Origin: Pirellulales bacterium | GTDB lineage: Bacteria; Planctomycetota; Planctomycetia; Pirellulales; S012-138 | Direction of reading: 5' to 3' | DNA: 64,000 bases | Assembly (NCBI GenBank): GCA_028066245.1 | Contig: JALCBR010000009.1 | Coordinates: forward strand, 1-64,000 | Shown here: one piece after another, positions 1-64,000 of the stretch | How the letters are laid out: each line of letters starts with the position of its first letter | How positions within the stretch are numbered: the first letter of the stretch is position 1 | Notes under the pieces: model-generated | The model's database searches: none | Told to the model about the DNA's origin: nothing | The model's input: the letters and a program-made list of their open reading frames with translations, nothing else | Position numbers and translations under genes: made by a program

Positions 1-21
1 AATGCGGCAAAGGAGGGTCCC

Positions 22-1509
22 ATGAGTGTCGCTCCGGAGACTCTTCAGATTGACGAAGTGCGAGTCGATCCGGCGTGGGCGTTGAAGATCCCGGCGTCAC
101 TGGCGCTGCGAAAGTCCGTGCTGCCGATATGCGAATTGAACGGCGTAGTCCAAGTGGCCTGCTGCGATGTCGAAGACCACACGACTGCTCAAGCGATCCG
201 CAAAGCGACCGGTCGCGACGTCCAAATGCTTGAGACCGACCCAGCGCAGCTGCGCGAGGTACTCACGCGAATCTACGGTGGTGTCTCAGCGCCTGCGGGC
301 GTCACCGGACCGGGTGCTGCACGTCGCACCGATGGAGCCGAAGCGGATGACGCCGCGACGATCTGTGACGAAGTGCTGCTGGCGGCAGTGATGCGTGAGG
401 CATCTGATATTCACTTTTTGCCGACCGAGACGTCGTTCCTGGTTCGATTGCGCGTCGATGGGGCATTGGAAACGTATCGTGAATTGTCCAAAGACCTCCA
501 CGGCCCGGTAACTAGCCGCATCAAGGTGCTGTCGGGTCTGGACATTGCAGAGAAACGCGCCCCTCAGGACGGTCGCTTCAATACACGTATTGGTCCCAAC
601 CGCCGAAAGCTGGATATTCGCGTGGCCACCTTGCCGACTCGCTTTGGCGAACGAACCACGATGCGACTGCTGGCGACTGCTTCGACATCGTTGACCATGG
701 AACGGCTGGGGATGGACGAGCGTGGGATCGATTCATTTCGCACGGCGATCAACCGCCCTCACGGCATGATTCTGTTGACCGGGCCGACGGGAAGCGGTAA
801 AAGCACGACTCTTTATGTCGCCATCACAGAACTATTAGCCCGGCGCGGCGGCAACGTGGTTACGGTGGAAGATCCAATCGAGTATGAGATCGCCGGAGCC
901 TCGCAAGTCGAAGTCGACGGAACCGACCGCGTCAGTTTTCACCGCGCGCTGCGGAGCATCCTGCGTCATGATCCCGATGTCGTCATGATCGGAGAGATTC
1001 GCGACAGCGAATCCGCCAATATCGCCGTCAAGGCGTCGCTGACCGGACACTTGGTGCTGAGTACGCTGCACACCAACACCGCAGTCGGCGTGATCACGCG
1101 GCTCGCCGATTTGGGGATGGAACGATTCTTGATCGCCGCGACGGTACGGATGGCGATCGCTCAGCGGTTGGTACGGCGGCTGTGTCCGCATTGTCGTGCG
1201 GCGCGGCCCATGACAACGACCGAAGCCTTGTCGTTAGGACGGCGTGACTTGACGGGAAAGACGATTTATGAGCCGACCGGCTGCGTGTACTGCGCCGGTC
1301 GGGGATACAACGGTCGCGTTGCAATGTTTGAGATGCTTCCGATTGACCAACGGCTGGCCGGAATGATCGATGACGACGCCGAAGAATCCGAATTGCTGAA
1401 AGAAATCCGCCAGGCCGGAACGCCGGGACTGATCGACGACGCGGTGGCGAAGTTACTGGCCGGTGTCACGTCGCTGCCGGAGGTTTTGACCAACGTGGTT
1501 GAGTTTTAA
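22..1509 (+). CDS. gspE: Type II secretion / type IV pilus assembly ATPase (GspE/PilB family)
   Basis: Hexameric cytoplasmic ATPase that powers pseudopilus or pilus assembly. Visible: an N-terminal MshEN/T2SSE_N-like domain (about residues 1-90), a Walker A motif GPTGSGKST at 254-262, an Asp box and a Walker B segment (VVMIGEIRD, about 319-327), the histidine box LSTLHTNT, and a tetracysteine zinc motif (C388, C391, C421, C424) typical of GspE/PilB. At 495 residues it is somewhat shorter than PilB, consistent with a single N-terminal domain. The ATG at 22 has a strong Shine-Dalgarno (AAGGAGG, about 9-15). It heads a tight run: gspF starts 6 nt after its stop. The window begins just upstream, so further secretion genes may precede it. 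Confident as to family; pilus versus secretion role is not decidable here. Confidence 0.95.
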   Translation: MSVAPETLQIDEVRVDPAWALKIPASLALRKSVLPICELNGVVQVACCDVEDHTTAQAIRKATGRDVQMLETDPAQLREVLTRIYGGVSAPAGVTGPGAARRTDGAEADDAATICDEVLLAAVMREASDIHFLPTETSFLVRLRVDGALETYRELSKDLHGPVTSRIKVLSGLDIAEKRAPQDGRFNTRIGPNRRKLDIRVATLPTRFGERTTMRLLATASTSLTMERLGMDERGIDSFRTAINRPHGMILLTGPTGSGKSTTLYVAITELLARRGGNVVTVEDPIEYEIAGASQVEVDGTDRVSFHRALRSILRHDPDVVMIGEIRDSESANIAVKASLTGHLVLSTLHTNTAVGVITRLADLGMERFLIAATVRMAIAQRLVRRLCPHCRAARPMTTTEALSLGRRDLTGKTIYEPTGCVYCAGRGYNGRVAMFEMLPIDQRLAGMIDDDAEESELLKEIRQAGTPGLIDDAVAKLLAGVTSLPEVLTNVVEF

Positions 1510-1515
1510 CCCATC

Positions 1516-2739
1516 ATGCCAACTTACAGTTTTGTCGCACGAAACGAACAAGGACAAACGCAACGAGGGTTGGAAAGTTCCGACTCGCAGGCCAGCCTGG
1601 GCGCTGTGCTGCGGGCTCGCGGTTTGCGACTCCTCAAGGTCGAGGAGCAAGTTGAGAAGGTCTCGCCACTAGAATGGGTGACAACGCATCTCAACCCGAT
1701 GCAGTACATTCCCCCGCGCGGTCTCCATATCGAATTGATGCTTTCCCAACTAGCGGTCATGCTCCGCACCGGAGTGACGTTGCTGGCGGCACTACGGACT
1801 TGTGAGCAGCAAGCGCGGTTTGCTCCCATGCGGCGGATGGTTGCCCGGATCAACCTGGCCGTTCAAGATGGCCAGGCGTTGGCCGAGGCATTCGAAGCAG
1901 AAAAGCGAATTCCGCAGATCGCGATTCAGATGACGCGCGTCGGAGAGTTGACCGGGAACCTTGACACGGTCCTTGACAAGAGTGCCAAGACGCTCGCCAA
2001 TCGTCGGCGGAATCTATCACAAACGATCACGGCGCTGGCCTATCCCGCGTTCGTCGCTGTTGCCGCTGTTGGCGTTGCAATTTTTATGGTGGTCTTCGTG
2101 ATCCCGGAGGTCAATAAGGCAATCGCCGCCATGGGGCGGAAACTGCCAGCTATGACGCAGATGCTGGTGGATATCTCTGAGTGGATTCAGACCAACGGAG
2201 TGGCCACGGTCGTCATCACCGCCGGGATCATTCTCGCTGGCGTTTTGATTTTTCTTTGGCCGCCATCGCGTTTTCAGATCGATCGTCTTGCGTTACGGGT
2301 TCCGTTGATCGGGCACGTCTTACGGGTTGGCGGGACGCTCACCTTCGGCTCCGCGCTGCAATCGCTACTGGCCAGCGGGATCACCATCGTTGAAGCACTA
2401 CGGACCGTCGAACGATTACATTACAATCGATTCCTGGCCAGCCGCGTGGCGGCGGCCCGCGAATCGATCATTGCCGGCGACAGCCTGGCACCATCACTGG
2501 CAGAAAAACATACCTATACACCGATGCTGGCCAGCATGGTTGCCGTGGGTGAAGAAGCCGGGCAGATGGAGGAAGTCCTGGAGCAAGTTAACGATTTTCA
2601 CGACGAACAACTGCAGAAGGCAATCCAGCGATTGAGTAAACTGGTCGAACCCATGGTGGTCATTTTTGTGGGTGGTATCGTTGGTTTCGTTTACATGTCA
2701 TTCTTTCTCGCATTGTTCGCCGCAACGGGAGGTATCTAG
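1516..2739 (+). CDS. gspF: Type II secretion / pilus inner-membrane platform protein (GspF/PilC family)
   Basis: Polytopic inner-membrane platform protein that works with the GspE ATPase to push pseudopilin subunits into the filament. The 407 residues show the usual duplicated T2SSF domain: a first copy near residues 70-190 and a second near 270-390, each followed by hydrophobic segments (about 170-195, 222-244 and 378-405). Length matches the family (about 400). An N-terminal stretch (about 1-65) resembles the cytoplasmic head found in PilC/GspF. The start lies 6 nt after gspE and the stop 6 nt before the kinase-like gene, so these three genes are almost certainly cotranscribed. Confidence 0.95.
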   Translation: MPTYSFVARNEQGQTQRGLESSDSQASLGAVLRARGLRLLKVEEQVEKVSPLEWVTTHLNPMQYIPPRGLHIELMLSQLAVMLRTGVTLLAALRTCEQQARFAPMRRMVARINLAVQDGQALAEAFEAEKRIPQIAIQMTRVGELTGNLDTVLDKSAKTLANRRRNLSQTITALAYPAFVAVAAVGVAIFMVVFVIPEVNKAIAAMGRKLPAMTQMLVDISEWIQTNGVATVVITAGIILAGVLIFLWPPSRFQIDRLALRVPLIGHVLRVGGTLTFGSALQSLLASGITIVEALRTVERLHYNRFLASRVAAARESIIAGDSLAPSLAEKHTYTPMLASMVAVGEEAGQMEEVLEQVNDFHDEQLQKAIQRLSKLVEPMVVIFVGGIVGFVYMSFFLALFAATGGI

Positions 2740-2745
2740 GCGAGC

Positions 2746-3546
2746 ATGACTTGGATTCGAGACCACTGGCAACAACTGTGGTTCAATCGTTTGAACTTCG
2801 ACCAGAAGTATATCGTCGACCAGGTGCTTTCGGAAAAACCTCGCAGTCGTGTGTTGCTCACACGGAGACGTGGCGGCAAGCGGCAGACGATCATGAAGTT
2901 AAGTGATCCGGCCGCTGCAAATCCATTGGAAGTGCAATGCCTGCGCTCGCTTCAACACCCCGGCATTGCCGGCTATCTCGGTCATGGCTTGACTCGCGAC
3001 CGTCGTCGGTGGATGGAGCTGGAATACATTGACGGAGAGCCGCTTTCGGCCTGGCTCGATGAACAGTCTGCGGAGAAGAAGCACCCGGGCGGCAACCGCC
3101 CTGTGGGGAACGGGGCCAGTGGCATCTTTTTACAACTCCTATCGGTGGTGGAGTACCTGCATTGCCGTGGCTGGCTCCATGGTGATCTCTCGCCGCAAAA
3201 TATCTTGATCTTGCCCGGCCAGCGGGGGGTGGCGCTGATCGACTTCGAGCACACCCGTGCGATCGATGCGGCCCCCAAAACGACCATGCCCAGACGGCAT
3301 TCGTTACCTTTTGCATCACCCCATGAAATTGCCGGCGGCGCGACCACTGAGTTGTGCGAGCAGTATGCACTGGGCAAGCTCGGCATGGCGCTACTCGGGC
3401 CGTGGCGCAGCGAATCGTCTGCGGAAATGGAAGCCCTCTTGACCCGGGCGACGTCAGAGCGACCCGAGGATCGCTATCCCGATCTCCACCGGTTTGAGAT
3501 GGACGTTCGCGCCCATTGTCGGCACGCAGTTGGGAGCACTCAGTAG
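2746..3546 (+). CDS. Ser/Thr protein kinase-like protein inside the secretion operon
   Basis: Small (266 residues) eukaryotic-type kinase domain with no membrane segment or sensor domain. The catalytic loop is HGDLSPQN (H145, D147, N152), the metal-binding motif is DFE (166-168) rather than DFG, and a candidate ATP-anchoring lysine is K51 (MKL). The Gly-rich loop GxGxxG is not recognisable; the corresponding stretch near 30-45 is Arg/Lys-rich. The catalytic residues suggest it may still be active, though the poor P-loop leaves pseudokinase activity possible. It starts 7 nt after gspF and belongs to the same transcription unit, so it may phosphorylate secretion components; that partner assignment is inference. 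Similar to small RIO/ABC1-like kinases only in overall compactness. Confidence 0.8.
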   Translation: MTWIRDHWQQLWFNRLNFDQKYIVDQVLSEKPRSRVLLTRRRGGKRQTIMKLSDPAAANPLEVQCLRSLQHPGIAGYLGHGLTRDRRRWMELEYIDGEPLSAWLDEQSAEKKHPGGNRPVGNGASGIFLQLLSVVEYLHCRGWLHGDLSPQNILILPGQRGVALIDFEHTRAIDAAPKTTMPRRHSLPFASPHEIAGGATTELCEQYALGKLGMALLGPWRSESSAEMEALLTRATSERPEDRYPDLHRFEMDVRAHCRHAVGSTQ

Positions 3547-3604
3547 GCCCTTTGTGCCCCTTCCTGAGAATATTTTCCTTTTAGGAAAAACGTTCAGCGA
3601 ACCA

Positions 3605-3633
3605 TTGACGACGGTTTTCACGACACATATAGT
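3605..3633 (+). promoter_or_regulatory. Sigma70-like promoter for the pseudopilin gene
   Basis: TTGACG (3605-3610) and TATAGT (3628-3633) are separated by exactly 17 nt. The site lies in the 237-nt gap between the kinase-like gene and the pilin, about 150 nt upstream of the pilin ATG, so the pilin can be transcribed independently of gspE-gspF. Confidence 0.55.
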
Positions 3634-3643
3634 AATTGCAATT

Positions 3644-3694
3644 GAGTTGCAGATGCATACAACAACAACGTGCGACTTAGTTGCAAATGTATGC
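3644..3694 (+). repeat. Imperfect direct repeat in the pilin leader (operator-like)
   Basis: GAGTTGCAGATGCATAC (3644-3660) recurs as TAGTTGCAAATGTATGC (3678-3694), 13 of 17 identical, with start-to-start spacing of 34 nt (about three helical turns). It lies just downstream of the promoter-like element and could bind a regulator or form part of the mRNA leader. Confidence 0.4.
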
Positions 3695-3783
3695 CCGCTG
3701 TGTGCGGCGAGGCCCGTTACAAGTATCTCGGCATCTGTGATTGTGATAGATGCCTCACCCGTGAGAAGAAGGAAATGAATGCT

Positions 3784-4566
3784 ATGAGAAAGAGTTCTAC
3801 ACTGAAGAAGAAGGGCTTGACCCTTATCGAACTGATCGTTGTCCTGTTCATCCTGGCCGCCGTGGCTGGGATCTCCTTGACATTCATTCCTGGATTCCAA
3901 AAGTTGACCCACGGGTCAACCAGCGCGAACGCAATTCGGAATGGACAAACCGCGGTCGCCTTGAAATTCATCAGAGACGGTTCTCTTGGCACTGAGTTCG
4001 ACGGGCTCATCGGCCCTGGTGGCGGGGTTCCAGATTATGTTGCGAACTCGGACGGTTTAATTCCCTTTCCCACCACTGCAGAAGTGCTCGCTGCGCTGAA
4101 CGATATTGGCATAACCGAGGTGCATCCGGCCACTGCAGATAGTTTTGCCGACTTACTCACTGCTGGCGGAGAAAACGCGACCTTTGACGGGCACAACTAT
4201 ACGGCCCTCGTTGATCTCACGACAGGGACTCCCGTTATAGCGCAGCTCGCGCCGGCTGCGCTGCCGGCCGCGACGTTCAACTTCAATTTAGATGCGGGTC
4301 AGTTTAGCAACATCTTCGCCTTCGGTATCGGAGAAGCATGCTCACTGGTCGGCACCAATGGAACTTTCCAAGAGGCTCCCGTCCATACGCCCGGCGAGGG
4401 CTCTGCGGTCACATCGTATGGCCGCTACGTCGTTTTGGTTGGCTACGACGCGACAGTGGGAGAGGAAGAGGCAACTTATCTGGGAATCACTTGCATTGAT
4501 GACGGTGAGAACTTTAACAACATCAACCGTAACATCGGCGAATACCTCGAAGCCGCCGGCGGTTGA
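3784..4566 (+). CDS. Type IV pilin-like pseudopilin (major subunit candidate)
   Basis: Secreted filament subunit of the adjacent gspE/F/D machinery. The N-terminus has a short basic leader followed by a prepilin peptidase site G^LTLIE with the conserved glutamate at +5 and then one hydrophobic helix (about residues 13-35 from this start). The remaining ~220 residues are a soluble, mildly acidic domain containing three cysteines. I chose the ATG at 3784 because AAGAAGGA (3765-3772) is then spaced 11 nt; the ATG at 3775 is too close to it. Longer than a minimal GspG (about 145 residues), so it may be a lineage-specific pilin rather than GspG. Its own promoter and a terminator right after it suggest high, separate expression. 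Confidence 0.9.
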   Translation: MRKSSTLKKKGLTLIELIVVLFILAAVAGISLTFIPGFQKLTHGSTSANAIRNGQTAVALKFIRDGSLGTEFDGLIGPGGGVPDYVANSDGLIPFPTTAEVLAALNDIGITEVHPATADSFADLLTAGGENATFDGHNYTALVDLTTGTPVIAQLAPAALPAATFNFNLDAGQFSNIFAFGIGEACSLVGTNGTFQEAPVHTPGEGSAVTSYGRYVVLVGYDATVGEEEATYLGITCIDDGENFNNINRNIGEYLEAAGG

Positions 4567-5207
4567 TTACGGCGAGCCGGACAACCGACTCACCGAATCG
4601 CGTGAGATTCACTTTCTCACCTAAGTGGACCACCACAGAACCGGGTTCGCATGCGAGCCCGGTTCTTCTTTTGGACATTTGCCTTCACGTTGGCTGAACG
4701 ACAATGTCCGTCCTGTCGCTCAGACGCTGCTCGTAATTCGTCGTCAGTCAATCGCGCGCGGGTGCCACTGCTGGCTTGCTCAGCAGTGCAGCAAACTTGC
4801 TTGTAAGCATTTAACGGCGAGGCAATCGACAGAGACCGTCCGCAGTGGGCGTGGCTGCGGCGGCTAAAGACCCGACCTGTCGTTACCGCCAAGGCCCGTC
4901 CACTCGCGGGCGGCCATTCCGCCGGGTGCCCAGTCGCAGCAAACTGGCCCCCCATATCTCCTGAATCACCCAAAGTCACGCGCTGCATATGCGACGCTCA
5001 GGCTTCGCTAGTGCTGACACGACGGACCTGCTGCCCGCCGCCTGCAAGGGATGCTCCACGGCCAAATTGCCCGGCTGGCATTGGTAGCAAGGCAGTCCCC
5101 GCCGCCAGAATCGTCGAGTTCTCGCTCATTCGCAAATCCCGTACTGCCGATATGTTCCTAACAGGTCGGGCCGCTATGCGCTCAATAACATCTTTAAAGG
5201 TTCACAG
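4567..5207. other. Gene-free interval between pilin and secretin
   Basis: About 640 nt with only short implausible frames. It holds a rho-independent terminator just after the pilin gene (4637-4672) and a short hairpin CACTGCTG (4765-4772) / CAGCAGTG (4780-4787) that resembles a dispersed intergenic element I associate with Pirellulaceae (not verified). No convincing promoter for the secretin gene was found, but some promoter is needed because of the terminator. Confidence 0.6.
4637..4672 (+). terminator. Intrinsic terminator after the pilin gene
   Basis: Perfect 9-bp stem AGAACCGGG (4637-4645) / CCCGGTTCT (4658-4666), extended inward by further pairs, followed by TTCTTTT. Confidence 0.8.
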
Positions 5208-7511
5208 ATGCCTGTGCCCAACCGTTATAGACTTATCGCTCTGCTGGTCACGAGTTGCCTGTGTTCCGCGACCTTGGCCCAGGATGGTCTCACTCCACTT
5301 CCGGCGCGGACGGAAACGCGGCCCGTGGTGAAACGATTGCCGCCCGTACATTCACCTGACGTGCAACCAGCGCATACGGGGCAACCAGCGCGGATAGTGC
5401 AACCAGTGGCTTTCGTCGAGGATGCCTTTGTAGAGGATGCTTTCTTTCAGGCGGGGCAGGACGTGCCGCTTCGTCCCGTCCCAAGCCCTGAGGAGTTGGC
5501 CATTCCGTTGTCCGATGGGGACGCCCAAGAAGAGATCGTGCCGCAGGCCGGACGCAAGCGACTGGCCAGGGTGAGCTTCGACAAGGTTCCGATCTCCGAA
5601 GCGATGCAGACGATCTCGAAGGAAACTGGGCTGAATGTCATCACGAGTGCCAAAGCGGGCGAACAGCCGATCACGGTTTATCTTGAGAACGTGACGGCGA
5701 TCGATGCCATCGACGCGATCGTGAAAGCGAATGGACTTTTCTATCGCATCGAGAAACAGTCGGGGATCATCCGGATCGCCACGCGAGAGGAATATGACAT
5801 TAACCTCACTGACTTTCGCGAAGAGGAAACGCGTGTCTTCACGCTGCTGTATCCCAATCCCGGGGCTGTCGCGCTGATGATTCAGAACATGTATGGGGAC
5901 CGGGTGCTCCTGAATCAAGCCGAAAACGAATTCGTTCAACTGCTCGAATTGACTCAGCGTTTCAACAGGTTCGACATCGTCGATGGTCGGGCGTTGGGGT
6001 TGGGAACATTTGGCGGCGGCGTGGGAGGCGGATTGGGCGGTGTTGGCGGACAAGGCGGGTTCGGTGGCGGATTTGGCGGTGTTGGGCGCGGCGGGATTGG
6101 AGGAATCGGTGGACGTGGAGGACTTGGTGGCTTTGGAGGCCTGGGTGGCTTTGGCGGTGGGCTCGGCGGCTTCGGCGGCGGCCTAGGAGGATTTGGTGGA
6201 GGCCTGGGCGGGTTTGGTGGCGGTGTGACCAATCGCTCCCGGTCGCGTGTGGACCTGTCAGCCCAAGCGTTGGAAGAACGAGAAAGCCAGCGAGAGTTGT
6301 TCACGGACGTGTTGCAGGAAATCGAAAACTCGCTGCGCGGCGGCGGCCTGACAGAGGCACAGGAGGCGGAGATTTCACGGCGGCGCAAAGCAACCATCTA
6401 TGTTTCGACCATTCGCCGAAACAACCAAGTCGTGGTCCGCACAAGTGATCCCAAGACGATGGAGCAGATCGCTCAACTCATCGCGCAGTTGGATGTGCCG
6501 ACGCCGACGGTCTTGTTGGAAGTCAAAGTGCTACGGGTGGACCTGGATGATGGACTCAATAGCGCTTTCGAGTACTTTGCCGGCGACGCTGGCGAGGCAG
6601 GCGCGTTCTCGGACGGCGATCAGTTTAGCGTTAATCCTCCCAACGCGCCCTTCCCCGGTGGCAACGGAGGTGCACGGTCGATTCCCGATTCTCTAGGGAT
6701 CGCCGGCGCTATTCCCGGGGCGCTGACATTTCAGGTGATTGATGACAACTTTCGATTCCGCATGCAACTGCTCGAAAGCAAAAACAGAGTCACCGCGCTG
6801 GCAACACCACTGATCTTAACGGCTAACAACGAGGTCAGTCGGATTTTCGTGGGCGCTACTTTGCCGTTTACCGTCGGTTTCACGCCTGGCGGAATCATCG
6901 GAAGTGGAGTTGGCAACGTCGGCGGAATTGCCTCCACGCCCATCACAGAACTTCGAGATGTTGGACAATCTTTGTTGATCACGCCGAACATTAATGCAGA
7001 CCGCACGGTGACATTGCGAATCGTGGAAGAAAACAGCGACCGAGTCGTCGGTGGCGCTACGATCCCCGTTCCGTCCACTGATGGCCAAACCGTCAACAAC
7101 GTGGTGGTTGACACGGTGAGTCGACGCAGTGTTTCGGGCACCGTTGTCGCTCAGGACGGAATGGCGGTCGCCCTGGGAGGATTAATCGAGGAGGGGGTTA
7201 CCGACAGGCGAGACCAGATCCCAATACTCGGCGACATCCCGCGCATTGGTTTTCTCTTTCGCCGACAGGCGACTAACCGGACGCGCAGTGAGTTAATCGT
7301 CATGATCCGCCCCTATATTTTCAATACGCCCGATGAAGCAGCTTACCGTAGCGAAGCTGTGATTGCCGAACACACTCTGCATCCTAATGGGCCGAATCCG
7401 CAGGGTACGATGAACACTTACCTACCGTGCGAAGTCATTCGCCCGGCGCCTGATTGTGCCGGTCGGGCCTGTTTGCTGCGACTGCATAACGTCGTTCCCA
7501 AAATCTATTGA
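5208..7511 (+). CDS. gspD: Outer-membrane secretin (GspD/PilQ-type) with Gly-rich insertion
   Basis: Outer-membrane channel for the secretion or pilus system. Signal peptide of about 24 residues (hydrophobic LIALLVTSCLCSATLA). An STN/N0-N1-like region lies near 120-230. Residues about 264-342 form a repetitive GGFGGGLGG-type insert with almost no charged residues. The C-terminal secretin domain (about 500-710) shows VGATLPFTVGF, GQSLLITPNI and the signature GGLIEEGVTDRRDQIPILGD followed by IPRIGFLFRR. Length (767) is normal for GspD. AAAGG (5194-5198) provides a modest ribosome-binding site. It lies downstream of the pilin terminator, in the same locus as gspE/F. No GspC or secretin pilotin is visible, though the following lipoprotein could have an assembly role. 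Confidence 0.93.
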   Translation: MPVPNRYRLIALLVTSCLCSATLAQDGLTPLPARTETRPVVKRLPPVHSPDVQPAHTGQPARIVQPVAFVEDAFVEDAFFQAGQDVPLRPVPSPEELAIPLSDGDAQEEIVPQAGRKRLARVSFDKVPISEAMQTISKETGLNVITSAKAGEQPITVYLENVTAIDAIDAIVKANGLFYRIEKQSGIIRIATREEYDINLTDFREEETRVFTLLYPNPGAVALMIQNMYGDRVLLNQAENEFVQLLELTQRFNRFDIVDGRALGLGTFGGGVGGGLGGVGGQGGFGGGFGGVGRGGIGGIGGRGGLGGFGGLGGFGGGLGGFGGGLGGFGGGLGGFGGGVTNRSRSRVDLSAQALEERESQRELFTDVLQEIENSLRGGGLTEAQEAEISRRRKATIYVSTIRRNNQVVVRTSDPKTMEQIAQLIAQLDVPTPTVLLEVKVLRVDLDDGLNSAFEYFAGDAGEAGAFSDGDQFSVNPPNAPFPGGNGGARSIPDSLGIAGAIPGALTFQVIDDNFRFRMQLLESKNRVTALATPLILTANNEVSRIFVGATLPFTVGFTPGGIIGSGVGNVGGIASTPITELRDVGQSLLITPNINADRTVTLRIVEENSDRVVGGATIPVPSTDGQTVNNVVVDTVSRRSVSGTVVAQDGMAVALGGLIEEGVTDRRDQIPILGDIPRIGFLFRRQATNRTRSELIVMIRPYIFNTPDEAAYRSEAVIAEHTLHPNGPNPQGTMNTYLPCEVIRPAPDCAGRACLLRLHNVVPKIY
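6001..6228 (+). repeat. Glycine-rich coding repeat inside the secretin gene
   Basis: Tandem degenerate repeats of GGC/GGT/GGA-rich triplets encode runs such as GGFGGGLGG between the N-domains and the secretin core. On the opposite strand this reads as a proline-rich open frame, which is only a shadow. Confidence 0.85.
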
Positions 7512-7600
7512 TGGTTCGGTGATGAGCTAGGGAGCGTGATGCCGGTGATTGTTTGCCGGCACTCGATGCGAATGACCACCACTAATTGCACAGAGTCTCC

Positions 7601-9181
7601 ATGATACAGCCACAATCAAAAATCAGGACCAAGCTCAACCTGGGAACGCCGCTGCGCTTGTTAATGCTCCTGACGGTCGTCGTTGTTGTCGGCTGCTCTC
7701 TGGCACCGAAGTTGCCGGAAGGGATCTCAAAGTCAAGAGAAAGTAAATCTGGCGCCGGGGAATCGACAATCAGTGAACGAGCCGACGCTGCAACCCAAAC
7801 AGCCATTGTCTCTAACCCGTTGGCCAAAGAGATACGATTTAGCGGCCAAGAATTAGTGTTGGGCGGTGGAACCTGCCGGGCTCTGTCCGGTGATGAGCTA
7901 CGCCAGGCGGTTCGACAGTTACTTGATGGCGAAAAGAAGCGTTCTGCGACGGCAATGGTCAACTTACATGTCCGCTCGGCCCAACGCATGCTGATCGATG
8001 GCGTTGGTGAGCCAAACGATTACGTCAAAGATTTCGTGGCGGGTGCTCTAGATCATGGTAAACCGCAATCTGTTTGGACCAGCCACCGTATGAACTGCAA
8101 GTCTCGTCCCGAAGTCGCGAGACGATTCGCCTGGGCGAAAGAGCAAATTGTCTCCACCGCACAATCGAATGGGTCGATTGAGAAGTCCATCGGGCAGTTG
8201 GAGCAAGCGGCACGGGAAATGGAAAGTCTGCCGTTGCACATAGAATCACAACGCCTTACCGCGCTTGCCAACGTTGCTGCTGGAAACTCGGAGAAGGCCG
8301 TCACGACGCTTGCGTCGGCCGCGGAGCTTGCAGCCAGATCCAGCTTGCCAAACATCTCATCCGATCTGTGGATGATGGCGTGTCAGGCGTCGATGCAGCT
8401 TGAAAACGTGAGCCAAGCACGCAAGTGCTGGAAAGCGGCAGTTGCAAATCAACTGACGGCGGTCCGTTCGCGGCCTGCCAATCAACTGCTGCCTGCGGTG
8501 GACACTGTGTTTTGGGAACAGGCCGCCAAGCTCAAACATCCAGCCGATCAGTTTCCAGCGGAATTGAATTTGGCGTTTGCTCCTTGGTATTCGCGAATCG
8601 GTTTTACACCGAGCACTGAGACTGCGCCCCAGGTTGCATTATGGTCGGCGGTTGCCGAGTTCCAATTGACCACCGGGCAGCCCCACCTGGCCGCTCTCTC
8701 AATCAAGCGGGCGGAAGTAGGCGCGGCTGAGTCGACCAAGCCCTGGCTACGCATTGCGCTAGCCCGCGCAATGGCCGCCCAAGGCCAGGAGTCAGTGGCA
8801 GTGACTATTTTGGGGAGTTTGAACAACCACTCTATCCCGGCGGTACGAGCTGCTTCTCTTGCCACGCTTGGATCGATCAAAGTGCAAGCCGGGGCGTACG
8901 AGCAGGGAAGCCGGTTTCTGATCGAGGCGTTGAACACGCAGCAGGCAGGCAAATGGCCGGGACAACTCGACGCCAAAGCTGACTTGGCCAATGTCCGACT
9001 GATTGTTGGCCAGCTCGATCAGGCACTGCTCTCCCTGCATTCTGTTCAGAATGAAATGATGGCTGCGGGCCGTTGGCAGTCTCTTTGCCAATCGCTAGAA
9101 AACGAAGCTGCCATCTTGGAACACGAGGGACGGCACTCCCGCGCCATTCGCGAAAGGATTCGAGCAATTGAGAACGGCTAG
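7601..9181 (+). CDS. Lipoprotein with TPR-like helical repeats, secretion-locus partner
   Basis: The ATG at 7601 gives an N-terminus with basic residues, a hydrophobic stretch LLMLLTVVVVV and a lipobox ending in GC (Cys about 31), so the product is probably lipidated. The remaining ~490 residues are alpha-helical and Ala/Leu/Gln-rich, with repeats that look like degenerate tetratricopeptide units (for example around 200-260, 370-480). It lies about 90 nt downstream of the secretin on the same strand. TPR lipoproteins of this kind (PilF/PilW-type) often help secretin assembly; that role is inference from position. An alternative upstream TTG (7586) would add five residues only. Confidence 0.8.
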   Translation: MIQPQSKIRTKLNLGTPLRLLMLLTVVVVVGCSLAPKLPEGISKSRESKSGAGESTISERADAATQTAIVSNPLAKEIRFSGQELVLGGGTCRALSGDELRQAVRQLLDGEKKRSATAMVNLHVRSAQRMLIDGVGEPNDYVKDFVAGALDHGKPQSVWTSHRMNCKSRPEVARRFAWAKEQIVSTAQSNGSIEKSIGQLEQAAREMESLPLHIESQRLTALANVAAGNSEKAVTTLASAAELAARSSLPNISSDLWMMACQASMQLENVSQARKCWKAAVANQLTAVRSRPANQLLPAVDTVFWEQAAKLKHPADQFPAELNLAFAPWYSRIGFTPSTETAPQVALWSAVAEFQLTTGQPHLAALSIKRAEVGAAESTKPWLRIALARAMAAQGQESVAVTILGSLNNHSIPAVRAASLATLGSIKVQAGAYEQGSRFLIEALNTQQAGKWPGQLDAKADLANVRLIVGQLDQALLSLHSVQNEMMAAGRWQSLCQSLENEAAILEHEGRHSRAIRERIRAIENG

Positions 9182-9783
9182 CGATGTTATCCATCGTTAG
9201 TGCGGCGGCGAGCCGAAAAGCGAGTGGACTGACTTTCTCGGTACTGCGAAGCGGTGGATGCCAGCGGTCTCGTACACGCACCGAAAGTGATCTGCTGTCG
9301 GAACCCGCGGAGAAGGCGCCCGCATCAGGGATTTGTCAGCCCATTGGTGAGCGACATCGAGGTTGGTGAATCAATCAGATGTTGCCGCATAAGGTGTAGT
9401 AGTCAGTACTTGATCTGACGAAGGGCATCCTAATTCCACACGATTGTCAGTTGAGTTTTGCTTAGCATTTTGTCTTTCACCAGTTGGCGCGGATCCTCGA
9501 AGAATTCTACAGTTCGCCTTTTCGCAAGAAGATCTACGCTACTTTATTGACGGCCGCGCGGCGTTTGGACCCTGTCTAATGGTCAGGCTGGAGGCTTGGA
9601 AGAAGGATCGTAGGTTTGTTCTCGTTCTTCTTGCTCCCCAAGTGAACGATGAGAAGATATGGTAGGAGGCTCCAAATGGGCAATCGTGACGTTACTGGTT
9701 CGCTACGGTCGAACTTTGGGAACGAGATCAGCTCGCAAGCGTCAAAGCTTGGATAACGTTTTCTTAGCCGAGAGGAGGAGTTC
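9182..9783. other. Mostly gene-free interval with a possible tiny ORF
   Basis: Short frames here lack ribosome-binding sites and coding character. One 33-codon stretch near 9479-9582, closed by TAA, reads like the tail of a real protein (segment ILEEFYSSPFRKKIY), so a decayed gene fragment is possible. The only well-initiated frame is the 26-codon ORF at 9676-9756. Confidence 0.4.
9676..9756 (+). CDS. Possible 26-residue leader peptide or small protein
   Basis: ATG at 9676 preceded by a perfect AGGAGG (9664-9669) at 6-nt spacing; the frame closes with TAA at 9754. The product (begins MGNRDVTGSL) has no recognisable domain. It ends 27 nt before the next gene, which has its own strong Shine-Dalgarno, so it could be a leader peptide or a small cotranscribed protein. 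Supported only by initiation signals. Confidence 0.3.
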   Translation: MGNRDVTGSLRSNFGNEISSQASKLG

Positions 9784-10212
9784 ATGTCTTTGCCGTCATC
9801 TTTGTATTTTGTTCTGGTCGTGATTTTCGCATCCACTCTGGACGTCCCAAGCGCGTTTGCGCAGGCTCCTATCGTTGCCGTCAGCGTGGAACCGAACGAG
9901 GACGTTTTCGAGAAATCGGGACACTCGAAGCCTCTGGTCCTTCAATCCAAGCAAGATGCGACGAAATATTTTGGCGAGAAACAACTTGCCAAACTGACAG
10001 ACCAAGTGGACTTCTCAAAACAGATGGTGCTCGTGTTTGCCTGGCGAGGAAGTGGGCAGGACAAGCTGGAGTACGTGGTGATGGAATCGTATCCAGAGCA
10101 GATCGCATTTTCCCATCAACCGGGACGGACGAGAGACCTACGTCCTCACGTGAAGGTCTTCGCGCTGCGGTCCAATGTGAAGTGGAGTTGCAAAAAGCAA
10201 CAAGGACAATAG
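9784..10212 (+). CDS. Small secreted protein of unknown function
   Basis: 142 residues with an evident signal peptide (about 27 residues, hydrophobic core LYFVLVVIFASTL, cleavage likely after AFA). The mature part contains a beta-strand-rich pattern including VDFSKQMVLVFAWRGSGQD and GRTRDLRPH, which resembles small conserved planctomycete secreted proteins I have seen described only as hypothetical. The start is supported by an excellent Shine-Dalgarno (GAGGAGGAG, 9772-9780). No neighbour suggests a pathway. Function not recognised. Confidence 0.7.
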   Translation: MSLPSSLYFVLVVIFASTLDVPSAFAQAPIVAVSVEPNEDVFEKSGHSKPLVLQSKQDATKYFGEKQLAKLTDQVDFSKQMVLVFAWRGSGQDKLEYVVMESYPEQIAFSHQPGRTRDLRPHVKVFALRSNVKWSCKKQQGQ

Positions 10213-10310
10213 CAAGCGCTGCGCGGTATGTGAGCAAGAATAGAGAGCTGCGTTTTGCCCTCACATTCCAGATGTTCCCATTGGTAGGCAAGAAACGCCA
10301 GCGATGAAGT

Positions 10311-10360
10311 GCGATATGCGGTAGCGGTTCACTTCAAAGTGAACCACTACCCGATATGCG
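10311..10360 (+). repeat. Near-perfect palindrome flanked by short direct repeats
   Basis: Arms GGTAGCGGTTCACTT (10320-10334) and AAGTGAACCACTACC (10337-10351) pair over 14 of 15 positions around a 2-nt centre. The flanks repeat GCGATATGCG (10311-10320) and CGATATGCG (10352-10360) in direct orientation, as a target-site duplication or repeat boundary would. It sits in the 230-nt gap before the oxidoreductase gene. Confidence 0.6.
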
Positions 10361-10444
10361 ATGATCGTGCAGGGCCAGGCGATTTGCTCTACGATAAGCC
10401 GCCAGCTCTGACACTCGCTCGCGTTAGTTCGTTTTCGCTGCGCT

Positions 10445-11755
10445 ATGATGAACTCCTCCCAGCCAGATGGTTTCACCGCCGCATCAACTACGGCGCCCGT
10501 CCACGCACTTCGTGCCGGGATGGTGGGGCAAGGCATGATCTGGGACGAAACGTATCGCCCCTTCTTTGACATGGCAGCGCGTCGCCCGCTATTTAACCCG
10601 TTGTTTGGCGCGTGCGACGTTGATTTGGTCGCCATCGCCAGCCGGACGGGATTGCGTGCTGAGCGATATCGGCAGACCAGCGGCGCACGCGGTTCGCAAA
10701 TGCAAAGCTTTGTGGAACCCGGTTCCGTTCCGCAATTGCTCCGCTCTGGCAACGTGAACTTTGTCTGCATTGCTACGCCGGATGACCGCCATTTTGACGC
10801 CTGCCGGCTGGTACTAGCTGCGGGTAAACACCTACTGGTGGAAAAGCCCAGCGTGCTCAAGCTCTCACAGCTTGAAGAACTTAACAGCTTGGCGGAAAAG
10901 AACGATGTGCTGGCCAAGGTGGTTTATCACAAGCTGTTCGATCCGGATCACAAAAAACTGCGGACGCTGGTGGCTGATGAAGATCTCCGGCACGTCAACA
11001 ACGGATATTGCAGCCTGCTGGAACCCAAGTCGATCAGCGAAAATCAATTCTCGGAGTGGATCAGCGGTCGCAACCCCGGCACATACGTTGCTGTGCACTA
11101 CATCAAGTTGATTGATTTCACTTTTGGCGGACGACTGAAGACCGTCCACTGCAACGGGCAGCGGGGACTTGTAGGACCCACAGACGGCGACACCTGGGAT
11201 TCTGTCCAGTTGCGGCTCACGTATGAGTACGCCGACGCCCGCGAAGCGACGTTTGATATTCATACGTCATGGGTCACGCCGGACAACTTCCCCGGATATG
11301 TCGAGCAGGAAGTACAGTTCCGCTTTGACAATGGTGTGTGGCTGGGTGATAGCCGCCGCCGCGGCGTTGAACTGACGATTGAGGACCGCACGCCGTCAGC
11401 GATCAAAACTTCGCTCAACAATCACTTTGCCACGGAGTTTGTGGAGCCGTGGGGCGAACGCCGCCGCCGTGGCTACGGCATTGAAGCGATTGCCCGATTT
11501 GCCCACGAAGTGGCGCACGTGGAGTTTGGCGGTGCCAAGAACGACCGCTCACAGCGGCTCCGCGCCATGCGCGAGCTGGCTTACAACGATCTCTCCGCGG
11601 ATCGGCAGGTCGTGGCCGCTGTGGAAGCGATGGAAGCGATTCTCGCGGCCGCTTCATCAGGCACGCCCGATTGCTTTGTTCGAGTTGAAGGAAACGCAGA
11701 ACGTTTGCTGCTGTTCATCCCCGGTAAGTCCGAACCGCGTGTGCTGCACAGTTGA
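10445..11755 (+). CDS. Gfo/Idh/MocA-family NAD(P)-dependent oxidoreductase
   Basis: Rossmann-fold sugar or inositol dehydrogenase-like enzyme, 436 residues. Visible: an N-terminal nucleotide-binding strand/loop (about 20-60, GMVGQGMIWDE), ATPDDRHFDA, and the family EKP motif in LLVEKPSVLKL (about 130-142), followed by the C-terminal substrate-binding sheet (150-360). These proteins are numerous in planctomycetes and act on sugars, uronates or amino-sugar derivatives; the substrate cannot be read from sequence. Two consecutive ATG codons (10445, 10448) are possible starts and neither has a strong ribosome-binding site. It converges with the VIT/VWA gene downstream and appears monocistronic. 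Confidence 0.85.
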   Translation: MMNSSQPDGFTAASTTAPVHALRAGMVGQGMIWDETYRPFFDMAARRPLFNPLFGACDVDLVAIASRTGLRAERYRQTSGARGSQMQSFVEPGSVPQLLRSGNVNFVCIATPDDRHFDACRLVLAAGKHLLVEKPSVLKLSQLEELNSLAEKNDVLAKVVYHKLFDPDHKKLRTLVADEDLRHVNNGYCSLLEPKSISENQFSEWISGRNPGTYVAVHYIKLIDFTFGGRLKTVHCNGQRGLVGPTDGDTWDSVQLRLTYEYADAREATFDIHTSWVTPDNFPGYVEQEVQFRFDNGVWLGDSRRRGVELTIEDRTPSAIKTSLNNHFATEFVEPWGERRRRGYGIEAIARFAHEVAHVEFGGAKNDRSQRLRAMRELAYNDLSADRQVVAAVEAMEAILAAASSGTPDCFVRVEGNAERLLLFIPGKSEPRVLHS

Positions 11756-11797
11756 GTTCTGACGAGGTTTGCGCATCGCGTCACTTCGTTCGGTGGA

Positions 11798-14700
11798 TCA
11801 CTCTTTGATCTTGACCGTCGCCACATCGTGCATTTCCTTGCCGTCGTTCAGCAACACAGAGTATGAGTTGACGGCTTCATCCGCCGTGCCCCAATCTTGA
11901 TAGACCTGCAGGAAGACGCGCGTTCGCGTGCTTGTTCGGTTGGCGTCTGTAGAGTAATAGTGAGCCTTGACCTGGAACGCGCCAGGGATGGCCTTCCGCA
12001 GCACGAACATTTCCGGACCGAAGCCCTGTGTGACGTCGGTGGTCAAGTGGCCGCCGATTCTTGTATTCGGGTGCGAGTAGTAGCATTCTTCGCCTGTCGG
12101 ATCAGTCACGTGCAGATCGACATCCGTGTTGTCCGTGTTCCAGGCCATGGTGATAACAAGCTCCGGCACGCCTAACCCATACTCGCTGCTGACTGAGTTC
12201 AATCGCGCGGCGGCAAACTCGGGCGCGGATGACTTCACCTTACCGGTGTCGATCTGCCTTAGCAGCCGCAGGTAATCTAGCCCGGCGATCTGACGGAACT
12301 CCCCGAACCGTGAGTCCCATTGCCCACGCACGGAGACTTCATAATACAACATGGCCAAGTCCGCGTTCCCTAGGGTTTCCGCACAGCGAGCCAGCGCGTG
12401 ATACGTCTGCGGTTCGTACGGTCTGGCCGCAGCTACTTGTCGGAACAACGGCAGTGCTTGGTCAGCACGGCCAAACTCTAACGCGGAATACGCGACATCA
12501 CGCAGCAGCACAAAGTCGCCAGGGCTGGATTCAATCAACGAAGAAAGCGCCACCAACGCGTCATCCGGGCCGGCTTCGCCCAGCCGACGCTTGGCTTCTG
12601 ACGTGATCTCGTCATAGTTGAGAGTTTCCGCCAGCAGTTCCGCATCTTGAAACCGCGTGGGGAGCTTGTCCCAAGTGATCAACCGTGGTTGCAGAGGTCG
12701 CGGACGCACTTGAAACGCTCCCTCAGGCAGGCTGCCCAACATCACTTCCAGCGACTGCGGAACCTGGAACTCCAAGCCCGGCATCTTTTCCAGCCGGGCC
12801 AGCCATGCCTCGAAATCGGCCTTGGCGTTCAAACGGCGATCCGCCGTTGCCGTGCGTGCGGCATCAATAACCGGCGAAGCAGCTTCCGAGGCCACGACGA
12901 ACGCATCGTCATCTGGCTCGATATTGAACCGCTCGTAGTCCTCTTCGGATTCCAACATCAATAGGGAGCACGTGCGTCCGGTGATGCGGAAGTGTCGCGC
13001 GTAGGCGGTGGCAATCGCTTCGGTCTCCGAAACAAACTCCTCCAGTCCGGCCACGGCCACTTGGCCATAATGCCGCGAGGCCATGTCGCTCAAGACAACA
13101 TGCTCAAAGGGGACTTTGACCGATTGTTCTTCCGTTCCCCTGCGGAGGTTCACCGTCAGCAAATTACCTGCTGACTCAGGCGCTCGGCCAACAACCTGTA
13201 ACGCAACGTCCGGATAGACGGTCTGCGGATTGCCGGCCAGCATCACATCTTGGCCGCCGGTTAGCGAAACGTCGATCAATTCCCACGGTTGACCCAGATG
13301 AGCGGTGGCGACCTTGGTGACCTGGTCCTCCGCGACAATGGAAAACACAGCACCACCTGTTGTCGAAGTCAGAGCGGTGAGCGTACGCAGGTCATCGCCG
13401 GCGGAGTTGGTTGTATAAGCGAACAGCGCACCTTCTGAAGACTCAAATGTGGCCGCCACAGCTTGAGCGTCACGCTCCCCCCACGTCATCGCGCCATCAG
13501 AAAGCAGGAAGTAATCAAACGGCTGAGATTTAATCTCCAGTAGCCAACGGGGATGAACAGCTTCGAAGGCGGCGTTGGACAGGTCGGTTGCACCCTCCAG
13601 CGCTAATGTCTGCGCATATTGCATCACAGCGTCGATATTCTCATCCGTGTTTTCCACGAACGATTCTTGCCACCAATGCGAATGCGCGTTGAAGAACAGC
13701 ACGGCAAACCGTGGCATTGTGTCACGGTTCTCCCGGAGCATGGTTTCCAACAACTGTAAATAGACATTGAAGCGGTCCGGATTGGCTGAGAGCGATGTAT
13801 CCAACAGGAAGATCGCGTCACGCGTCGTTTCTCTCTTTGTCACTTCCGGCAACTGCGGCGTAAACCGCCCAGAAAAGTAGTTTCCGGAATCAGCGTCCCC
13901 GCCGACCAGCAGCACGTTGCCGGTCTCTTCCATCCGCAATTCGACAATCTGATTAGGGTTTTCGACACGATAATGTTGCTGCACGTCATCAGAGAAAGCT
14001 TGCACTTCTGGTGAAATGCTCACGTTCACGCCATCCATCTTTGTGACGCGAAGGTCCAGCATCGCCTGCTTGGCGTATGGTGCGGCAAAGCGGTAAACCA
14101 AATCGCCTTGTTCTTCGGTCAGGTTGACGTCATAGCCAACCACAATGCGGTGCAACTTGCCCGGCTGCACAGGGAACACGCGCGCGGTGAACACGCCCGC
14201 CCCCGCCCATTCAACAAGCGCCGGATCAACGCGACGGCGGACGGTTTGCCCATAGGCAAAGGCGGCCTTTTCCCGTTGCACCATGCGCGCTTCTTTGGGT
14301 TCCACCCAGCTTCGCCTACGGTCAGCAATGATTCGCTTGGGATCCAGCGAGATCTGCCGCGAACGTTCGATATTGAAGAAGGCCGGTTCTGAGCCCAGAG
14401 CTTGCGTCAGGGATTGCGGCGAGGAATACACCGTCTCGCCAAACGCAAAGTAGTACAGGGACGCTTCCGGCGGCAGGCGGAGCCGGAAATCGGCCTCGCG
14501 AGTTGCGCCGCTGTCATTCATGAAATACAAATCCAACAGCACACGAGCACGGTAACCATCAACCTGCACGTTGGCCTGCATTCCTTCCAACGGCAATTCT
14601 TGGCCATCGCCAATCATCAGCCGCGAGGCGTTCGGCGTCAGCGGTGAACGTTTCCAGGTGGGAACGGCAGCACGAGGAGGGTGAGGCCTGACGTCATCCG

Positions 14701-15658
14701 TGGTGGGTTGAGCGCTGCGTTGGGCATGACTTTGTTGATCATGGCCGCCGCCGACATTCTGGTTAGCGCCATCACCGGCGGTGGAGTTGCTCATCTGTCC
14801 GCCACCGATGTCTCCTCCTCTTCCGGATCGATCGCCGTCTGCCTCATGAAGTCTCGGGGGCAGAGAGTGACGGAGGACCTCGAATGCGGAAATTCCACCG
14901 CCCGTAGGCCGCCCTTCGTCACCCACGGTGGAACCTCCGCCAAATGCTGGCATCAAATCACCGCCCGTATGATCACCAGGGCTTGCCGTTGGATCGGGAT
15001 GTGCCGTACTGGTGTCAGCGTTACTGGAACCAAAAGCTCCTGCCGCGGCGGAATCCATCGGCGCCGAGCGATAACTGCGGCTATCATCCGCCCCAGTCAT
15101 ATCACCTGAGACCGCCGACCCGCCGGCATCACTCGCCGGGGCAGGCTTGGTGGCAGCTTCCCGCTGTTCACCAAGCATCGCCAGCGGACTGTACTCTGGC
15201 GCTGCCAGGCTCAAGACAATAACCGCGCCAATCAACATACATGCCGCCACCGCGAGTGTGCTCAGCCAACCCGGACCGCGCTTGCTTGCGTTCATGTGAT
15301 TGCCTCGTGAAATTGTGGCCGCAGGCGGTCCGTCTTGATTCGTGCTGGAACCCTGACCGCTTTCGGATTGTCCTAACGCCTTCGCCAGGACCGCCTGAGA
15401 AATTCGTCCTGGCGTTGCGGGCTCATGCTTGGCCGTCTCATCACCACTGGCCTTGGCTTCCAGTTCTTCCAGCTCCGCGCGGCGGACTGAGCGAATCCGC
15501 GTGGCCAGACTAGCTGTCTCTCGCATGGCTTGCTCGATCTCAGCGCGCAATGGTTCCGCTGCTTCGGCCAACTCGCAGTCGAACGTGGCTTGCTCCTCAG
15601 GCAGGAGTTCTCCCAAGGCGGCCGCAGTGACGCGAGGATCATCAGGTGAAAGAGGCAT
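11798..15658 (-). CDS. Membrane-anchored VIT / VWA / TPR / DUF2135 protein with anti-sigma-like head
   Basis: 1286 residues. Residues 1-120 are hydrophilic and helical (LLPEEQATFDCELAEAAE) and resemble the cytoplasmic head of planctomycete anti-sigma factors; one transmembrane helix follows at about 131-152. A long low-complexity Gly/Ser/Asp linker (about 160-350) leads to a VIT domain (about 350-500), then a VWA domain with the MIDAS motif DTSLS (about 617), TPR-like repeats near 1030-1120 and a C-terminal DUF2135 domain (about 1170-1280, NTDNTDVDLHV). It starts 60 nt downstream of an ECF sigma gene on the same strand, implying a sigma / membrane-sensor pair. The large outer part probably binds protein or metal ligands; the signal is unknown. 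Confidence 0.88.
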   Translation of the reverse strand: MPLSPDDPRVTAAALGELLPEEQATFDCELAEAAEPLRAEIEQAMRETASLATRIRSVRRAELEELEAKASGDETAKHEPATPGRISQAVLAKALGQSESGQGSSTNQDGPPAATISRGNHMNASKRGPGWLSTLAVAACMLIGAVIVLSLAAPEYSPLAMLGEQREAATKPAPASDAGGSAVSGDMTGADDSRSYRSAPMDSAAAGAFGSSNADTSTAHPDPTASPGDHTGGDLMPAFGGGSTVGDEGRPTGGGISAFEVLRHSLPPRLHEADGDRSGRGGDIGGGQMSNSTAGDGANQNVGGGHDQQSHAQRSAQPTTDDVRPHPPRAAVPTWKRSPLTPNASRLMIGDGQELPLEGMQANVQVDGYRARVLLDLYFMNDSGATREADFRLRLPPEASLYYFAFGETVYSSPQSLTQALGSEPAFFNIERSRQISLDPKRIIADRRRSWVEPKEARMVQREKAAFAYGQTVRRRVDPALVEWAGAGVFTARVFPVQPGKLHRIVVGYDVNLTEEQGDLVYRFAAPYAKQAMLDLRVTKMDGVNVSISPEVQAFSDDVQQHYRVENPNQIVELRMEETGNVLLVGGDADSGNYFSGRFTPQLPEVTKRETTRDAIFLLDTSLSANPDRFNVYLQLLETMLRENRDTMPRFAVLFFNAHSHWWQESFVENTDENIDAVMQYAQTLALEGATDLSNAAFEAVHPRWLLEIKSQPFDYFLLSDGAMTWGERDAQAVAATFESSEGALFAYTTNSAGDDLRTLTALTSTTGGAVFSIVAEDQVTKVATAHLGQPWELIDVSLTGGQDVMLAGNPQTVYPDVALQVVGRAPESAGNLLTVNLRRGTEEQSVKVPFEHVVLSDMASRHYGQVAVAGLEEFVSETEAIATAYARHFRITGRTCSLLMLESEEDYERFNIEPDDDAFVVASEAASPVIDAARTATADRRLNAKADFEAWLARLEKMPGLEFQVPQSLEVMLGSLPEGAFQVRPRPLQPRLITWDKLPTRFQDAELLAETLNYDEITSEAKRRLGEAGPDDALVALSSLIESSPGDFVLLRDVAYSALEFGRADQALPLFRQVAAARPYEPQTYHALARCAETLGNADLAMLYYEVSVRGQWDSRFGEFRQIAGLDYLRLLRQIDTGKVKSSAPEFAAARLNSVSSEYGLGVPELVITMAWNTDNTDVDLHVTDPTGEECYYSHPNTRIGGHLTTDVTQGFGPEMFVLRKAIPGAFQVKAHYYSTDANRTSTRTRVFLQVYQDWGTADEAVNSYSVLLNDGKEMHDVATVKIKE

Positions 15659-15718
15659 GGCGCAGCAAAGGGGCTAGAGGGATGAGCAGCTAGAGACGAG
15701 CCAAAGGAACGAGGAAAT

Positions 15719-16375
15719 TCACAACTCGGCGGCAGCGAGACGTTTGGTCAGTGGGTGTTCACGGAGGGCTTTGAAAGCCCGGTGTGCGGTAACGCGGACA
15801 TTGACCTCGGTGCGGCCCGTCACGCCCGCAATCTCTCGATAGTTGAGACCGTCCGCCCACAGGTCGACCACTTCTTGCTGCCCGGCGGGAAGCTCAGACA
15901 TGATCCCTTTCAATGCTCGGCAAGTGTCTGACGTCTCGGCAGCAGCCTCCGGCGCGGTCTCGGTAGAACTGCGACGGTAGAGAGCCCCGGAAGCTGCGTC
16001 GTGCCCGTCCATGTCTCGGGTATCCACAGTTGGCATGCGTCCCGCCTGGCGTAAGAGGTCGATAGCTCGGTTGCGACAAACCCGGTACAGCCACTGCCCG
16101 ACGTGGCGAATCTCTCCGCACGATGTGCTGCTGACTTCCTGCTGTGTTTTGGCATCTGTGCCTGCGAGCGCGGTGTGTTTCCCCACAGGCGAACTGCCCC
16201 CATCGCCTGTCGGCAAGACTTCAGAACACAGTTTCAGGAAAGCAAACTGCACCACATCCGCGGCTGTTTCCTGGTCGGCCACAATCCGCTCCGTATAGCG
16301 CAGCAAACGAACCTCGTACTCGTGCAGTACGCTCTCCACCCACCTACGCGGATTGCCGTTTCCCGAAGGGTCCAT
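15719..16375 (-). CDS. ECF-type RNA polymerase sigma factor
   Basis: 218 residues. Sigma region 2 is seen near 20-60 (LLRYTERIVADQETAADVVQ), with a region 2.4-like segment (VGQWLYRVCRNRAIDLLR), and region 4 near 155-205 (LPAGQQEVVDLWADGLNYRE, then a helix-turn-helix ending VRVTAHRAFKALR). The insert between regions 2 and 4 is longer than usual. It lies immediately upstream of the VIT/VWA gene, whose cytoplasmic head is the likely anti-sigma partner. ATG at 16375; no clear autoregulatory promoter was identified. Confidence 0.9.
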   Translation of the reverse strand: MDPSGNGNPRRWVESVLHEYEVRLLRYTERIVADQETAADVVQFAFLKLCSEVLPTGDGGSSPVGKHTALAGTDAKTQQEVSSTSCGEIRHVGQWLYRVCRNRAIDLLRQAGRMPTVDTRDMDGHDAASGALYRRSSTETAPEAAAETSDTCRALKGIMSELPAGQQEVVDLWADGLNYREIAGVTGRTEVNVRVTAHRAFKALREHPLTKRLAAAEL

Positions 16376-16691
16376 ATTGTCAGGTCATCAGCTTGCTGTC
16401 CGTCTGACTTGGATGACGTGGCCACACGCGGCCCGTTACGGTGAATCCAGAAAACCGGCTGTGCTATGAGTTGCCCGATGGTCTTGAGGACGTGACAGCA
16501 CCACAGTCACTGCTGCCAAAGAGCAGTCTCTTGCCGACATTACCCGCATTCTCCCGTTGGCGGACTCTTCGTATTGAAGCGGATGCTCGCCTTGTGCCGA
16601 TTGTAGCCAACAAGTAGATAAATGTGCTTTTTCCGGGCCGACCCCGGCCCCGCGCGCGGGACGCCGCGCGCTCCTCGCTGGCAGGGACGCT
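16376..16691. other. Divergent intergenic region, sigma gene / exeA-like gene
   Basis: About 316 nt between divergent genes; must contain promoters for both but no consensus pair was recognised. Close to the right-hand gene is a GC-rich hairpin GCGCGCGG (16652-16659) / CCGCGCGC (16664-16671) ending 20 nt before its ATG, close enough to influence ribosome access. Confidence 0.5.
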
Positions 16692-18896
16692 ATGTACGAA
16701 TCGTTCTTCGGCTTAAACCGACGCCCGTTTTGCTTTGCGCCTGCGGCTGACCGCTACTTTCCCGTAGCTAACAGTGATGCGGCGCGCCAAGCGCACGCCC
16801 GATGCATTGATCGCGCCGAAGGTGTCGGCTTGCTTGTGGCGGCGGCTGGGTTGGGCAAGTCGCTGATCTTGCAGGTGTTGGCTGAACAATTTCGCGATCG
16901 GTTTCCCGTGATCCAATTGGGCACAGGGCAAATCGAGACTCGCCGCGAGTTGCTGCAAACGCTTGCGCACGATCTCCGCATCCCATTTCGCGGCATGGAT
17001 GATGGCGAACTCCGATTAGCGGTGGCGAGCCACCTGAACTCGGATGATCGCTGCCCGCAGGGGATTTTGATTCTCGCGGACGAAGCGCACACGTTCTCGT
17101 TTGCCATCCTGGATGAACTGCGGATGCTGACCAACGTGATCCGCAACGGCGAACCTCGCGTGCGATTGTTGCTCGCTGGCAACCTGCGCTTGGAAGAAGC
17201 GCTGACTGATCCGCGCCTGGAATCGCTCAGCCAGCGGATTGTTTGTCGCCGGTATTTGGAGCGATTTGACTCCCAGGAAACGGCCGAGTACATCCGCTTT
17301 CAAGTTGCCGCCGCTGGCGGACAGGTGGAACGGGTGTTTGAACCGAGCGCATTGGACGCCGTGTTTCAAGCCAGCGATGGCATTCCGCGGCTCATCAATC
17401 AACTTTGTGATTACGCTCTGCTCACCGCTTACAGCGACGACCAACAGCCCATCACCGCCGAAGGTATTGGCGCAGCCTGGGCTGAACTCCAGCAACTCCC
17501 AGGACAATGGATGGACCCACAAGGGCCTCCACAACTGCGCGTTTCCAACGGAGAGGATGTCATCGAGTATGGCGGACTCTCCGATGATGATCAGTTTGAT
17601 CCGGTACCGGAAAGCGACCAAGCCGACGCGCCGAACCTGCAGATGGTCACTGACGATAAACAACCGGATCAAGGCTCGATCACTGGGGCTCAACTGAACC
17701 AGTCTGACAACGTCAGGGGAGATGTGACTGAGGTGGTGGAGGAATCCGTCGTCAGTGAGTTCAAGCCTGACAATGCTGAAGTCAGCAATCAAGAGAGGAC
17801 AAGCAGCGCGGATGAATCGGGGAATACAGATCTCCAGGCGGAACAGATCGTTGAATTCCCCACCGATCGCCGGACGGAACAAGAATTCGAGCAGATCGAA
17901 AATCAGCTCAATACCGTCATTCAGCATGTGAACCGGGTGCGAGTCACACCAGACGAAGAAGAAACATACCAACCGCCGGTGGAAACAGACTCCCCAGCTG
18001 TTGGCAACACAGCAGACCCAAAGCAGGATTCTTCACCTGGCAACATCGTCAGCAACGCAGCCGAGCCGGAGGAGTCAAATATCCCCTCGGCGCAACCAGC
18101 AGTTGCCAAAGTGAATGCTGATGACTTTGAGGATGAAGAGCTCGTCATCGATCGTTATGCGCAGCTTGAATCAGACGCCCGAAAGATGGCGCCGCCGCTG
18201 GCCAGAATTGTCGTCCGCCCCGAGCCAGCGGAAGCAAACACGCCTACACAACGCCCGAACGAAGAGCACGGGGATCTCCCGGCGATAGCAGATGGGACCG
18301 ATGCTGTCACAGATGACGAACGGTCTTCCAACCCAGAGACAGTCTCCCCAACCCCGGAGGTGGAGGCGGCCATCAACGTCGTCGCGGAACAATTGACAAA
18401 CACGCCGCCTACGAACATCCAGATTGAAGAGGATGAAGATCGGCTGCAAGTCTATGTGGACCCCTATGGCGGTCTGTTTGAGGAAGAGCTGGAAGACGAT
18501 GCTGTCGGCGATGATTCCGGGATCGAGCAACCTTCCGTTGATACGTCAGCCACCACGGCACAGGTCGTGCCGTCGCCTGAAGATGAAACGATCAAGCTTC
18601 CCCCAATGGCTCAACCGAGCAATGAGCGAGCCAATCTCCCCTCAGACTCGACGCCCGGCAGCGAACAGCCACAAGAGATCTTGCGTCCCTTCGCTCACGA
18701 GTCCACGCCGACAATAGAGCCGGAAGAGGCAAATCGTCCCATCTTGATCATTGAAGATGATGACGATGGGGACGCGGAGATCGAGGTCACTGACACGGAC
18801 CAATCTGGTGAGTCGCCTGCACACGACGTCCGCTTGGAAGACTACGAAACTCTCTTTGCTCGACTGCGTGGCGCTCAACAAGATCTGCAATCGTAA
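16692..18896 (+). CDS. ExeA/GspA-like AAA ATPase with long acidic tail
   Basis: Residues 1-275 form a complete ExeA-like (TniB-related) AAA ATPase: the family opening MYESFFGLNRRPF, a Walker A AAAGLGKS (50-57, first Gly replaced by Ala), Walker B ILILADEAH (about 118-126), and sensor/arginine-finger region GNLRLEEAL with a C-terminal winged-helix-like segment (RLINQLCDYALLTAYSDDQQ). Residues 276-734 are low-complexity, strongly acidic (Asp/Glu/Pro/Thr/Gln) with no transmembrane helix or peptidoglycan-binding domain, unlike GspA. ExeA assists secretin insertion in type II systems, and in polysaccharide loci such ATPases sit with Wzc-like proteins; here the next gene is CpsD-like. The exact pathway is not determined. 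Confidence 0.85.
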   Translation: MYESFFGLNRRPFCFAPAADRYFPVANSDAARQAHARCIDRAEGVGLLVAAAGLGKSLILQVLAEQFRDRFPVIQLGTGQIETRRELLQTLAHDLRIPFRGMDDGELRLAVASHLNSDDRCPQGILILADEAHTFSFAILDELRMLTNVIRNGEPRVRLLLAGNLRLEEALTDPRLESLSQRIVCRRYLERFDSQETAEYIRFQVAAAGGQVERVFEPSALDAVFQASDGIPRLINQLCDYALLTAYSDDQQPITAEGIGAAWAELQQLPGQWMDPQGPPQLRVSNGEDVIEYGGLSDDDQFDPVPESDQADAPNLQMVTDDKQPDQGSITGAQLNQSDNVRGDVTEVVEESVVSEFKPDNAEVSNQERTSSADESGNTDLQAEQIVEFPTDRRTEQEFEQIENQLNTVIQHVNRVRVTPDEEETYQPPVETDSPAVGNTADPKQDSSPGNIVSNAAEPEESNIPSAQPAVAKVNADDFEDEELVIDRYAQLESDARKMAPPLARIVVRPEPAEANTPTQRPNEEHGDLPAIADGTDAVTDDERSSNPETVSPTPEVEAAINVVAEQLTNTPPTNIQIEEDEDRLQVYVDPYGGLFEEELEDDAVGDDSGIEQPSVDTSATTAQVVPSPEDETIKLPPMAQPSNERANLPSDSTPGSEQPQEILRPFAHESTPTIEPEEANRPILIIEDDDDGDAEIEVTDTDQSGESPAHDVRLEDYETLFARLRGAQQDLQS

Positions 18897-18928
18897 CGTT
18901 GCGAAATTTCAACGACAGAGATCGTTCC

Positions 18929-20047
18929 ATGGCCAGCGTGAGTTCCAATCAGATCAACAGCGGAGCCTTGCCCAAGGCGGCTCTTCGTGAGTTGCGCAGT
19001 CGGCTGCGTGCTGCGGCGAGCGCTGAGATGGTGCTACCGCCCAGTTGGGGGGCCATGGATGTCTCAATTCGATTGGACAAGCCACAGTCCCGCCCTGCCG
19101 CTCCTGCTTATCTTCGGCGAGCGGTGCTGGCCAAAATGATCATTCGCGAAGAGACGCCTGTCACGTTAACGGATGATTTGCTTGAGATCTGCGCGAATTG
19201 GGCTGAGATGACCACTCCGTTGCCGGAAATGCCCGCGCCACCGCAACGGCAATTCTCCACGCGACGCTCTGCGCGCGAAGAAGCTCATAGGCAACTTGTG
19301 CCACAGGACGATATCGCGTCTGCCGAGAACGAAACCGATCCGACCTCGACGTCCAAAGCCAACAGGGAAGCAGGCGACAACCCTGCCGAGAGCGACCTTG
19401 CGGAAGATTCGCGCGGTGTGCTTCCCTTTCGATCTCCGCCGCGGAAGTTTGTGCAGACACGCTATCATGAATTGCGCGATGAGATCCTGGCGAGCTTAAA
19501 AGCCGATGATGCCGTGTGCCTGGGATTGATTGATGTCGATGACGATGAGGCGACGCTGCAATTGTATGCCGGATTGGCGACTGCTTTGTCCGACGGACAG
19601 GAGCCATCGTCGCCCGTGTTGTTGATTGACGCAAACCTGGCGGATCGCCGCTTGAGTCGTTCATTCGCTTCGGCCAACTTACCTGGGGTTGGCGAGCACG
19701 TGCTGGACCAAGCTGACTTGAACAACCTGATCGTTCCGACAAGTCTGCATGGCGTTTCCCTGTTGCCCGGCGGTGGTAAGCCTCCGCGAGAACTTCGAGA
19801 TACTGAAGCCAATGCCTGGGAGCAGTTGTTCACGGAACTCAAGAAGCGTTTCAAGTATGTGCTGATTGAGTTTTCTGCTGAAAGCACGTTGCCCGGCGCG
19901 CTCTCCGCTCATCTGGATGCGGTTCACCTCTGCATGCGTCTCAATCGGACGCCCCGCACTCGCGTCAGCCAACTCGTTCGCCGCCTGCAACGAGATGGAA
20001 TCAAGAACCTGGGGTGCCTGCTGGCCGATCTTCCTCGTGCGGCCTAG
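18929..20047 (+). CDS. CpsD/Wzc-like P-loop-fold protein lacking a Walker A motif
   Basis: 372 residues from the ATG at 18929 (a TTG at 18899 would add ten). The N-terminal ~170 residues are variable and partly disordered. The C-terminal ~200 resemble the cytoplasmic domain of bacterial tyrosine kinases: VLLIDANLADRRLSRSF matches the Walker A' region (VLLIDxDxRxPxxH), then PGVGEHVL and a GVSLLPGG segment. Where CpsD/Wzc has GExGKS, this protein has LIDVDDDEATLQLY, so nucleotide binding is probably lost, and there is no Tyr-rich tail. It follows the ExeA-like gene by 32 nt. It may be a structural or regulatory partner in polysaccharide export; this is inference. Confidence 0.75.
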   Translation: MASVSSNQINSGALPKAALRELRSRLRAAASAEMVLPPSWGAMDVSIRLDKPQSRPAAPAYLRRAVLAKMIIREETPVTLTDDLLEICANWAEMTTPLPEMPAPPQRQFSTRRSAREEAHRQLVPQDDIASAENETDPTSTSKANREAGDNPAESDLAEDSRGVLPFRSPPRKFVQTRYHELRDEILASLKADDAVCLGLIDVDDDEATLQLYAGLATALSDGQEPSSPVLLIDANLADRRLSRSFASANLPGVGEHVLDQADLNNLIVPTSLHGVSLLPGGGKPPRELRDTEANAWEQLFTELKKRFKYVLIEFSAESTLPGALSAHLDAVHLCMRLNRTPRTRVSQLVRRLQRDGIKNLGCLLADLPRAA

Positions 20048-20487
20048 GTCGGCGTTCGCTTGTTTGGCGTCTGTGACCGCGTACCTTTCTAGAACACCTG
20101 CCGATCGCCGTTCCGCTTGCCCAAGCGGACGCTGTCAGGTCATCCCGCAAATGGCGCCACGCGCCCTGCTCTCAGGCGTACGGGCGAAATTGACATTGGT
20201 CAAATGTGGGGGGTGTTTCGGGCGTCCACGCGCGCTGCCGAACACCATAGGGGGTTGACGGCTAACATGCTACTCAACGTAACGTCAAGATTGCCGGTGA
20301 TGTTTGCGGTCCCGTTGCTGGTTAATTGCTGGGCATGAAGCGTTTGCGCCACTCCCCTGGAGGCTGGAAAAGTTTGACCAATGACAATTTCGCCCGTACG
20401 CGTGAGGGCAGCGCGCGCGAGGAACGCCGCGGCAATACTTGAGTTCGTCACGGGTGGTGGTGGCACATCAACAAGAGAGCGTTCCGT
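20048..20487. other. Non-coding interval carrying an inverted-repeat segment
   Basis: Between convergent genes. It is dominated by the long inverted repeat 20161-20414. Both arms, read toward the centre, encode RTGEI(D/V)IGQ, so this may be a rearranged remnant of a repetitive protein gene rather than a terminator. Confidence 0.5.
20161..20414. repeat. Long inverted repeat, arms of about 42 nt around a 168-nt centre
   Basis: Left arm 20161-20204 and right arm 20373-20414 are reverse complements over about 42 nt with three mismatches and a 2-nt gap; the best-conserved core is AATTTCGCCCGTACGC on the right arm. The arms are too far apart for a terminator. No transposase frame and no clear target duplication were seen. 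Confidence 0.7.
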
Positions 20488-21279
20488 TTAATGGTCTTGC
20501 GAGCTGACCTTCGCCGCGGCCTGTCGACGAGCTTCCTCCATCCAGTGCCGACCCGCCAGCTTTGGCTCAAATTCTGGGTGGCCTGAGAGAACGGCAATCT
20601 CTTTCAAGCAGCGAAGTGTGATCTCGCCCAAAACGGCTTTATCGTCTGTCTGGCCGTACGCGCTCACGTCAATCGGCTCGCCGATTACGACTCGAACGCG
20701 GGCTGGTTTGCGAAAACTGGACAACGGAGAGCCGAAGTACGGAATGCCTTCGACCCAACAGGGAACAATCGGAACCTGTGCCTTGATGGCAACCAGTGCC
20801 ACGCCCGGCCGTCCCGGCAGCAGGATCTCTTCACCTACATTGATGCGACCCTCCGGAAGCATGCCGACAATGCCCCCCGATTGAGCGTGACGAATGGCCA
20901 TCTTGGTGGCTGCCGTATCAGCGCCGCCGCGGCGGACGGGGATTGCCGTGGATTGCCGCAGGAACCAGCCCATGAGTCCGGTAAAATACTCTCTGGCCAC
21001 CATCCATCGCGCCATCTTGGGCATCGCGCGTTGAATGAACAGGGGATCTACTCCGCTGGTGTGGTTACAAACGCAGATGGCGCCTTGTTCGTGACTTAGC
21101 GGCCAGCGGCCTTGGTACTTTGTGCGCCAATAAAACCTCGTCAGCGGCCACTGCACCAGATACAGCAGGAGCTGCATGGCGTTGAAGCCGTATCTGCGGC
21201 AAAAGCGCCAGGCGAAAACGACGGCAACCAAAAGGATAACGCCGCCAAGAAGAGCCCACCATTGACCAGTTGATAACAT
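20488..21279 (-). CDS. plsC: 1-acyl-glycerol-3-phosphate acyltransferase (PlsC family)
   Basis: Membrane-associated glycerolipid acyltransferase that adds the second acyl chain in phospholipid synthesis. Visible: N-terminal hydrophobic helix (about 8-25), the catalytic motif NHTSGVD (H-x4-D type, near residue 73), a middle motif around PVRRGG (motif II-like) and the substrate-binding motif LPEGRINVGE (EGR motif, near 142). 263 residues, normal for the family. The ATG at 21279 is preferred over the adjacent TTG. It converges with the CpsD-like gene. The acyl acceptor could also be another lysolipid; the specific step is inferred from family. Confidence 0.88.
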   Translation of the reverse strand: MLSTGQWWALLGGVILLVAVVFAWRFCRRYGFNAMQLLLYLVQWPLTRFYWRTKYQGRWPLSHEQGAICVCNHTSGVDPLFIQRAMPKMARWMVAREYFTGLMGWFLRQSTAIPVRRGGADTAATKMAIRHAQSGGIVGMLPEGRINVGEEILLPGRPGVALVAIKAQVPIVPCWVEGIPYFGSPLSSFRKPARVRVVIGEPIDVSAYGQTDDKAVLGEITLRCLKEIAVLSGHPEFEPKLAGRHWMEEARRQAAAKVSSQDH

Positions 21280-21682
21280 CAATCATTGACTGCTTGCTGA
21301 GCTGCGTGCCGGCATACTTGTTTTGCGGGGCGCTTGGGACGCCACTTAGCTGCACCCTCGCTTTGTAGCACGGCCTTCGTCGTGCCACCACTTCGCAGCG
21401 CGACGGGTTGCACACTGGCACTGTTTGTACCACACAGACAGGCGGCACGTCTGCCGCAGTGTCACGCGCGTCGCAGCGGAATTTTTTATGCCTGGCGATG
21501 TCCGGCAAGAGGCAGCGGCCCTGATAGGCGCCCAGACATGATCTGTGCCGCCAAGCCGGGAGAATCCGGCGGGGTTGGCGGGAATTCGCTACATTCCCGC
21601 TTCGCCGCCCCGTACAATGCGCTACAAACCAGGAAGCAAGGTCGCGGCCTGAGCTTTATTTCACTTTCCAATTTCAACCAAC
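21280..21682. other. Gene-free interval before second Gfo/Idh/MocA gene
   Basis: About 400 nt between divergent genes with no convincing coding frame and no RNA gene recognised. It should contain the promoters of both flanking genes; no clear consensus was found. Confidence 0.4.
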
Positions 21683-22705
21683 ATGAAGTTGCGTATCGGC
21701 GTCGTGGGTCTGGGGAATGACTGGGACACACGCTACAAGCCGGCGTTTCGCGCGCTTGCGGACCGCTTTGAGGTCCGTGCGATCTGCGAGCCGGTGGCTC
21801 TTCGTGCTGACAAGGCGATTCGGGATTTTGACGCGTGCGCGGTGGACGGATTTCAAGCGCTCTCGCGGCGACCGGATATCGACGCCATCTTCGTGCTCTC
21901 ACGCGGCTGGTATGGCGAACTCCCCGTGCTGGCCGCCTGCAATTCTGGCAAATCCGTCTATTGCACCGAAGGGCTGGACCAAGATCTGGAAACAGCCGCG
22001 AGCTTGAAGAAGCGGTTGGAATCGTCCGGCGTGACCTTCTTGGCTGAATTTCCCCGGCGCTATGCTCCTGCTACCGCGCGGCTGAAGGAGCTGATCGCCA
22101 CGCATTTGGGCCAGCCTAAATTGATGTTTTGCCATTCGCGCGTGGCCGCTCAACGTGCCGGATTGAATGGACGCTCGGCATCGCCGCAACGTTCTCCCAT
22201 GAGCCACCTGATTGAACTGGCTGACTTGTGTCGCTACGTGATGGGAGCTGACCCATCCAGCGTGATGGGTGTGGCGCACGGCCAGGAAAACGCGGACTTC
22301 AATGGCGATTATCAAATGATGAGCCTGGAATTTCCGCAACCCGGAAACGACGGCGCCGTCACCACAGCCCAAGTGAGCTGTGGCCAATACATGCCGGGCG
22401 ATTGGCCGGAAGCGGTGACGTTTCGCCCGCCGCCGGAATTCCAGGTGGCCTGCGAGAAGGGGATTGCCTTTGTGGATTTGCCCTCAACTATCATCTGGTT
22501 TGACAAAGCCGGGCGGCATATGGAGTCGCTGGATAGTGAGCGACCCGTCGGTGAGCTGATGTTGTTACAGTTCTATCGCTGTGTGATGAGCTTGCTGCAC
22601 AAGCCTAGCGGCCTTGAAGATGCCTATCGCGCATTGAATATCGTCCTCGCTGCGCAGCAAAGTTATCGGCAGGGCAAACGTGTCACTCTTGGCACAGATT
22701 TGTAG
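21683..22705 (+). CDS. Gfo/Idh/MocA-family oxidoreductase, divergent
   Basis: 340 residues. N-terminal Rossmann motif MKLRIGVVGLGNDWDTRYKP (GxGxxxD type) and the C-terminal family domain are clear, but the usual EKP catalytic-region motif is replaced by CTEGLD (about 96-101), so coenzyme or substrate geometry may differ. The ATG at 21683 begins directly at the first beta strand. It precedes the SLC11-like transporter on the same strand by about 130 nt. Substrate unknown; a redox role on a sugar or related metabolite is expected from the family. Confidence 0.85.
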   Translation: MKLRIGVVGLGNDWDTRYKPAFRALADRFEVRAICEPVALRADKAIRDFDACAVDGFQALSRRPDIDAIFVLSRGWYGELPVLAACNSGKSVYCTEGLDQDLETAASLKKRLESSGVTFLAEFPRRYAPATARLKELIATHLGQPKLMFCHSRVAAQRAGLNGRSASPQRSPMSHLIELADLCRYVMGADPSSVMGVAHGQENADFNGDYQMMSLEFPQPGNDGAVTTAQVSCGQYMPGDWPEAVTFRPPPEFQVACEKGIAFVDLPSTIIWFDKAGRHMESLDSERPVGELMLLQFYRCVMSLLHKPSGLEDAYRALNIVLAAQQSYRQGKRVTLGTDL

Positions 22706-22833
22706 GCGGCGCAAGATTGCAAGGCGCGCTTGCGATTTGCGCGCCCACGTGGCATGGTAGCGCCCCAGTGATGAGAACCGTCCGTCAGGGGACGGCGGAC
22801 GGACAAGATTGTCCCGTACGAGATTCTCCGCAC

Positions 22834-24363
22834 ATGGCCAAAGATGCGTCTGCCGCGAAAGTCGGGCGAGAACCCGTCGATGACGTTGTTCCGGAATCGG
22901 TCTCACCAGCGGGAACTTTGCCGCCGTTGCGGTATCGAGACATGCCCCACGCTGTCCCTTTGCGGAGGATGCTCGGTCCCAGCATTATCCTGGCCGGGCT
23001 GGCCTTGGGCAGCGGCGAGTTCATCCTTTGGCCATACATCACCTATCGCAGTGGCTTCGTCTTCTTTTGGGCCTGTATCGTGGGCGTGACGCTGCAATTC
23101 TTCATCAACATGGAGATCTCCCGTTGGGCTCTGGCCACGGGGGAAAGCGCCGTGGCTGGCTTTTGTCGCCTGGGACGAATTTGGGGCTGGGTGTTTTTGT
23201 TCTTAACCGTCATTCCGCACATGGTCCCAGCCTGGGCGAAAGGAGGTGCAGAGTTAGTCAGCCACTTGGCGTTTGGCGATCACCAAAAACACTCCGAGTA
23301 TGTGGCCATTGGTGGGCTGTTGCTCTGCGGACTGATTCTGACGTTGGGCCCGGTCGTCTATCGTACGGTTGAGCGGATGCAGTTGATCTTGGTAAGTCTG
23401 ATCATGTTCATGGTCATCGCGCTGGCAATCCTCCTCGTCCGCCCAGACGCGGTCATGGCTCAGGCGAAAGGAATCATGAACGTTGGCGGAACTCCACCCG
23501 CTGACGCAGGGCTGGACGTAGCGATGCTGTTGGGGGCGCTGGCCTTTGCCGGAGCCGGCGGTGCGCTCAACCTGGGGCAGAGCAACTACATCAAGGACAA
23601 GGGATATGGAATGGGGAAGTACGTGGGACGGATCACCAGTCCGGTGACGGGCGAGGAGGAAGCAATCAGCGAAACCGGCTACTTGTTCCGCCAAACAGAA
23701 TCCAACATCGAACGGTTTCGCTCCTGGTGGAGGAAGGCCAACACGGAGCACTTCCTGAGCTTCTTCATCACCTGTCTGCTGTGCCTGGTGTTGCTAAGCT
23801 TGATCTGCTACAGCGTTTTCTATGATGCTCAGGGCGTGCGAAAAAATGACGACTACAGCAAAAACAACATTGAGTTTGTCGTCGGGCAGTCGCAAGCGAT
23901 AAGCGGCGGCACGTTGGGAGAGTTCGGACGTGTTGCCTTCTTGCTGATGGGCGTGGCCATTCTGTTCACCACCGAGTTTGGCATCCTGGATGTGGCGACG
24001 CGCATTTCGACCGACTTGATCAAAGTCAACTGGCTGCGGTCAAGCCGGACCTGGTCTGAAAGCCGGCTCTACTTTCTGATTCTCTGGATCACCATCGGTT
24101 CCGGAAGTCTGATCCTGCTGATCGGCAATGACACGGTGCAGAACAGCCTCTCGTTGTTCAAGTTTGTATCCGCGCTCAACGGAGGAGTGATGGCTTTGTA
24201 TTGCATCACGCTTTTGTATATCAATAAGCGGTTCTTGCCTCCGGCGGCGCGAATGAACGCATGGCGGACGATCATGATGTTGATCGCGACGGGTTTCTTC
24301 GGCTTCTTTGCCGTGTGGGCGTCAAAGATCCAGATTGAAAAGCTGAATTGGCTTGGCGGGTGA
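22834..24363 (+). CDS. SLC11/Nramp-like membrane transporter, non-canonical
   Basis: About 509 residues with roughly 11 hydrophobic helices and the general layout of SLC11 (Nramp) proteins. The first helix begins GPSIILAGLALGSGE, where true Nramps carry the metal-coordinating DPGN; the sixth-helix region reads FAGAGGALNLGQSNYIKDKG and lacks the Met-Pro-His metal motif. It therefore belongs to a divergent branch and its ion cannot be assumed to be Mn2+ or Fe2+. A hydrophilic loop of about 60 residues follows helix 6 (KYVGRITSPVTGEEE). The ATG at 22834 was chosen because upstream residues are not conserved-looking; an ATG at 22771 is the alternative. Confidence 0.8.
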   Translation: MAKDASAAKVGREPVDDVVPESVSPAGTLPPLRYRDMPHAVPLRRMLGPSIILAGLALGSGEFILWPYITYRSGFVFFWACIVGVTLQFFINMEISRWALATGESAVAGFCRLGRIWGWVFLFLTVIPHMVPAWAKGGAELVSHLAFGDHQKHSEYVAIGGLLLCGLILTLGPVVYRTVERMQLILVSLIMFMVIALAILLVRPDAVMAQAKGIMNVGGTPPADAGLDVAMLLGALAFAGAGGALNLGQSNYIKDKGYGMGKYVGRITSPVTGEEEAISETGYLFRQTESNIERFRSWWRKANTEHFLSFFITCLLCLVLLSLICYSVFYDAQGVRKNDDYSKNNIEFVVGQSQAISGGTLGEFGRVAFLLMGVAILFTTEFGILDVATRISTDLIKVNWLRSSRTWSESRLYFLILWITIGSGSLILLIGNDTVQNSLSLFKFVSALNGGVMALYCITLLYINKRFLPPAARMNAWRTIMMLIATGFFGFFAVWASKIQIEKLNWLGG

Positions 24364-24446
24364 CAGAAACCCGATCTCGCGTGAACACTTCGCACGAAAC
24401 ACGCTGAACAACACCACGCAGAACAACATAGTGAGGCGCAATAAGA

Positions 24447-24475
24447 AAGCGGCCAACAACGAGGTCTGGCCGCTT
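24447..24475 (-). terminator. Hairpin terminator between convergent genes
   Basis: Perfect 9-bp stem AAGCGGCCA (24447-24455) / TGGCCGCTT (24467-24475). On the - strand it is followed by TCTTATT, so it best terminates the small membrane-protein gene at 24511; it may also act for the transporter. Confidence 0.65.
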
Positions 24476-24510
24476 CCTTCGCTGGTCAATCATTGGTGGG
24501 AGTGACGAGT

Positions 24511-25095
24511 TTACCTCCCGCCGCCCGATTCGGTATCGCCGGCACCGCCGTCGCCATCACCACTAGAAGTTTCTGCGCCAAAAGGCGGTACAGAAAAGTC
24601 TTTCTGGGCGATCAGTTCGCCACCCTTGAAGTGTGAAACGTTGCGAACCTCAGCGCTGTCAAAGAGGTACACATACTCCTGTTCTTCCTCGGGGAGGATG
24701 GCTTGCGTGTCTGGATCGAGCAGGCGTGCGACGTCTAGCGTGTATGAAACGTCAACCACGTAATTTGTGAAGACGCCAGGAAACGTCCAAGCTTCCTTAA
24801 GCTGCAACTTATGAAGTTCAGAAACTTCCGTTGGCGCGGCTCCGCCGAAGACATCTTTGTGAATTTGTTCCCGAGACGTGGGCTTCTTATTAGGGTCTAT
24901 CGGAAGAACCTTGCTCGGGTTGTTGGGATCACGTTTCTGATTGATATTGAATTCATCCAACGCAGCGTGGGTCGTATTTCGCCGGTTCCATTGGAACAAC
25001 TCAAATGCACCGGCGGCCACCGCGCCCACCAGTATCACAATCATCAAGACGATTCGCGTTTTTGAAGCACCCCGCCTATTACGCTGTCTAGACAT
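24511..25095 (-). CDS. Single-pass membrane protein of unknown function
   Basis: 194 residues. A basic N-terminus (SRQRNRRGASKTR) precedes one transmembrane helix (about 14-32), so the bulk is probably periplasmic. The outer part is acidic, contains VDVSYTLDVARLLDPDTQ and VYLFDSAEVRNV, and ends in a Gly/Asp/Ser-rich tail. No family recognised. It lies downstream of fhcA on the same strand but 270 nt away, with its own terminator, so it is likely separately transcribed. Confidence 0.65.
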   Translation of the reverse strand: MSRQRNRRGASKTRIVLMIVILVGAVAAGAFELFQWNRRNTTHAALDEFNINQKRDPNNPSKVLPIDPNKKPTSREQIHKDVFGGAAPTEVSELHKLQLKEAWTFPGVFTNYVVDVSYTLDVARLLDPDTQAILPEEEQEYVYLFDSAEVRNVSHFKGGELIAQKDFSVPPFGAETSSGDGDGGAGDTESGGGR

Positions 25096-25151
25096 TTCCC
25101 ACCTCGAAGTGACTTAATATAAAATGGCCCAGGCGGGATTCGCCAACCTAG

Positions 25152-25379
25152 TCAAGTGCCCAAGCCTGGGAGCGGATTGCTCCACATTCCTGTTTGGAAG
25201 TCCCCTCGATTGGGGGAGCAAACATTTATGGTGTCATCGCAGCTAACGCAAGTCAAGTGCCGCGTTTCCTTGCTGTAAGTCAAACCTGCGCTTAACGTTA
25301 TCCAGTTCACATTCCGACAGCGAAGTTCAGGATGCTTGTCTGCAATCTGTTGTTGAACGCCGCTCAGTCGTTGCGGCAT
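25152..25379 (-). CDS. Possible small Cys-containing ORF overlapping the end of fhcA
   Basis: 75 codons starting at an ATG that overlaps the fhcA stop region by 16 nt in another frame. The product has four cysteines (one LRC, one CVSC pair, one VCS), which could suggest a small metal-binding protein, but no domain is recognised and no ribosome-binding site stands out. Could equally be chance. Confidence 0.25.
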   Translation of the reverse strand: MPQRLSGVQQQIADKHPELRCRNVNWITLSAGLTYSKETRHLTCVSCDDTINVCSPNRGDFQTGMWSNPLPGLGT

Positions 25380-27025
25380 GGGATAACTTGCGAACCGTCC
25401 CGAGATTCTTCTCCTACGGGGTAATTGCGAAAGCGGATCGAATAGTGCCGGTCGAACCAGTTGGAGATATCGCCTTCGATGGACGTGTCATACGCCGGAG
25501 ATATATGTAGCGTCTTGCCGTAGCAGTCTGCCTTGATTTCCCCATTGTCCACAATCACTCGGCCAGCTTTGATGACGTAACGTGGCAGCTCAAACATCTT
25601 CTGCTTATCGTCATCCGGCAAGTAAATGGTGATATCCGCGTCAGCCCCAGGACCCAAATGTCCTTTGTTCGCCAGCCCTAACATCCGCGCTGGTCCAGCG
25701 CGCGTGATGATACAGATCTCGTAGAGCGAATATTCGCGCTTGAGGTCCGCCAGTACGCTCCGCTGCCGGACGTGAGGGTGGACGGTCTTTAGGACGTCGT
25801 CGCGAAACGCCCGATCCATGAGCAGACGAATGATCTGAGGATAGGCCAGGAACGAGCTGCCATTGGGGTGGTCTGTGCTCATCGCCACCTGCCACGGATC
25901 ATTCACCAACAGAAACCACTCCAACCCAATCGCCCACTGAAACGCATGCACCAGACTCTTGTTCTTGTAGGCAATCGGAGCGATGCCGCAGCCCGATTCC
26001 GACTCGATGTCTGCGCTGAACCACTTAGTCTTGTAGATGTTGTGTAGGTAATACCCAATAGGTCCGTCGGCGGTCATGCTGGTCGTCTCGCCGAAGAGTA
26101 CTTGTCCAACATCGACGGTGATATTTGCGTTGTTGTTGACAAACTCAGCCAGCGACGAGACCTGCGAGCCAAACGTCTCCTCGTCAACGTCACCGCCGGC
26201 GTAGCTATGAAATTGGATATGCGCCAGATGTCCCCGGCGGCCTTCCAGAGTTTGCATGGTTTCCAGAGTCGTCGTCCAGTTGCCGGGTAAGCCCAGGTTG
26301 TTGCAGTGAATATGGACGGCGTGAGGCATGCCCAGTTCATCGACGGCGCCAGCAAGCGCTTGAATAATCTGCCGTGGAGAAACGTCAAAGGAGTGAACTT
26401 TCTCATCCAGAGAGTGCACGTTGCCAGACGCACGCAACTTCCATTCCTCCACCCCGCCAGGATTGACGATCTTGGCCGCGTAGCCCTTGGTCGCAGAAAG
26501 CAACCAGGCCAGGAAACTCTTCACCCGGGTTGAGTCGTTGTTACGCAGCGCCTGCATGACATAGTGGTTGTTGCCGACGAGGACATAGAACCCTTTATCG
26601 ATACAGGGCGTATTTTCTAATTCCTCGTGGGCGTGCCGGGCGAAAAGTGGCGACACCGCCGCGTCAAAGGCTGTCGTATAGCCCATTCCGGCGTACTTGT
26701 AGCCGGTGGCAAATGTGCTGGGCACGCTCCCCATCGTCCCCGAATGTGCCGACATTGTTCGGCGAACTGGTTCGGCCTGACGACTTCCTTCTGGCCGCAT
26801 CTTACGGGCCATATTGACCTTGGGCCCGGCAATGTGGCTATGGATATCAATGCCGCCAGGCATGACCACATAACCGGAAGCATTTAGAGTTCGATCAGCT
26901 TTTACCGACGCATCCGCCGGAGCAGCGATCATCTTCCCGCCATCGATCCACAAATCGCGAACTTCGCCGTCGATTCCATGAGCCGGGTCATAGACAGTGC
27001 CGCCGGAAATCAAGAGTTCAGGCAT
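25364..27025 (-). CDS. fhcA: Formylmethanofuran dehydrogenase subunit A (FhcA/FwdA family)
   Basis: Amidohydrolase-fold subunit that in bacteria belongs to the formyltransferase/hydrolase (Fhc) complex and releases formate from formyl-methanofuran in tetrahydromethanopterin-linked C1 metabolism. The signature ASGYVVMPGGIDIHSH (metal ligands H62 and H64) followed by IAGPKVNMARKMRPEG is diagnostic. Further matches include HIHCNNLG and DHPNGSSFLAYPQI. Length (553) matches the family. The other complex subunits (fhcB, C, D) are not in this window. In planctomycetes the pathway is thought to serve formaldehyde oxidation; the energy source here is not known. ATG at 27025. Confidence 0.92.
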   Translation of the reverse strand: MPELLISGGTVYDPAHGIDGEVRDLWIDGGKMIAAPADASVKADRTLNASGYVVMPGGIDIHSHIAGPKVNMARKMRPEGSRQAEPVRRTMSAHSGTMGSVPSTFATGYKYAGMGYTTAFDAAVSPLFARHAHEELENTPCIDKGFYVLVGNNHYVMQALRNNDSTRVKSFLAWLLSATKGYAAKIVNPGGVEEWKLRASGNVHSLDEKVHSFDVSPRQIIQALAGAVDELGMPHAVHIHCNNLGLPGNWTTTLETMQTLEGRRGHLAHIQFHSYAGGDVDEETFGSQVSSLAEFVNNNANITVDVGQVLFGETTSMTADGPIGYYLHNIYKTKWFSADIESESGCGIAPIAYKNKSLVHAFQWAIGLEWFLLVNDPWQVAMSTDHPNGSSFLAYPQIIRLLMDRAFRDDVLKTVHPHVRQRSVLADLKREYSLYEICIITRAGPARMLGLANKGHLGPGADADITIYLPDDDKQKMFELPRYVIKAGRVIVDNGEIKADCYGKTLHISPAYDTSIEGDISNWFDRHYSIRFRNYPVGEESRDGSQVIPCRND

Positions 27026-27077
27026 AGGACGTGCAGACGATTGATTGCCTGGTCTCCGCAGGGGCGCCGCACACTTC

Positions 27078-27767
27078 TTAAGACTGCGGAACCGTTAATG
27101 GCTGGCCGCTGTCTTTGGGACCAAGCTTGAGTATGAACGGGGCCGCGCGCTTGGCCCAAGCGTCTGGAGAAGGAGCGCTCGCAGCGCCTTCACCCATGCA
27201 ACTACGGAGCATGTCTGTATCCACCGTACCGGGACTGAGGGCGATGGCCGCCATCTCTGCCGGCAACTCCGTGGCCAATCCTTGCGTCAAACCTTCAATG
27301 GCCCACTTGGATGTGCAATACGGGACAACTTGCGGAGATGTTGAACGTCCCCAGCCGGAACTGAGATTAACAATCACCCCGTGGCCAGCTTCCATCATTG
27401 GCGGTAGAAAACAGCGGATGACATTCGCAACGCCGTTGACGTTTACTGCCATCAACCTGTCAAACTCGCTGGCCGGGATGTCCCAGAACGGGGCGTTGGC
27501 GTTGATCAACGCTGCGTTGTTGATGAGGAGGTCAGGGGGCGGCAAGTCGCCGCCCAGCAATTCGCCCGCCCAATCACGGACTTGCGTTTCATCACTGACG
27601 TCGACTTTGCGAAAACGGTGCGGCGAACCGAACTTGAGCTCTAGCTCTTCAAGACCGACTTCACCCCGTGCACACCCATAGACGGTGTGGCCAGCCCTGA
27701 CGAACTCGCCGACCAACGCCCGACCGATGCCGCGGCTGACGCCTGTGAGAAGGATGACTCGGGACAT
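27078..27767 (-). CDS. Short-chain dehydrogenase/reductase (SDR)
   Basis: 229 residues. Rossmann cofactor motif TGVSRGIG (8-15), structural motif NNAA (about 85), and the catalytic triad context SSGWG ... YCTSKWAIEG with Tyr-x3-Lys. Classical SDR length. Substrate unknown. It sits 52 nt upstream of fhcA on the same strand and could be cotranscribed with it; a C1-linked role is only a possibility. It diverges from the SRPBCC gene. Confidence 0.9.
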   Translation of the reverse strand: MSRVILLTGVSRGIGRALVGEFVRAGHTVYGCARGEVGLEELELKFGSPHRFRKVDVSDETQVRDWAGELLGGDLPPPDLLINNAALINANAPFWDIPASEFDRLMAVNVNGVANVIRCFLPPMMEAGHGVIVNLSSGWGRSTSPQVVPYCTSKWAIEGLTQGLATELPAEMAAIALSPGTVDTDMLRSCMGEGAASAPSPDAWAKRAAPFILKLGPKDSGQPLTVPQS

Positions 27768-27825
27768 GGAATTCAGCGCTCGGCCAGAATGCTAACGTAT
27801 TTGTCGATACGCAAAGCTGTGTATG

Positions 27826-27856
27826 TTGATCGTACGACGCAACCCGTACGTGTCAA
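27826..27856. promoter_or_regulatory. Operator-like palindrome between divergent genes
   Basis: TTGATCGTACG (27826-27836) and CGTACGTGTCAA (27845-27856) form an interrupted inverted repeat (one bulged base) in the 118-nt divergent region between the SDR and SRPBCC genes, a position where a dual regulator could bind. Confidence 0.35.
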
Positions 27857-27885
27857 TCTGAAGTCACGCTGGCACAGGCCGCTTC

Positions 27886-28332
27886 ATGAAACTCAAAGAG
27901 ACTTGCAAAATCCACGTTCCTCGGAAACTGGTATGGACGGCAACCATCGAGATCGATCGCTGGCCCCAATGGACTCCTACTGTTCAGACTGTTGAGCGGA
28001 TTGATGAAGGACCGCTCCGCGTTGGTAGTGAAGCGTTCCTCAAACAACCCGGCATGCCAAAGTCCCGTTGGCGAGTGACGTCACTGGACGCTGGCCGGCG
28101 ATTCGCCTGGGAAACCCGCATGCGCGGGATGCGCATCGTCGCCACGCATGAATTGGCCGATTGTGAAGCGGGCACTCGCAATACGCTGATTGTTGAGATG
28201 CAGGGAGTTGCCACCTGGCTGCTGGCTCCACTCATCTGGTTTTCCGCGCGGAAGAATCTAAAGACGGAAAACGCTGCGCTGAAGCGTTTCTGCGAATCAC
28301 AGGCGGCGGGCTCAGGAAGAACGACAAACTGA
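27886..28332 (+). CDS. SRPBCC-superfamily (polyketide cyclase/START-like) protein
   Basis: 148 residues with the classic SRPBCC opening (ETCKIHVPRKLVWTATIEID, then RWPQWTPTV), a beta-grasp pattern (GSEAFLKQPGMPKSRWRVTS) and a C-terminal long helix near 115-140. Such proteins bind hydrophobic ligands. No ligand or partner can be assigned. ATG at 27886; the divergent palindrome upstream could control it. Confidence 0.8.
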   Translation: MKLKETCKIHVPRKLVWTATIEIDRWPQWTPTVQTVERIDEGPLRVGSEAFLKQPGMPKSRWRVTSLDAGRRFAWETRMRGMRIVATHELADCEAGTRNTLIVEMQGVATWLLAPLIWFSARKNLKTENAALKRFCESQAAGSGRTTN

Positions 28333-28471
28333 TCTTGCCTGGCGGAAGCAATCAGGGCTTCAATGCGGTCGTTGGTTTCTTGCTCGTTCCGCCTGAGATG
28401 TCCGCCCTCCCAGAGGCGGACCATCTTCGGTACGTGCTAGCATCCCTTGAGCAAAGCTCCTGAGGACAATT

Positions 28472-29263
28472 ATGGCATCCTCCGCTTCCAAGCCTGTCGT
28501 TGTCGTTATCCCTGCTCGGCTGAATTCCACGCGGCTGCCGCGGAAAATGCTGCTACGGGAAACCGGCAAAACGCTCGTCCAACATACGTACGAAGGCGCC
28601 GCGGCTTCTCGATGTGCATCGCAAGTGATCGTTGCGACGGACTGCGATGAGATCGCCGACGAGGTGAGGGCGTTCGGCGGAAATGCTCAAATGACATCAG
28701 TTGATTGTGCGAGCGGAACCGACCGGGTGGCGGAGGTAGCCCAAACCCTGCCGGAAGCCGAAATCTTCGTGAATGTTCAGGGTGATGAACCGGAGATTGC
28801 AGGAGAGGCCGTGGACGCATGCGTGTCAGCATTGCGAAGCGATCCGGACGCGGTGATGTCAACGTTGGCGTCGCCTATCCGCGAGCGGGACGTCCTCACT
28901 GCAAGTTCTTGTGTCAAAGTCATTTGTGACGCGGCCGGGCGAGCGATCTACTTCAGTCGCGGGATGTTGCCGTTTGCGCGCAAATGGGATGACCAATTGC
29001 TTGAGAGAGATCCGCCGGTTTACTTACAACACATGGGAATCTATGCGTTTCGCCGCGATTTCCTGTTGCGCTTCCCCGCTTTGCCGAAGTCGCCCTGGGA
29101 GCAGATTGAGTCGCTTGAGCAATTGAGAGCGCTTCACGCGGGGTTCAAGATTGCGGTGCAAATCGTTGATACACTTAGTGTTGGGATCGACACGCCGGAA
29201 GAATACCAACAATTTGTTCGGCGCACCCAAGAGCAAACGGGGAATACCTCAATAGCGGCATAA
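28472..29263 (+). CDS. kdsB: 3-deoxy-manno-octulosonate cytidylyltransferase
   Basis: Activates Kdo with CTP to give CMP-Kdo for lipopolysaccharide inner core. Diagnostic signatures: VVVIPARLNSTRLPRKMLL (nucleotide-binding N-terminus), VIVATDCDEIADEV, SGTDRVAEV and VNVQGDEPEI (metal/CTP site), and SPWEQIESLEQLRAL near the C-terminus. Length (263) is normal. The ATG at 28472 has AGGA (28463-28466) at 5-nt spacing. It implies Kdo-containing lipopolysaccharide. Neighbours are unrelated, so no kds operon is visible. Confidence 0.95.
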   Translation: MASSASKPVVVVIPARLNSTRLPRKMLLRETGKTLVQHTYEGAAASRCASQVIVATDCDEIADEVRAFGGNAQMTSVDCASGTDRVAEVAQTLPEAEIFVNVQGDEPEIAGEAVDACVSALRSDPDAVMSTLASPIRERDVLTASSCVKVICDAAGRAIYFSRGMLPFARKWDDQLLERDPPVYLQHMGIYAFRRDFLLRFPALPKSPWEQIESLEQLRALHAGFKIAVQIVDTLSVGIDTPEEYQQFVRRTQEQTGNTSIAA

Positions 29264-29590
29264 CGTCGACTCAACGTCGCGGCTCCGCATCTAAGAGGGC
29301 AGAATCGCAAGGAAATTTTGGCTTCTAGGATGTGTCAGACCATAATGGACGGTAGTCGGAAGTGTACTTTCGGCTATCATTCCAACGCCTCCTACGGTCA
29401 TTTCCTTCTCTTCGCCGACCGCGTCAGGTCATTTCCCCCAACGCAAGGGCGAGTGGTCCAAAGGAGGTCGCGGGCCTGCAGGGGTGCATTCGCCGCAAGC
29501 GGTTGAAATCTCACACTTTAGGGGTGATGAATTCCCATCATTTTCTCGCCGCTGCTGAGTACAACCGCCAGATCCCTTCGCTTTTCTCCT
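29264..29590. other. Gene-free interval kdsB / ECF sigma
   Basis: About 327 nt; must hold the promoter of the following sigma gene. No RNA gene, terminator or clear promoter motif identified. Confidence 0.4.
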
Positions 29591-30133
29591 ATGGATGACT
29601 CGCACACCTCCGCGAGCCCAAGTGCTGAAGTCAACAGCCCTTCCGTCAATATGGGAGAGCTGATTGAAAAGCATCAGGTCGTGTTGTGGCGGTACTTGCG
29701 GGTGCTGGGATGTGAACCGTCGTTAGCGGATGACCTGACTCAAGAAACGTTTTTGGCGGTGCTGACCAAGCCGTTTGAGGATTATGGGGACCAATCCACG
29801 CTCAAATATCTGCGGACGGTGGCGCGGAACCTGTTGATTTCAAGACATCGCCGCGAATCGCGCTGCAAACTACAGGCTCAGATCGATCATGTGGATTTGA
29901 TTTGGGACCGTTGGACAGGGGATGACAAAGACGACCTGCCTCTTGTCGCATTGCGGGAATGTTTCAATAAGTTGCGGGAGAAAGCGCAAACCGCTTTGAA
30001 CCTCCGCTTTCGCGAACGGAAAACTCGCAAGGAAATCGCTGAAGCGGTCAACATGTCAGAGCACGGCGCAAAGAACTTAATGCAGCGGGCCAAAAGAGCG
30101 CTGCGGGATTGTGTGGAAAGGAGAATCAAGTGA
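29591..30133 (+). CDS. ECF-type RNA polymerase sigma factor
   Basis: 180 residues. Region 2 spans about 20-85 (LGCEPSLADDLTQETFLAVL, then YLRTVARNLLISRHR) and region 4 about 120-175 (KTRKEIAEAVNMSEHGAKNL, then MQRAKRALRD). A compact two-domain ECF sigma. Its TGA overlaps the ATG of the DUF1549/DUF1553 gene (TGATG), so the two are translationally coupled, and the downstream protein has a single transmembrane helix placed as in anti-sigma factors. Confidence 0.9.
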   Translation: MDDSHTSASPSAEVNSPSVNMGELIEKHQVVLWRYLRVLGCEPSLADDLTQETFLAVLTKPFEDYGDQSTLKYLRTVARNLLISRHRRESRCKLQAQIDHVDLIWDRWTGDDKDDLPLVALRECFNKLREKAQTALNLRFRERKTRKEIAEAVNMSEHGAKNLMQRAKRALRDCVERRIK

Positions 30134-32523
30134 TGTCCGCAGGGGACAACGGACAACACGAAGATCATGCCGCCAATGGGCAAGAGCGCAAGCCGTCAGA
30201 AGAACTGGCTGCGCCTGCTGGTCGTTCCAGTCTAGAAGACGCACAGGCTGAAGTGCTCGCCCAACAAGCCGAGCGATTGTTCCTCAACGCCTGTCTGGAA
30301 GAAGTGCTGGGAAATGAGACACCGCCGGACCTGGCTCCGGAAATTCTGGCGCGGCTTGCTCAGGCGGATTTGGCATCGAGTTCGATCAACGGCAGCAATG
30401 GCTATGTCCCCGCCGTGGAAAAGGCGTTGCTAAGCTTCAACGGCAATGGCGATTCCCGCTTGTCACAACCCCCAATATCCACCATCTCGGGCAATGGCAC
30501 CTCAAGCAATGGTGTTTCGGGTAATGGCGTCGCGGCCGAACCGTCCTCATCCGCCCAACGCAGCTCGGAAGAGGTCTCAAGGTCACGTGAGTCCAAGCGT
30601 GGCTGGCTGATTACCATTACCGCCACCACAGCTTGTCTGTTGCTGGCATTCGTCACCTATCTCAACTGGCAAGCGGTCTTTGGAGACCGTGGGAACGAAA
30701 CGGTCCATTCGGCAACCGATGATACAAGCCAGCCATCGCGTACTAGCGATGCGGATCAAAGAATTGCAACGGATTCACCGACGGATAATCGCGGTTCAGG
30801 CAACGCTGAATCTTCTGCTTCTGACACACCCGGTTCCACGCGATTGGCAAACGGCAACCAGTCGCTTGACACGGTCAATCCGGACAATGACGCATTGCCG
30901 CTGGATGCTGGGGGCACCCCATCGTTGACCCGTCCGGTCGAGGCGATCGTGGCCCAGATCAACTCCAGGATTGAAGAGCGTTGGCAAGAGGAGAGCATTA
31001 CCCCTGCGGATTGGGCGACGGACGCGGAATGGTGCCGGCGGGTTTTTCTGGATGTGCTAGGGCGAATCCCCACGGTTGAAGAATCCGTAGACTACGTGAC
31101 CAGCAGTGACGCCGCCAAAAAGCAGCAACTCGTTAGCAGCTTGCTCTACGGCGAAGAGTACCGGGACGAGTTTTCTGACCATTGGGCCGGAGTATGGACC
31201 AACGTGCTGATCGGCCGTGAAGGTGGCACGCAGCCCCGCGGGATCGTCAGTCGCGAAGGTTTGCACAGCTACCTGGCGAGCGCCTTTGAGCAGGACAAGT
31301 CGTATGACGGCATCGTGACTGATTTGATCACCGCCACGGGCGCGAATCGGCCTGGCGCAGCGGACTTCAACGGCGCCGTCAACTTCTTATTGGACAACAT
31401 GGACCATGACGCGGTCAGCGCTACGGCGAAAACGTCCCAGATTTTCCTGGCCCGTCAGGTTCAATGCGCTCAATGTCATAACCATCCGTTCTATGAACAA
31501 CCGCAGCGGCAATTCTGGGAGATGAATGCGTTCTTTCGCCAGACACGAGTCGTGAGGCCGCGCGGCGGGAGTGCCGGACGAAGAAACGGCGTCGCGCGGT
31601 TGATGGACCGAGATTTCGCCGGTCAAGGAAATCGTCGGAACGCGGACGAAGCAGACATCTACTATGAGCGGGCCAATGGTTTGCTGGAGGTTGCCTTTCC
31701 CAGGTTCTTGGATGGCACGTCGATCAATCCCTCCGGCCGATTGGCGGTTGTCAATCGCCGGCAGGAGTTGGCCGACATGATCGTCAAATCGCCCGCCATG
31801 GCGGAAGCGATTGTCAATCGAACGTGGGGCTACTTTTTGGGCTCGGGTTTTAGTCTGCCTGTGGATGACCTCGGACCGCATCAAAGTGTTTCTCATCCGG
31901 ACCTGCTTGATGACCTTGCCGCAGATTTTCGCGAGCAAGGCCATGACTTACGCCGCTTGATGCAAAGCATCGTGCTGTCCAGGCCGTATGCCATCTCAAG
32001 TGAAGCTGCCAACCCGGCAAGTTCCGGAGATGAACGCATTGGTGCCGGTGGTCCACTGTTCAGCCGTTTCTATTCCCGGCAACTTCCGCCAGAAGCTGTC
32101 TTTGATTCCTTACTGGTCGCGGCTGGTCGTCACCGGAGTGGGAACGCGACGGCTCAAAATCGTGCACGTCGGTTGTGGCTAGGCCAATTCACCATCGAAT
32201 TGGAGAACGATGAAAATCGCGAGGTCGATCTGTTCGACGGCGCTATTCCCCAGACGCTGGAAATGTGGAATGGGGCGATGACCTCTCAGGCCCTCTCTCT
32301 TAAAGACAAAGGGCTCCTGGCAAGTATCGCCAACAGCAACATGCCGAATCCTGACAAGATCAAGCACCTGTTCCTGGCCGCGCTCTCGCGCGAGCCCACG
32401 GACGCCGAGATGCGTCTGGTGGGGACGATGTTGCGCGACTCCAGCGAAGCAGAAATTCCACCACTCCTCCAAGACGTGTACTGGTCTTTGCTAAATTCCA
32501 GTGAGTTCATCCTGCAGCATTGA
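30133..32523 (+). CDS. Membrane-anchored DUF1549/DUF1553 protein with CxxCH motif, coupled to ECF sigma
   Basis: 796 residues. Residues 1-155 are polar, with a helical patch (LAPEILARLAQADLASSSI) resembling the cytoplasmic head of planctomycete anti-sigma proteins. One transmembrane helix lies near 158-178 (WLITITATTACLLLAFVTY), then a Ser/Asp-rich spacer, a DUF1549 domain (about 275-480) with CAQCHNHPF (CxxCH, 445-449), and a DUF1553 domain (about 530-795: NRTWGYFLGSGFSLPVDDLG, DLRRLMQSIVLSRPYA). The family is planctomycete-typical and lacks a proven function; CxxCH could bind c-type heme in the periplasm. Start overlap with the sigma gene gives ATG at 30133. A hairpin at 32629 follows. Confidence 0.9.
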   Translation: MSAGDNGQHEDHAANGQERKPSEELAAPAGRSSLEDAQAEVLAQQAERLFLNACLEEVLGNETPPDLAPEILARLAQADLASSSINGSNGYVPAVEKALLSFNGNGDSRLSQPPISTISGNGTSSNGVSGNGVAAEPSSSAQRSSEEVSRSRESKRGWLITITATTACLLLAFVTYLNWQAVFGDRGNETVHSATDDTSQPSRTSDADQRIATDSPTDNRGSGNAESSASDTPGSTRLANGNQSLDTVNPDNDALPLDAGGTPSLTRPVEAIVAQINSRIEERWQEESITPADWATDAEWCRRVFLDVLGRIPTVEESVDYVTSSDAAKKQQLVSSLLYGEEYRDEFSDHWAGVWTNVLIGREGGTQPRGIVSREGLHSYLASAFEQDKSYDGIVTDLITATGANRPGAADFNGAVNFLLDNMDHDAVSATAKTSQIFLARQVQCAQCHNHPFYEQPQRQFWEMNAFFRQTRVVRPRGGSAGRRNGVARLMDRDFAGQGNRRNADEADIYYERANGLLEVAFPRFLDGTSINPSGRLAVVNRRQELADMIVKSPAMAEAIVNRTWGYFLGSGFSLPVDDLGPHQSVSHPDLLDDLAADFREQGHDLRRLMQSIVLSRPYAISSEAANPASSGDERIGAGGPLFSRFYSRQLPPEAVFDSLLVAAGRHRSGNATAQNRARRLWLGQFTIELENDENREVDLFDGAIPQTLEMWNGAMTSQALSLKDKGLLASIANSNMPNPDKIKHLFLAALSREPTDAEMRLVGTMLRDSSEAEIPPLLQDVYWSLLNSSEFILQH

Positions 32524-32628
32524 CGGTCGCGGCGCTTCGCGGTGGTAGAGAACGCGCGCAACGCTCCTTATCTCGCGGCTGGTTGAATATTCGAGGCGAA
32601 CGGGTTTCTGAAGACGGGGAATGTAAAG

Positions 32629-32668
32629 CAAACGCCGCCGAAGTGACTGCTCACTTCGACGGCGTTTG
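32629..32668. terminator. Bidirectional hairpin terminator between convergent genes
   Basis: An 18-bp stem with one mismatch, CAAACGCCGCCGAAGTGA (32629-32646) / TCACTTCGACGGCGTTTG (32651-32668), with a 4-nt CTGC loop. It lies between the convergent DUF1549/DUF1553 and ECF sigma genes. Neither side has a long U-tract, so efficiency is uncertain. Confidence 0.6.
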
Positions 32669-32724
32669 TGATTGGCAACGACTTGGAGGTCTAATCAAGC
32701 GAACTGCCCACGCGACTACTCGCG

Positions 32725-33291
32725 TCACGTCGGCGCGAGTTCGTGCAGTTCCTTGGCCAGTCGCTTCCGGGCGACGTGCAGCCGACGCTTGATCGTACCG
32801 ACCGGCGAAGCGAACGATTCGCTCATCTCCGCCAGCGACTGGCCGCTCAGGTAGAACGCTTCCAGGGTTTCCCGGTCGAGCTTACCCAGCCGGCGCAGAC
32901 CATGCCGGACCTGTTGCGCTTCCTCGCGCCGCAGGACGTCCGTCATCGGCGTCGAGTCTTCGGCAACCGTGGCTTCCAACGTCGACGCATCCGTGCTCAG
33001 CATCGGACCACGACGGACTGCCCGATTGATCGCCATACGGTTGGTCATCGACCGCAGCCAGCTCGCGAAGCAAGCCGGTTCACGCAGTTGATGCAGCTTC
33101 CGCATCGCCTGGACAAACACTTCCTGCGTCAACTCTTGAGCTTCGGCGTCGTTCCCCAGCCGGCGCATGGCCGTGGCGTAGACCGCCCGCTCGAAGCGTT
33201 CAGCCAGTTCGCCAAAAGCGGCTCGATCGCCCGCTTGAGCTTGGAGAACCAAAGCCCGCAGTTCTGTGTCTTGCAATTGAGTGATGGTCAT
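32725..33291 (-). CDS. ECF-type RNA polymerase sigma factor
   Basis: 188 residues of well-formed ECF type: region 2 about 18-85 (AFGELAERFERAVYATAMRR, EAQELTQEVFVQAMRKLHQL, SWLRSMTNRMAINRAVR) and region 4 about 130-185 (LDRETLEAFYLSGQSLAEMS, ESFASPVGTIKRRLHVARKR). No anti-sigma gene is visible immediately downstream; the neighbouring DUF1549/DUF1553 gene is convergent and has its own sigma. The 1.1 kb upstream is non-coding, so its promoter is there. Confidence 0.92.
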   Translation of the reverse strand: MTITQLQDTELRALVLQAQAGDRAAFGELAERFERAVYATAMRRLGNDAEAQELTQEVFVQAMRKLHQLREPACFASWLRSMTNRMAINRAVRRGPMLSTDASTLEATVAEDSTPMTDVLRREEAQQVRHGLRRLGKLDRETLEAFYLSGQSLAEMSESFASPVGTIKRRLHVARKRLAKELHELAPT

Positions 33292-34433
33292 GATGTTTCT
33301 CTCGTTTTGAAGGGCGTTTTCATAACGCCGTTTTGGTTAACCTGCGGCACAAGCGATTTATCCGCACGGAACACGGATCCAGCCGTGAGACCAAACGCGG
33401 ATGGGACGACTTCCGACAATGCGGGCGTGCCAGTACCAGGCTGATTGCCATCGCTGTCGCGATGGGACAATCGGAAGCACGAACAACTCGCGCAAACGAA
33501 GTCTGGTCGCGACTACCAGCGAGCGGTCCCGCTTGGCGGCTGCCTGCGAAAGGTTCTCAAATGGCTGAGAGCCTGTTCGACTAGCCGACGTTTGCCGGCC
33601 GGCGTTCGCCGAGTCGGACGACTGAGCCGCCGGGCGTATCGCCGGGACTCATCCGTTCCGCTCCGCCGCAACTCGTGCCCAGGCGTTTCCCGGCGGTGAC
33701 AACGCGTTGTCCTTGCGTCGTCTTGCCGGTCGCGCCCTGCCATCCACGCTGGGCGGTCCCGGTGTTGGCCGGATTTGCCCTTGGCGTCGCTTCTCTTGCT
33801 ATCGCAAAAGAAGCTAAGACGACGGGGTCACGATGCCTCGCCAACACACTGTTGGCGCGGTGCGCACCTGCTGGTAGCGACATCGCCTGGGACGGGATTG
33901 ACCGCGAATAGATGGAGGCGGACTCCGAGCGCACGTCTTGACCCGCGCCCAGGACGGCGTCGCGCTGCAAAAGCACGGCGAAATCGTCTTGGAAACGTCG
34001 ATTGTCAATGGCGTTGCGCATTGGACCGCTCCTCGCGGTAAGAGAGAAAAACCAACTCCATCTTGCGACAGCAGGCTTCCGCCTGGAGTCACTCATTCCT
34101 ACACATGCTTCGGTCAAACAACTGATCTGTTCAAAGCTTAATCCCAGTTTTTGTATCCGCCTGCGCGGATTTTCAGGATTTCGCCAGCCAGGTAGATTGA
34201 CTGCCAGATGATCTTCGCCAAGGGGATGAACCTTGGGCGCACAAAATCTGGCCACATGAGCATGATAGACGTGCGCGAGTAGGAAAAGGTTCGCGTCTTT
34301 TAGGATAAATTTATAAGTTGCTATTGATTAACGGCTTACGTCTTTCAAAACTCGACGTAAACCTGAAAAAAGTGAGCTCGACGCTGGTCACGTCAGTCTG
34401 GCTGGGCGCAACCCTCATGTTGAACCACCTTGT
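33292..34433. other. 1.1-kb interval without a convincing gene
   Basis: Several frames are open here but their products are low in hydrophobic periodicity and lack initiation signals. The first ~500 nt contain GC-rich hairpins, for example around AGGTTCTCA (33551-33559) / TGAGAGCCT (33566-33574) and the GC-rich stretch 33590-33660; the last ~180 nt (34256-34433) are AT-rich. It may hold a structured RNA, regulatory sequence or a decayed gene. I could not match any known RNA. Confidence 0.4.
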
Positions 34434-35246
34434 ATGGCCGTAATCTCAGACATCTGTGCTTTCTTGGATCGCTTCGCCCCGGTTGAATTGGCGGAAGATT
34501 GGGACAACGTCGGGTTATTGATTGGCGATGCCGCTGTCAACGCGAAGAAGATCATGACGTGCCTGACAGTCACTCCCGCATCTTGCCGGGAAGCGATCGA
34601 GCGGGAAGCAGACTTGATTGTGACTCACCATCCGTTCCCTTTTCGTCCGGTCAAACGGCTGACGCGAGCAACGCCGGAAGGAAGGATGCTGCTGGACCTC
34701 ATCTCCGCAGGCGTTGCTGTATACAGTCCACACACAGCGTTTGATTCCGCCGCGGCCGGCATCAATCAGCAGTTCGCCGCAGGATTAGGACTGGTTGAGA
34801 TTCAGCCGTTGATCGAGAAGGCGGCCAGTCACGGGGGTGTAAGCACAGGCAGTGCTCCTTTGGGGACTGGGCGGCACGGCAAGCTGCCTTCTTCCCAGAC
34901 GTTGGGCAAATTCGTCCAATGCGTCAAAAACTTTCTGAGGCTAAATCAGGCGAAGTACGTCGGCAATCCAGATCGAACCGTCAACCATGTTGCTATCGCC
35001 TGTGGCAGCGCAGGAGAGTTTCTCAGCGAAGCGCAAGCCGTGGGAGCCGATTGCTTTGTCACAGGCGAGACGAGTTTTCACACCTGCTTGGCGGCGAAAG
35101 CGAACGACACGGCACTCATTCTCACGGGGCATTTTGCCAGTGAGCGGTTCGCCGTGGTGGAATTGAGCAGGACACTAGCGCGTGAGTACTCGGAAGCCGT
35201 TGTTTGGGCGTCGGAAGAAGAGCGGGATCCTATCGCTTACGGCTGA
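34434..35246 (+). CDS. Nif3-like dinuclear metal-centre protein (YbgI/YqfO family)
   Basis: Conserved hexameric toroid protein with a dinuclear metal site; biochemical role unsettled (GTP cyclohydrolase-type annotations are traditional). Metal ligands are visible in ADLIVTHHPFPF (His pair near residue 63) and SPHTAFD (near 100), and in a C-terminal segment AVGADCFVTGETSFHTCL and ILTGHFASERFAV. Length 270 residues, shorter than the PII-containing version and close to E. coli YbgI (247). ATG at 34434 lies after the AT-rich upstream segment; no terminator follows. Confidence 0.9.
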   Translation: MAVISDICAFLDRFAPVELAEDWDNVGLLIGDAAVNAKKIMTCLTVTPASCREAIEREADLIVTHHPFPFRPVKRLTRATPEGRMLLDLISAGVAVYSPHTAFDSAAAGINQQFAAGLGLVEIQPLIEKAASHGGVSTGSAPLGTGRHGKLPSSQTLGKFVQCVKNFLRLNQAKYVGNPDRTVNHVAIACGSAGEFLSEAQAVGADCFVTGETSFHTCLAAKANDTALILTGHFASERFAVVELSRTLAREYSEAVVWASEEERDPIAYG

Positions 35247-35586
35247 TTGACTCCTATGTCCTTTCAGTTTCTTTCCGCCTCCGTCCCGGGTTTTCCGGCG
35301 CATTGGCGAGCATCAATGGAAATCTCCCGAAGTGTCCGACGTCGTAAGTCCTTACCACGCAATGTCTCTGGTTCGGTCTTTGACCCGATGAAGGTGGCTC
35401 CTAAAATGATCGACATTGTCGGGAATCCCCTGGTCCGCCATTTTCTTGCATTCTGCTTCGCTCGTCAGCACAACTTCCAACACTCTCCTGAACATTTCCA
35501 ACCTGCTTCCGCGTTCAGACGCTCAACTTGGGCGAAAGCGAAATTGACCTCCCGCCAAGTCCTCGACACTCTCTTGCTCATTGACC
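35247..35586. other. 340-nt interval with one weak open frame
   Basis: An open frame covers it but its product looks like random translation and lacks a ribosome-binding site, so I treat the region as non-coding leader of the following gene. Confidence 0.4.
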
Positions 35587-36372
35587 ATGCCAAGCACCTC
35601 AGCCGTACACCAGTCTCTGACCGCACTCCCTGTCTACAACGAAGTCGAGCACGTTCGCGAAGTGCTTGAGCAGGTCTCCCGCTATAGCTCGCGGATTTTG
35701 GTTGTTGATGACGGGTCCACAGATGGCACTGCGGATGTTTTGCGAGAAATGCTGGACGTCCAGGTGGTCCGCCACAAAGAGAACCGCGGATATGGCGCGG
35801 CATTGGTCTCGGCGTTCGGATACGCCCAGGACCATGGCTATCAGACTTTGGTCACCATCGATTGCGATGGGCAGCACGAGCCACAGTTGATTCCACGGTT
35901 TGTCGAGGCCATCAATCGTGGCGACGCGGACATTATTTCGGGCAGCCGATATCTTCAACTTCCTCCTGCGGATGCCACAGCCCCGGAAGATCGTCGACGG
36001 ATCAATCGGATTATCACTGCGGAATTGAATGACCTGCTAGATTTGCGGCTCACGGACGCGTTTTGCGGTTTCAAGGCGTACCGCGTTTCTTCTCTGGCTG
36101 AGCTGGATCTCGTAGAGCCCGGCTATGCCATGCCGCTGGAACTTTGGATTAAGGCTCTCGCCGCTGGCCAACGTGTGCTGGAGTTGCCGGTTCCGCTGGT
36201 TTATCTGGAAGAGAAGCGTTCTTTTGGCGGGGCGCTGGACGATGCCGACAGCCGGTTGTGCTATTATCGAACTGTGATCCGCAAAGCTCTGCAGGAAGTC
36301 TCGCCGCACCTGGATGAGGCCTCGGCTTTCGATCGAAGCTGCCACACGTTGTGCGGAGACTCGTACGAATGA
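35587..36372 (+). CDS. Glycosyltransferase family 2 (polyprenyl-phosphate mannosyl/glucosyltransferase-like)
   Basis: GT-A-fold enzyme that transfers a sugar from a nucleotide-sugar donor. Motifs: ILVVDDGSTDGTADVLRE (donor-binding, about 38-55), the DxD-like DCDGQHEPQLIPRF (about 95), and ADIISGSRY. Similar to DPM1/DPG synthase-like GT2 enzymes, but without C-terminal membrane helices (261 residues). The ATG at 35587 was used (a TTG at 35581 is an alternative). Its stop overlaps the next gene's ATG (ATGA), so the two are translationally coupled. Confidence 0.9.
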   Translation: MPSTSAVHQSLTALPVYNEVEHVREVLEQVSRYSSRILVVDDGSTDGTADVLREMLDVQVVRHKENRGYGAALVSAFGYAQDHGYQTLVTIDCDGQHEPQLIPRFVEAINRGDADIISGSRYLQLPPADATAPEDRRRINRIITAELNDLLDLRLTDAFCGFKAYRVSSLAELDLVEPGYAMPLELWIKALAAGQRVLELPVPLVYLEEKRSFGGALDDADSRLCYYRTVIRKALQEVSPHLDEASAFDRSCHTLCGDSYE

Positions 36373-38069
36373 CATTGCCGGAGTGCCCGGAAGAAGAAAT
36401 CATCCCCGACTGTCCCGAGTCGACGAATCTTCGTCACCACCGGCTTCGCGCTCCGGCGGAAGACGGCGGCGCATTGGTTTCTCCGCCGTACTCCTGCGTC
36501 GCTCCGCTGCTGGCGGCCAACCAATCGCAAAGGCACACCACGGATTGTGATTTGCTGGGGCGATCCCTGGTAGAGCTTTCCAGCGCCGCGCGCCACGAAG
36601 TCATTGATGCTGCGGTGCAATACACATCTAGCTACCGCTGTGTGCCATGCGGACGAAAGCAGAACACGGAAGCGGTCGATGAACCGCCCAAGATTATCGC
36701 CGCCGGACACCAGCCAGAGTTGTTTCACGCTGGCGTCTGGTTCAAAAACTTCGTCCTGGCGGATCTGGCGCGAATCCACCAAGCGGTTGCGCTGAACTTG
36801 GTCATTGATACCGATGACGCCAAACCTCCGTGGATTAATGTGCCTGGCGGTTCTCTTGAGCGACCGTTGTTGAAGCAGATCTCCTTTGATGATCCGGTGG
36901 CGATGGTGATGCCGTTTGAGGAGCGAACAATCCTCAATCAAGAGCGGTTTGCCCAGTTCTCAGAGGCGGTACGTCACCACTTGCAGCCACTGGAAAGCGA
37001 ACCTCTGCTTGATCAATTCTGGCCAGTCGCGGTTGAACGAGCGCAAGCGACCAACAACTTGGGCGCAGCCTTGGCGCAGTCACGTCATATCTTGGAAGAA
37101 TCGCTAGGGCTGGTCAGTCTGGAACTTCCCCAAAGTCAGGTTTGTGAAACGGACTCGTTTCGCGGGTTTGTTGGGCACGTGTTCTGTGAAGCTGCGCGGT
37201 TGGCGGAAGCCTAAAACGGAGCACTGGATTTGTATCGAGAAGACAACCCCGTCCGCAGCAAAGCGCACCCGGTGCCGGACTTGGAACAAGCAAACGACTG
37301 GGTTGAGACGCCGTTTTGGATCTGGTCAGCGGACCAGCCGGTGCGCCGTTCTCTCTTTGTTTCTCGCGAAGGACGCCGGTTGCGACTCACCAACCGCGCC
37401 GGTTGGGACCATTCAATCACGATCTCATTCAGCGAGACCTCAACAGGCGAAGATCTTGTCGCCTCTTTGCAAGAATTGGCACTCTCAGGCGTCAAACTGC
37501 GCAGTAAGGCGTTGGCGACGACTATGTGGGCGCGGTTGGCAATCTCGGATTTGTTTCTGCACGGTATTGGCGGCGCAAAATACGATCAACTCAATGATGA
37601 GATCATCCGCCGGTTCTTTGGCATCCCAGCGCCAAGTTTCTTTGCCGTCTCCGCCACGTTGCGATTGCCGATCGCCGGAATTGACCAGCAGCATGCGGAC
37701 CGCAACGCCATTCGTGGATTGGAGCAGCAATTGCGGGAACTAGAGTTTCAACCGGAACGTCACATCAGCACGCAGACCGCATCTCTGCAAGAAGTTCGTT
37801 CCGTACTGGACGCGAAAAAGCAGTTGTGGCAAACCAATGTCCCGCGCGGTGCTGTGAGCAAAGATCGCTTTCACAAGTTTCGCCAATTTAACAAGCAGTT
37901 GGAGCCTCACGTTGCAAGTAAGCGCAAACGTTTGGAAGAGCTCTTATCAGAGCTGCGTCCGTCCGTTCGCGCAATCGAGCAATTGCAAAGCCGTGAGTTT
38001 TCTTTCTGCTTGTTCCCTCTTGACAAGATTCGCAGATTTCTGCTGGCAATCCGACCGTCCGAATCGTAG
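36369..38069 (+). pseudogene. Conserved-looking gene interrupted by one in-frame TAA (unknown function)
   Basis: One continuous frame from ATG 36369 (overlapping the glycosyltransferase stop) to 38069, broken only by TAA at 37212-37214 after residue 281. Both sides look coding and fit one protein: before the stop, VGHVFCEAARLAEA, and directly after it, NGALDLYREDNPVRSKAHPV. The N-part has GHQPELFHAGVWFKNFVL, loosely reminiscent of BshC-type proteins; the C-part is helical. The stop may be a nonsense mutation or sequencing error (a Tyr codon is a plausible original), a readthrough site, or a real split: a GGAG lies 8 nt before the TTG at 37230. The following GNAT gene begins 50 nt after its end. 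Confidence 0.7.
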
Positions 38070-38118
38070 GCTATCGGGCATTCGAGGGACCGAATTCGCT
38101 CAAGGAGGGTCAAGGAGG

Positions 38119-39570
38119 ATGCCAACCTCTCGCTCTACGGCTAAACAGGGAGCGCGTCAAAAGCGCTCCGTCCGAAGTCATGCTGAACCACGGACGTTGA
38201 AGAAGCCGTCGCAGAAAAAGCGGTCACGTGGGAAGAAGCCGCGCACCTCCGCGGAACGTGTTGCTGCCGTCCTGGCGAAAGCTCAAGTCGAGGACAAGGC
38301 GGCCACATTGAATTCTCCACTTTCCCAGATCATGCTGGGGGCGAATGTTCCTAGCACCATCGTGACCCGCGGCGATGCTGGCGACCACCCTGGCGTGCAG
38401 CGCTTCCTGCAGTCTGTGCAACCGGAACTGTCGCCGGAAGCGTTCGCCGCTGTGCTAGAAGAACCGCTCTATGAGCCGTCCGACCGGATTGTCGCTCGCC
38501 TTGGCACGCGGGTTGTGGGACATGCGTTGGTGTCGCGGAGAGACGCTTATGTCGGTGATGCGCTCACGCCGGTTTCTCGCGTCAGCCAGATCACAATCCT
38601 GCCGGAATTGCGAGGGCAAGGTCTTGGACCCAAGTTGCTCCAAGCTGCGGAAGAACGGATTGTCCAAGATCAGTCTCCGTTGGGCCTGCTGGCCACGCCG
38701 CGCCCAGCGTTCTTTGAGCAGCATGGCTGGCTGCCGATGGCCAAGATTCGGCGCACACAAATCACCACACGGAATATTGTCGGTATCTTGGAAGCCAACA
38801 GCGGTGCACTTTCCGGACGCTGGAGAGTACAGCCATGGCGGCAGATGGAATACGGGCACTTGGAAAAGCTTTATCAAAGCACCGTAAGGGGTACGTTTGG
38901 CGGATATGAGCGAACTGAAGCTTTTTGGCGATGGGTGGTGGGAAGTTGCTGCCCAGCACGGCTGCTTGTCGCCAGTGATCAAGCACAGCGCGGCGACGGC
39001 GAACTTGTCGGCTACGTCATCCTGCGGGGGGAATCAATCCTCGAAGTCGCCGCGCGCGACAACCGCCAAGATATCTTACACGCCTTGCTGCACCGCGCTT
39101 GCGTGGAAGCAATTGAGCGGAGTTTACATCGGTTGGAGTTTGAAGCTGCCGCAGATCACCCAGCTCACCGAATGTTAGGCTATGATCCGGAACGAGAAAA
39201 CGGCCAGGCCACCTCTGCCACACTGTTGGCTAAAGTCTTTGATCGTTGTCGGCTGCTGCAATCATTGACGCCGGGCATCGACGCCCGCGCAAAAGACGCC
39301 GGCGTTGAGCGGCCTTGCGAGTTGGGATTCCGGGTTGTGAATGAACCAGCGCTCCGACTGATGTTTCAGCCACGAAGCGTGAAGCTGGCCAATTCAGGAT
39401 TAGGCCGCAGCTATCTCCGCTGTTCGCCGGAATCATTCACTCGCATCCTGTTGGGCCGTCCGAAACAACAGGAGTCAATTCGATTCCGCAGTTCAACGGA
39501 ACGGGCCAAGACTATTGCCAGCGCGATCTTCCCACGGCTGCCGGCCAGGTTTTGCAGTCTGGAATATTAG
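38119..39570 (+). CDS. GNAT-family acetyltransferase with basic N-terminus
   Basis: 483 residues. The first ~60 are very Lys/Arg-rich (KKPSQKKRSRGKKPR). A GNAT domain follows (about 80-200), with the acetyl-CoA loop ITILPELRGQGLGPKLLQAA. A second acyltransferase-like/linker part (about 230-390) and a C-terminal domain (about 400-483) resemble the Eis/YhhY-type arrangement that ends in an SCP2-like fold; that resemblance is approximate. ATG at 38119 has two Shine-Dalgarno copies (AAGGAGG at 38102 and at 38112), the first with the better 9-nt spacing. Substrate unknown. Possibly in the same operon as the glycosyltransferase. Confidence 0.8.
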   Translation: MPTSRSTAKQGARQKRSVRSHAEPRTLKKPSQKKRSRGKKPRTSAERVAAVLAKAQVEDKAATLNSPLSQIMLGANVPSTIVTRGDAGDHPGVQRFLQSVQPELSPEAFAAVLEEPLYEPSDRIVARLGTRVVGHALVSRRDAYVGDALTPVSRVSQITILPELRGQGLGPKLLQAAEERIVQDQSPLGLLATPRPAFFEQHGWLPMAKIRRTQITTRNIVGILEANSGALSGRWRVQPWRQMEYGHLEKLYQSTVRGTFGGYERTEAFWRWVVGSCCPARLLVASDQAQRGDGELVGYVILRGESILEVAARDNRQDILHALLHRACVEAIERSLHRLEFEAAADHPAHRMLGYDPERENGQATSATLLAKVFDRCRLLQSLTPGIDARAKDAGVERPCELGFRVVNEPALRLMFQPRSVKLANSGLGRSYLRCSPESFTRILLGRPKQQESIRFRSSTERAKTIASAIFPRLPARFCSLEY

Positions 39571-39621
39571 GGCCGGTGATTACATTGGATCCACGGGCGC
39601 GGCGACAAGGAGCTGCGAAGC

Positions 39622-39990
39622 TCAATCGTGCTTGCCTTTGATGTGCCGCATGGCGCGATAGACCATCAGGAAGATTCCGCTAGCGAATAATCCGAGAACC
39701 AGTCCCGCGAACGCGCCGATCAATGCGCCGCCAAACCATGGCAGCCCCCAATCGTTGAACTCGGCCAGAGTTGCACCCAACCCGGCGCCTGCCAGGACAG
39801 TCAGCAAGATGAAAGCCGCTTGAACGAGATTATCACTCTTGCGGATGTTCACGCCGGTCGCCGTGTCTGAGACAACGTTATAGATCTCCCGCGTGGTCAT
39901 TTGTTCCTTGGCCAGAGCGTTCATCGGCGGGGAGCTTTGGCCGCTAGGCGGTGTGACAGGCAAAGGTTTCTCGGGTAGGTGGTTCATCAT
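39622..39990 (-). CDS. Small two-helix membrane protein of unknown function
   Basis: 122 residues with a polar N-terminus and two hydrophobic segments (about 58-80, 87-112) rich in glycine (GAGLGATLAE, GGALIGAFAGLVLGLF). Ends in a basic tail. It lies 45 nt downstream of rsgA on the same strand and probably shares its transcript. No family recognised. Confidence 0.7.
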   Translation of the reverse strand: MMNHLPEKPLPVTPPSGQSSPPMNALAKEQMTTREIYNVVSDTATGVNIRKSDNLVQAAFILLTVLAGAGLGATLAEFNDWGLPWFGGALIGAFAGLVLGLFASGIFLMVYRAMRHIKGKHD

Positions 39991-40035
39991 TGATTTCCCA
40001 AGCGCGAATGTGTTGTCGTGACACCAACGAGTCCA

Positions 40036-41184
40036 TCACTTCCCTTCTTCCACAATGTGGCAATAGCTGTCGTAGCGTCTGGCGTCCAATAGGTCGTCCG
40101 CAACAGCATCTTTGACGGCACAATCCACTTCGTGTGTATGTGTGCAGTCCGGGAAGCGACAACGGCTGACATAGGGGCGGATGTCGCGGAAGTAGCCGGC
40201 AACTTCTGAGGGGATGACGTCCCACAAAGCGAACTGGCGGATGCCCGGCGTATCGACGACGTAGCCGCCGCCGGAAAGCGGGAGCAGCTCGGCCGTGGTT
40301 GTGGTGTGGCGGCCCTTTTGTGTTTCTGCGCTAACCGTGCTGGTACGAAGTTGCAACTCCGGATCAATGGTGTTGAGGAGCGACGACTTGCCGACGCCAC
40401 TTTGTCCAGAAACGGCCGTCTCCCGGCCTGCCATCACACGGCGGAGGACCGGAATGCCAAAACCGGTCGCCGCCGAGGTGAACACTACACGATAGCCCAT
40501 CTGTCTGTAGACACCGGCCAACTGCTGGAACGTGCCCAGGTCGACAAGGTCGGCTTTGTTGATGCAAATGATTGGGATGAGACCGGACTTCTCCGCCGTA
40601 ATCAAATAGCGATCGATCAAGTGCGGTTTGATGCCTGGTTCCGCGGCGCTGGCGACGATCAGCAATTGATCCACATTGGCCACAATAATATGCTGCCGGC
40701 CACGGCTTTCGCGAGCGACCACGCCAGAGCGAGGCTCCACACGTTCGATGATCCCTTCACGGCTTTTGCCATCCACAGGCCGAATCATCACGCGATCACC
40801 AGTCACGACCACGTGCCGAGCATCGGTGGCCAGTGATTTCAGCAATCGCCGCGTGGCGCATTCGTAGAGCTCTCCGTTTTCCAACTGGACGGTGCTGTGC
40901 AAACCGTGCACGTTGAGAACCCGTCCGGCCAGGCATTTGTCCTCGTCGATATCGAGATAGACCTGAAAGCCGCCGTCGGCTTCATCCGCTTCAACGCCGA
41001 TGACTGTTCGCCGGCGCGAGATGGCCCCCTTGCCGGAGACGCTTTCAGACGTGGCGGCGTCCTGTGTTCGATCGTCATCGACGGCATCAGCGTCGAACTT
41101 CTTCGCCCAGCCCTTCTCGCGCGTGCGAACTTCGCGGTTCTTGCGAAAATCCGTGCGGATTTTACGGCGTTTCTTTTTGGCCAT
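40036..41184 (-). CDS. rsgA: Ribosome small subunit-dependent GTPase RsgA
   Basis: Circularly permuted GTPase that assists 30S maturation. G4 motif CINKADLVD precedes G1 (SGQSGVGKSSLLN, near residue 258-270), G3 is VDTPGIRQFAL, and the C-terminal zinc knuckle is CRFPDCTHTHEVDC. An N-terminal OB-fold is seen near 50-110. At 382 residues it is slightly longer than E. coli RsgA because of a basic N-terminal extension. Its start overlaps the end of the upstream TPR gene by 23 nt, so coupling is likely. Confidence 0.94.
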   Translation of the reverse strand: MAKKKRRKIRTDFRKNREVRTREKGWAKKFDADAVDDDRTQDAATSESVSGKGAISRRRTVIGVEADEADGGFQVYLDIDEDKCLAGRVLNVHGLHSTVQLENGELYECATRRLLKSLATDARHVVVTGDRVMIRPVDGKSREGIIERVEPRSGVVARESRGRQHIIVANVDQLLIVASAAEPGIKPHLIDRYLITAEKSGLIPIICINKADLVDLGTFQQLAGVYRQMGYRVVFTSAATGFGIPVLRRVMAGRETAVSGQSGVGKSSLLNTIDPELQLRTSTVSAETQKGRHTTTTAELLPLSGGGYVVDTPGIRQFALWDVIPSEVAGYFRDIRPYVSRCRFPDCTHTHEVDCAVKDAVADDLLDARRYDSYCHIVEEGK

Positions 41185-42418
41185 GGGCGAAGTTTGCAGA
41201 TGTCTGGGCAGACGTCAGTTGCTCATGCAGCATGATATCGTAGGTGGGACGTCGACTGCCATCGGCAAAGGTAACTCCGGCAGCTGACCAAGCGACACAG
41301 TCCTTGGCGTTGAGGTTCGTTTCCGCCATGGGCGTGGCCTGGCAACTCAGTGCGACAATCTGATAAGTGGAAAGTGGCTGGACTTCGCCAGGCTCGCTGA
41401 TTCCGTTGCTGTTCTTGTCATACCAAAGCGAAAGATGCCCAAGCTCCGCGCCGCGGAGCTCGCCATCGGCATCTTGGTCCAACAGCGAGAGCGGCTGGTA
41501 TCCGTGCTCCCAAAACATCCAGAAGGTGACATTGCCAAAAAGTTGCAGCGCGGAGGTCACCTTACTATCTCCCTTGAGGTCATAGACCAACCAGGCCGCG
41601 TCCGGCGTAATCCAACTCCACTTCGCATTGGGTCTCGCCGTGCCATCAGCGTCAAAGCGAACGGTAGCTTCACGATCAATCAGTTGCGAGACCGTAAGCT
41701 CATCCCGCAACGGAATGGCGATGGGGGTGATGGGGCGGGGAATGGCGCTCGTCTTGGCTGATCGCGCCTTCAACTCATTGATCTCCGCCGCGTCCTTATT
41801 CGCATCGAGCAGTGGAATCAGGTAGCCAGATGCCTCGGTGACAATCGAGTGAAAGCCAAGCCCGGCGACCTGCATGTTCCTTTCATCCTTCCAGGCAGCT
41901 TCCACAACTTTGCGGTATTCCTCAACAGCTTTCTCAGTTTTCTCCGCTTGTTGCAAGCACCAGGCATACCCCAACCGCGCGGTAGTGTGCTCGTTGTTTT
42001 TCTCAAGCACTTTCTCATAAGCTTCAATGGCCGCTTTGAGTTGGGCTTCAGCTGCTTTGCGAACTTCCGCATCGTCTGATTTCTTCACCTGGCCAAAAGG
42101 GATGTTCGTCGGCTCGAAGCCGAACCAGACGCCCTGGTCAGCCTTGCCTTTTAAGATATCGACCGGCTCACCTTTTTTTGCAAACGACATCGCGTGAGCG
42201 CGGGCGAGGTTCAGCCGATGCGTGATGTCATCTGGCTTATCTGCAAGTTTCTTCTGGAGACTTTCGATCAATGACGCGACAGGGATCTTCTCAAGGTCCG
42301 GTCGCATGTAGATGGAAAACGCCGGTGAGATCAGCGTGCTCAATACGGCGAAGACTGCCATCGCGGTAAGAATACGATGCACTTGTCGGGAGTTTGTCTG
42401 CTGTCTTCGATTTCGCAT
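41162..42418 (-). CDS. Exported or anchored TPR protein with EF-hand-like loops
   Basis: 418 residues from ATG 42418, which has GAGAGGA at 7-nt spacing; an in-frame GTG at 42460 is less likely. N-terminal hydrophobic stretch (ILTAMAVFAVLSTLISPAFS) acts as a signal or anchor. TPR-like repeats span about 40-200 (with AYEKVLEKNNEHTTARLGYA). In the C-terminal half two acidic loops, DQDADGELRGAEL and DKNSNGISEPGE, match the EF-hand calcium-loop pattern in tandem. Function unknown. It overlaps rsgA by 23 nt. Confidence 0.75.
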   Translation of the reverse strand: MRNRRQQTNSRQVHRILTAMAVFAVLSTLISPAFSIYMRPDLEKIPVASLIESLQKKLADKPDDITHRLNLARAHAMSFAKKGEPVDILKGKADQGVWFGFEPTNIPFGQVKKSDDAEVRKAAEAQLKAAIEAYEKVLEKNNEHTTARLGYAWCLQQAEKTEKAVEEYRKVVEAAWKDERNMQVAGLGFHSIVTEASGYLIPLLDANKDAAEINELKARSAKTSAIPRPITPIAIPLRDELTVSQLIDREATVRFDADGTARPNAKWSWITPDAAWLVYDLKGDSKVTSALQLFGNVTFWMFWEHGYQPLSLLDQDADGELRGAELGHLSLWYDKNSNGISEPGEVQPLSTYQIVALSCQATPMAETNLNAKDCVAWSAAGVTFADGSRRPTYDIMLHEQLTSAQTSANFAHGQKETP

Positions 42419-42639
42419 GAAACTGTCCTCTCTGTTTGCCTTGATGACGTCGTCATTCACCCCGCATCCGAAAATCCGTAGGGCATTCCGTGGATAACAC
42501 CAGTTATACGCCCACGGAGATCATTTGAAAATTTGCCGACCGGTAGTGGATCTCGGGATGCACTCCATTTCCTAAGTCTACCAGGCGGATCGATCGCCTG
42601 AACGCGTTGCGTTCGGCCTTTCAAGCTGATGAACGCAAG

Positions 42640-42674
42640 AACACCGCCGCGCGGAATATTTGCGCGGCGGTGTT
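42640..42674 (-). terminator. Second hairpin downstream of the M28 peptidase gene
   Basis: Perfect 13-bp stem AACACCGCCGCGC (42640-42652) / GCGCGGCGGTGTT (42662-42674). On the - strand it is followed by only a short U-tract, so it may be a back-up terminator or another element. Confidence 0.45.
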
Positions 42675-42730
42675 GAATTGCACAATCGGCAGCGATTTTC
42701 GTCCGGTGCCGAGATTCCCTCTGAAAAGCT

Positions 42731-42759
42731 CACAGCCCGCTGACTTTCAGCGGGCTGTG
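42731..42759 (-). terminator. Intrinsic terminator of the M28 peptidase gene
   Basis: Perfect 13-bp stem CACAGCCCGCTGA (42731-42743) / TCAGCGGGCTGTG (42747-42759) with a 3-nt loop; on the - strand it is followed by AGCTTTTCAG. Confidence 0.75.
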
Positions 42760-42793
42760 AACCTAACTTACTACATCACGGCAATCTTACAGC

Positions 42794-44350
42794 TTAGAAC
42801 CCATCCCCACCGCCGCCGTCACCGCTTCGACCGCCGCCAGTTCGGCCGCCGCGACGTGGACCTCGCCCGCCTGTCCCCCGGGCGTTCATCATGTCCCGCG
42901 GCAGCATCTCGTCCAGTTGGGCCAGTCCGTATGCGCCCAACGCAATCACGATGGACGAATGCTCCTGGTATTCCGGCACAGCGGAGTCATACGTGTCCCA
43001 CTGGGTGTGGTGAACATAGGTGTAACTTGTGCGGCCAGCTTGAGCCCAAAAGAACCCTGGTGCTCCAGCACGAATGAACGAAGCGTGGTCACTTCCACCA
43101 CCGCGAAGAGCTTCCACTTCCTCGACAGTGAACTGTGTGCGTTCATCAAGAGTCATCGCCGGAGCAAAGACCTCGTTCATGATGGCCGTCATATTGGGCG
43201 TGCAGCGAATGCCAGCGACGTAGTTAGTCCCACCGTCATGAACCAGGCAAGCGGAGACCTTGTCCACGATATCCGGATTTTGTTGGCAGTACGCTCTGCT
43301 GCCAAGCAGGCCTTGTTCTTCACCAGACCAGAGCATGAAGCGGATGGTCCGGCGGGGCTTGATGCCGGCCTCCATAAGCAGGCGGGCACATTCAAATGTT
43401 GTTGAGCAGCCGGTGCCATTGTCCTGTGCTCCGGTTGCCAGATCCCAAGAGTCAATATGCCCTCCGACAATCACATACTCATCCGGGAACTCAGTGCCGG
43501 GAATGTCTGCAATCACGTTGTAGAGCGGGATGGGGCCCTTCTTGAAGAAGTTGCGGATGTCGAATTCAAGTTCGACTTCTTCACCGGCGGCCAGCCGCTC
43601 CGCGATGGAATTCCACTGAGTGTGCAGCAGATCGATCCGAGGAATCGTCGGCAGGTTGTCCCATTCGACACGGTAGTTTCCGCTGGTGACAATCAATCCG
43701 GAATCACCTCGAGTGGGATAGACCAAGCCAGCGATTCCTGCTTCTTGGGCCATTCGTGTCGCTTCCGCCTGACTGAGAGCATCGTCATCCTGTCCGCCAG
43801 CGGCCTGGTTGCCGGCGTTTTGCCTCCCACGTCCTCGGCCTGATCGCCGCGCCGCGCGCGGAGCCAACACAAAGGCTCCCTTCATCTTCGGCTCAGCAGC
43901 TTCCCATTCGGCCTTGGTCTTGGGCAGCATGATTGCGTAGCCAATCTGGCGGCCATTCGTGCCTGCGGTCCACGCGTTTGTGCCGAACATGAGGTTTTCT
44001 TCGACGGGCTTAGTGATCCGGCCAAACCAAGGACCGCGCTCGAAGCCAACTGGGAACTCGCCCCATTGTTCCATGTGAGCGTTCTCAATTCCCATCGACT
44101 TGAAATATTCCACGGCCCATTCACAGGCGCGCTGCAAACCGTCAGAGCCCGTCAGCCGTGGACCAATCCGATTGGAGAGGTGCTCCAAATGCTCCATGAC
44201 TCGATTGTCATTCTTGCCCAACTCAATAATCTTCTCGATGTCAGTTTGTTTGCTGCCGGTCTTGATCGGCTCATCCGATCTTGCTGCCACGACAACGGCG
44301 GCCATTACGATCAGGCTCAACAAAGGGACAATTGCTCGTGCTCGTTTCAT
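42794..44350 (-). CDS. Secreted M28-family metallopeptidase
   Basis: 518 residues from ATG 44350, which is preceded by AGGA at 8 nt and begins a signal peptide (MKRARAIVPLLSLIVMAAVV). Zinc-peptidase motifs: VIVGGHIDSWD (His-x-Asp), DNGTGCSTTFE, WSGEEQGLLGS (catalytic Glu pair) and a later GSDHASFIRAGAPGFFW with the final His. A protease-associated-like insert lies around 170-260. The extreme C-terminus is Gly/Arg-rich (RGGRTGGGRSGDGG), unusual for the family. Upstream in-frame codons give no better start. Probably an exported aminopeptidase. Confidence 0.92.
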   Translation of the reverse strand: MKRARAIVPLLSLIVMAAVVVAARSDEPIKTGSKQTDIEKIIELGKNDNRVMEHLEHLSNRIGPRLTGSDGLQRACEWAVEYFKSMGIENAHMEQWGEFPVGFERGPWFGRITKPVEENLMFGTNAWTAGTNGRQIGYAIMLPKTKAEWEAAEPKMKGAFVLAPRAARRSGRGRGRQNAGNQAAGGQDDDALSQAEATRMAQEAGIAGLVYPTRGDSGLIVTSGNYRVEWDNLPTIPRIDLLHTQWNSIAERLAAGEEVELEFDIRNFFKKGPIPLYNVIADIPGTEFPDEYVIVGGHIDSWDLATGAQDNGTGCSTTFECARLLMEAGIKPRRTIRFMLWSGEEQGLLGSRAYCQQNPDIVDKVSACLVHDGGTNYVAGIRCTPNMTAIMNEVFAPAMTLDERTQFTVEEVEALRGGGSDHASFIRAGAPGFFWAQAGRTSYTYVHHTQWDTYDSAVPEYQEHSSIVIALGAYGLAQLDEMLPRDMMNARGTGGRGPRRGGRTGGGRSGDGGGGDGF

Positions 44351-44824
44351 GAAATCAATCCTAAAGAGAGGAAAGTGGTCCAAACATGACTGAAGCGACG
44401 GGCGGCGCGGTCGCTGGGCGGTCAAGCCAGCAGGGATGATCCAGCCAGCAAGAAGGTGGCGATAATCATCACGGTTAGGCGTACAAATCAGCGGCTTGAT
44501 TGCGAAATAGTGTGCGTATCGCTCGGCAAGCCCTGACTCCGGCTTAAATTGTGATTTGTTGAAACCCCATGTCAACGAAATGGCCACGGATTCCATCGAT
44601 CGCCATGACGTTTCCAGCGTGTCCTATCGAGGAAACACTACCGGAAACCGCCATTCTCGCACCAATCCACACCGGCAATTACCCCAAGCGCCCGCCCGAG
44701 CCCGGAATAACTCCAGCTAAGTGAGCTTGCCCACGCGCTAGGCAAGCTGCGTCCACAATTCACATTTGATGCGTTGCGAGGGTGTCTCCCAACACCAAAG
44801 GCGCGTCTTCACCGCCCTCATTAG

Positions 44825-45088
44825 CTATGGCTTCTTATTCATCAACTCTTCAACCAGCTTGGCCAATAGCGCGGGATCATCCTGTTTTTTGAAGTGCTCG
44901 ATCCGCGAAGCAGGAATCTCCAGCTTCTCCAGCGCGGCGACGATATGCTTCCACCGCTGTGCGCGGGCTTTACCTTCGGACAAGTAAAGCTCCGTGATGT
45001 GCTCCTGCAGCTTTTGCAGCGCGAGAGAGTCTTTGTTCTGGTAGTAGTTGCGAATGATGGACTGCTGATAGCTACTGCGCTTGGCCAT
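44825..45088 (-). CDS. Small basic helical protein, conserved-looking, unknown function
   Basis: 87 residues from ATG 45088 with an AAAGAGA ribosome-binding site. Basic and helical: AKRSSYQQSIIRNYYQNKD at the N-terminus, then LSEGKARAQRWKHIVAALEK and FKKQDDPALLAKLVEELMNK. The composition and length suggest a small nucleic-acid or ribosome-associated protein, without a named family. The frame is open upstream for a long way but lacks coding character. It diverges from the pseudo-receiver gene. Confidence 0.65.
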   Translation of the reverse strand: MAKRSSYQQSIIRNYYQNKDSLALQKLQEHITELYLSEGKARAQRWKHIVAALEKLEIPASRIEHFKKQDDPALLAKLVEELMNKKP

Positions 45089-45355
45089 AATTCTCTTTGT
45101 GATCAATTTGAGACGACTGCCGTATTTCCGCAACAAACCGACTGCGGAAACATGAGACCTTCGTGGACGATTGGGGCAGCCTGTGCAGAACTTGCCCAAT
45201 TCAACCAGTGCATGCACCGTCAACCGATGTTGACGCTCTATGCTTGCTTTCATAGAGTCCGCCGAATTTTCCTCGCTTCCCACCGGATCGTCCAGAGGTC
45301 GGTTTCGCGATTCGCGAGGAAAGATCGGCCCAGAAACGCAGCGGCGAGGATGTCC

Positions 45356-46312
45356 ATGGAGACCGGATTCACAAGCCAATCCTCAACTTCAACACCATCT
45401 CCCTGGCGGGGACTTCCTTCGCGCATCCGTGTGTTGTATGTGACTTCGTTTCACCGCACTGGCGGTTGGCTGGCAGAGGCGTTCGCCTCAGACAGTGCAG
45501 TGGAAGTTCACTTGGAGGAAGCCAATGGTACAAACGCGGGGCTCTCGCACTTGCGTGAGGAGATCTACGATGCCGTTTTACTTTCCCATACTCCCGGTGA
45601 ACTGGACGCGGTTGAGTTTCTTTCCGCCTTGCGAGGCGGCGGGTCTGAGGAGCCTGTTGTGGTGCTAGGAGCAGAAAGCGAACAAGAGATGGCGGCGCAT
45701 GCTTTCGAGGCTGGTGCCGACAGCTATGTGTGTGTGAACACAGTGACAACCCGAACCTTAATTTGGATGGTTGCCAGAGCCGTCCAGCGACGGCAACTCA
45801 CCCGCGAAAACCGCCAGCTCAATCAGGCTGATCATCAACGGCGACAGCGCGAGTTGGCCGAGACGCGACATATTCTGGATGATCAGCACGCGGCGCTACA
45901 AACACTCAACTTGCGTGCAGGACAAGATTCTTCAAAGCTTGAAGCAGCATCCAACTTGCCTCAAGAACTGGTTGCGCATTATCGGGAACTCCTTCGCGCA
46001 TATGTCATCATGGGTTCAGGAAATTTGAGTACGGAAGTCCAAAGTTTGGCAGAGCTCCTGACGGTCGTCAGTCTGTCAGCCAAGGAAGTGATGGGCATGC
46101 ACCTCAGCGTGCTCGAGGAATTGCTGCAAGGTTTGGGGAATCGCAGCAGTCGGCACGTCACAACGCGGGCAGATCTGTTGATTCTTGAGTTGTTGGTTTA
46201 CGTCAGTGACGGTTATCGGCAAAGATATCGGGACCGCATGGTTCCCCCTGTGCAACAACCATTGCCGGGATTCTCTCCGCCGACCGACTTTGTAGAGCAT
46301 GAGCCCGCCTGA
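45356..46312 (+). CDS. Pseudo-receiver (REC-like) protein with helical C-terminus
   Basis: 318 residues from ATG 45356 (GAGGA at 5 nt; ATG 45350 is an alternative). Residues about 20-140 have the receiver fold pattern (IRVLYVTSFHRTGGWLAEAF, YDAVLLSHTPGELDAVEFLS, EEPVVVLGAES, AHAFEAGADSYV), but the phosphorylatable Asp is replaced by Ser in LLSHTPGELD and the conserved Lys of the KP motif is missing, so it is probably not phosphorylated. A coiled-coil-like segment (about 150-200) leads to a helical domain. Overlaps the MazG-like gene by 14 nt, so the two are likely coupled. Function unknown. Confidence 0.7.
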   Translation: METGFTSQSSTSTPSPWRGLPSRIRVLYVTSFHRTGGWLAEAFASDSAVEVHLEEANGTNAGLSHLREEIYDAVLLSHTPGELDAVEFLSALRGGGSEEPVVVLGAESEQEMAAHAFEAGADSYVCVNTVTTRTLIWMVARAVQRRQLTRENRQLNQADHQRRQRELAETRHILDDQHAALQTLNLRAGQDSSKLEAASNLPQELVAHYRELLRAYVIMGSGNLSTEVQSLAELLTVVSLSAKEVMGMHLSVLEELLQGLGNRSSRHVTTRADLLILELLVYVSDGYRQRYRDRMVPPVQQPLPGFSPPTDFVEHEPA

Positions 46313-46676
46313 CGATTCGACGACCACGCTTGCCGATCTTCGTGAGCGCGTGCGCGGCTTTGTCCGCGAAAGGGATTGGAGTCAGTTTCATACTCCCAAG
46401 AATCTGGCGATGGCGCTGGCCATTGAAGCGGCCGAACTGATGGAGCATTTTCAATGGTTGACGCCGGACGCGTCTCGGGCGGTGGCCCAGGATGATGTAA
46501 AACGCGCCGAAGTTGGCGAAGAAATCGCCGACATCCTTTGCTACATCGTTGCGATGGCCAGTGAGCTTGGAATCGATCTCTCGCAGGCCTTCTTCGACAA
46601 GATGCTCAAGAATGAGCGGAAGTATCCCGCGGATGAATTTCGCGGACGATACGATCCTGGCCAAGCATCGGCTTGA
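46299..46676 (+). CDS. MazG-like nucleotide pyrophosphohydrolase
   Basis: 125 residues, all-alpha NTP-pyrophosphohydrolase of the RS21-C6/dCTPase branch. The catalytic metal-binding helices are seen in AIEAAELMEHFQW (ExxE pattern) and EEIADILCYIVAMA (ExxD pattern), with KNERKYPADEFRGRY after them. It hydrolyses non-canonical or surplus nucleoside triphosphates; the exact substrate cannot be read. Its ATG lies within the end of the pseudo-receiver gene, a translational-coupling arrangement. Confidence 0.88.
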   Translation: MSPPDDSTTTLADLRERVRGFVRERDWSQFHTPKNLAMALAIEAAELMEHFQWLTPDASRAVAQDDVKRAEVGEEIADILCYIVAMASELGIDLSQAFFDKMLKNERKYPADEFRGRYDPGQASA

Positions 46677-46879
46677 CGCTGTATAAGGCCTCAGCGGCAC
46701 GCACGTGAAAGCTATAAAGTGCGGAAATAAGCGCCGTTAAGGTGAATTGGCGCAAGCAGGCGGCAGCCCCTTGTGCCGGTCGTTCAAACGTCGATACTGG
46801 CAGAGTAAGGCAACTCACGGCGCAATCTCGCACCCCATATGAGTTGCCACATCCCCTTCCCCCTGCTGGAGCTATTATC

Positions 46880-47398
46880 ATGTCGCGTCCCGGCGCCGTT
46901 GAGTTCAAAGGCACCCCCCTGACGCTTGTTGGAGAAGCAGTCAAAACTGGCCAGGCAGCCCCCGATTTTTGCCTGCACTATTTTGATGGCGAATTGCGGA
47001 CGTTGACCCCGGCGGACGTAAAAGGCAAACCCACAATCATTAGTGTCGTTCCGTCCTTGGACACGCCTGTGTGTCAAACTCAGACCAAGAAGTTCAATGA
47101 GCAGCTTGGCGAACTCGGCGACCGCGTCAATGCTCTGACGGTCAGCATGGACCTGCCCTTTGCGATGAATCGCTTCTGTGGGGCGGAGAACATCACGCGC
47201 TTGCGGTCCGTGAGCGACTACCAGGACCGCAGCTTCGGTACCAACTGGGGCATGTTGATTGATGAACTCAAGATCCTCGCTCGCGGCACTTTCGTGCTCG
47301 ATGCTGATGGCAAAGTCGTCTATGCGGAATTAGTCAAGCGGGTCGGCGATGAGCCGAACTACGATGGGTCACTCAATGCACTTAAGGCTTTGCTTTGA
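46880..47398 (+). CDS. tpx: Thiol peroxidase (Tpx, atypical 2-Cys peroxiredoxin)
   Basis: 172 residues. Peroxidatic cysteine C65 in PSLDTPVCQTQTKKF and resolving cysteine C100 in NRFCGAENI match Tpx (C61/C95 in E. coli). The start at ATG 46880 is supported by GGAG at 9 nt; an upstream in-frame extension lacks coding character. It reduces hydroperoxides via thioredoxin. Immediate neighbours give no regulatory clue. Confidence 0.95.
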   Translation: MSRPGAVEFKGTPLTLVGEAVKTGQAAPDFCLHYFDGELRTLTPADVKGKPTIISVVPSLDTPVCQTQTKKFNEQLGELGDRVNALTVSMDLPFAMNRFCGAENITRLRSVSDYQDRSFGTNWGMLIDELKILARGTFVLDADGKVVYAELVKRVGDEPNYDGSLNALKALL

Positions 47399-47549
47399 TT
47401 GACCATCTGGGGAAGTATGCCATCGTATATGCGGCGGCCATGCACTCTGCCCAATTGCTCAAGACAACTTGGAATGCGACGCTTGAGATATCGCAAGTTC
47501 AAACGTCACGAGTCGAACAGGAAACTTTACCACCTTCTTGGGAGTCCAT

Positions 47550-48041
47550 ATGTCTGCTGCTGACCATATCAAGTCCGGATTGCAAACACCCACATTCGTC
47601 GTCAAAGCTTATCTGGAAGATTTGACTGATGAAGACCTGATGCGCCGCGCAGCGGACGGAATCAACCACATCGCCTGGCAGTTAGGACATTTGATCGCAT
47701 CAGAGAATCAATTGATCAACTCCGTTTGTCCCGGCGCAATGCCTGATTTGCCTGAAGGCTTTGCTGAGAAGCACGGCAAGGAAACTGCCGGCAACGATAA
47801 TGCCGCAGACTTCTGCACGAAGGCTGAATACCTCAAGCTCATGGATGAGCAGCGGGCCGCCACTCTTGAAGCTCTCTCCAAGCTCACCGAAGAGGATTTG
47901 TCCAAGCCTGCGCCCGAAGCACTGCAGCGGATTGCCGAGAATGTGGGTGCGATGTTCACCATGCAGGGAACCCATTGGATGATGCACGCTGGGCAATGGG
48001 TTGTCGTCCGGAGGCAGTTAGGCAAACCCGCCTTGTTTTAG
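47550..48041 (+). CDS. DinB-family (DUF664-like) metal-binding protein
   Basis: 163 residues from ATG 47550 (GGAG at 5 nt). Four-helix bundle features: INHIAWQLGHLIASENQLI and a C-terminal THWMMHAGQWV; the spaced histidines can supply the metal site seen in DinB/YfiT proteins. A possible bacillithiol- or mycothiol-linked S-transferase role is known for some relatives but not assignable here. A strong terminator follows. Confidence 0.85.
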   Translation: MSAADHIKSGLQTPTFVVKAYLEDLTDEDLMRRAADGINHIAWQLGHLIASENQLINSVCPGAMPDLPEGFAEKHGKETAGNDNAADFCTKAEYLKLMDEQRAATLEALSKLTEEDLSKPAPEALQRIAENVGAMFTMQGTHWMMHAGQWVVVRRQLGKPALF

Positions 48042-48162
48042 CGCGTGCACCGGGGTCAGCTTATCTGACCGCAGCCCGACTGGGTGTGTTGAGATTCACT
48101 TCTCACACGTGGCTGATTGCTCACAAGCCCCGTGAGCGAAACAACGTCATGAGCGCAAACAC

Positions 48163-48197
48163 AGAGCCGCTCTCCTGAGAGGGAGCGGCTCTTTCTT
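48163..48197 (+). terminator. Intrinsic terminator after the DinB gene
   Basis: Perfect 10-bp stem AGAGCCGCTC (48163-48172) / GAGCGGCTCT (48183-48192) followed by TTCTT. It may also serve the convergent histone-like gene. Confidence 0.8.
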
Positions 48198-48235
48198 GTC
48201 GTTGCCTGTTCGAGACTAAAGAAGGTGCGGAAGAA

Positions 48236-48490
48236 TTAACGGCGCTTGGTCTTCTTCTTTTTCTTGGCGACCTTTCGCTTAGCGGCCTTCTTCTTTGTGG
48301 CCTTTTTCTTGGTTGCCTTCTTTTTGGCGGTCTTCTTCTTCGTGACCTTCTTCTTTTTCTTGGCGACCTTTTTCTTGGTTGCCTTCTTTTTGGTGGCCTT
48401 CTTCTTTGTAGCCTTCTTGGCGACCTTACGTTTCTTGGTCACCTTCTTCTTGGCGGTTTTCCTTTTTGCCGCTTTCTTCTTCTTGGCCAC
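48236..48490 (-). CDS. Lysine-rich histone H1-like DNA-binding protein
   Basis: 84 residues made almost only of Lys, Ala, Thr, Val and Arg, in tandem units of the type ATKKK / VAKKKK (for example KKATKKKATKKKVAKKKKK). This matches the AKKKX-like C-terminal tails of histone H1 and the bacterial HC1/HC2-like proteins that coat DNA. No globular domain is present. The opposite strand reads as a Phe-rich frame, which is a shadow. Probably a nucleoid protein; expression and partners unknown. Confidence 0.85.
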   Translation of the reverse strand: MAKKKKAAKRKTAKKKVTKKRKVAKKATKKKATKKKATKKKVAKKKKKVTKKKTAKKKATKKKATKKKAAKRKVAKKKKKTKRR

Positions 48491-49214
48491 AGTACGTCCT
48501 CCGTTCGAGAGTTGATGGCGCCACTTTGCTCAACACAGACCACTGGGTTGATCGGATGAATGGCTCCCAAAAAACAAAACCGACATCCTGTGCAACTGTC
48601 GTTCTAAGATCGCGAATTGAATTGCAACTTTAACCGTTCTGTTTGAATGTCAAAGTTGAAGACTCAAACTCGCTCACCAAAACAACTTGGTTTCGTTTCA
48701 ACAGTCCGTAGTTGTACGAATTTGAAAATTTTGTGCAACATCTTTTGGGCCTTGCAGCAAGATTCCTAGCGAGTCTCTTCGCGTGTTCGAAAGTTTGCCT
48801 AACGCTTGCCGAGCATGTGATGAGTGCGCGAAGACGACGATCAATTTACGCGCGCTATGTTCATCGTTCTTGGTCTTCGTCGCGCGCGCGGATTGCGTTC
48901 CTTCAACAACGTTCAACTGAAGTTCTGCGCAAGAAACATTGCGCGCGCTGCGCGATTCATTGCGTGTCACTTCTGAGACTGCGCTCGTGCACACCTGAAG
49001 ACAATTGGGACACCTTGACGGAGACGGCCGTGAGTCGATCAGGCGATTGAAAGTTGCGCAATGCGGGAACGATTGCCAAGCGGTACCTCGTGCTAGCGAA
49101 CACAAGCTCAACCTTGATGGTCGCAAAGCCGGAGGTGGCAGGTGGTACCGCTTTTTGCGATGTTTTGACGCCTTACGGCAACCGCCCTACTCCAAGACAT
49201 GTTGGGAAGCCAGC
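48491..49214. other. 720-nt non-coding interval with GCGC-rich stretch
   Basis: Upstream of the histone-like gene and downstream of mlaD. The first ~200 nt are AT-richer and probably hold the histone promoter. Near 48850-48960 there are many GCGC/CGCG tracts. A 142-codon open frame on the - strand has no initiation signal or recognisable domain. Confidence 0.4.
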
Positions 49215-50378
49215 CTAGTAACCGCCGCTGTCGCGATTGTTCACCGGCCAGAAATGCTGTCGGCGGACGGGCTTGGATCGGTCATTGTTTTGCAGCGCTC
49301 CGGAAACACCCAGCACGCCGGGATCGCGCGCGATCTTGTCGCTGAAGACGCGTGCGTCATAGATGATCGGACGTAGTTCAATCGCCAGTCGATTGACTTC
49401 ACCCGTCAGGTTAACAAGGTCGTTGTATAACGTGGGATCATTCAGCAAACGGCCCAAACTTCCTTCCCGATTGTTCATGCTGCGCGTGAAGCGAACAAGG
49501 TTGCCGAGAAGCTCATCAAGGTTTTCAGCGCTGTTGGAAAGCCGAAAAAACATTTGGTCTGCGTTTGTCAAAATTTGTTCACCACGTTTCCCAAGTGGCT
49601 CTGTAAAACCTTCCAAGTTGGAAAGGTTTCGATCCAAGACAGTCAGCGTATCTTGCATCTGCTGTGCTGCCGCGCGAGCGTCGCGAGCGAATTGAGGGAT
49701 CTCGCGAATGCCATTGCGGAGATCTTCCTGAAGTTGGGGATCACCAACGATGCCGTTGAAGTTGTTCGCCGCGTCTCCGATTCTCCGCAGAGTGTCTTCC
49801 GACTGCGTCAGCAAACGGCGAATCTGCTCCTCGTTATCCCCAATCAGAGTATCCAGTCGGCGTGAAAGCCGCCCGATGTCGTCACTCGTCCTGGTAACTG
49901 AGGTAATTACGGTATTTAGGCCACGCTGCAAGTCCGCCACAACGTCCAGGGGGTCAGACTGATAGATCCCATTGGCTTCGCCACCATCGGGAATGCGGTC
50001 AGGCGGAAGACTTTCGTTTGGCGCTGCCGGAATCCATTCCAACACAGCATCTCCCAGTAATGATCCGGTTCCCACCTGGCAGACTTCGTCCATGTAGACG
50101 GGAACGTCTGCATAGATAGCGACGTCGACTTGAACCGGATAGTCCGGGTTTTCATCGTGCCGCCGCAAGCGGACATCCGTAACGCGACCAATCAAGACGC
50201 CGTTCTTGCGGACAGGCGTATCAACCTTCACACCAGGCGCTCTGGGGAAATTGATGGTGACCTTGTACTGATCTTGAAACCATGTGAAGTCTCCCACCAA
50301 CAAGATCAACACAATGGCGATCACAATCGTGACGAAGGTCACAATCCCCACCCGCAGGTTCATTGATCGATCATCCAT
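49215..50378 (-). CDS. mlaD: MlaD/MCE-domain lipid-binding protein
   Basis: Periplasmic substrate-binding subunit of an Mla/TGT-type lipid transporter. 387 residues: N-terminal transmembrane anchor (about 7-28, VGIVTFVTIVIAIVLILLVG), an MCE domain (about 35-130: VTINFPRAPGVKVDTPVRKN, GVLIGRVTDVRL, TGSLLGDAVLEWIP), then a long helical C-terminus with coiled-coil-like repeats. ATG at 50378. It is the last gene of the permease / ATPase / MCE operon. Confidence 0.9.
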   Translation of the reverse strand: MDDRSMNLRVGIVTFVTIVIAIVLILLVGDFTWFQDQYKVTINFPRAPGVKVDTPVRKNGVLIGRVTDVRLRRHDENPDYPVQVDVAIYADVPVYMDEVCQVGTGSLLGDAVLEWIPAAPNESLPPDRIPDGGEANGIYQSDPLDVVADLQRGLNTVITSVTRTSDDIGRLSRRLDTLIGDNEEQIRRLLTQSEDTLRRIGDAANNFNGIVGDPQLQEDLRNGIREIPQFARDARAAAQQMQDTLTVLDRNLSNLEGFTEPLGKRGEQILTNADQMFFRLSNSAENLDELLGNLVRFTRSMNNREGSLGRLLNDPTLYNDLVNLTGEVNRLAIELRPIIYDARVFSDKIARDPGVLGVSGALQNNDRSKPVRRQHFWPVNNRDSGGY

Positions 50379-50418
50379 GGTCTCGTCCGTTGCTCGGTCG
50401 CATTAGGAGGCGATCCCC

Positions 50419-51276
50419 TCAACCAGTCTCCGACTGTTGTTTTACTGAGAGTTCCGTCAGTCGCTCTCCGGCGCGCCCCTCCACAAATTGCCGTACACGT
50501 TCATCTCGGCAAGCGTCCAGTTCTTGCGGGGTGCCGTCAAAAATCACTTGTTCTTCGTTTTCTTCTACACGCGCCAGCGGGTAGAGCATGACAATCCGAT
50601 CCGCGACCTTGCGGGCAGCATGCATGTCGTGCGTGACAACGACACTTGTGATCTGCTCGTTCTCTTTCGTCCGCAGAATCAACTCAGCGATGACGTCTGT
50701 CATGATTGGGTCGAGCCCCGTTGTGGGCTCGTCATACAAGATGACTTCCGGGTCCATGGCCAGCGCGCGGGCCAGACCAACGCGCTTTCGCATGCCGCCG
50801 GAAAGTTGGGCAGGCTTTTTGCCAGCCACGTCTTCGGAAAGCCCAACTTCCGCCAACAGTTTTCTCACAATGTCACGGATCTCATCTTGCGGTGCCAAGT
50901 GATGCTGTTTGATGGGAAAGGCAATGTTCTGTCCGATCGTCAAGCTGTCGAACAGCGCCGCGTTTTGAAACACAAAGCCAAAGTTCTGGCGCAGCCGCGT
51001 CATCTCCGCGTCTGTCAACTTGGCCAAGTCTCGCCCGTCATAGCGGACGTGACCTTCACTGGGACAAACCAACCCGATGATCGATTTCAACAGCACCGTC
51101 TTTCCACACCCGCTTTCGCCGATGACAACCAATGTTTGACCGCGGGGAATGCTCAATTTGATTTCACGTAGGATTTCCTGTCGCCCAAAGTTGATATGCA
51201 GCCAATCCACCTCAATCAATGCCGAGTGATTGGAAGCAACGTCGGACTCTTCGATGTGGAGATCTTCTTGGCTCAT
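50419..51276 (-). CDS. mlaF: MlaF-type ABC transporter ATPase
   Basis: ATPase of the lipid-transport ABC complex. 285 residues: Walker A GESGCGKT (53-60), Q-loop, ABC signature LSGGMRKRVGLARAL, Walker B VILYDEPTTGLDP and switch His in VVVTHDM. The N-terminal ~20 residues are an acidic extension. The ATG at 51276 has a weak GGAAG; an in-frame upstream start at 51345 would overlap the permease gene. Order E-F-D is typical. Confidence 0.93.
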   Translation of the reverse strand: MSQEDLHIEESDVASNHSALIEVDWLHINFGRQEILREIKLSIPRGQTLVVIGESGCGKTVLLKSIIGLVCPSEGHVRYDGRDLAKLTDAEMTRLRQNFGFVFQNAALFDSLTIGQNIAFPIKQHHLAPQDEIRDIVRKLLAEVGLSEDVAGKKPAQLSGGMRKRVGLARALAMDPEVILYDEPTTGLDPIMTDVIAELILRTKENEQITSVVVTHDMHAARKVADRIVMLYPLARVEENEEQVIFDGTPQELDACRDERVRQFVEGRAGERLTELSVKQQSETG

Positions 51277-51317
51277 GGCTTCCGTACGTTGGTTTCCTTT
51301 GGCTCTTGGATCCCAGT

Positions 51318-52274
51318 TCAAAGCAACACTGGCGCGCTTCCCCAAATGGCGGCATAAATCGCATCCAGTAAAATGCCAAGGAAAAGGTCAATGATCAGGA
51401 TCGTTACGAAGGAGTACACAAACGCTTGCGTGGCCGCACGGCCAACGCCCTCCGCTCCGGGGTCGCAATGAAAGCCTCTGAAGCAACTAATCAGAGCAAT
51501 CGCCCCACCAAAGAACACGCTCTTGGCCAGCCCCGTAAAGACATCGTACAGGCCGACAAACGCTTCCGCGTTGGCCAGGTAGTGTCCACGGTCAATTCCC
51601 AAGATCACAACGCTGTAGAAGAATCCGCCGGCGATGCCCATAAAATCGGCCATAACGGTGAGGGAAGGGATCAAGATCAAGCATCCCAGGAAACGCGGGA
51701 CCACCAGGTGATGCAACGGACTAGCTCCCATGGTCTCCAGGGCGTCGATTTGCTCGGTGACGCGCATGGTGCCCAATTCCGCGGCGATCTTACTTCCCAC
51801 TCGTCCGGCCAACATAGTGGCCGCCAAGACCGGACCTAATTCGCGCACCAAGCTCATGTTAATGATAGCGCCCAACCGGGTCTCCAGCCCTAGCACACGG
51901 AATTGCGCATAGCTCTGCACGGCAAGCACCATGCCGATGAACGTGCCCGTCAGCGCGACGACTGGCAAGCTGAGAACGCCAATCTCGTAGAAATTGGGGA
52001 TTAGGGTGCCTCTTCCCGGTCGCCGTCGAAAAAGCCAGCCGACGGTGCGGAGCGAAAACAGAGTCAACTCGCCCAGCGCGGAAAGCCAATGCCGAACCAA
52101 CTCGCCCAAATCGGCGAATCGCTCGAAGATTCCTCCCAGCAGTGCCGGCCCAAACGCCGCGCTGTCGTTTGCTTCCGCCATGTCCCGAAACAGGTTGAGC
52201 GCCAGCTCAATGATCCCCCCTGTTTCAGCTGCTTGATTATCCGCAAGGTGGAAACCACCGAACAGCGCAACCAA
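51318..52274 (-). CDS. mlaE: MlaE-type ABC transporter permease
   Basis: Membrane permease of the lipid ABC transporter. MlaE signature segments: LPVVALTGTFIGMVLAVQSY, LVRELGPVLAATMLAGRVGS and GTMRVTEQIDALETMGASP; five or so transmembrane helices follow. 318 residues including a nonstandard ~70-residue cytoplasmic N-terminus. The TTG at 52274 has AGGA at 6-nt spacing; the first ATG (52181) lacks a ribosome-binding site, so the start is uncertain. First gene of the operon. Confidence 0.9.
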   Translation of the reverse strand: MVALFGGFHLADNQAAETGGIIELALNLFRDMAEANDSAAFGPALLGGIFERFADLGELVRHWLSALGELTLFSLRTVGWLFRRRPGRGTLIPNFYEIGVLSLPVVALTGTFIGMVLAVQSYAQFRVLGLETRLGAIINMSLVRELGPVLAATMLAGRVGSKIAAELGTMRVTEQIDALETMGASPLHHLVVPRFLGCLILIPSLTVMADFMGIAGGFFYSVVILGIDRGHYLANAEAFVGLYDVFTGLAKSVFFGGAIALISCFRGFHCDPGAEGVGRAATQAFVYSFVTILIIDLFLGILLDAIYAAIWGSAPVLL

Positions 52275-52458
52275 GCTGCGTCCTACATCGACGGCGCAGC
52301 ATGAGAACTGAAAACAAAACCCCCCAATCCAACCCTCAGCGATGACTGCAAGGAACTAACAGGAAGGATGCAAGCATCCGGAGGACTCCTTTCTGACAGC
52401 GTTGCATTCTCTTAGAATGTGGCCTCGCGCCTCCGCTAGCTTCCGTTTTTCCTGACCG

Positions 52459-53355
52459 ATGACCGCCGCCGGCCGCTCGCCAGCTCGAAAGTCCGTTCCT
52501 CGCCCAAGTTGGCGCAGCGTGGCGATTGTGGGTGTCGGGCTGATCGGCGGTTCGTTGGGCTTGGCTCTGAGAAAAGCCCAAGCCGCTCAGCACATCATCG
52601 GAGTCGGTCCCAACAAAGCCTCGCTGCAAGTCGCCAAACGTCGAGGTGCGATCGACCAGGGAACTTCGGACCTCAAGCGTGCCGTCAAGAACGCTGATCT
52701 TGTCGTCATCTGCACGCCTGTCGGGATGGTTGCTCCGCTAGCGATTGATGCGGCGAATCATTGTTCTGAACAATGCGTCATCACGGATGCGGGCAGCACC
52801 AAGTCAGCAATCGTCGGGGAGATCAGTTCTGCGCGTGGTGACGGGCGCTTCCCCTCTGGTGTTGCTTTTGTCGGTGGCCATCCCATCGCCGGTCGAGGCA
52901 GTTCCGGGCCCGCCGCCGCGGAGACAGATTTGTTTCAAGATCGACGAGTCATCCTCACCCCGGAGAGAGGCAAGAACACCGCGGCTGTCCGGAAAGTCAC
53001 AGCAATGTGGCAAGCAACAGGCGCGACCGTCTCCTGCATGTCCCCGGCGGATCATGATTGCTTGCTCGCAGCATCCAGCCATTTGCCGCACGTCGTCGCT
53101 GCTGCGCTCTCCGCGACGCTCAATGCTCGCGAGCGGAAACATTCCGCAGGCGGACTGGCGGACACGACTCGCATTGCATCAGGCGATCCGAAGCTCTGGC
53201 TGGACATCCTGCAAACAAACGCGGCGGAAGTCATCGCTGTCATCGACCGTTTTCAAATCGCGTTGAAGGAACTCCGCGAATCCATCGCCGGTGACGATCA
53301 ACGCAAACTCACCAACATCTTGCGGAAGGCCAAACGAAATCGCGATGCTCTTTGA
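52459..53355 (+). CDS. tyrA: Prephenate dehydrogenase (tyrosine biosynthesis)
   Basis: 298 residues. NAD-binding motif [16 protein letters not shown] (about 19-34), [21 protein letters not shown] and [15 protein letters not shown] (the conserved His-Pro pair) are typical of TyrA. It oxidatively decarboxylates prephenate to 4-hydroxyphenylpyruvate. No fused chorismate mutase or ACT domain. Its stop overlaps the start of purL by 11 nt, so the two are cotranslated despite different pathways. Confidence 0.93.
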
Positions 53356-56347
53356 AGTTGATATCTACCCGCGAGTAGGACAACCTGACCGCATGGCGTC
53401 CGATGTAATCGCGGCAGCCAGGGATTTAGGAATTTCGCATTCTCTGCAGGCCGCGTCCGCCAGAGGATTCCTGTTGTCGGGCGAGCTGACGCAAGCTGAC
53501 GTACAGCGGGCAACCAAACTGCTCTTGTGTGATTCGGTTGTGGAATCGGTGACGATCGCGCGGCCGGGCGACACTGAGCTTTCGCAACGCCCTCATGATT
53601 CCCATGCCGAGGCACTTTTTGGTGCGGAGCAGGCAACTGAAGTGCATGTTTTGCACAAACCGGGCGTTATGGATCCGGTCGCCGGAAGTACTCGGCAGGC
53701 TTTGCGTGATTTGGGACTAAAGATCGACGATGTCCGCACGCTCCGCAAGTATTGGGTCGCCAGGCTTGACGACGCGTCTCTGGATGAACTTTGCCGCCGC
53801 GTGCTGGCAAATGACGCCATCGAGCACGTTCACCAAGGACCGCTGACGCTCGATCATCTGGATACGGGACGTCCTTACGTGTTCCAGAAGATCACAACGC
53901 AGATTCGCGATTTAGACGACGAAGCGCTGCTGCGGCTCTCAAGAGAAGGCCAGTTCTACCTTTCATTGGCGGAAATGCGGACCATCCAGCACCATTTTCG
54001 CGATCAGGAGCGTGAGCCGACGGACGTTGAGCTTGAGACTATCGCTCAAACATGGAGCGAACATTGCAGCCATAAGACGCTCAAAGGACGAATCGCCTAT
54101 CGAGATGAGCATGGGGAGAGAAACTTCGACAACATGTTGAAAGAAACGATCTTTGCTGCCACGCAAGAGATCCGTCGCAAAGCAGGATCCAACGATTGGT
54201 GCGTCAGCGTCTTTGAGGACAACGCAGGCGTCGTCAAATTCGACGACCAACATCACGTCACCTTCAAAGTGGAAACGCACAACCACCCCTCCGCACTGGA
54301 GCCCTATGGTGGCGCTAACACGGGGTTGGGTGGAGTCATTCGCGACACGCTCGGCACAGGGTTGGGAGCCAAGCCCGTCTGCAACACGGATGTGTTCTGC
54401 TTCGCTCCCCCGGAAACACCGGCGGAAGACCTCCCTCCCGGCGTGCTGCATCCCAAACGTGTGATGCAGGGAGTGGTCTCAGGTGTGCGTGACTACGGCA
54501 ACCGGATGGGTATCCCCACTGTCAACGGAGCGGTCTGCTTTAACCCGCGTTACGTTGGCAACCCTCTCGTCTATTGCGGCAATGTCGGCCTGCTGCCACA
54601 GGACATGGCGTTTGGGTCCGCGCAGCCAGATGACTTGATCGTCACCGTCGGAGGTCGCACAGGACGGGACGGAATCCACGGTGCCACGTTCAGTTCCGCC
54701 GAGCTGACTTCCGAGAGTGAAGAACTCTCTGGCGGAGCCGTGCAAATTGGCAATGCGATTACGGAGAAGATGGTTGTTGATGTCATCCTGCAAGCCCGCG
54801 ACCGAAGGTTGTTCACCGCGATTACGGACTGCGGTGCTGGCGGATTCAGTAGCGCCGTCGGCGAGATGGGCGAGAAGATCGGCGCTGATGTCAATCTTGA
54901 GCAAGCTCCGCTCAAGTATGAAGGCTTGTCCTACACTGAGATCTGGATTTCCGAAGCGCAGGAACGCATGGTGCTGGCCGTTCCAGAAGAGCATTGGCCG
55001 GAACTGGAGCAGCTCTGCCAATCGGAAGGTGTTGAAGCGACGGTAATTGGACGATTTGCCCCCACCGGCAAACTAACGCTCCGATATCAACAACAGATCG
55101 TGGGCGAGCTCGACATGGAGTTTCTCCACGATGGCCGGCCGCCGATCATTCGCGATGCGAATTACGCTCCTGCCAATGCAACGCCGATCTCATTTCCGGC
55201 GAATTCCGGACAGGACGCTAACTCAACGCTTTGCCAGATTCTCAGTTCTCTGAATGTGGCCAGCAAAGAATGGGTGATTCGACAGTATGACCACGAGGTG
55301 CAAGCCGGCAGCGTCGTGAAGCCGCTAGTTGGCGTGGATGACAATGGTCCCAGTGACGCGGCTGTCGTTCGGCCGGTGATTTCCTCTCGGCGAGGCATCG
55401 TCATTGGCTGCGGGATCAATCCGAACTACGGTGACTTCGATACCTATCACATGGCGGCGAGCGCGATTGACGAAGCCGTCCGCAACTGTGTGGCGGTGGG
55501 AGCTGACCCTGCCCGGATTGCACTGTTGGACAATTTCTGTTGGGGAAACACGGATCGGCCAGAACAACTCGGCTCCCTGGTTCGTGCCTCAATCGCTTGC
55601 CAGGAGTTGGCCTTGGAGCTGGGGTGCCCCTTCATTAGCGGCAAGGACAGCTTGAATAATGAGTTCCGCTACGAAGATCCTGACGGCCAGTCCCACTCCA
55701 TCATCATTCCGCCAACACTGCTGATTAGCGCTCTGGGGCAGATTGACGACGCTAGGCGTGCCGTGACGATGGATTTGAAGCAGTTTGGCAATTTGCTGTA
55801 CTTGGTCGGCATGACGCGGAACGAGTTGGGGGGCTCGCACTTTTCTCTGGCCACCGATGGCAGTGGCGGAGACGTTCCCTCTGTTGACGCCAGCAGGGCT
55901 CGACAGACTTTCGCCTCAGTACACGCGGCGATCACCGCAGGCCATGTCCGCTCTTGCCATGATCTCAGTGAAGGTGGGCTGGCGGTCGCCGCGGCAGAGA
56001 TGGCATTCGCTGGAGGGATCGGAGCCAAGCTTTCACTCAATGCCGTTGCTTGCGACTTTACGGAATGGGATGCGGCCGCTCAAGGCAATGCTGCCACGGT
56101 CCTGCTGTTTTCAGAAAGCAACTCGCGCTTCCTGTGCGAAGTCCCTCGCAACAAAGCGGATGCGTTTGAAACGGCGTTGGCTGACGTGCCCCATTCTCAA
56201 ATTGGTGAAACAGTGGACTCGTCTCGTCTGCAAATTCACGGCCTGTCAGGCATACCCAGTGGAGAGCTCGATGACACGGTAGCACTGGTGATTGACGCTG
56301 ACTTGGCGGAGCTCAAATCTGCCTGGCAAACTCCTCTCAACTGGTGA
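53345..56347 (+). CDS. purL: Phosphoribosylformylglycinamidine synthase, fused PurS-PurL
   Basis: Fourth step of purine synthesis (FGAR to FGAM). 1000 residues: two PurS-like modules at the N-terminus (about 1-85, and about 97-175 with the signature [20 protein letters not shown]), then a full small-type PurL with active-site His in [13 protein letters not shown], the ATP-binding [10 protein letters not shown]-type segment ([18 protein letters not shown]) and two AIRS-like domains. The ATG at 53345 begins directly at the PurS strand and overlaps tyrA by 11 nt. purQ follows at once. Confidence 0.92.
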
Positions 56348-56352
56348 TTGAC

Positions 56353-57216
56353 ATGGACGAGATCCAGACGCCATTTCCAAATTCTCGGCAACGATCGGCA
56401 AAGCCCGGTTTCGCGCAACCACGCGTGCTCGTGCTCCGTTCGCCGGGCGCCAACTGTGATGAGGAAACTCAGTTCGCCTTCAATCTCGCCGGAGCGCAAG
56501 CTGAACGCATTCACGTCAATCGTGTACTGGAACACCCGGCGGTGTTGGAGGATTTTCAGATTCTTTGCGTGCCTGGGGGATTCTCCTACGGTGACGATGT
56601 TTCGGCCGGTAAGATCCTTGGCAGCCAACTTGAGTATCGGCTAGGGGAAGTTCTGCAAACCTTCCGCCAACGCGACACGCTGGCGCTAGGAATTTGCAAC
56701 GGCTTTCAGGTTTTGCTCAAGAGTGGACTTCTGACGGATGACGGTGAACCTGCGCCGCCGGGCACCCTGACCTGGAACACCTGCGGTCGCTATGAAGATC
56801 GCTGGACAAAGCTCCGCGTTGACGGCGGCCGCTGCATCTTCCTGCAAGGCATGACTGAGATGGAATTCCCCATTGCGCATGCTGAAGGACGCTTCTTGCC
56901 CCGTGACGATGCCACACTGGCCAAGATGCAGTCAGCGGGCCAATTGCCGTTGCGGTATACGTCACGCAGCCAAGGCGACAAGACCGGAAGTGAGAGTGTT
57001 CCGTACCCGGACAATCCCAACGGTTCGGTTGCCAACGTCGCTGGAATTTGCGACATCACCGGACGCGTCTTCGGGTTGATGCCGCACCCGGAGCGTTTCA
57101 TTGATGCCACACAGCACCCTCAGTGGACGCGCAAGTTTGACGTGAGAGACCTAGATGGTCTTCCACCAGGCGACGGTTTAGCAATCTTCCAAAAAGCCGT
57201 GCGATACTTCGCTTGA
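56353..57216 (+). CDS. purQ: Phosphoribosylformylglycinamidine synthase glutaminase subunit PurQ
   Basis: Class I glutamine amidotransferase that supplies ammonia to PurL. 287 residues: CVPGGFSYGDD, the nucleophile Cys in LALGICNGFQVLLK and the catalytic His/Glu in GLMPHPERF. Longer than B. subtilis PurQ (227), matching the form found with fused PurS-PurL. ATG at 56353 lies 5 nt after the purL stop; an overlapping GTG at 56344 is the alternative. Confidence 0.93.
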   Translation: MDEIQTPFPNSRQRSAKPGFAQPRVLVLRSPGANCDEETQFAFNLAGAQAERIHVNRVLEHPAVLEDFQILCVPGGFSYGDDVSAGKILGSQLEYRLGEVLQTFRQRDTLALGICNGFQVLLKSGLLTDDGEPAPPGTLTWNTCGRYEDRWTKLRVDGGRCIFLQGMTEMEFPIAHAEGRFLPRDDATLAKMQSAGQLPLRYTSRSQGDKTGSESVPYPDNPNGSVANVAGICDITGRVFGLMPHPERFIDATQHPQWTRKFDVRDLDGLPPGDGLAIFQKAVRYFA

Positions 57217-57266
57217 AGCTCTTTTTTTCTTCGACGTAGTAATGAACACCTGCTCGGCGTGGATTA

Positions 57267-57875
57267 TCAATTGTTCAACAACTCTGCCTTGAGCGTCTGT
57301 CGAATTTCGTTCGCCAGCATCCGGACGCGCTTATACGGAATGTCAAGCTGCGCCGAGATATGAAGCAAAGCCTGCCCTTTCGCCATGCGATGGGCGATAG
57401 CTTTCTTGGTATTGGGAAATCGGTTTAACCGCTCTGCCAGGTTGATCGCTTCGTTTTGGCTCCTTGGCGTGGCCTCGATCAGTTGAACATCATGTTCATC
57501 ACTCACTTCCGGGGACTGCCGCTGCAACGTCAGGCCGGCCTTGAGCGCCTGGCGATAGAGGATTGTTCCCATCCATGCAGAGAATTTGTTTTCTCCACGG
57601 TTTAGTTTGAAGCCAAGCGTGACATTAGATTCCATTTGTGTTCGCAACTGAAGCACGACGTCGTCCGCGATGTCTTCCGCCCAGGTCATCGGAATCCCAA
57701 GACGCGAACACGCCTTGCAACAACGCTGCATCAAAAGTTCTTGGAACCAGGGATCAATAATCAATCGGGACCAAACGTGGTGCAGCATCGCTGTACCATC
57801 TACGTGGCCGTCGCAAACGGCGCGCACTTGCTCAACAAACCACACGGAAAGTTGATCTGCATCGGACTTAGGCAT
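57267..57875 (-). CDS. Sigma-factor-like protein (divergent ECF type)
   Basis: 202 residues from ATG 57875 (frame stays open upstream but without coding character). The layout is that of an ECF sigma factor: a region-2-like helical part (DPWFQELLMQRCCKACSRLG, WAEDIADDVVLQLRTQM, FSAWMGTILYRQALKAGL) and a C-terminal region-4-like helix-turn-helix (AHRMAKGQALLHISAQLDIP, YKRVRMLANEIRQTLKAELL). Both are recognisable by pattern only. It lies in an island with a second sigma-like gene and an RpoA-CTD-like gene. Confidence moderate. Confidence 0.6.
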   Translation of the reverse strand: MPKSDADQLSVWFVEQVRAVCDGHVDGTAMLHHVWSRLIIDPWFQELLMQRCCKACSRLGIPMTWAEDIADDVVLQLRTQMESNVTLGFKLNRGENKFSAWMGTILYRQALKAGLTLQRQSPEVSDEHDVQLIEATPRSQNEAINLAERLNRFPNTKKAIAHRMAKGQALLHISAQLDIPYKRVRMLANEIRQTLKAELLNN

Positions 57876-58238
57876 GAGATGGTGGAGAATTCTCGTTCCG
57901 AAATCGACATCCGCAATGCTACGCGTCGCGTTGTCATCACCGGCGATGTGTTTTGGAAAATTCCGGGGATGTGATCGGCGCGCATGCTGATCGCAACGCC
58001 AGCATTGCGTTTGCGACAGAGGATCCAGAGTTCTTACAAGCGCGTGTTCGCCCCGCGCGTGCGGCCGGCGCCTGCCGAATAAGGAAAGACGGACGCGGCT
58101 AGTCCGCATCAAGCCTGTCGTCCCGGCTGCAAAGATAGTGAACAAAAGTTCACTAATCAAGTATTTCCTAACTACAAAATGTCGTAGTTACTCAATTGCC
58201 ACCACACTACGCATTGCATGTGCAGCACAGGTCTGTGT
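57876..58238. other. Intergenic region with two short palindromes
   Basis: Holds GTGAAC (58138-58143) / GTTCAC (58148-58153) and, 16 nt further on, AACTAC (58170-58175) / GTAGTT (58184-58189), in an AT-rich patch. Likely regulatory. The sigma-like frame is open up to 58160 but looks non-coding there. Confidence 0.4.
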
Positions 58239-58538
58239 TCAGTCAGATTCCGTGTCCGCCTCACCTTTGTCCGTCGCATCTTTGTTGGCAACGGTTTGAT
58301 GGTAGTGCTCGGTGAGGATCTCTGTGTGAGCTTCGTCCCAACTCCGGAAAGAGTAGATCAAGCGGTACGCGCCTCGTTGCTCGGCCTCTGGGAGCTTGTT
58401 TCGTACGAGCGCCCATAACAGGTTGCGATCGACCACCGGAGCCAATGATTCATCGCGAAACTTAGGGCGCGGCTTGGCCAGCAAGTCCAGCAAGCTCTTG
58501 GGCCTGTCTTCCGGAGATGAGTTGTTACTGGGAGCCAT
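58239..58538 (-). CDS. Small protein of unknown function in the sigma-like island
   Basis: 99 residues from ATG 58538. Composition is polar with a mid-protein helical block (SLLDLLAKPRPKFRDESLAP, VVDRNLLWALVRNKLPEAEQ, RGAYRLIYSFRSWDEAH). No transmembrane segment and no family recognised. It diverges from the following sigma-like gene, so the 224-nt gap between 58538 and 58763 probably holds divergent promoters. Confidence 0.5.
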   Translation of the reverse strand: MAPSNNSSPEDRPKSLLDLLAKPRPKFRDESLAPVVDRNLLWALVRNKLPEAEQRGAYRLIYSFRSWDEAHTEILTEHYHQTVANKDATDKGEADTESD

Positions 58539-58762
58539 GGCGAATCCGAGAACATATGAATCTTTGCCTCGGGCGGACGTTTGAAAGTCTTGCCGGAAAT
58601 TCACCGTTTTGCAATGGCGGAATGCGACCAATCGGGAGAACCGATGCGTTTGTCCCTACACGAGTTGCACCTTCAAGCAGCTTTCGATGAAACATCGCTT
58701 TGCGCGATGGCGCGAGAGTTGCTCCCCATCAACAGAAAGAAAGCGCGGCCTGGGGGTAGAAA

Positions 58763-59290
58763 ATGCCAACCGTCCAGCAACCATCATGGCGTGATTTGCA
58801 TGGCGATTTTTGTCGTTTCGCAACCATGACAGAATCGCAAGCTCAGCGAGCTCATTGCTTTTGGCAACTGTTGAGAGATCACCCCTGGGTGGCGAGAAAG
58901 TTGTCCCAGAGTGTTGACACAGCCGAGAACCGTGGATTCCGAGACGAGCTCTCTTTCAGGCTGACACTTCAGTTGGCACCGCAGTCAAGTGGCGATATTG
59001 CCAAACTGACGCTTCGTGAATTCTGTCACATGCTAAAGGCACAACGCAGTGCGGCAGCGAAGTTCCTCAGGCCGTTGGCGGTGGTCGCGGTCTCTGACCT
59101 CGATGCCATGGTCGAAACCCAACAGATGATCGACCGCTTGCCCCCTCTGCCAAGGACGGCGCTCACATTGCGACTAAAAGGCATCAGCGTCGAACACGGC
59201 GCCGCGTTGCTCCGCATCTCAGTTTTCGCTTTCTATTCTGCCTGGCGCGAGGGCGCGCTGGAAATCCAAAAGAATCTTTGCGCGCCCTAA
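58763..59290 (+). CDS. Sigma region-4-like protein (divergent)
   Basis: 175 residues; ATG 58763 has GGGGG at about 7 nt. The C-terminal third looks like a sigma region-4 or LuxR-like helix-turn-helix (LPPLPRTALTLRLKGISVEH, GAALLRISVFAFYSAWREGA). The N-terminal half has helical segments (LRDHPWVARKLSQSVDTAEN, FCHMLKAQRSAAAKFLRPLA) that might be a degenerate region 2. Weak similarity only. An internal ATG (58826) is a possible alternative start. Confidence 0.5.
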   Translation: MPTVQQPSWRDLHGDFCRFATMTESQAQRAHCFWQLLRDHPWVARKLSQSVDTAENRGFRDELSFRLTLQLAPQSSGDIAKLTLREFCHMLKAQRSAAAKFLRPLAVVAVSDLDAMVETQQMIDRLPPLPRTALTLRLKGISVEHGAALLRISVFAFYSAWREGALEIQKNLCAP

Positions 59291-59450
59291 CTCGATTCAT
59301 TCACTGGGCTTCCGCAGGCCGCGCCGACCGTTTTCGCAGCCTTGTTTGGGCAACGCGGCGCTGTTTCCGGCAATTCTCTTCTGGGGACGGGGAACAAAAT
59401 GGAACGTTGACCAGATCATTCTTGCATTCCAGCGAAATTGGGAGCCAGCG

Positions 59451-60020
59451 ATGGTGACGCGCGCCGTGTTTGAGCGAACGCAATCGATGCATGCCAACGG
59501 AGCCAGCGCGGATGAAATCGCGCGAGCGCTCGGGATCTCACGCAGCACTGTCTACAAGATCAATCAGGGTCGGTATCACCCGACAACGAAAGCACGTCGT
59601 TGCGACACATGCGGAGGGCGTTTCAAGAAGGACGTGTGTGACCTCTGCCAGGCGAGACGCCGCAGGAACGGAACCCAGTTCGCCACCACGAGTGTGGCAG
59701 CCAATGTCACTCCGCAGGAAAAGAGGAAGTTGGAAACTGCATTGGTTGACATACTATCGATTCGCGTCGCCAACTATCTCGACTCCGCCGGCGTTCGCAC
59801 TGTGCACGATGTGCTGATGCGGACTTGCCGAGAGCTTCTGGCCGTGCCCGGCATCGGACTGGGCAGTTTCAAGCAAATCCTCCGCGCTTTAGACGACTTG
59901 GAGTTCGATACGCAACGTGCCTGGCAGTTTTACAATCGCACCCTTGCCAAGAAAGCGGGACGGAAGATCAATCTGAAGAACTCAGCCGTCTCACGGTCAG
60001 CAAGTATGGCGGCGGCGTGA
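59451..60020 (+). CDS. Helix-turn-helix / zinc-ribbon / RpoA-CTD-like protein
   Basis: 189 residues; ATG 59451 follows GGGAG at 6 nt. Residues about 6-42 form a resolvase-type helix-turn-helix (GASADEIARALGISRSTVYK, then INQGRY); 51-66 a CxxC...CxxC zinc-ribbon (C51, C54, C63, C66); 95-150 a helix-hairpin-helix domain strikingly like the RNA polymerase alpha-subunit C-terminal domain (ILSIRVANYLDSAGVRTVHD, then RELLAVPGIGLGSFKQILR). The last ~40 residues are basic. The arrangement suggests a DNA-binding factor that mimics or contacts RNA polymerase; function is inference. It follows the sigma-like gene by 160 nt. Confidence 0.75.
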   Translation: MVTRAVFERTQSMHANGASADEIARALGISRSTVYKINQGRYHPTTKARRCDTCGGRFKKDVCDLCQARRRRNGTQFATTSVAANVTPQEKRKLETALVDILSIRVANYLDSAGVRTVHDVLMRTCRELLAVPGIGLGSFKQILRALDDLEFDTQRAWQFYNRTLAKKAGRKINLKNSAVSRSASMAAA

Positions 60021-60140
60021 AAGAGCGTTTGACGGCCGCGCCGCTTGCATTTGCGGACGGTATGCCAATCGTGTTACTTCGTGCAGCGAGGGAATCCCAT
60101 TCATGGAATTCGTGCCGCCCGGTGACAAAACGGTGGCCTG

Positions 60141-61709
60141 CTAGTCCGCATGGATGGCATCGCTGGTCGTAGCGTCCGCCCGCACGCCGACTAATAGGTC
60201 CTTGCTCAGCTCTTGAATTCGCGAGACGCCATGGATGAGTGCTGGAGTTAGGTCGGAGGGTTGCTCATAAAACTCGCTTTGCAGTTGGTGAGTTTCCGCG
60301 ACAAGTGAATCGATGACGGTCTCGATCGCGTCGCGCGGTTCCAAGCCAGGGACACTACCGGGAACCCCTGAACGGTCAGCCCAGTTCCGGTAGGCTCTGA
60401 GCAGTGTTCCGCGGCCAATAATCCCACAAGGCTGGCCATCACGCATGATGACGACTCTGCGAATGCCCGACCTGCACAGGAAAGCATGGACGACTCGGAT
60501 TGGCGTTTTCACATCGTACGACACAACATTTGTGCCCATGGCCTTGGCGACCGCAGTCTCCCAGACTCCGCACCGAACCATCCGCGACATAATGTCTTTC
60601 TCAGACAGAATGCCTTCCAGATTGCCTTGGTCATCAACGACCGGCGCTGCGTTGATGCGGAATCGCAAGAAGAGCTCGGCGGCTGTCTTGAGGGATTCCT
60701 CGCGCGTCAATGTGGCAACCAGGAGGGTCATCACGTCTTCAGCCGGAAGGTTCCAAAATTGGTCATTCTTTGACGGTGTTGCGATTTCTTTGGTGACGTT
60801 TGATCGAACGACTTCGTTGTGAGTAACAACGCGGTTTCTGCCAGATTGTTTGGCCAAGAGCAACGCTTGGTCAGCACGTACAAACAAGTCCAGCGGACCT
60901 CGGCATTCGCTCGTTAACTCTGCGACGCCGATGCTTCCGGTCACGCGAAGTTCTTTCCCTTCGAAAGCTATGCGCGTACTCTCAATGCGTTGCCGAAGTC
61001 GATCGGCCCACTGCTGCGCGCCTTCTTCATCTGTTTCCGGCAGCAAAACGCAAAATTCTTCACCGCCAAAGCGACAAGCGAAATCGCTCAAACGAATCGT
61101 ATCGCTGAGCACGGCGGCCAATTCACGCAAGACGGAATCTCCGGCCGCATGCCCGTGCACGTCATTGATGTTCTTAAAGAAATCAGCATCAAGAACAGCA
61201 CACGCAAGTTTCAATCTGTGGCGCTTGGCACGCTCGAATTCTCGTTGTGCTGTGACATCAAAATGGGCACGAGTTGGAAGTCCAGTGAGTGGGTCAGCCA
61301 ACGCCACGGCTTTCAGTCGACGCTGAAGATGTTCGACACGGCGCGCAGAGCGAAGACACGCAAGCAGATCCTGACCACTATGCGGCTTGGAAAGAAACAG
61401 ATCCGCGCCGGCATCCAGACAGCGCTTGAAGCACTCAGGCGATGAATCAGACGACGTCAACGTCACAAAGCAGAATTCATCACGAAGATTCTCGCGGAGC
61501 CTGCGGCAAAACTCCGTGCCCTCAAGGTTGGGCATATTGACGTCGCTGAAGACGATTTGAGGAGCGAACGAATGGCATAATTCGAGCGCCTGCTGCCCAT
61601 CACTGGCGGTCATGAACGTCAAGCCTTCGCGGCTAAGAAATGACTGCATCAATCGCAAATGTTCTGGCTGATCGTCAACGAGGAGTGCTACTGATTCCGA
61701 TTCCTTCAT
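60141..61709 (-). CDS. Response regulator with GGEEF diguanylate cyclase and CBS pair
   Basis: 522 residues. REC domain 7-120 with phospho-acceptor D56 (FSDVNMP) and K108; GGDEF-family cyclase about 137-300 with the active-site motif GGEEF at 215-219 and an I-site RLSD (206-209) at the canonical spacing, so c-di-GMP product inhibition is expected; then two CBS domains (about 325-440) that may bind adenine nucleotides; a helical C-terminus. GGEEF is a functional variant in many cyclases. It lies alone on the - strand. Confidence 0.92.
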   Translation of the reverse strand: MKESESVALLVDDQPEHLRLMQSFLSREGLTFMTASDGQQALELCHSFAPQIVFSDVNMPNLEGTEFCRRLRENLRDEFCFVTLTSSDSSPECFKRCLDAGADLFLSKPHSGQDLLACLRSARRVEHLQRRLKAVALADPLTGLPTRAHFDVTAQREFERAKRHRLKLACAVLDADFFKNINDVHGHAAGDSVLRELAAVLSDTIRLSDFACRFGGEEFCVLLPETDEEGAQQWADRLRQRIESTRIAFEGKELRVTGSIGVAELTSECRGPLDLFVRADQALLLAKQSGRNRVVTHNEVVRSNVTKEIATPSKNDQFWNLPAEDVMTLLVATLTREESLKTAAELFLRFRINAAPVVDDQGNLEGILSEKDIMSRMVRCGVWETAVAKAMGTNVVSYDVKTPIRVVHAFLCRSGIRRVVIMRDGQPCGIIGRGTLLRAYRNWADRSGVPGSVPGLEPRDAIETVIDSLVAETHQLQSEFYEQPSDLTPALIHGVSRIQELSKDLLVGVRADATTSDAIHAD

Positions 61710-62219
61710 GAGTTTGTCAAAATGCGGCGGGGAACTCGTTTGTAATGCTCAAGTATGGAACGCGATCTTCATGCGCGTGTGAATTTCTATGGAAGTTGTG
61801 GGCATTGAATAGGCTCATACGCAGGTTGAAGGCTCTGGAGAGAGCTCGCGGTGGCAATATGTCCTCGGCCAAGCCTGGGGTTATACGCGGCGGCCAGCGC
61901 CAAACCGGATAATCATGTGTCGGCAGGACAGATGCCCGCCGCACGAAGGCCGCTGTGTGTTTTCTCATTGATGCTCTCGCGCACCGCGTTGGTATCATCT
62001 ATCTCACGCCCGATTGACCCTATTTGCCTCAGTTGATAGCATTCCGGGTTCTCCGTCCTTCCCGGCCGAGGCGGGGATTGGCGAACTTCTCGCCGGCAGG
62101 CGGCTTCAGCCTGCTTTCCACTTTTGGCCGTGACGAACGCCGGACGACGACGGAAATCCTGGAAAACAGCGAGTTTCCCGTTCCGTCCCAGAGCCGGTGT
62201 GCCAGCTAAGGAGTTTTGT
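61710..62219. other. rpsB upstream region
   Basis: About 510 nt between divergent genes. A hairpin GCAGGC (62096-62101) / GCCTGC (62109-62114) followed by TTT lies ~105 nt before rpsB and could be an attenuator or leader structure; no ribosomal-protein leader was matched. Promoters for both flanking genes should lie here. Confidence 0.4.
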
Positions 62220-62990
62220 GTGTCAGCCCCCGTTCTCGTTAAGGATCTTGTCGAGGCCGGCGTCCACTACGGGCACCGTGCCAGCCGCTGGAACCCGAAG
62301 ATGCGGCCATATATTTATGGCAAGCGCAACCTGATTCATATCATTGATGTTCGGGAAACGGTTCGCGGCTTGTTGCGAGCTCGCCGTTATCTTAGCCAAG
62401 TGGCTGCCGGTGGCGGATTGATCCTGTTTGTCGGCACCAAGCGCCAGGCGTCAGATGCGATTTCCAAAGAAGCGGAGCGCTGCGGTATGCCGTATGTTAG
62501 CGACCGCTGGTTGGGCGGCACGCTCACCAATTTCCGCACTATTCGCAGTCGACTGGCCCGGCTTGAAGAATTGGAACGCCTGCGCGAAACTGATGAGATC
62601 AGTCAGTATTCCAAGAAGGCTCAGTCTGCGTTGACGCGCGAGTATCGCAAGATGTATCGCAACCTCAACGGGATTCGCTCGATGGACCGAATTCCTGAGT
62701 GCATTGTGATGGTTGATCCGCGCAAAGAGCACAATGCCGTTCGTGAGGCTCACAAATTGGGCATTGTCACGGTCGCCTTGATTGATACTGATGGCGATCC
62801 AGACGATGTCGATCTGCCAATTCCCGGCAATGATGACAGTATCCGGTCCATTGAACTGATTTTCTCACGGTTGGCTGACTCCGTGGCCGAAGGCAAAAGC
62901 TTGGCATCGATTGGACAGCCAGAGGAAACCGCCAGCAAACCCGCGCCAGCTCCGCGGCCTTCTGGGGTCATTCCGCGAACGCCCGCTTAG
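62220..62990 (+). CDS. rpsB: 30S ribosomal protein S2
   Basis: Small-subunit ribosomal protein, 256 residues. Characteristic S2 segments: [48 protein letters not shown] and [14 protein letters not shown]. The start is a GTG at 62220 with AAGGAG (62207-62212) at 7 nt. The C-terminal ~30 residues are a Pro/Ala-rich tail. tsf follows, the usual rpsB-tsf order. Confidence 0.97.
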
Positions 62991-63204
62991 GTACTGGCAA
63001 GCGAAAACGAGCGTTCCTTCAGGCAGTCGTTTCGGCGCGAGAATGTCGAGCGAGTTGGCCGTCGCCGAGATTCCAGGAAACTCGTTCTCGCCGTGAGTGT
63101 CATTGTCATCCAGCATGCCGACTGAAAACCAGCTGGCACCCGCACGTCACACGAAATTTCCAGCAATCGCCCCGATGGCGAGTGAACCGACAGGAGTTGA
63201 CGAA

Positions 63205-64000
63205 ATGGCCGAGATAACCGCCGCTGCGGTCAAGGCGCTGCGAGATCGAACCCAATTGCCGATGATGAAGTGCAAGAAAGCACTGCAAGAAGCCAACGGC
63301 GATCAAGACGCCGCCGTCGAGGCCTTGCGAAAAGAAGGCGAGAAATTCAATGAATCTCGTGGCGATCGGGAAACGTCGGCCGGCCGTGTGGAGATCTTTG
63401 CGGACATGTCCGCCAGTGCAGGCGCGATCATCGAACTGCAATGCGAGTCCGATCCGGTTGCCAAGAACGATGAAGTCCGACAACTCTGCCGTGACTTGGC
63501 GACGCAATTGGCGACTGGTCCCGGTGCCGCATCTGCGCAAGAACTGCTCGCTCAGAACAACCCCAGTAAGTCTGGCGAAACGCTCCAAGACACGCTGAAT
63601 GACATCACCAATCGCATCCGCGAGGTTTTTCGTCTTTCCCGCATTCAGCGATTGGAAGGTTCATGCGGCGGGTACGCTCACCACACCGGTTCGACTGGTG
63701 TTCTCGTTCAGGTTGAAGGTGGCAATGCCGAGGCTGGTAAAGATGTGGCAATGCACATCGCCGCGATGAAGCCGCAGGTTGTTAGTAAAGAAGACCTGCC
63801 GGCAGATGAAGTTGCCCGTGAGCGTGAAATCCTGCTCGAGGCTGCCCGCAAAGAAGGAAAGCCGGAAAACATCTTGGAGAAGATGGTCGAGGGACGTCTG
63901 CGAACGTTCTACGAGCAGCGCGTGCTCAACGAGCAGAAGTTCGTCAAAGATGAAACGCTGACGGTCACTAAGTTTCTTGGCAACAACGGCATGAAGGTCA
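63205..64000 (+). CDS. tsf: Elongation factor Ts (3' end outside window)
   Basis: Exchanges GDP for GTP on EF-Tu. Starts at ATG 63205 with AGGAG (63192-63196) at 8 nt. The N-terminus has the EF-Ts UBA signature KALRDRTQLPMMKCKKALQE and ANGDQDAAVEALRKEG; the core continues through LVQVEGGNAEAG and EKMVEGRLRTFYEQR. 265 residues are visible and the frame is open at the window end. It follows rpsB by about 215 nt. Confidence 0.95.
   Translation, partial: MAEITAAAVKALRDRTQLPMMKCKKALQEANGDQDAAVEALRKEGEKFNESRGDRETSAGRVEIFADMSASAGAIIELQCESDPVAKNDEVRQLCRDLATQLATGPGAASAQELLAQNNPSKSGETLQDTLNDITNRIREVFRLSRIQRLEGSCGGYAHHTGSTGVLVQVEGGNAEAGKDVAMHIAAMKPQVVSKEDLPADEVAREREILLEAARKEGKPENILEKMVEGRLRTFYEQRVLNEQKFVKDETLTVTKFLGNNGMKV

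Follow-up and report, generated by a model that had tools for sequence, protein, structure and literature searches.

At positions 57267-60020 of the window (the whole 64,000-nucleotide stretch of DNA that we analyzed), four open reading frames were confirmed, and two palindromes lie among them:

57267..57875, minus strand: sigma1, a divergent relative of ECF-type sigma-70 factors, 202 aa
58136-58155: palindrome, TAGTGAAC-4-GTTCACTA, with 8-bp perfect arms and a 4-nt loop; predicted as a possible operator
58169-58190: palindrome, TAACTAC-8-GTAGTTA, with 7-bp perfect arms and an 8-nt spacer
58239..58538, minus strand: 99-aa protein, a predicted soluble anti-sigma candidate with a class I ASD-like fold and replaced zinc ligands
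58763..59290, plus strand: sigma2, of the same sigma family as sigma1, 175 aa, with a clear region 4 and a shortened region 2
59451..60020, plus strand: protein with an HTH, a CxxC/CxxC zinc site, and an RNA polymerase alpha-CTD (HTH/Zn/alpha-CTD), 189 aa

All four frames are intact, and their codon usage resembles that of neighboring genes in the annotated frame and not in the other five. It is very likely that this island has a role in transcription control.

The 99-aa gene and sigma1 are separated by a gap of 363 nt (57876-58238), in which both perfect palindromes fall. Palindromes had been noted at 58138-58189 in a first-pass annotation of this DNA, and they proved to be exact, though short; with arms of 8 and 7 bp, their excess over chance is not clear. 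The frame of sigma1 remains open upstream to 58160, which covers most of the gap. We rejected this longer frame in favor of the ATG at 57875, because homologues 200-207 aa in length fit that start.

Several other features were sought in and around the island. A direct repeat (GCTAGTCCGCAT) flanks it at 58098 and 60140, with exactly two copies genome-wide, and was attributed to chance because approximately 0.7 exact 12-mer pairs are expected per 4.9-kb stretch. The sequence GCAAAGATW occurs near gene starts, with three of its four window copies inside the island and a count of four reached in 2 of 100 shuffles; it was dropped as a shared motif owing to its inconsistent orientation and position. 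Predictions of sigma-70 promoters stayed at chance level, terminators were weakly above chance, and searches of Rfam and of a viral fold library returned no matches and no meaningful match, respectively. The sole match in a defense library (MAD1) was weak and confined to the HTH (E 0.0015), and we judged it to reflect a generic HTH. Finally, flanks differed when synteny at purQ was compared across genomes of the window's taxonomic family, so no clean insertion could be demonstrated.

Two divergent sigma-like proteins of one family

Sigma factors determine which set of genes RNA polymerase transcribes; planctomycetes encode many of the ECF type, few of which have known targets. By sequence comparison, sigma1 and sigma2 are very divergent ECF-type relatives that belong to one family. 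The first-pass annotation had described both as divergent and sigma-like, which is borne out by BLASTP matches to a sigma factor in genome G136 (L046) and by profile comparison with ECF structures, although direct matches fall under curated cut-offs. Specifically, sigma1 matches TIGR02937 (sigma70-ECF) at E 1.9e-5 over residues 45-199, a span that includes both regions but lies under the curated cut-off, while sigma2 matches Sigma70_r4_2 at E 2.1e-4, in region 4 only and again under the cut-off. The L046 sigma factor bridges the two, matching sigma1 at E 8e-14 and sigma2 at E 5e-6 over 170 columns; sigma1 also matches relatives at L041 (2e-8) and L042 (3e-6). When six sigma relatives were combined in a profile (A3) and compared with solved ECF sigma factors, it matched SigE (9.9e-9) and SigW (2.4e-5), as well as SigH. 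Four relatives (L040, L041, L047, and L048) each passed the Pfam cut-off for one region.

The family appears to share the sigma2-sigma4 domain architecture of ECF (group 4) sigma-70 factors, and TIGR02937 is the best family for those members that have an NCBIfam match. It differs in several respects. The island sigmas score under curated cut-offs and fall in no named NCBIfam planctomycete subfamily, and the family carries an unusual N-terminal motif, [VF]WxxLxxxPW, which in sigma1 reads VWxxLxxxPW and lies close to the N-terminal end of the sigma2 domain. In addition, one member, the protein sigma2, has a shortened region 2 with a gap of about 20 residues. This protein may be degenerate, and its binding to core polymerase may be lost.

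A small protein that recurs beside sigma genes

The 99-aa protein, which the first-pass annotation had set aside as unknown, matched no family in the libraries that we searched. What had been overlooked is its conservation next to sigma genes and its candidacy as an anti-sigma factor. Its family comprises 12 loci, the window included. Relatives were found in genomes G008 and G026, then in six further genomes of the class Planctomycetia and two more of the order Pirellulales, and the core remains 42-52% identical among distant members. The distribution is patchy: the family is present in 8 of 357 genomes of the order, a 343-genome sample of the phylum held no relative outside the window's own genome, and plasmid and viral searches found none.

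A sigma-like gene is adjacent to the 99-aa gene at 8 of the 12 loci (the window, L040, L042, L046, L047, L048, L049, and L050). Because every locus other than the window was found with 99-aa queries rather than sigma queries, this link was not built into the search. Without the window, the fraction is 7 of 11, which has a binomial probability of 4e-10 to 7e-7 if the chance of adjacency is assumed to be 2-6% per locus. Within the stretches that were read, no sigma neighbor was seen at L051, L122, the degraded L121, or the degraded copy on contig C40 of the window's own genome. The two genes are convergent at L040, L042, L047, L048, and L050, divergent at L046, and co-directional at L049.

Mobile DNA is a frequent setting. 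A TrwC relaxase was identified at L155 and L160, a VirD4-type (coupling) protein at L157, and serine recombinases at L159. The sigma/99-aa pair recurs in distant planctomycetes, often on mobile DNA.

Individual loci vary in their composition. In Gemmataceae-type genomes (L154 and L155), the elements carry a TrwC relaxase, the sigma/99-aa pair, a small ribbon-helix-helix-like open reading frame, and an AbiEi-type antitoxin gene. At L158/L049 (G073:C6), the sigma-like gene is flanked on each side by a different 99-aa family gene; the three genes are co-directional and overlap, and the second 99-aa copy has a long C-terminal extension. The degraded second copy in the window's own genome (L043, G000:C40:3195-3389) contains one internal TGA.

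Possible resemblance to class I anti-sigma factors

The core motif of the 99-aa family, L..LVRxELPEEEA..VYRLIxxFRSW, forms a gap-free alignment with the ZAS core, L..YLDGEL......HLxxCxxC. The Hx3Cx2C zinc ligands are absent from the family, their positions being taken by Leu (or another residue), Phe, and Trp. Zinc-less and soluble forms are known among class I anti-sigma factors (PMC7406223), and the missing ligands therefore leave membership of the class possible.

An anti-sigma fold was predicted from this motif ahead of the result of the structure search. In the AlphaFold2 model of the 99-aa protein, helices span residues 38-45, 51-63, and 65-92, with a core pLDDT above 90. Among the 18 matches listed by Foldseek from a PDB library of 350,542 chains, six were anti-sigma domains, drawn from ChrR/SigE (2q1z, rank 1), RskA/SigK (4nqw), and RslA (3hug). 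Their E-values ranged from 2.7 to 8.2, and because none is individually significant, the weight of the fold argument comes from how often one functional class appears in the list. In a profile comparison (hhalign) with 15 ZAS domains from related genomes, the score was 19.0 (P 0.0054), with a probability of only 6.7%. Whereas 300 column shuffles reached at most 14.3, windows of an unrelated helical sigma profile, used as a native helical control, reached 16.6, and for this reason we regard the profile evidence as moderate.

In its model, the 99-aa protein appears to share with class I anti-sigma domains (ASDI: ChrR, RskA, RslA; PMC7406223) a layout in which short helices precede a long one; its motif seems to keep the register of the ZAS core, and its gene, like theirs, adjoins an ECF sigma gene. 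The 99-aa protein departs from them in being only ~99 aa in length, with neither a sensor nor a membrane domain, in the change of the His and both Cys to Leu, Phe, and Trp, in a conserved N-terminal extension (WxxLGxxxPxFxDESxAPPVDR), and in a gene that is often convergent with its sigma partner. Taken together, the gene neighborhoods, the alignment, and the model suggest that it is a conserved sigma partner and a candidate anti-sigma factor.

A probable regulator that carries an RNA polymerase alpha-CTD

The protein at 59451-60020 had been described as combining a resolvase-like HTH, a CxxC...CxxC arrangement, and a C terminus like that of RpoA, and each part of this description was confirmed. 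Three HTH models (HTH_7, HTH_23, and HTH_31) scored above cut-off, as did RNA_pol_A_CTD (PF03118; E 6.8e-7, 29.4 bits against a cut-off of 23.8), and the cysteines (Cys51-x2-Cys54 and Cys63-x2-Cys66) lie between the two. In the AlphaFold model, the HTH and alpha-CTD are confident and the cysteine segment is poor. The modeled alpha-CTD overlays solved cyanobacterial and E. coli alpha-CTDs with a probability of 1.00 and an rmsd of 1.1-1.2 A over ~60 aa, with no fold match having an E-value below 0.001.

A search of 58 relatives and then of 348 genomes of the class recovered full-length relatives from G002, G003, and G004, plus one at a second locus in the window's own genome (G000:C156). All fall within the window's taxonomic family, and plasmid and viral searches found none. 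PF03118 was detected in 5 of 5 family members, and the four cysteines, key HTH residues (alignment A1), and the equivalents of Arg265 and Asn268 are invariant in all five. In E. coli, Arg265 and Asn268 of the alpha-CTD are central to contact with UP-element DNA. At the position equivalent to Lys298, the window copy carries Gly.

Both the sequence and the fold of the C-terminal domain, including the Arg265/Asn268 equivalents, are thus shared with RpoA. Unlike RpoA, the 189-aa protein has no alpha-NTD, which makes assembly into core polymerase impossible; instead, an HTH and a four-cysteine site are fused in front of its alpha-CTD.

With 35% identity to the C156 copy, the protein in the window is a divergent paralogue, and its gene is located away from a conserved gene cluster. 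In C156, G002, and G004, a second CxxC protein is encoded beside the HTH/Zn/alpha-CTD gene and a small "PLTGNWD" protein is encoded divergently from it, followed in G002 and G004 by coaD; the G003 contig is cut off before this neighborhood could be assessed. At L026 (6453-8692), L028, and L029, within the window's taxonomic family, the conserved cluster comprises the "PLTGNWD" protein, a CxxC protein, and the HTH/Zn/alpha-CTD gene. A 127-131-aa protein is encoded in L027-L029, coaD adjoins "PLTGNWD" in L028 and L029, and a Pfam search of the cluster's small proteins matched no family.

Discussion

Our analysis reveals a recurrent sigma/anti-sigma-like pair with links to mobile DNA, together with a regulator architecture that is restricted to one taxonomic family. 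We found no description of either the sigma/99-aa pair or the HTH/Zn/alpha-CTD architecture in a literature search conducted mainly outside subscription journals.

With moderate confidence, we interpret the island as a set of ECF sigma factors accompanied by an anti-sigma factor that is minimal, soluble, and zinc-less, lying beside a separate alpha-CTD-bearing regulator. Under this interpretation, which draws on sequence families, gene neighborhoods, and models of two proteins, the 99-aa protein most likely keeps at least one sigma factor inactive by binding its sigma2 and sigma4 domains. It would sequester one or both sigmas between these domains, in a manner that would resemble class I anti-sigma factors apart from the zinc site, and the sigma factor, once released, would steer RNA polymerase toward a limited group of promoters. 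Judging from gene neighborhood, the pairing appears to be a patchy family of the Planctomycetia that is partly borne by mobile elements. An argument can be made against parts of this interpretation. Region 2 of sigma2 is shortened, and four 99-aa loci, two of them degraded, lack a sigma neighbor in the stretches read. Furthermore, sigma/anti-sigma pairs are usually co-transcribed, whereas the sigma and partner genes described here are mostly convergent. The Foldseek E-values (at least 2.7), the hhalign probability, and the closeness of the helical control to the observed score (16.6 versus 19.0) likewise weigh against an anti-sigma reading.

Alternatively, the 99-aa protein could be a conserved sigma partner of another kind, such as a co-activator, a chaperone, or an antitoxin-like protein of mobile elements. 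Neighborhood by itself does not show inhibition, the fold and profile evidence is suggestive only, and convergent orientation is unusual for a sigma/anti-sigma pair. Nevertheless, three different proteins contribute anti-sigma domains to a list of only 18 fold matches, and the 99-aa profile matches the helices of ZAS domains in exact register. On balance, we consider this alternative rather unlikely. Still less probable is that the island is what remains of a mobile element in decay, with divergent sigma-like pseudo-paralogues that have no present function. The degraded 99-aa copy elsewhere in the genome, the loss of part of region 2 from sigma2, and the location of relatives on mobile elements are what such decay might leave, but the four frames in the window are intact with normal codon usage, and the 99-aa core has kept its identity to distant relatives.

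As for the alpha-CTD-bearing protein of the favored interpretation, it would act as a separate one-component DNA-binding regulator, with the HTH providing sequence specificity. Because it combines an HTH with retained equivalents of Arg265 and Asn268, it probably contacts DNA through two modules. One zinc, either structural or redox-sensitive, is probably coordinated by the four cysteines, and the protein may also touch a sigma factor or mimic the alpha-CTD of RNA polymerase at promoters. A bolder proposal would unite these elements: very divergent ECF sigmas are accompanied on the mobile elements of planctomycetes by a new family of anti-sigma factors that are minimal, soluble, and zinc-less, and at one chromosomal copy an HTH/zinc-site/alpha-CTD regulator has been added that reshapes promoter choice via alpha-CTD mimicry. 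We regard this proposal as unlikely. The favored interpretation, if right, would itself add a sigma/anti-sigma system of portable size, made up of an ECF-like sigma and a partner of ~100 aa, on the mobile DNA of planctomycetes. The HTH/Zn/alpha-CTD protein would also represent a natural reuse of the polymerase alpha-CTD as a module of a DNA-binding regulator, making alpha-CTD mimicry directly testable.

The first-pass annotation had suggested that the four genes may form a self-contained module and had named their joint conservation in related genomes among the observations on which this suggestion depended; the genes are not conserved together. The sigma/99-aa pair recurs without the HTH/Zn/alpha-CTD gene, and at G002, G003, G004, and the second locus of the window's genome, the latter occurs without sigma or 99-aa genes. 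A four-gene module is unsupported because no related locus carries both sets. The proximity of the HTH/Zn/alpha-CTD gene to sigma2 may be coincidence. That the four genes form one promoter-recruiting module, in which the alpha-CTD protein links an ECF sigma to an activator site, is very improbable: sigma2 and the HTH/Zn/alpha-CTD protein are both transcription proteins encoded 160 bp apart on the plus strand, yet the genes are together at no other locus, and the other HTH/Zn/alpha-CTD genes occupy a different conserved neighborhood.

The alpha-CTD also occurs by itself in these bacteria. Across most of the Pirellulales searched, there is about one stand-alone alpha-CTD protein of ~110 aa per genome, besides RpoA, and this protein consists almost entirely of that domain. 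Its domain is homologous to that of the HTH/Zn/alpha-CTD protein, but it has neither the HTH nor the cysteine pairs, and it is encoded by a separate, co-present gene; the copy in the window's own genome (L163, G000:C124:5402-5743) matches PF03118 at E 8e-19.
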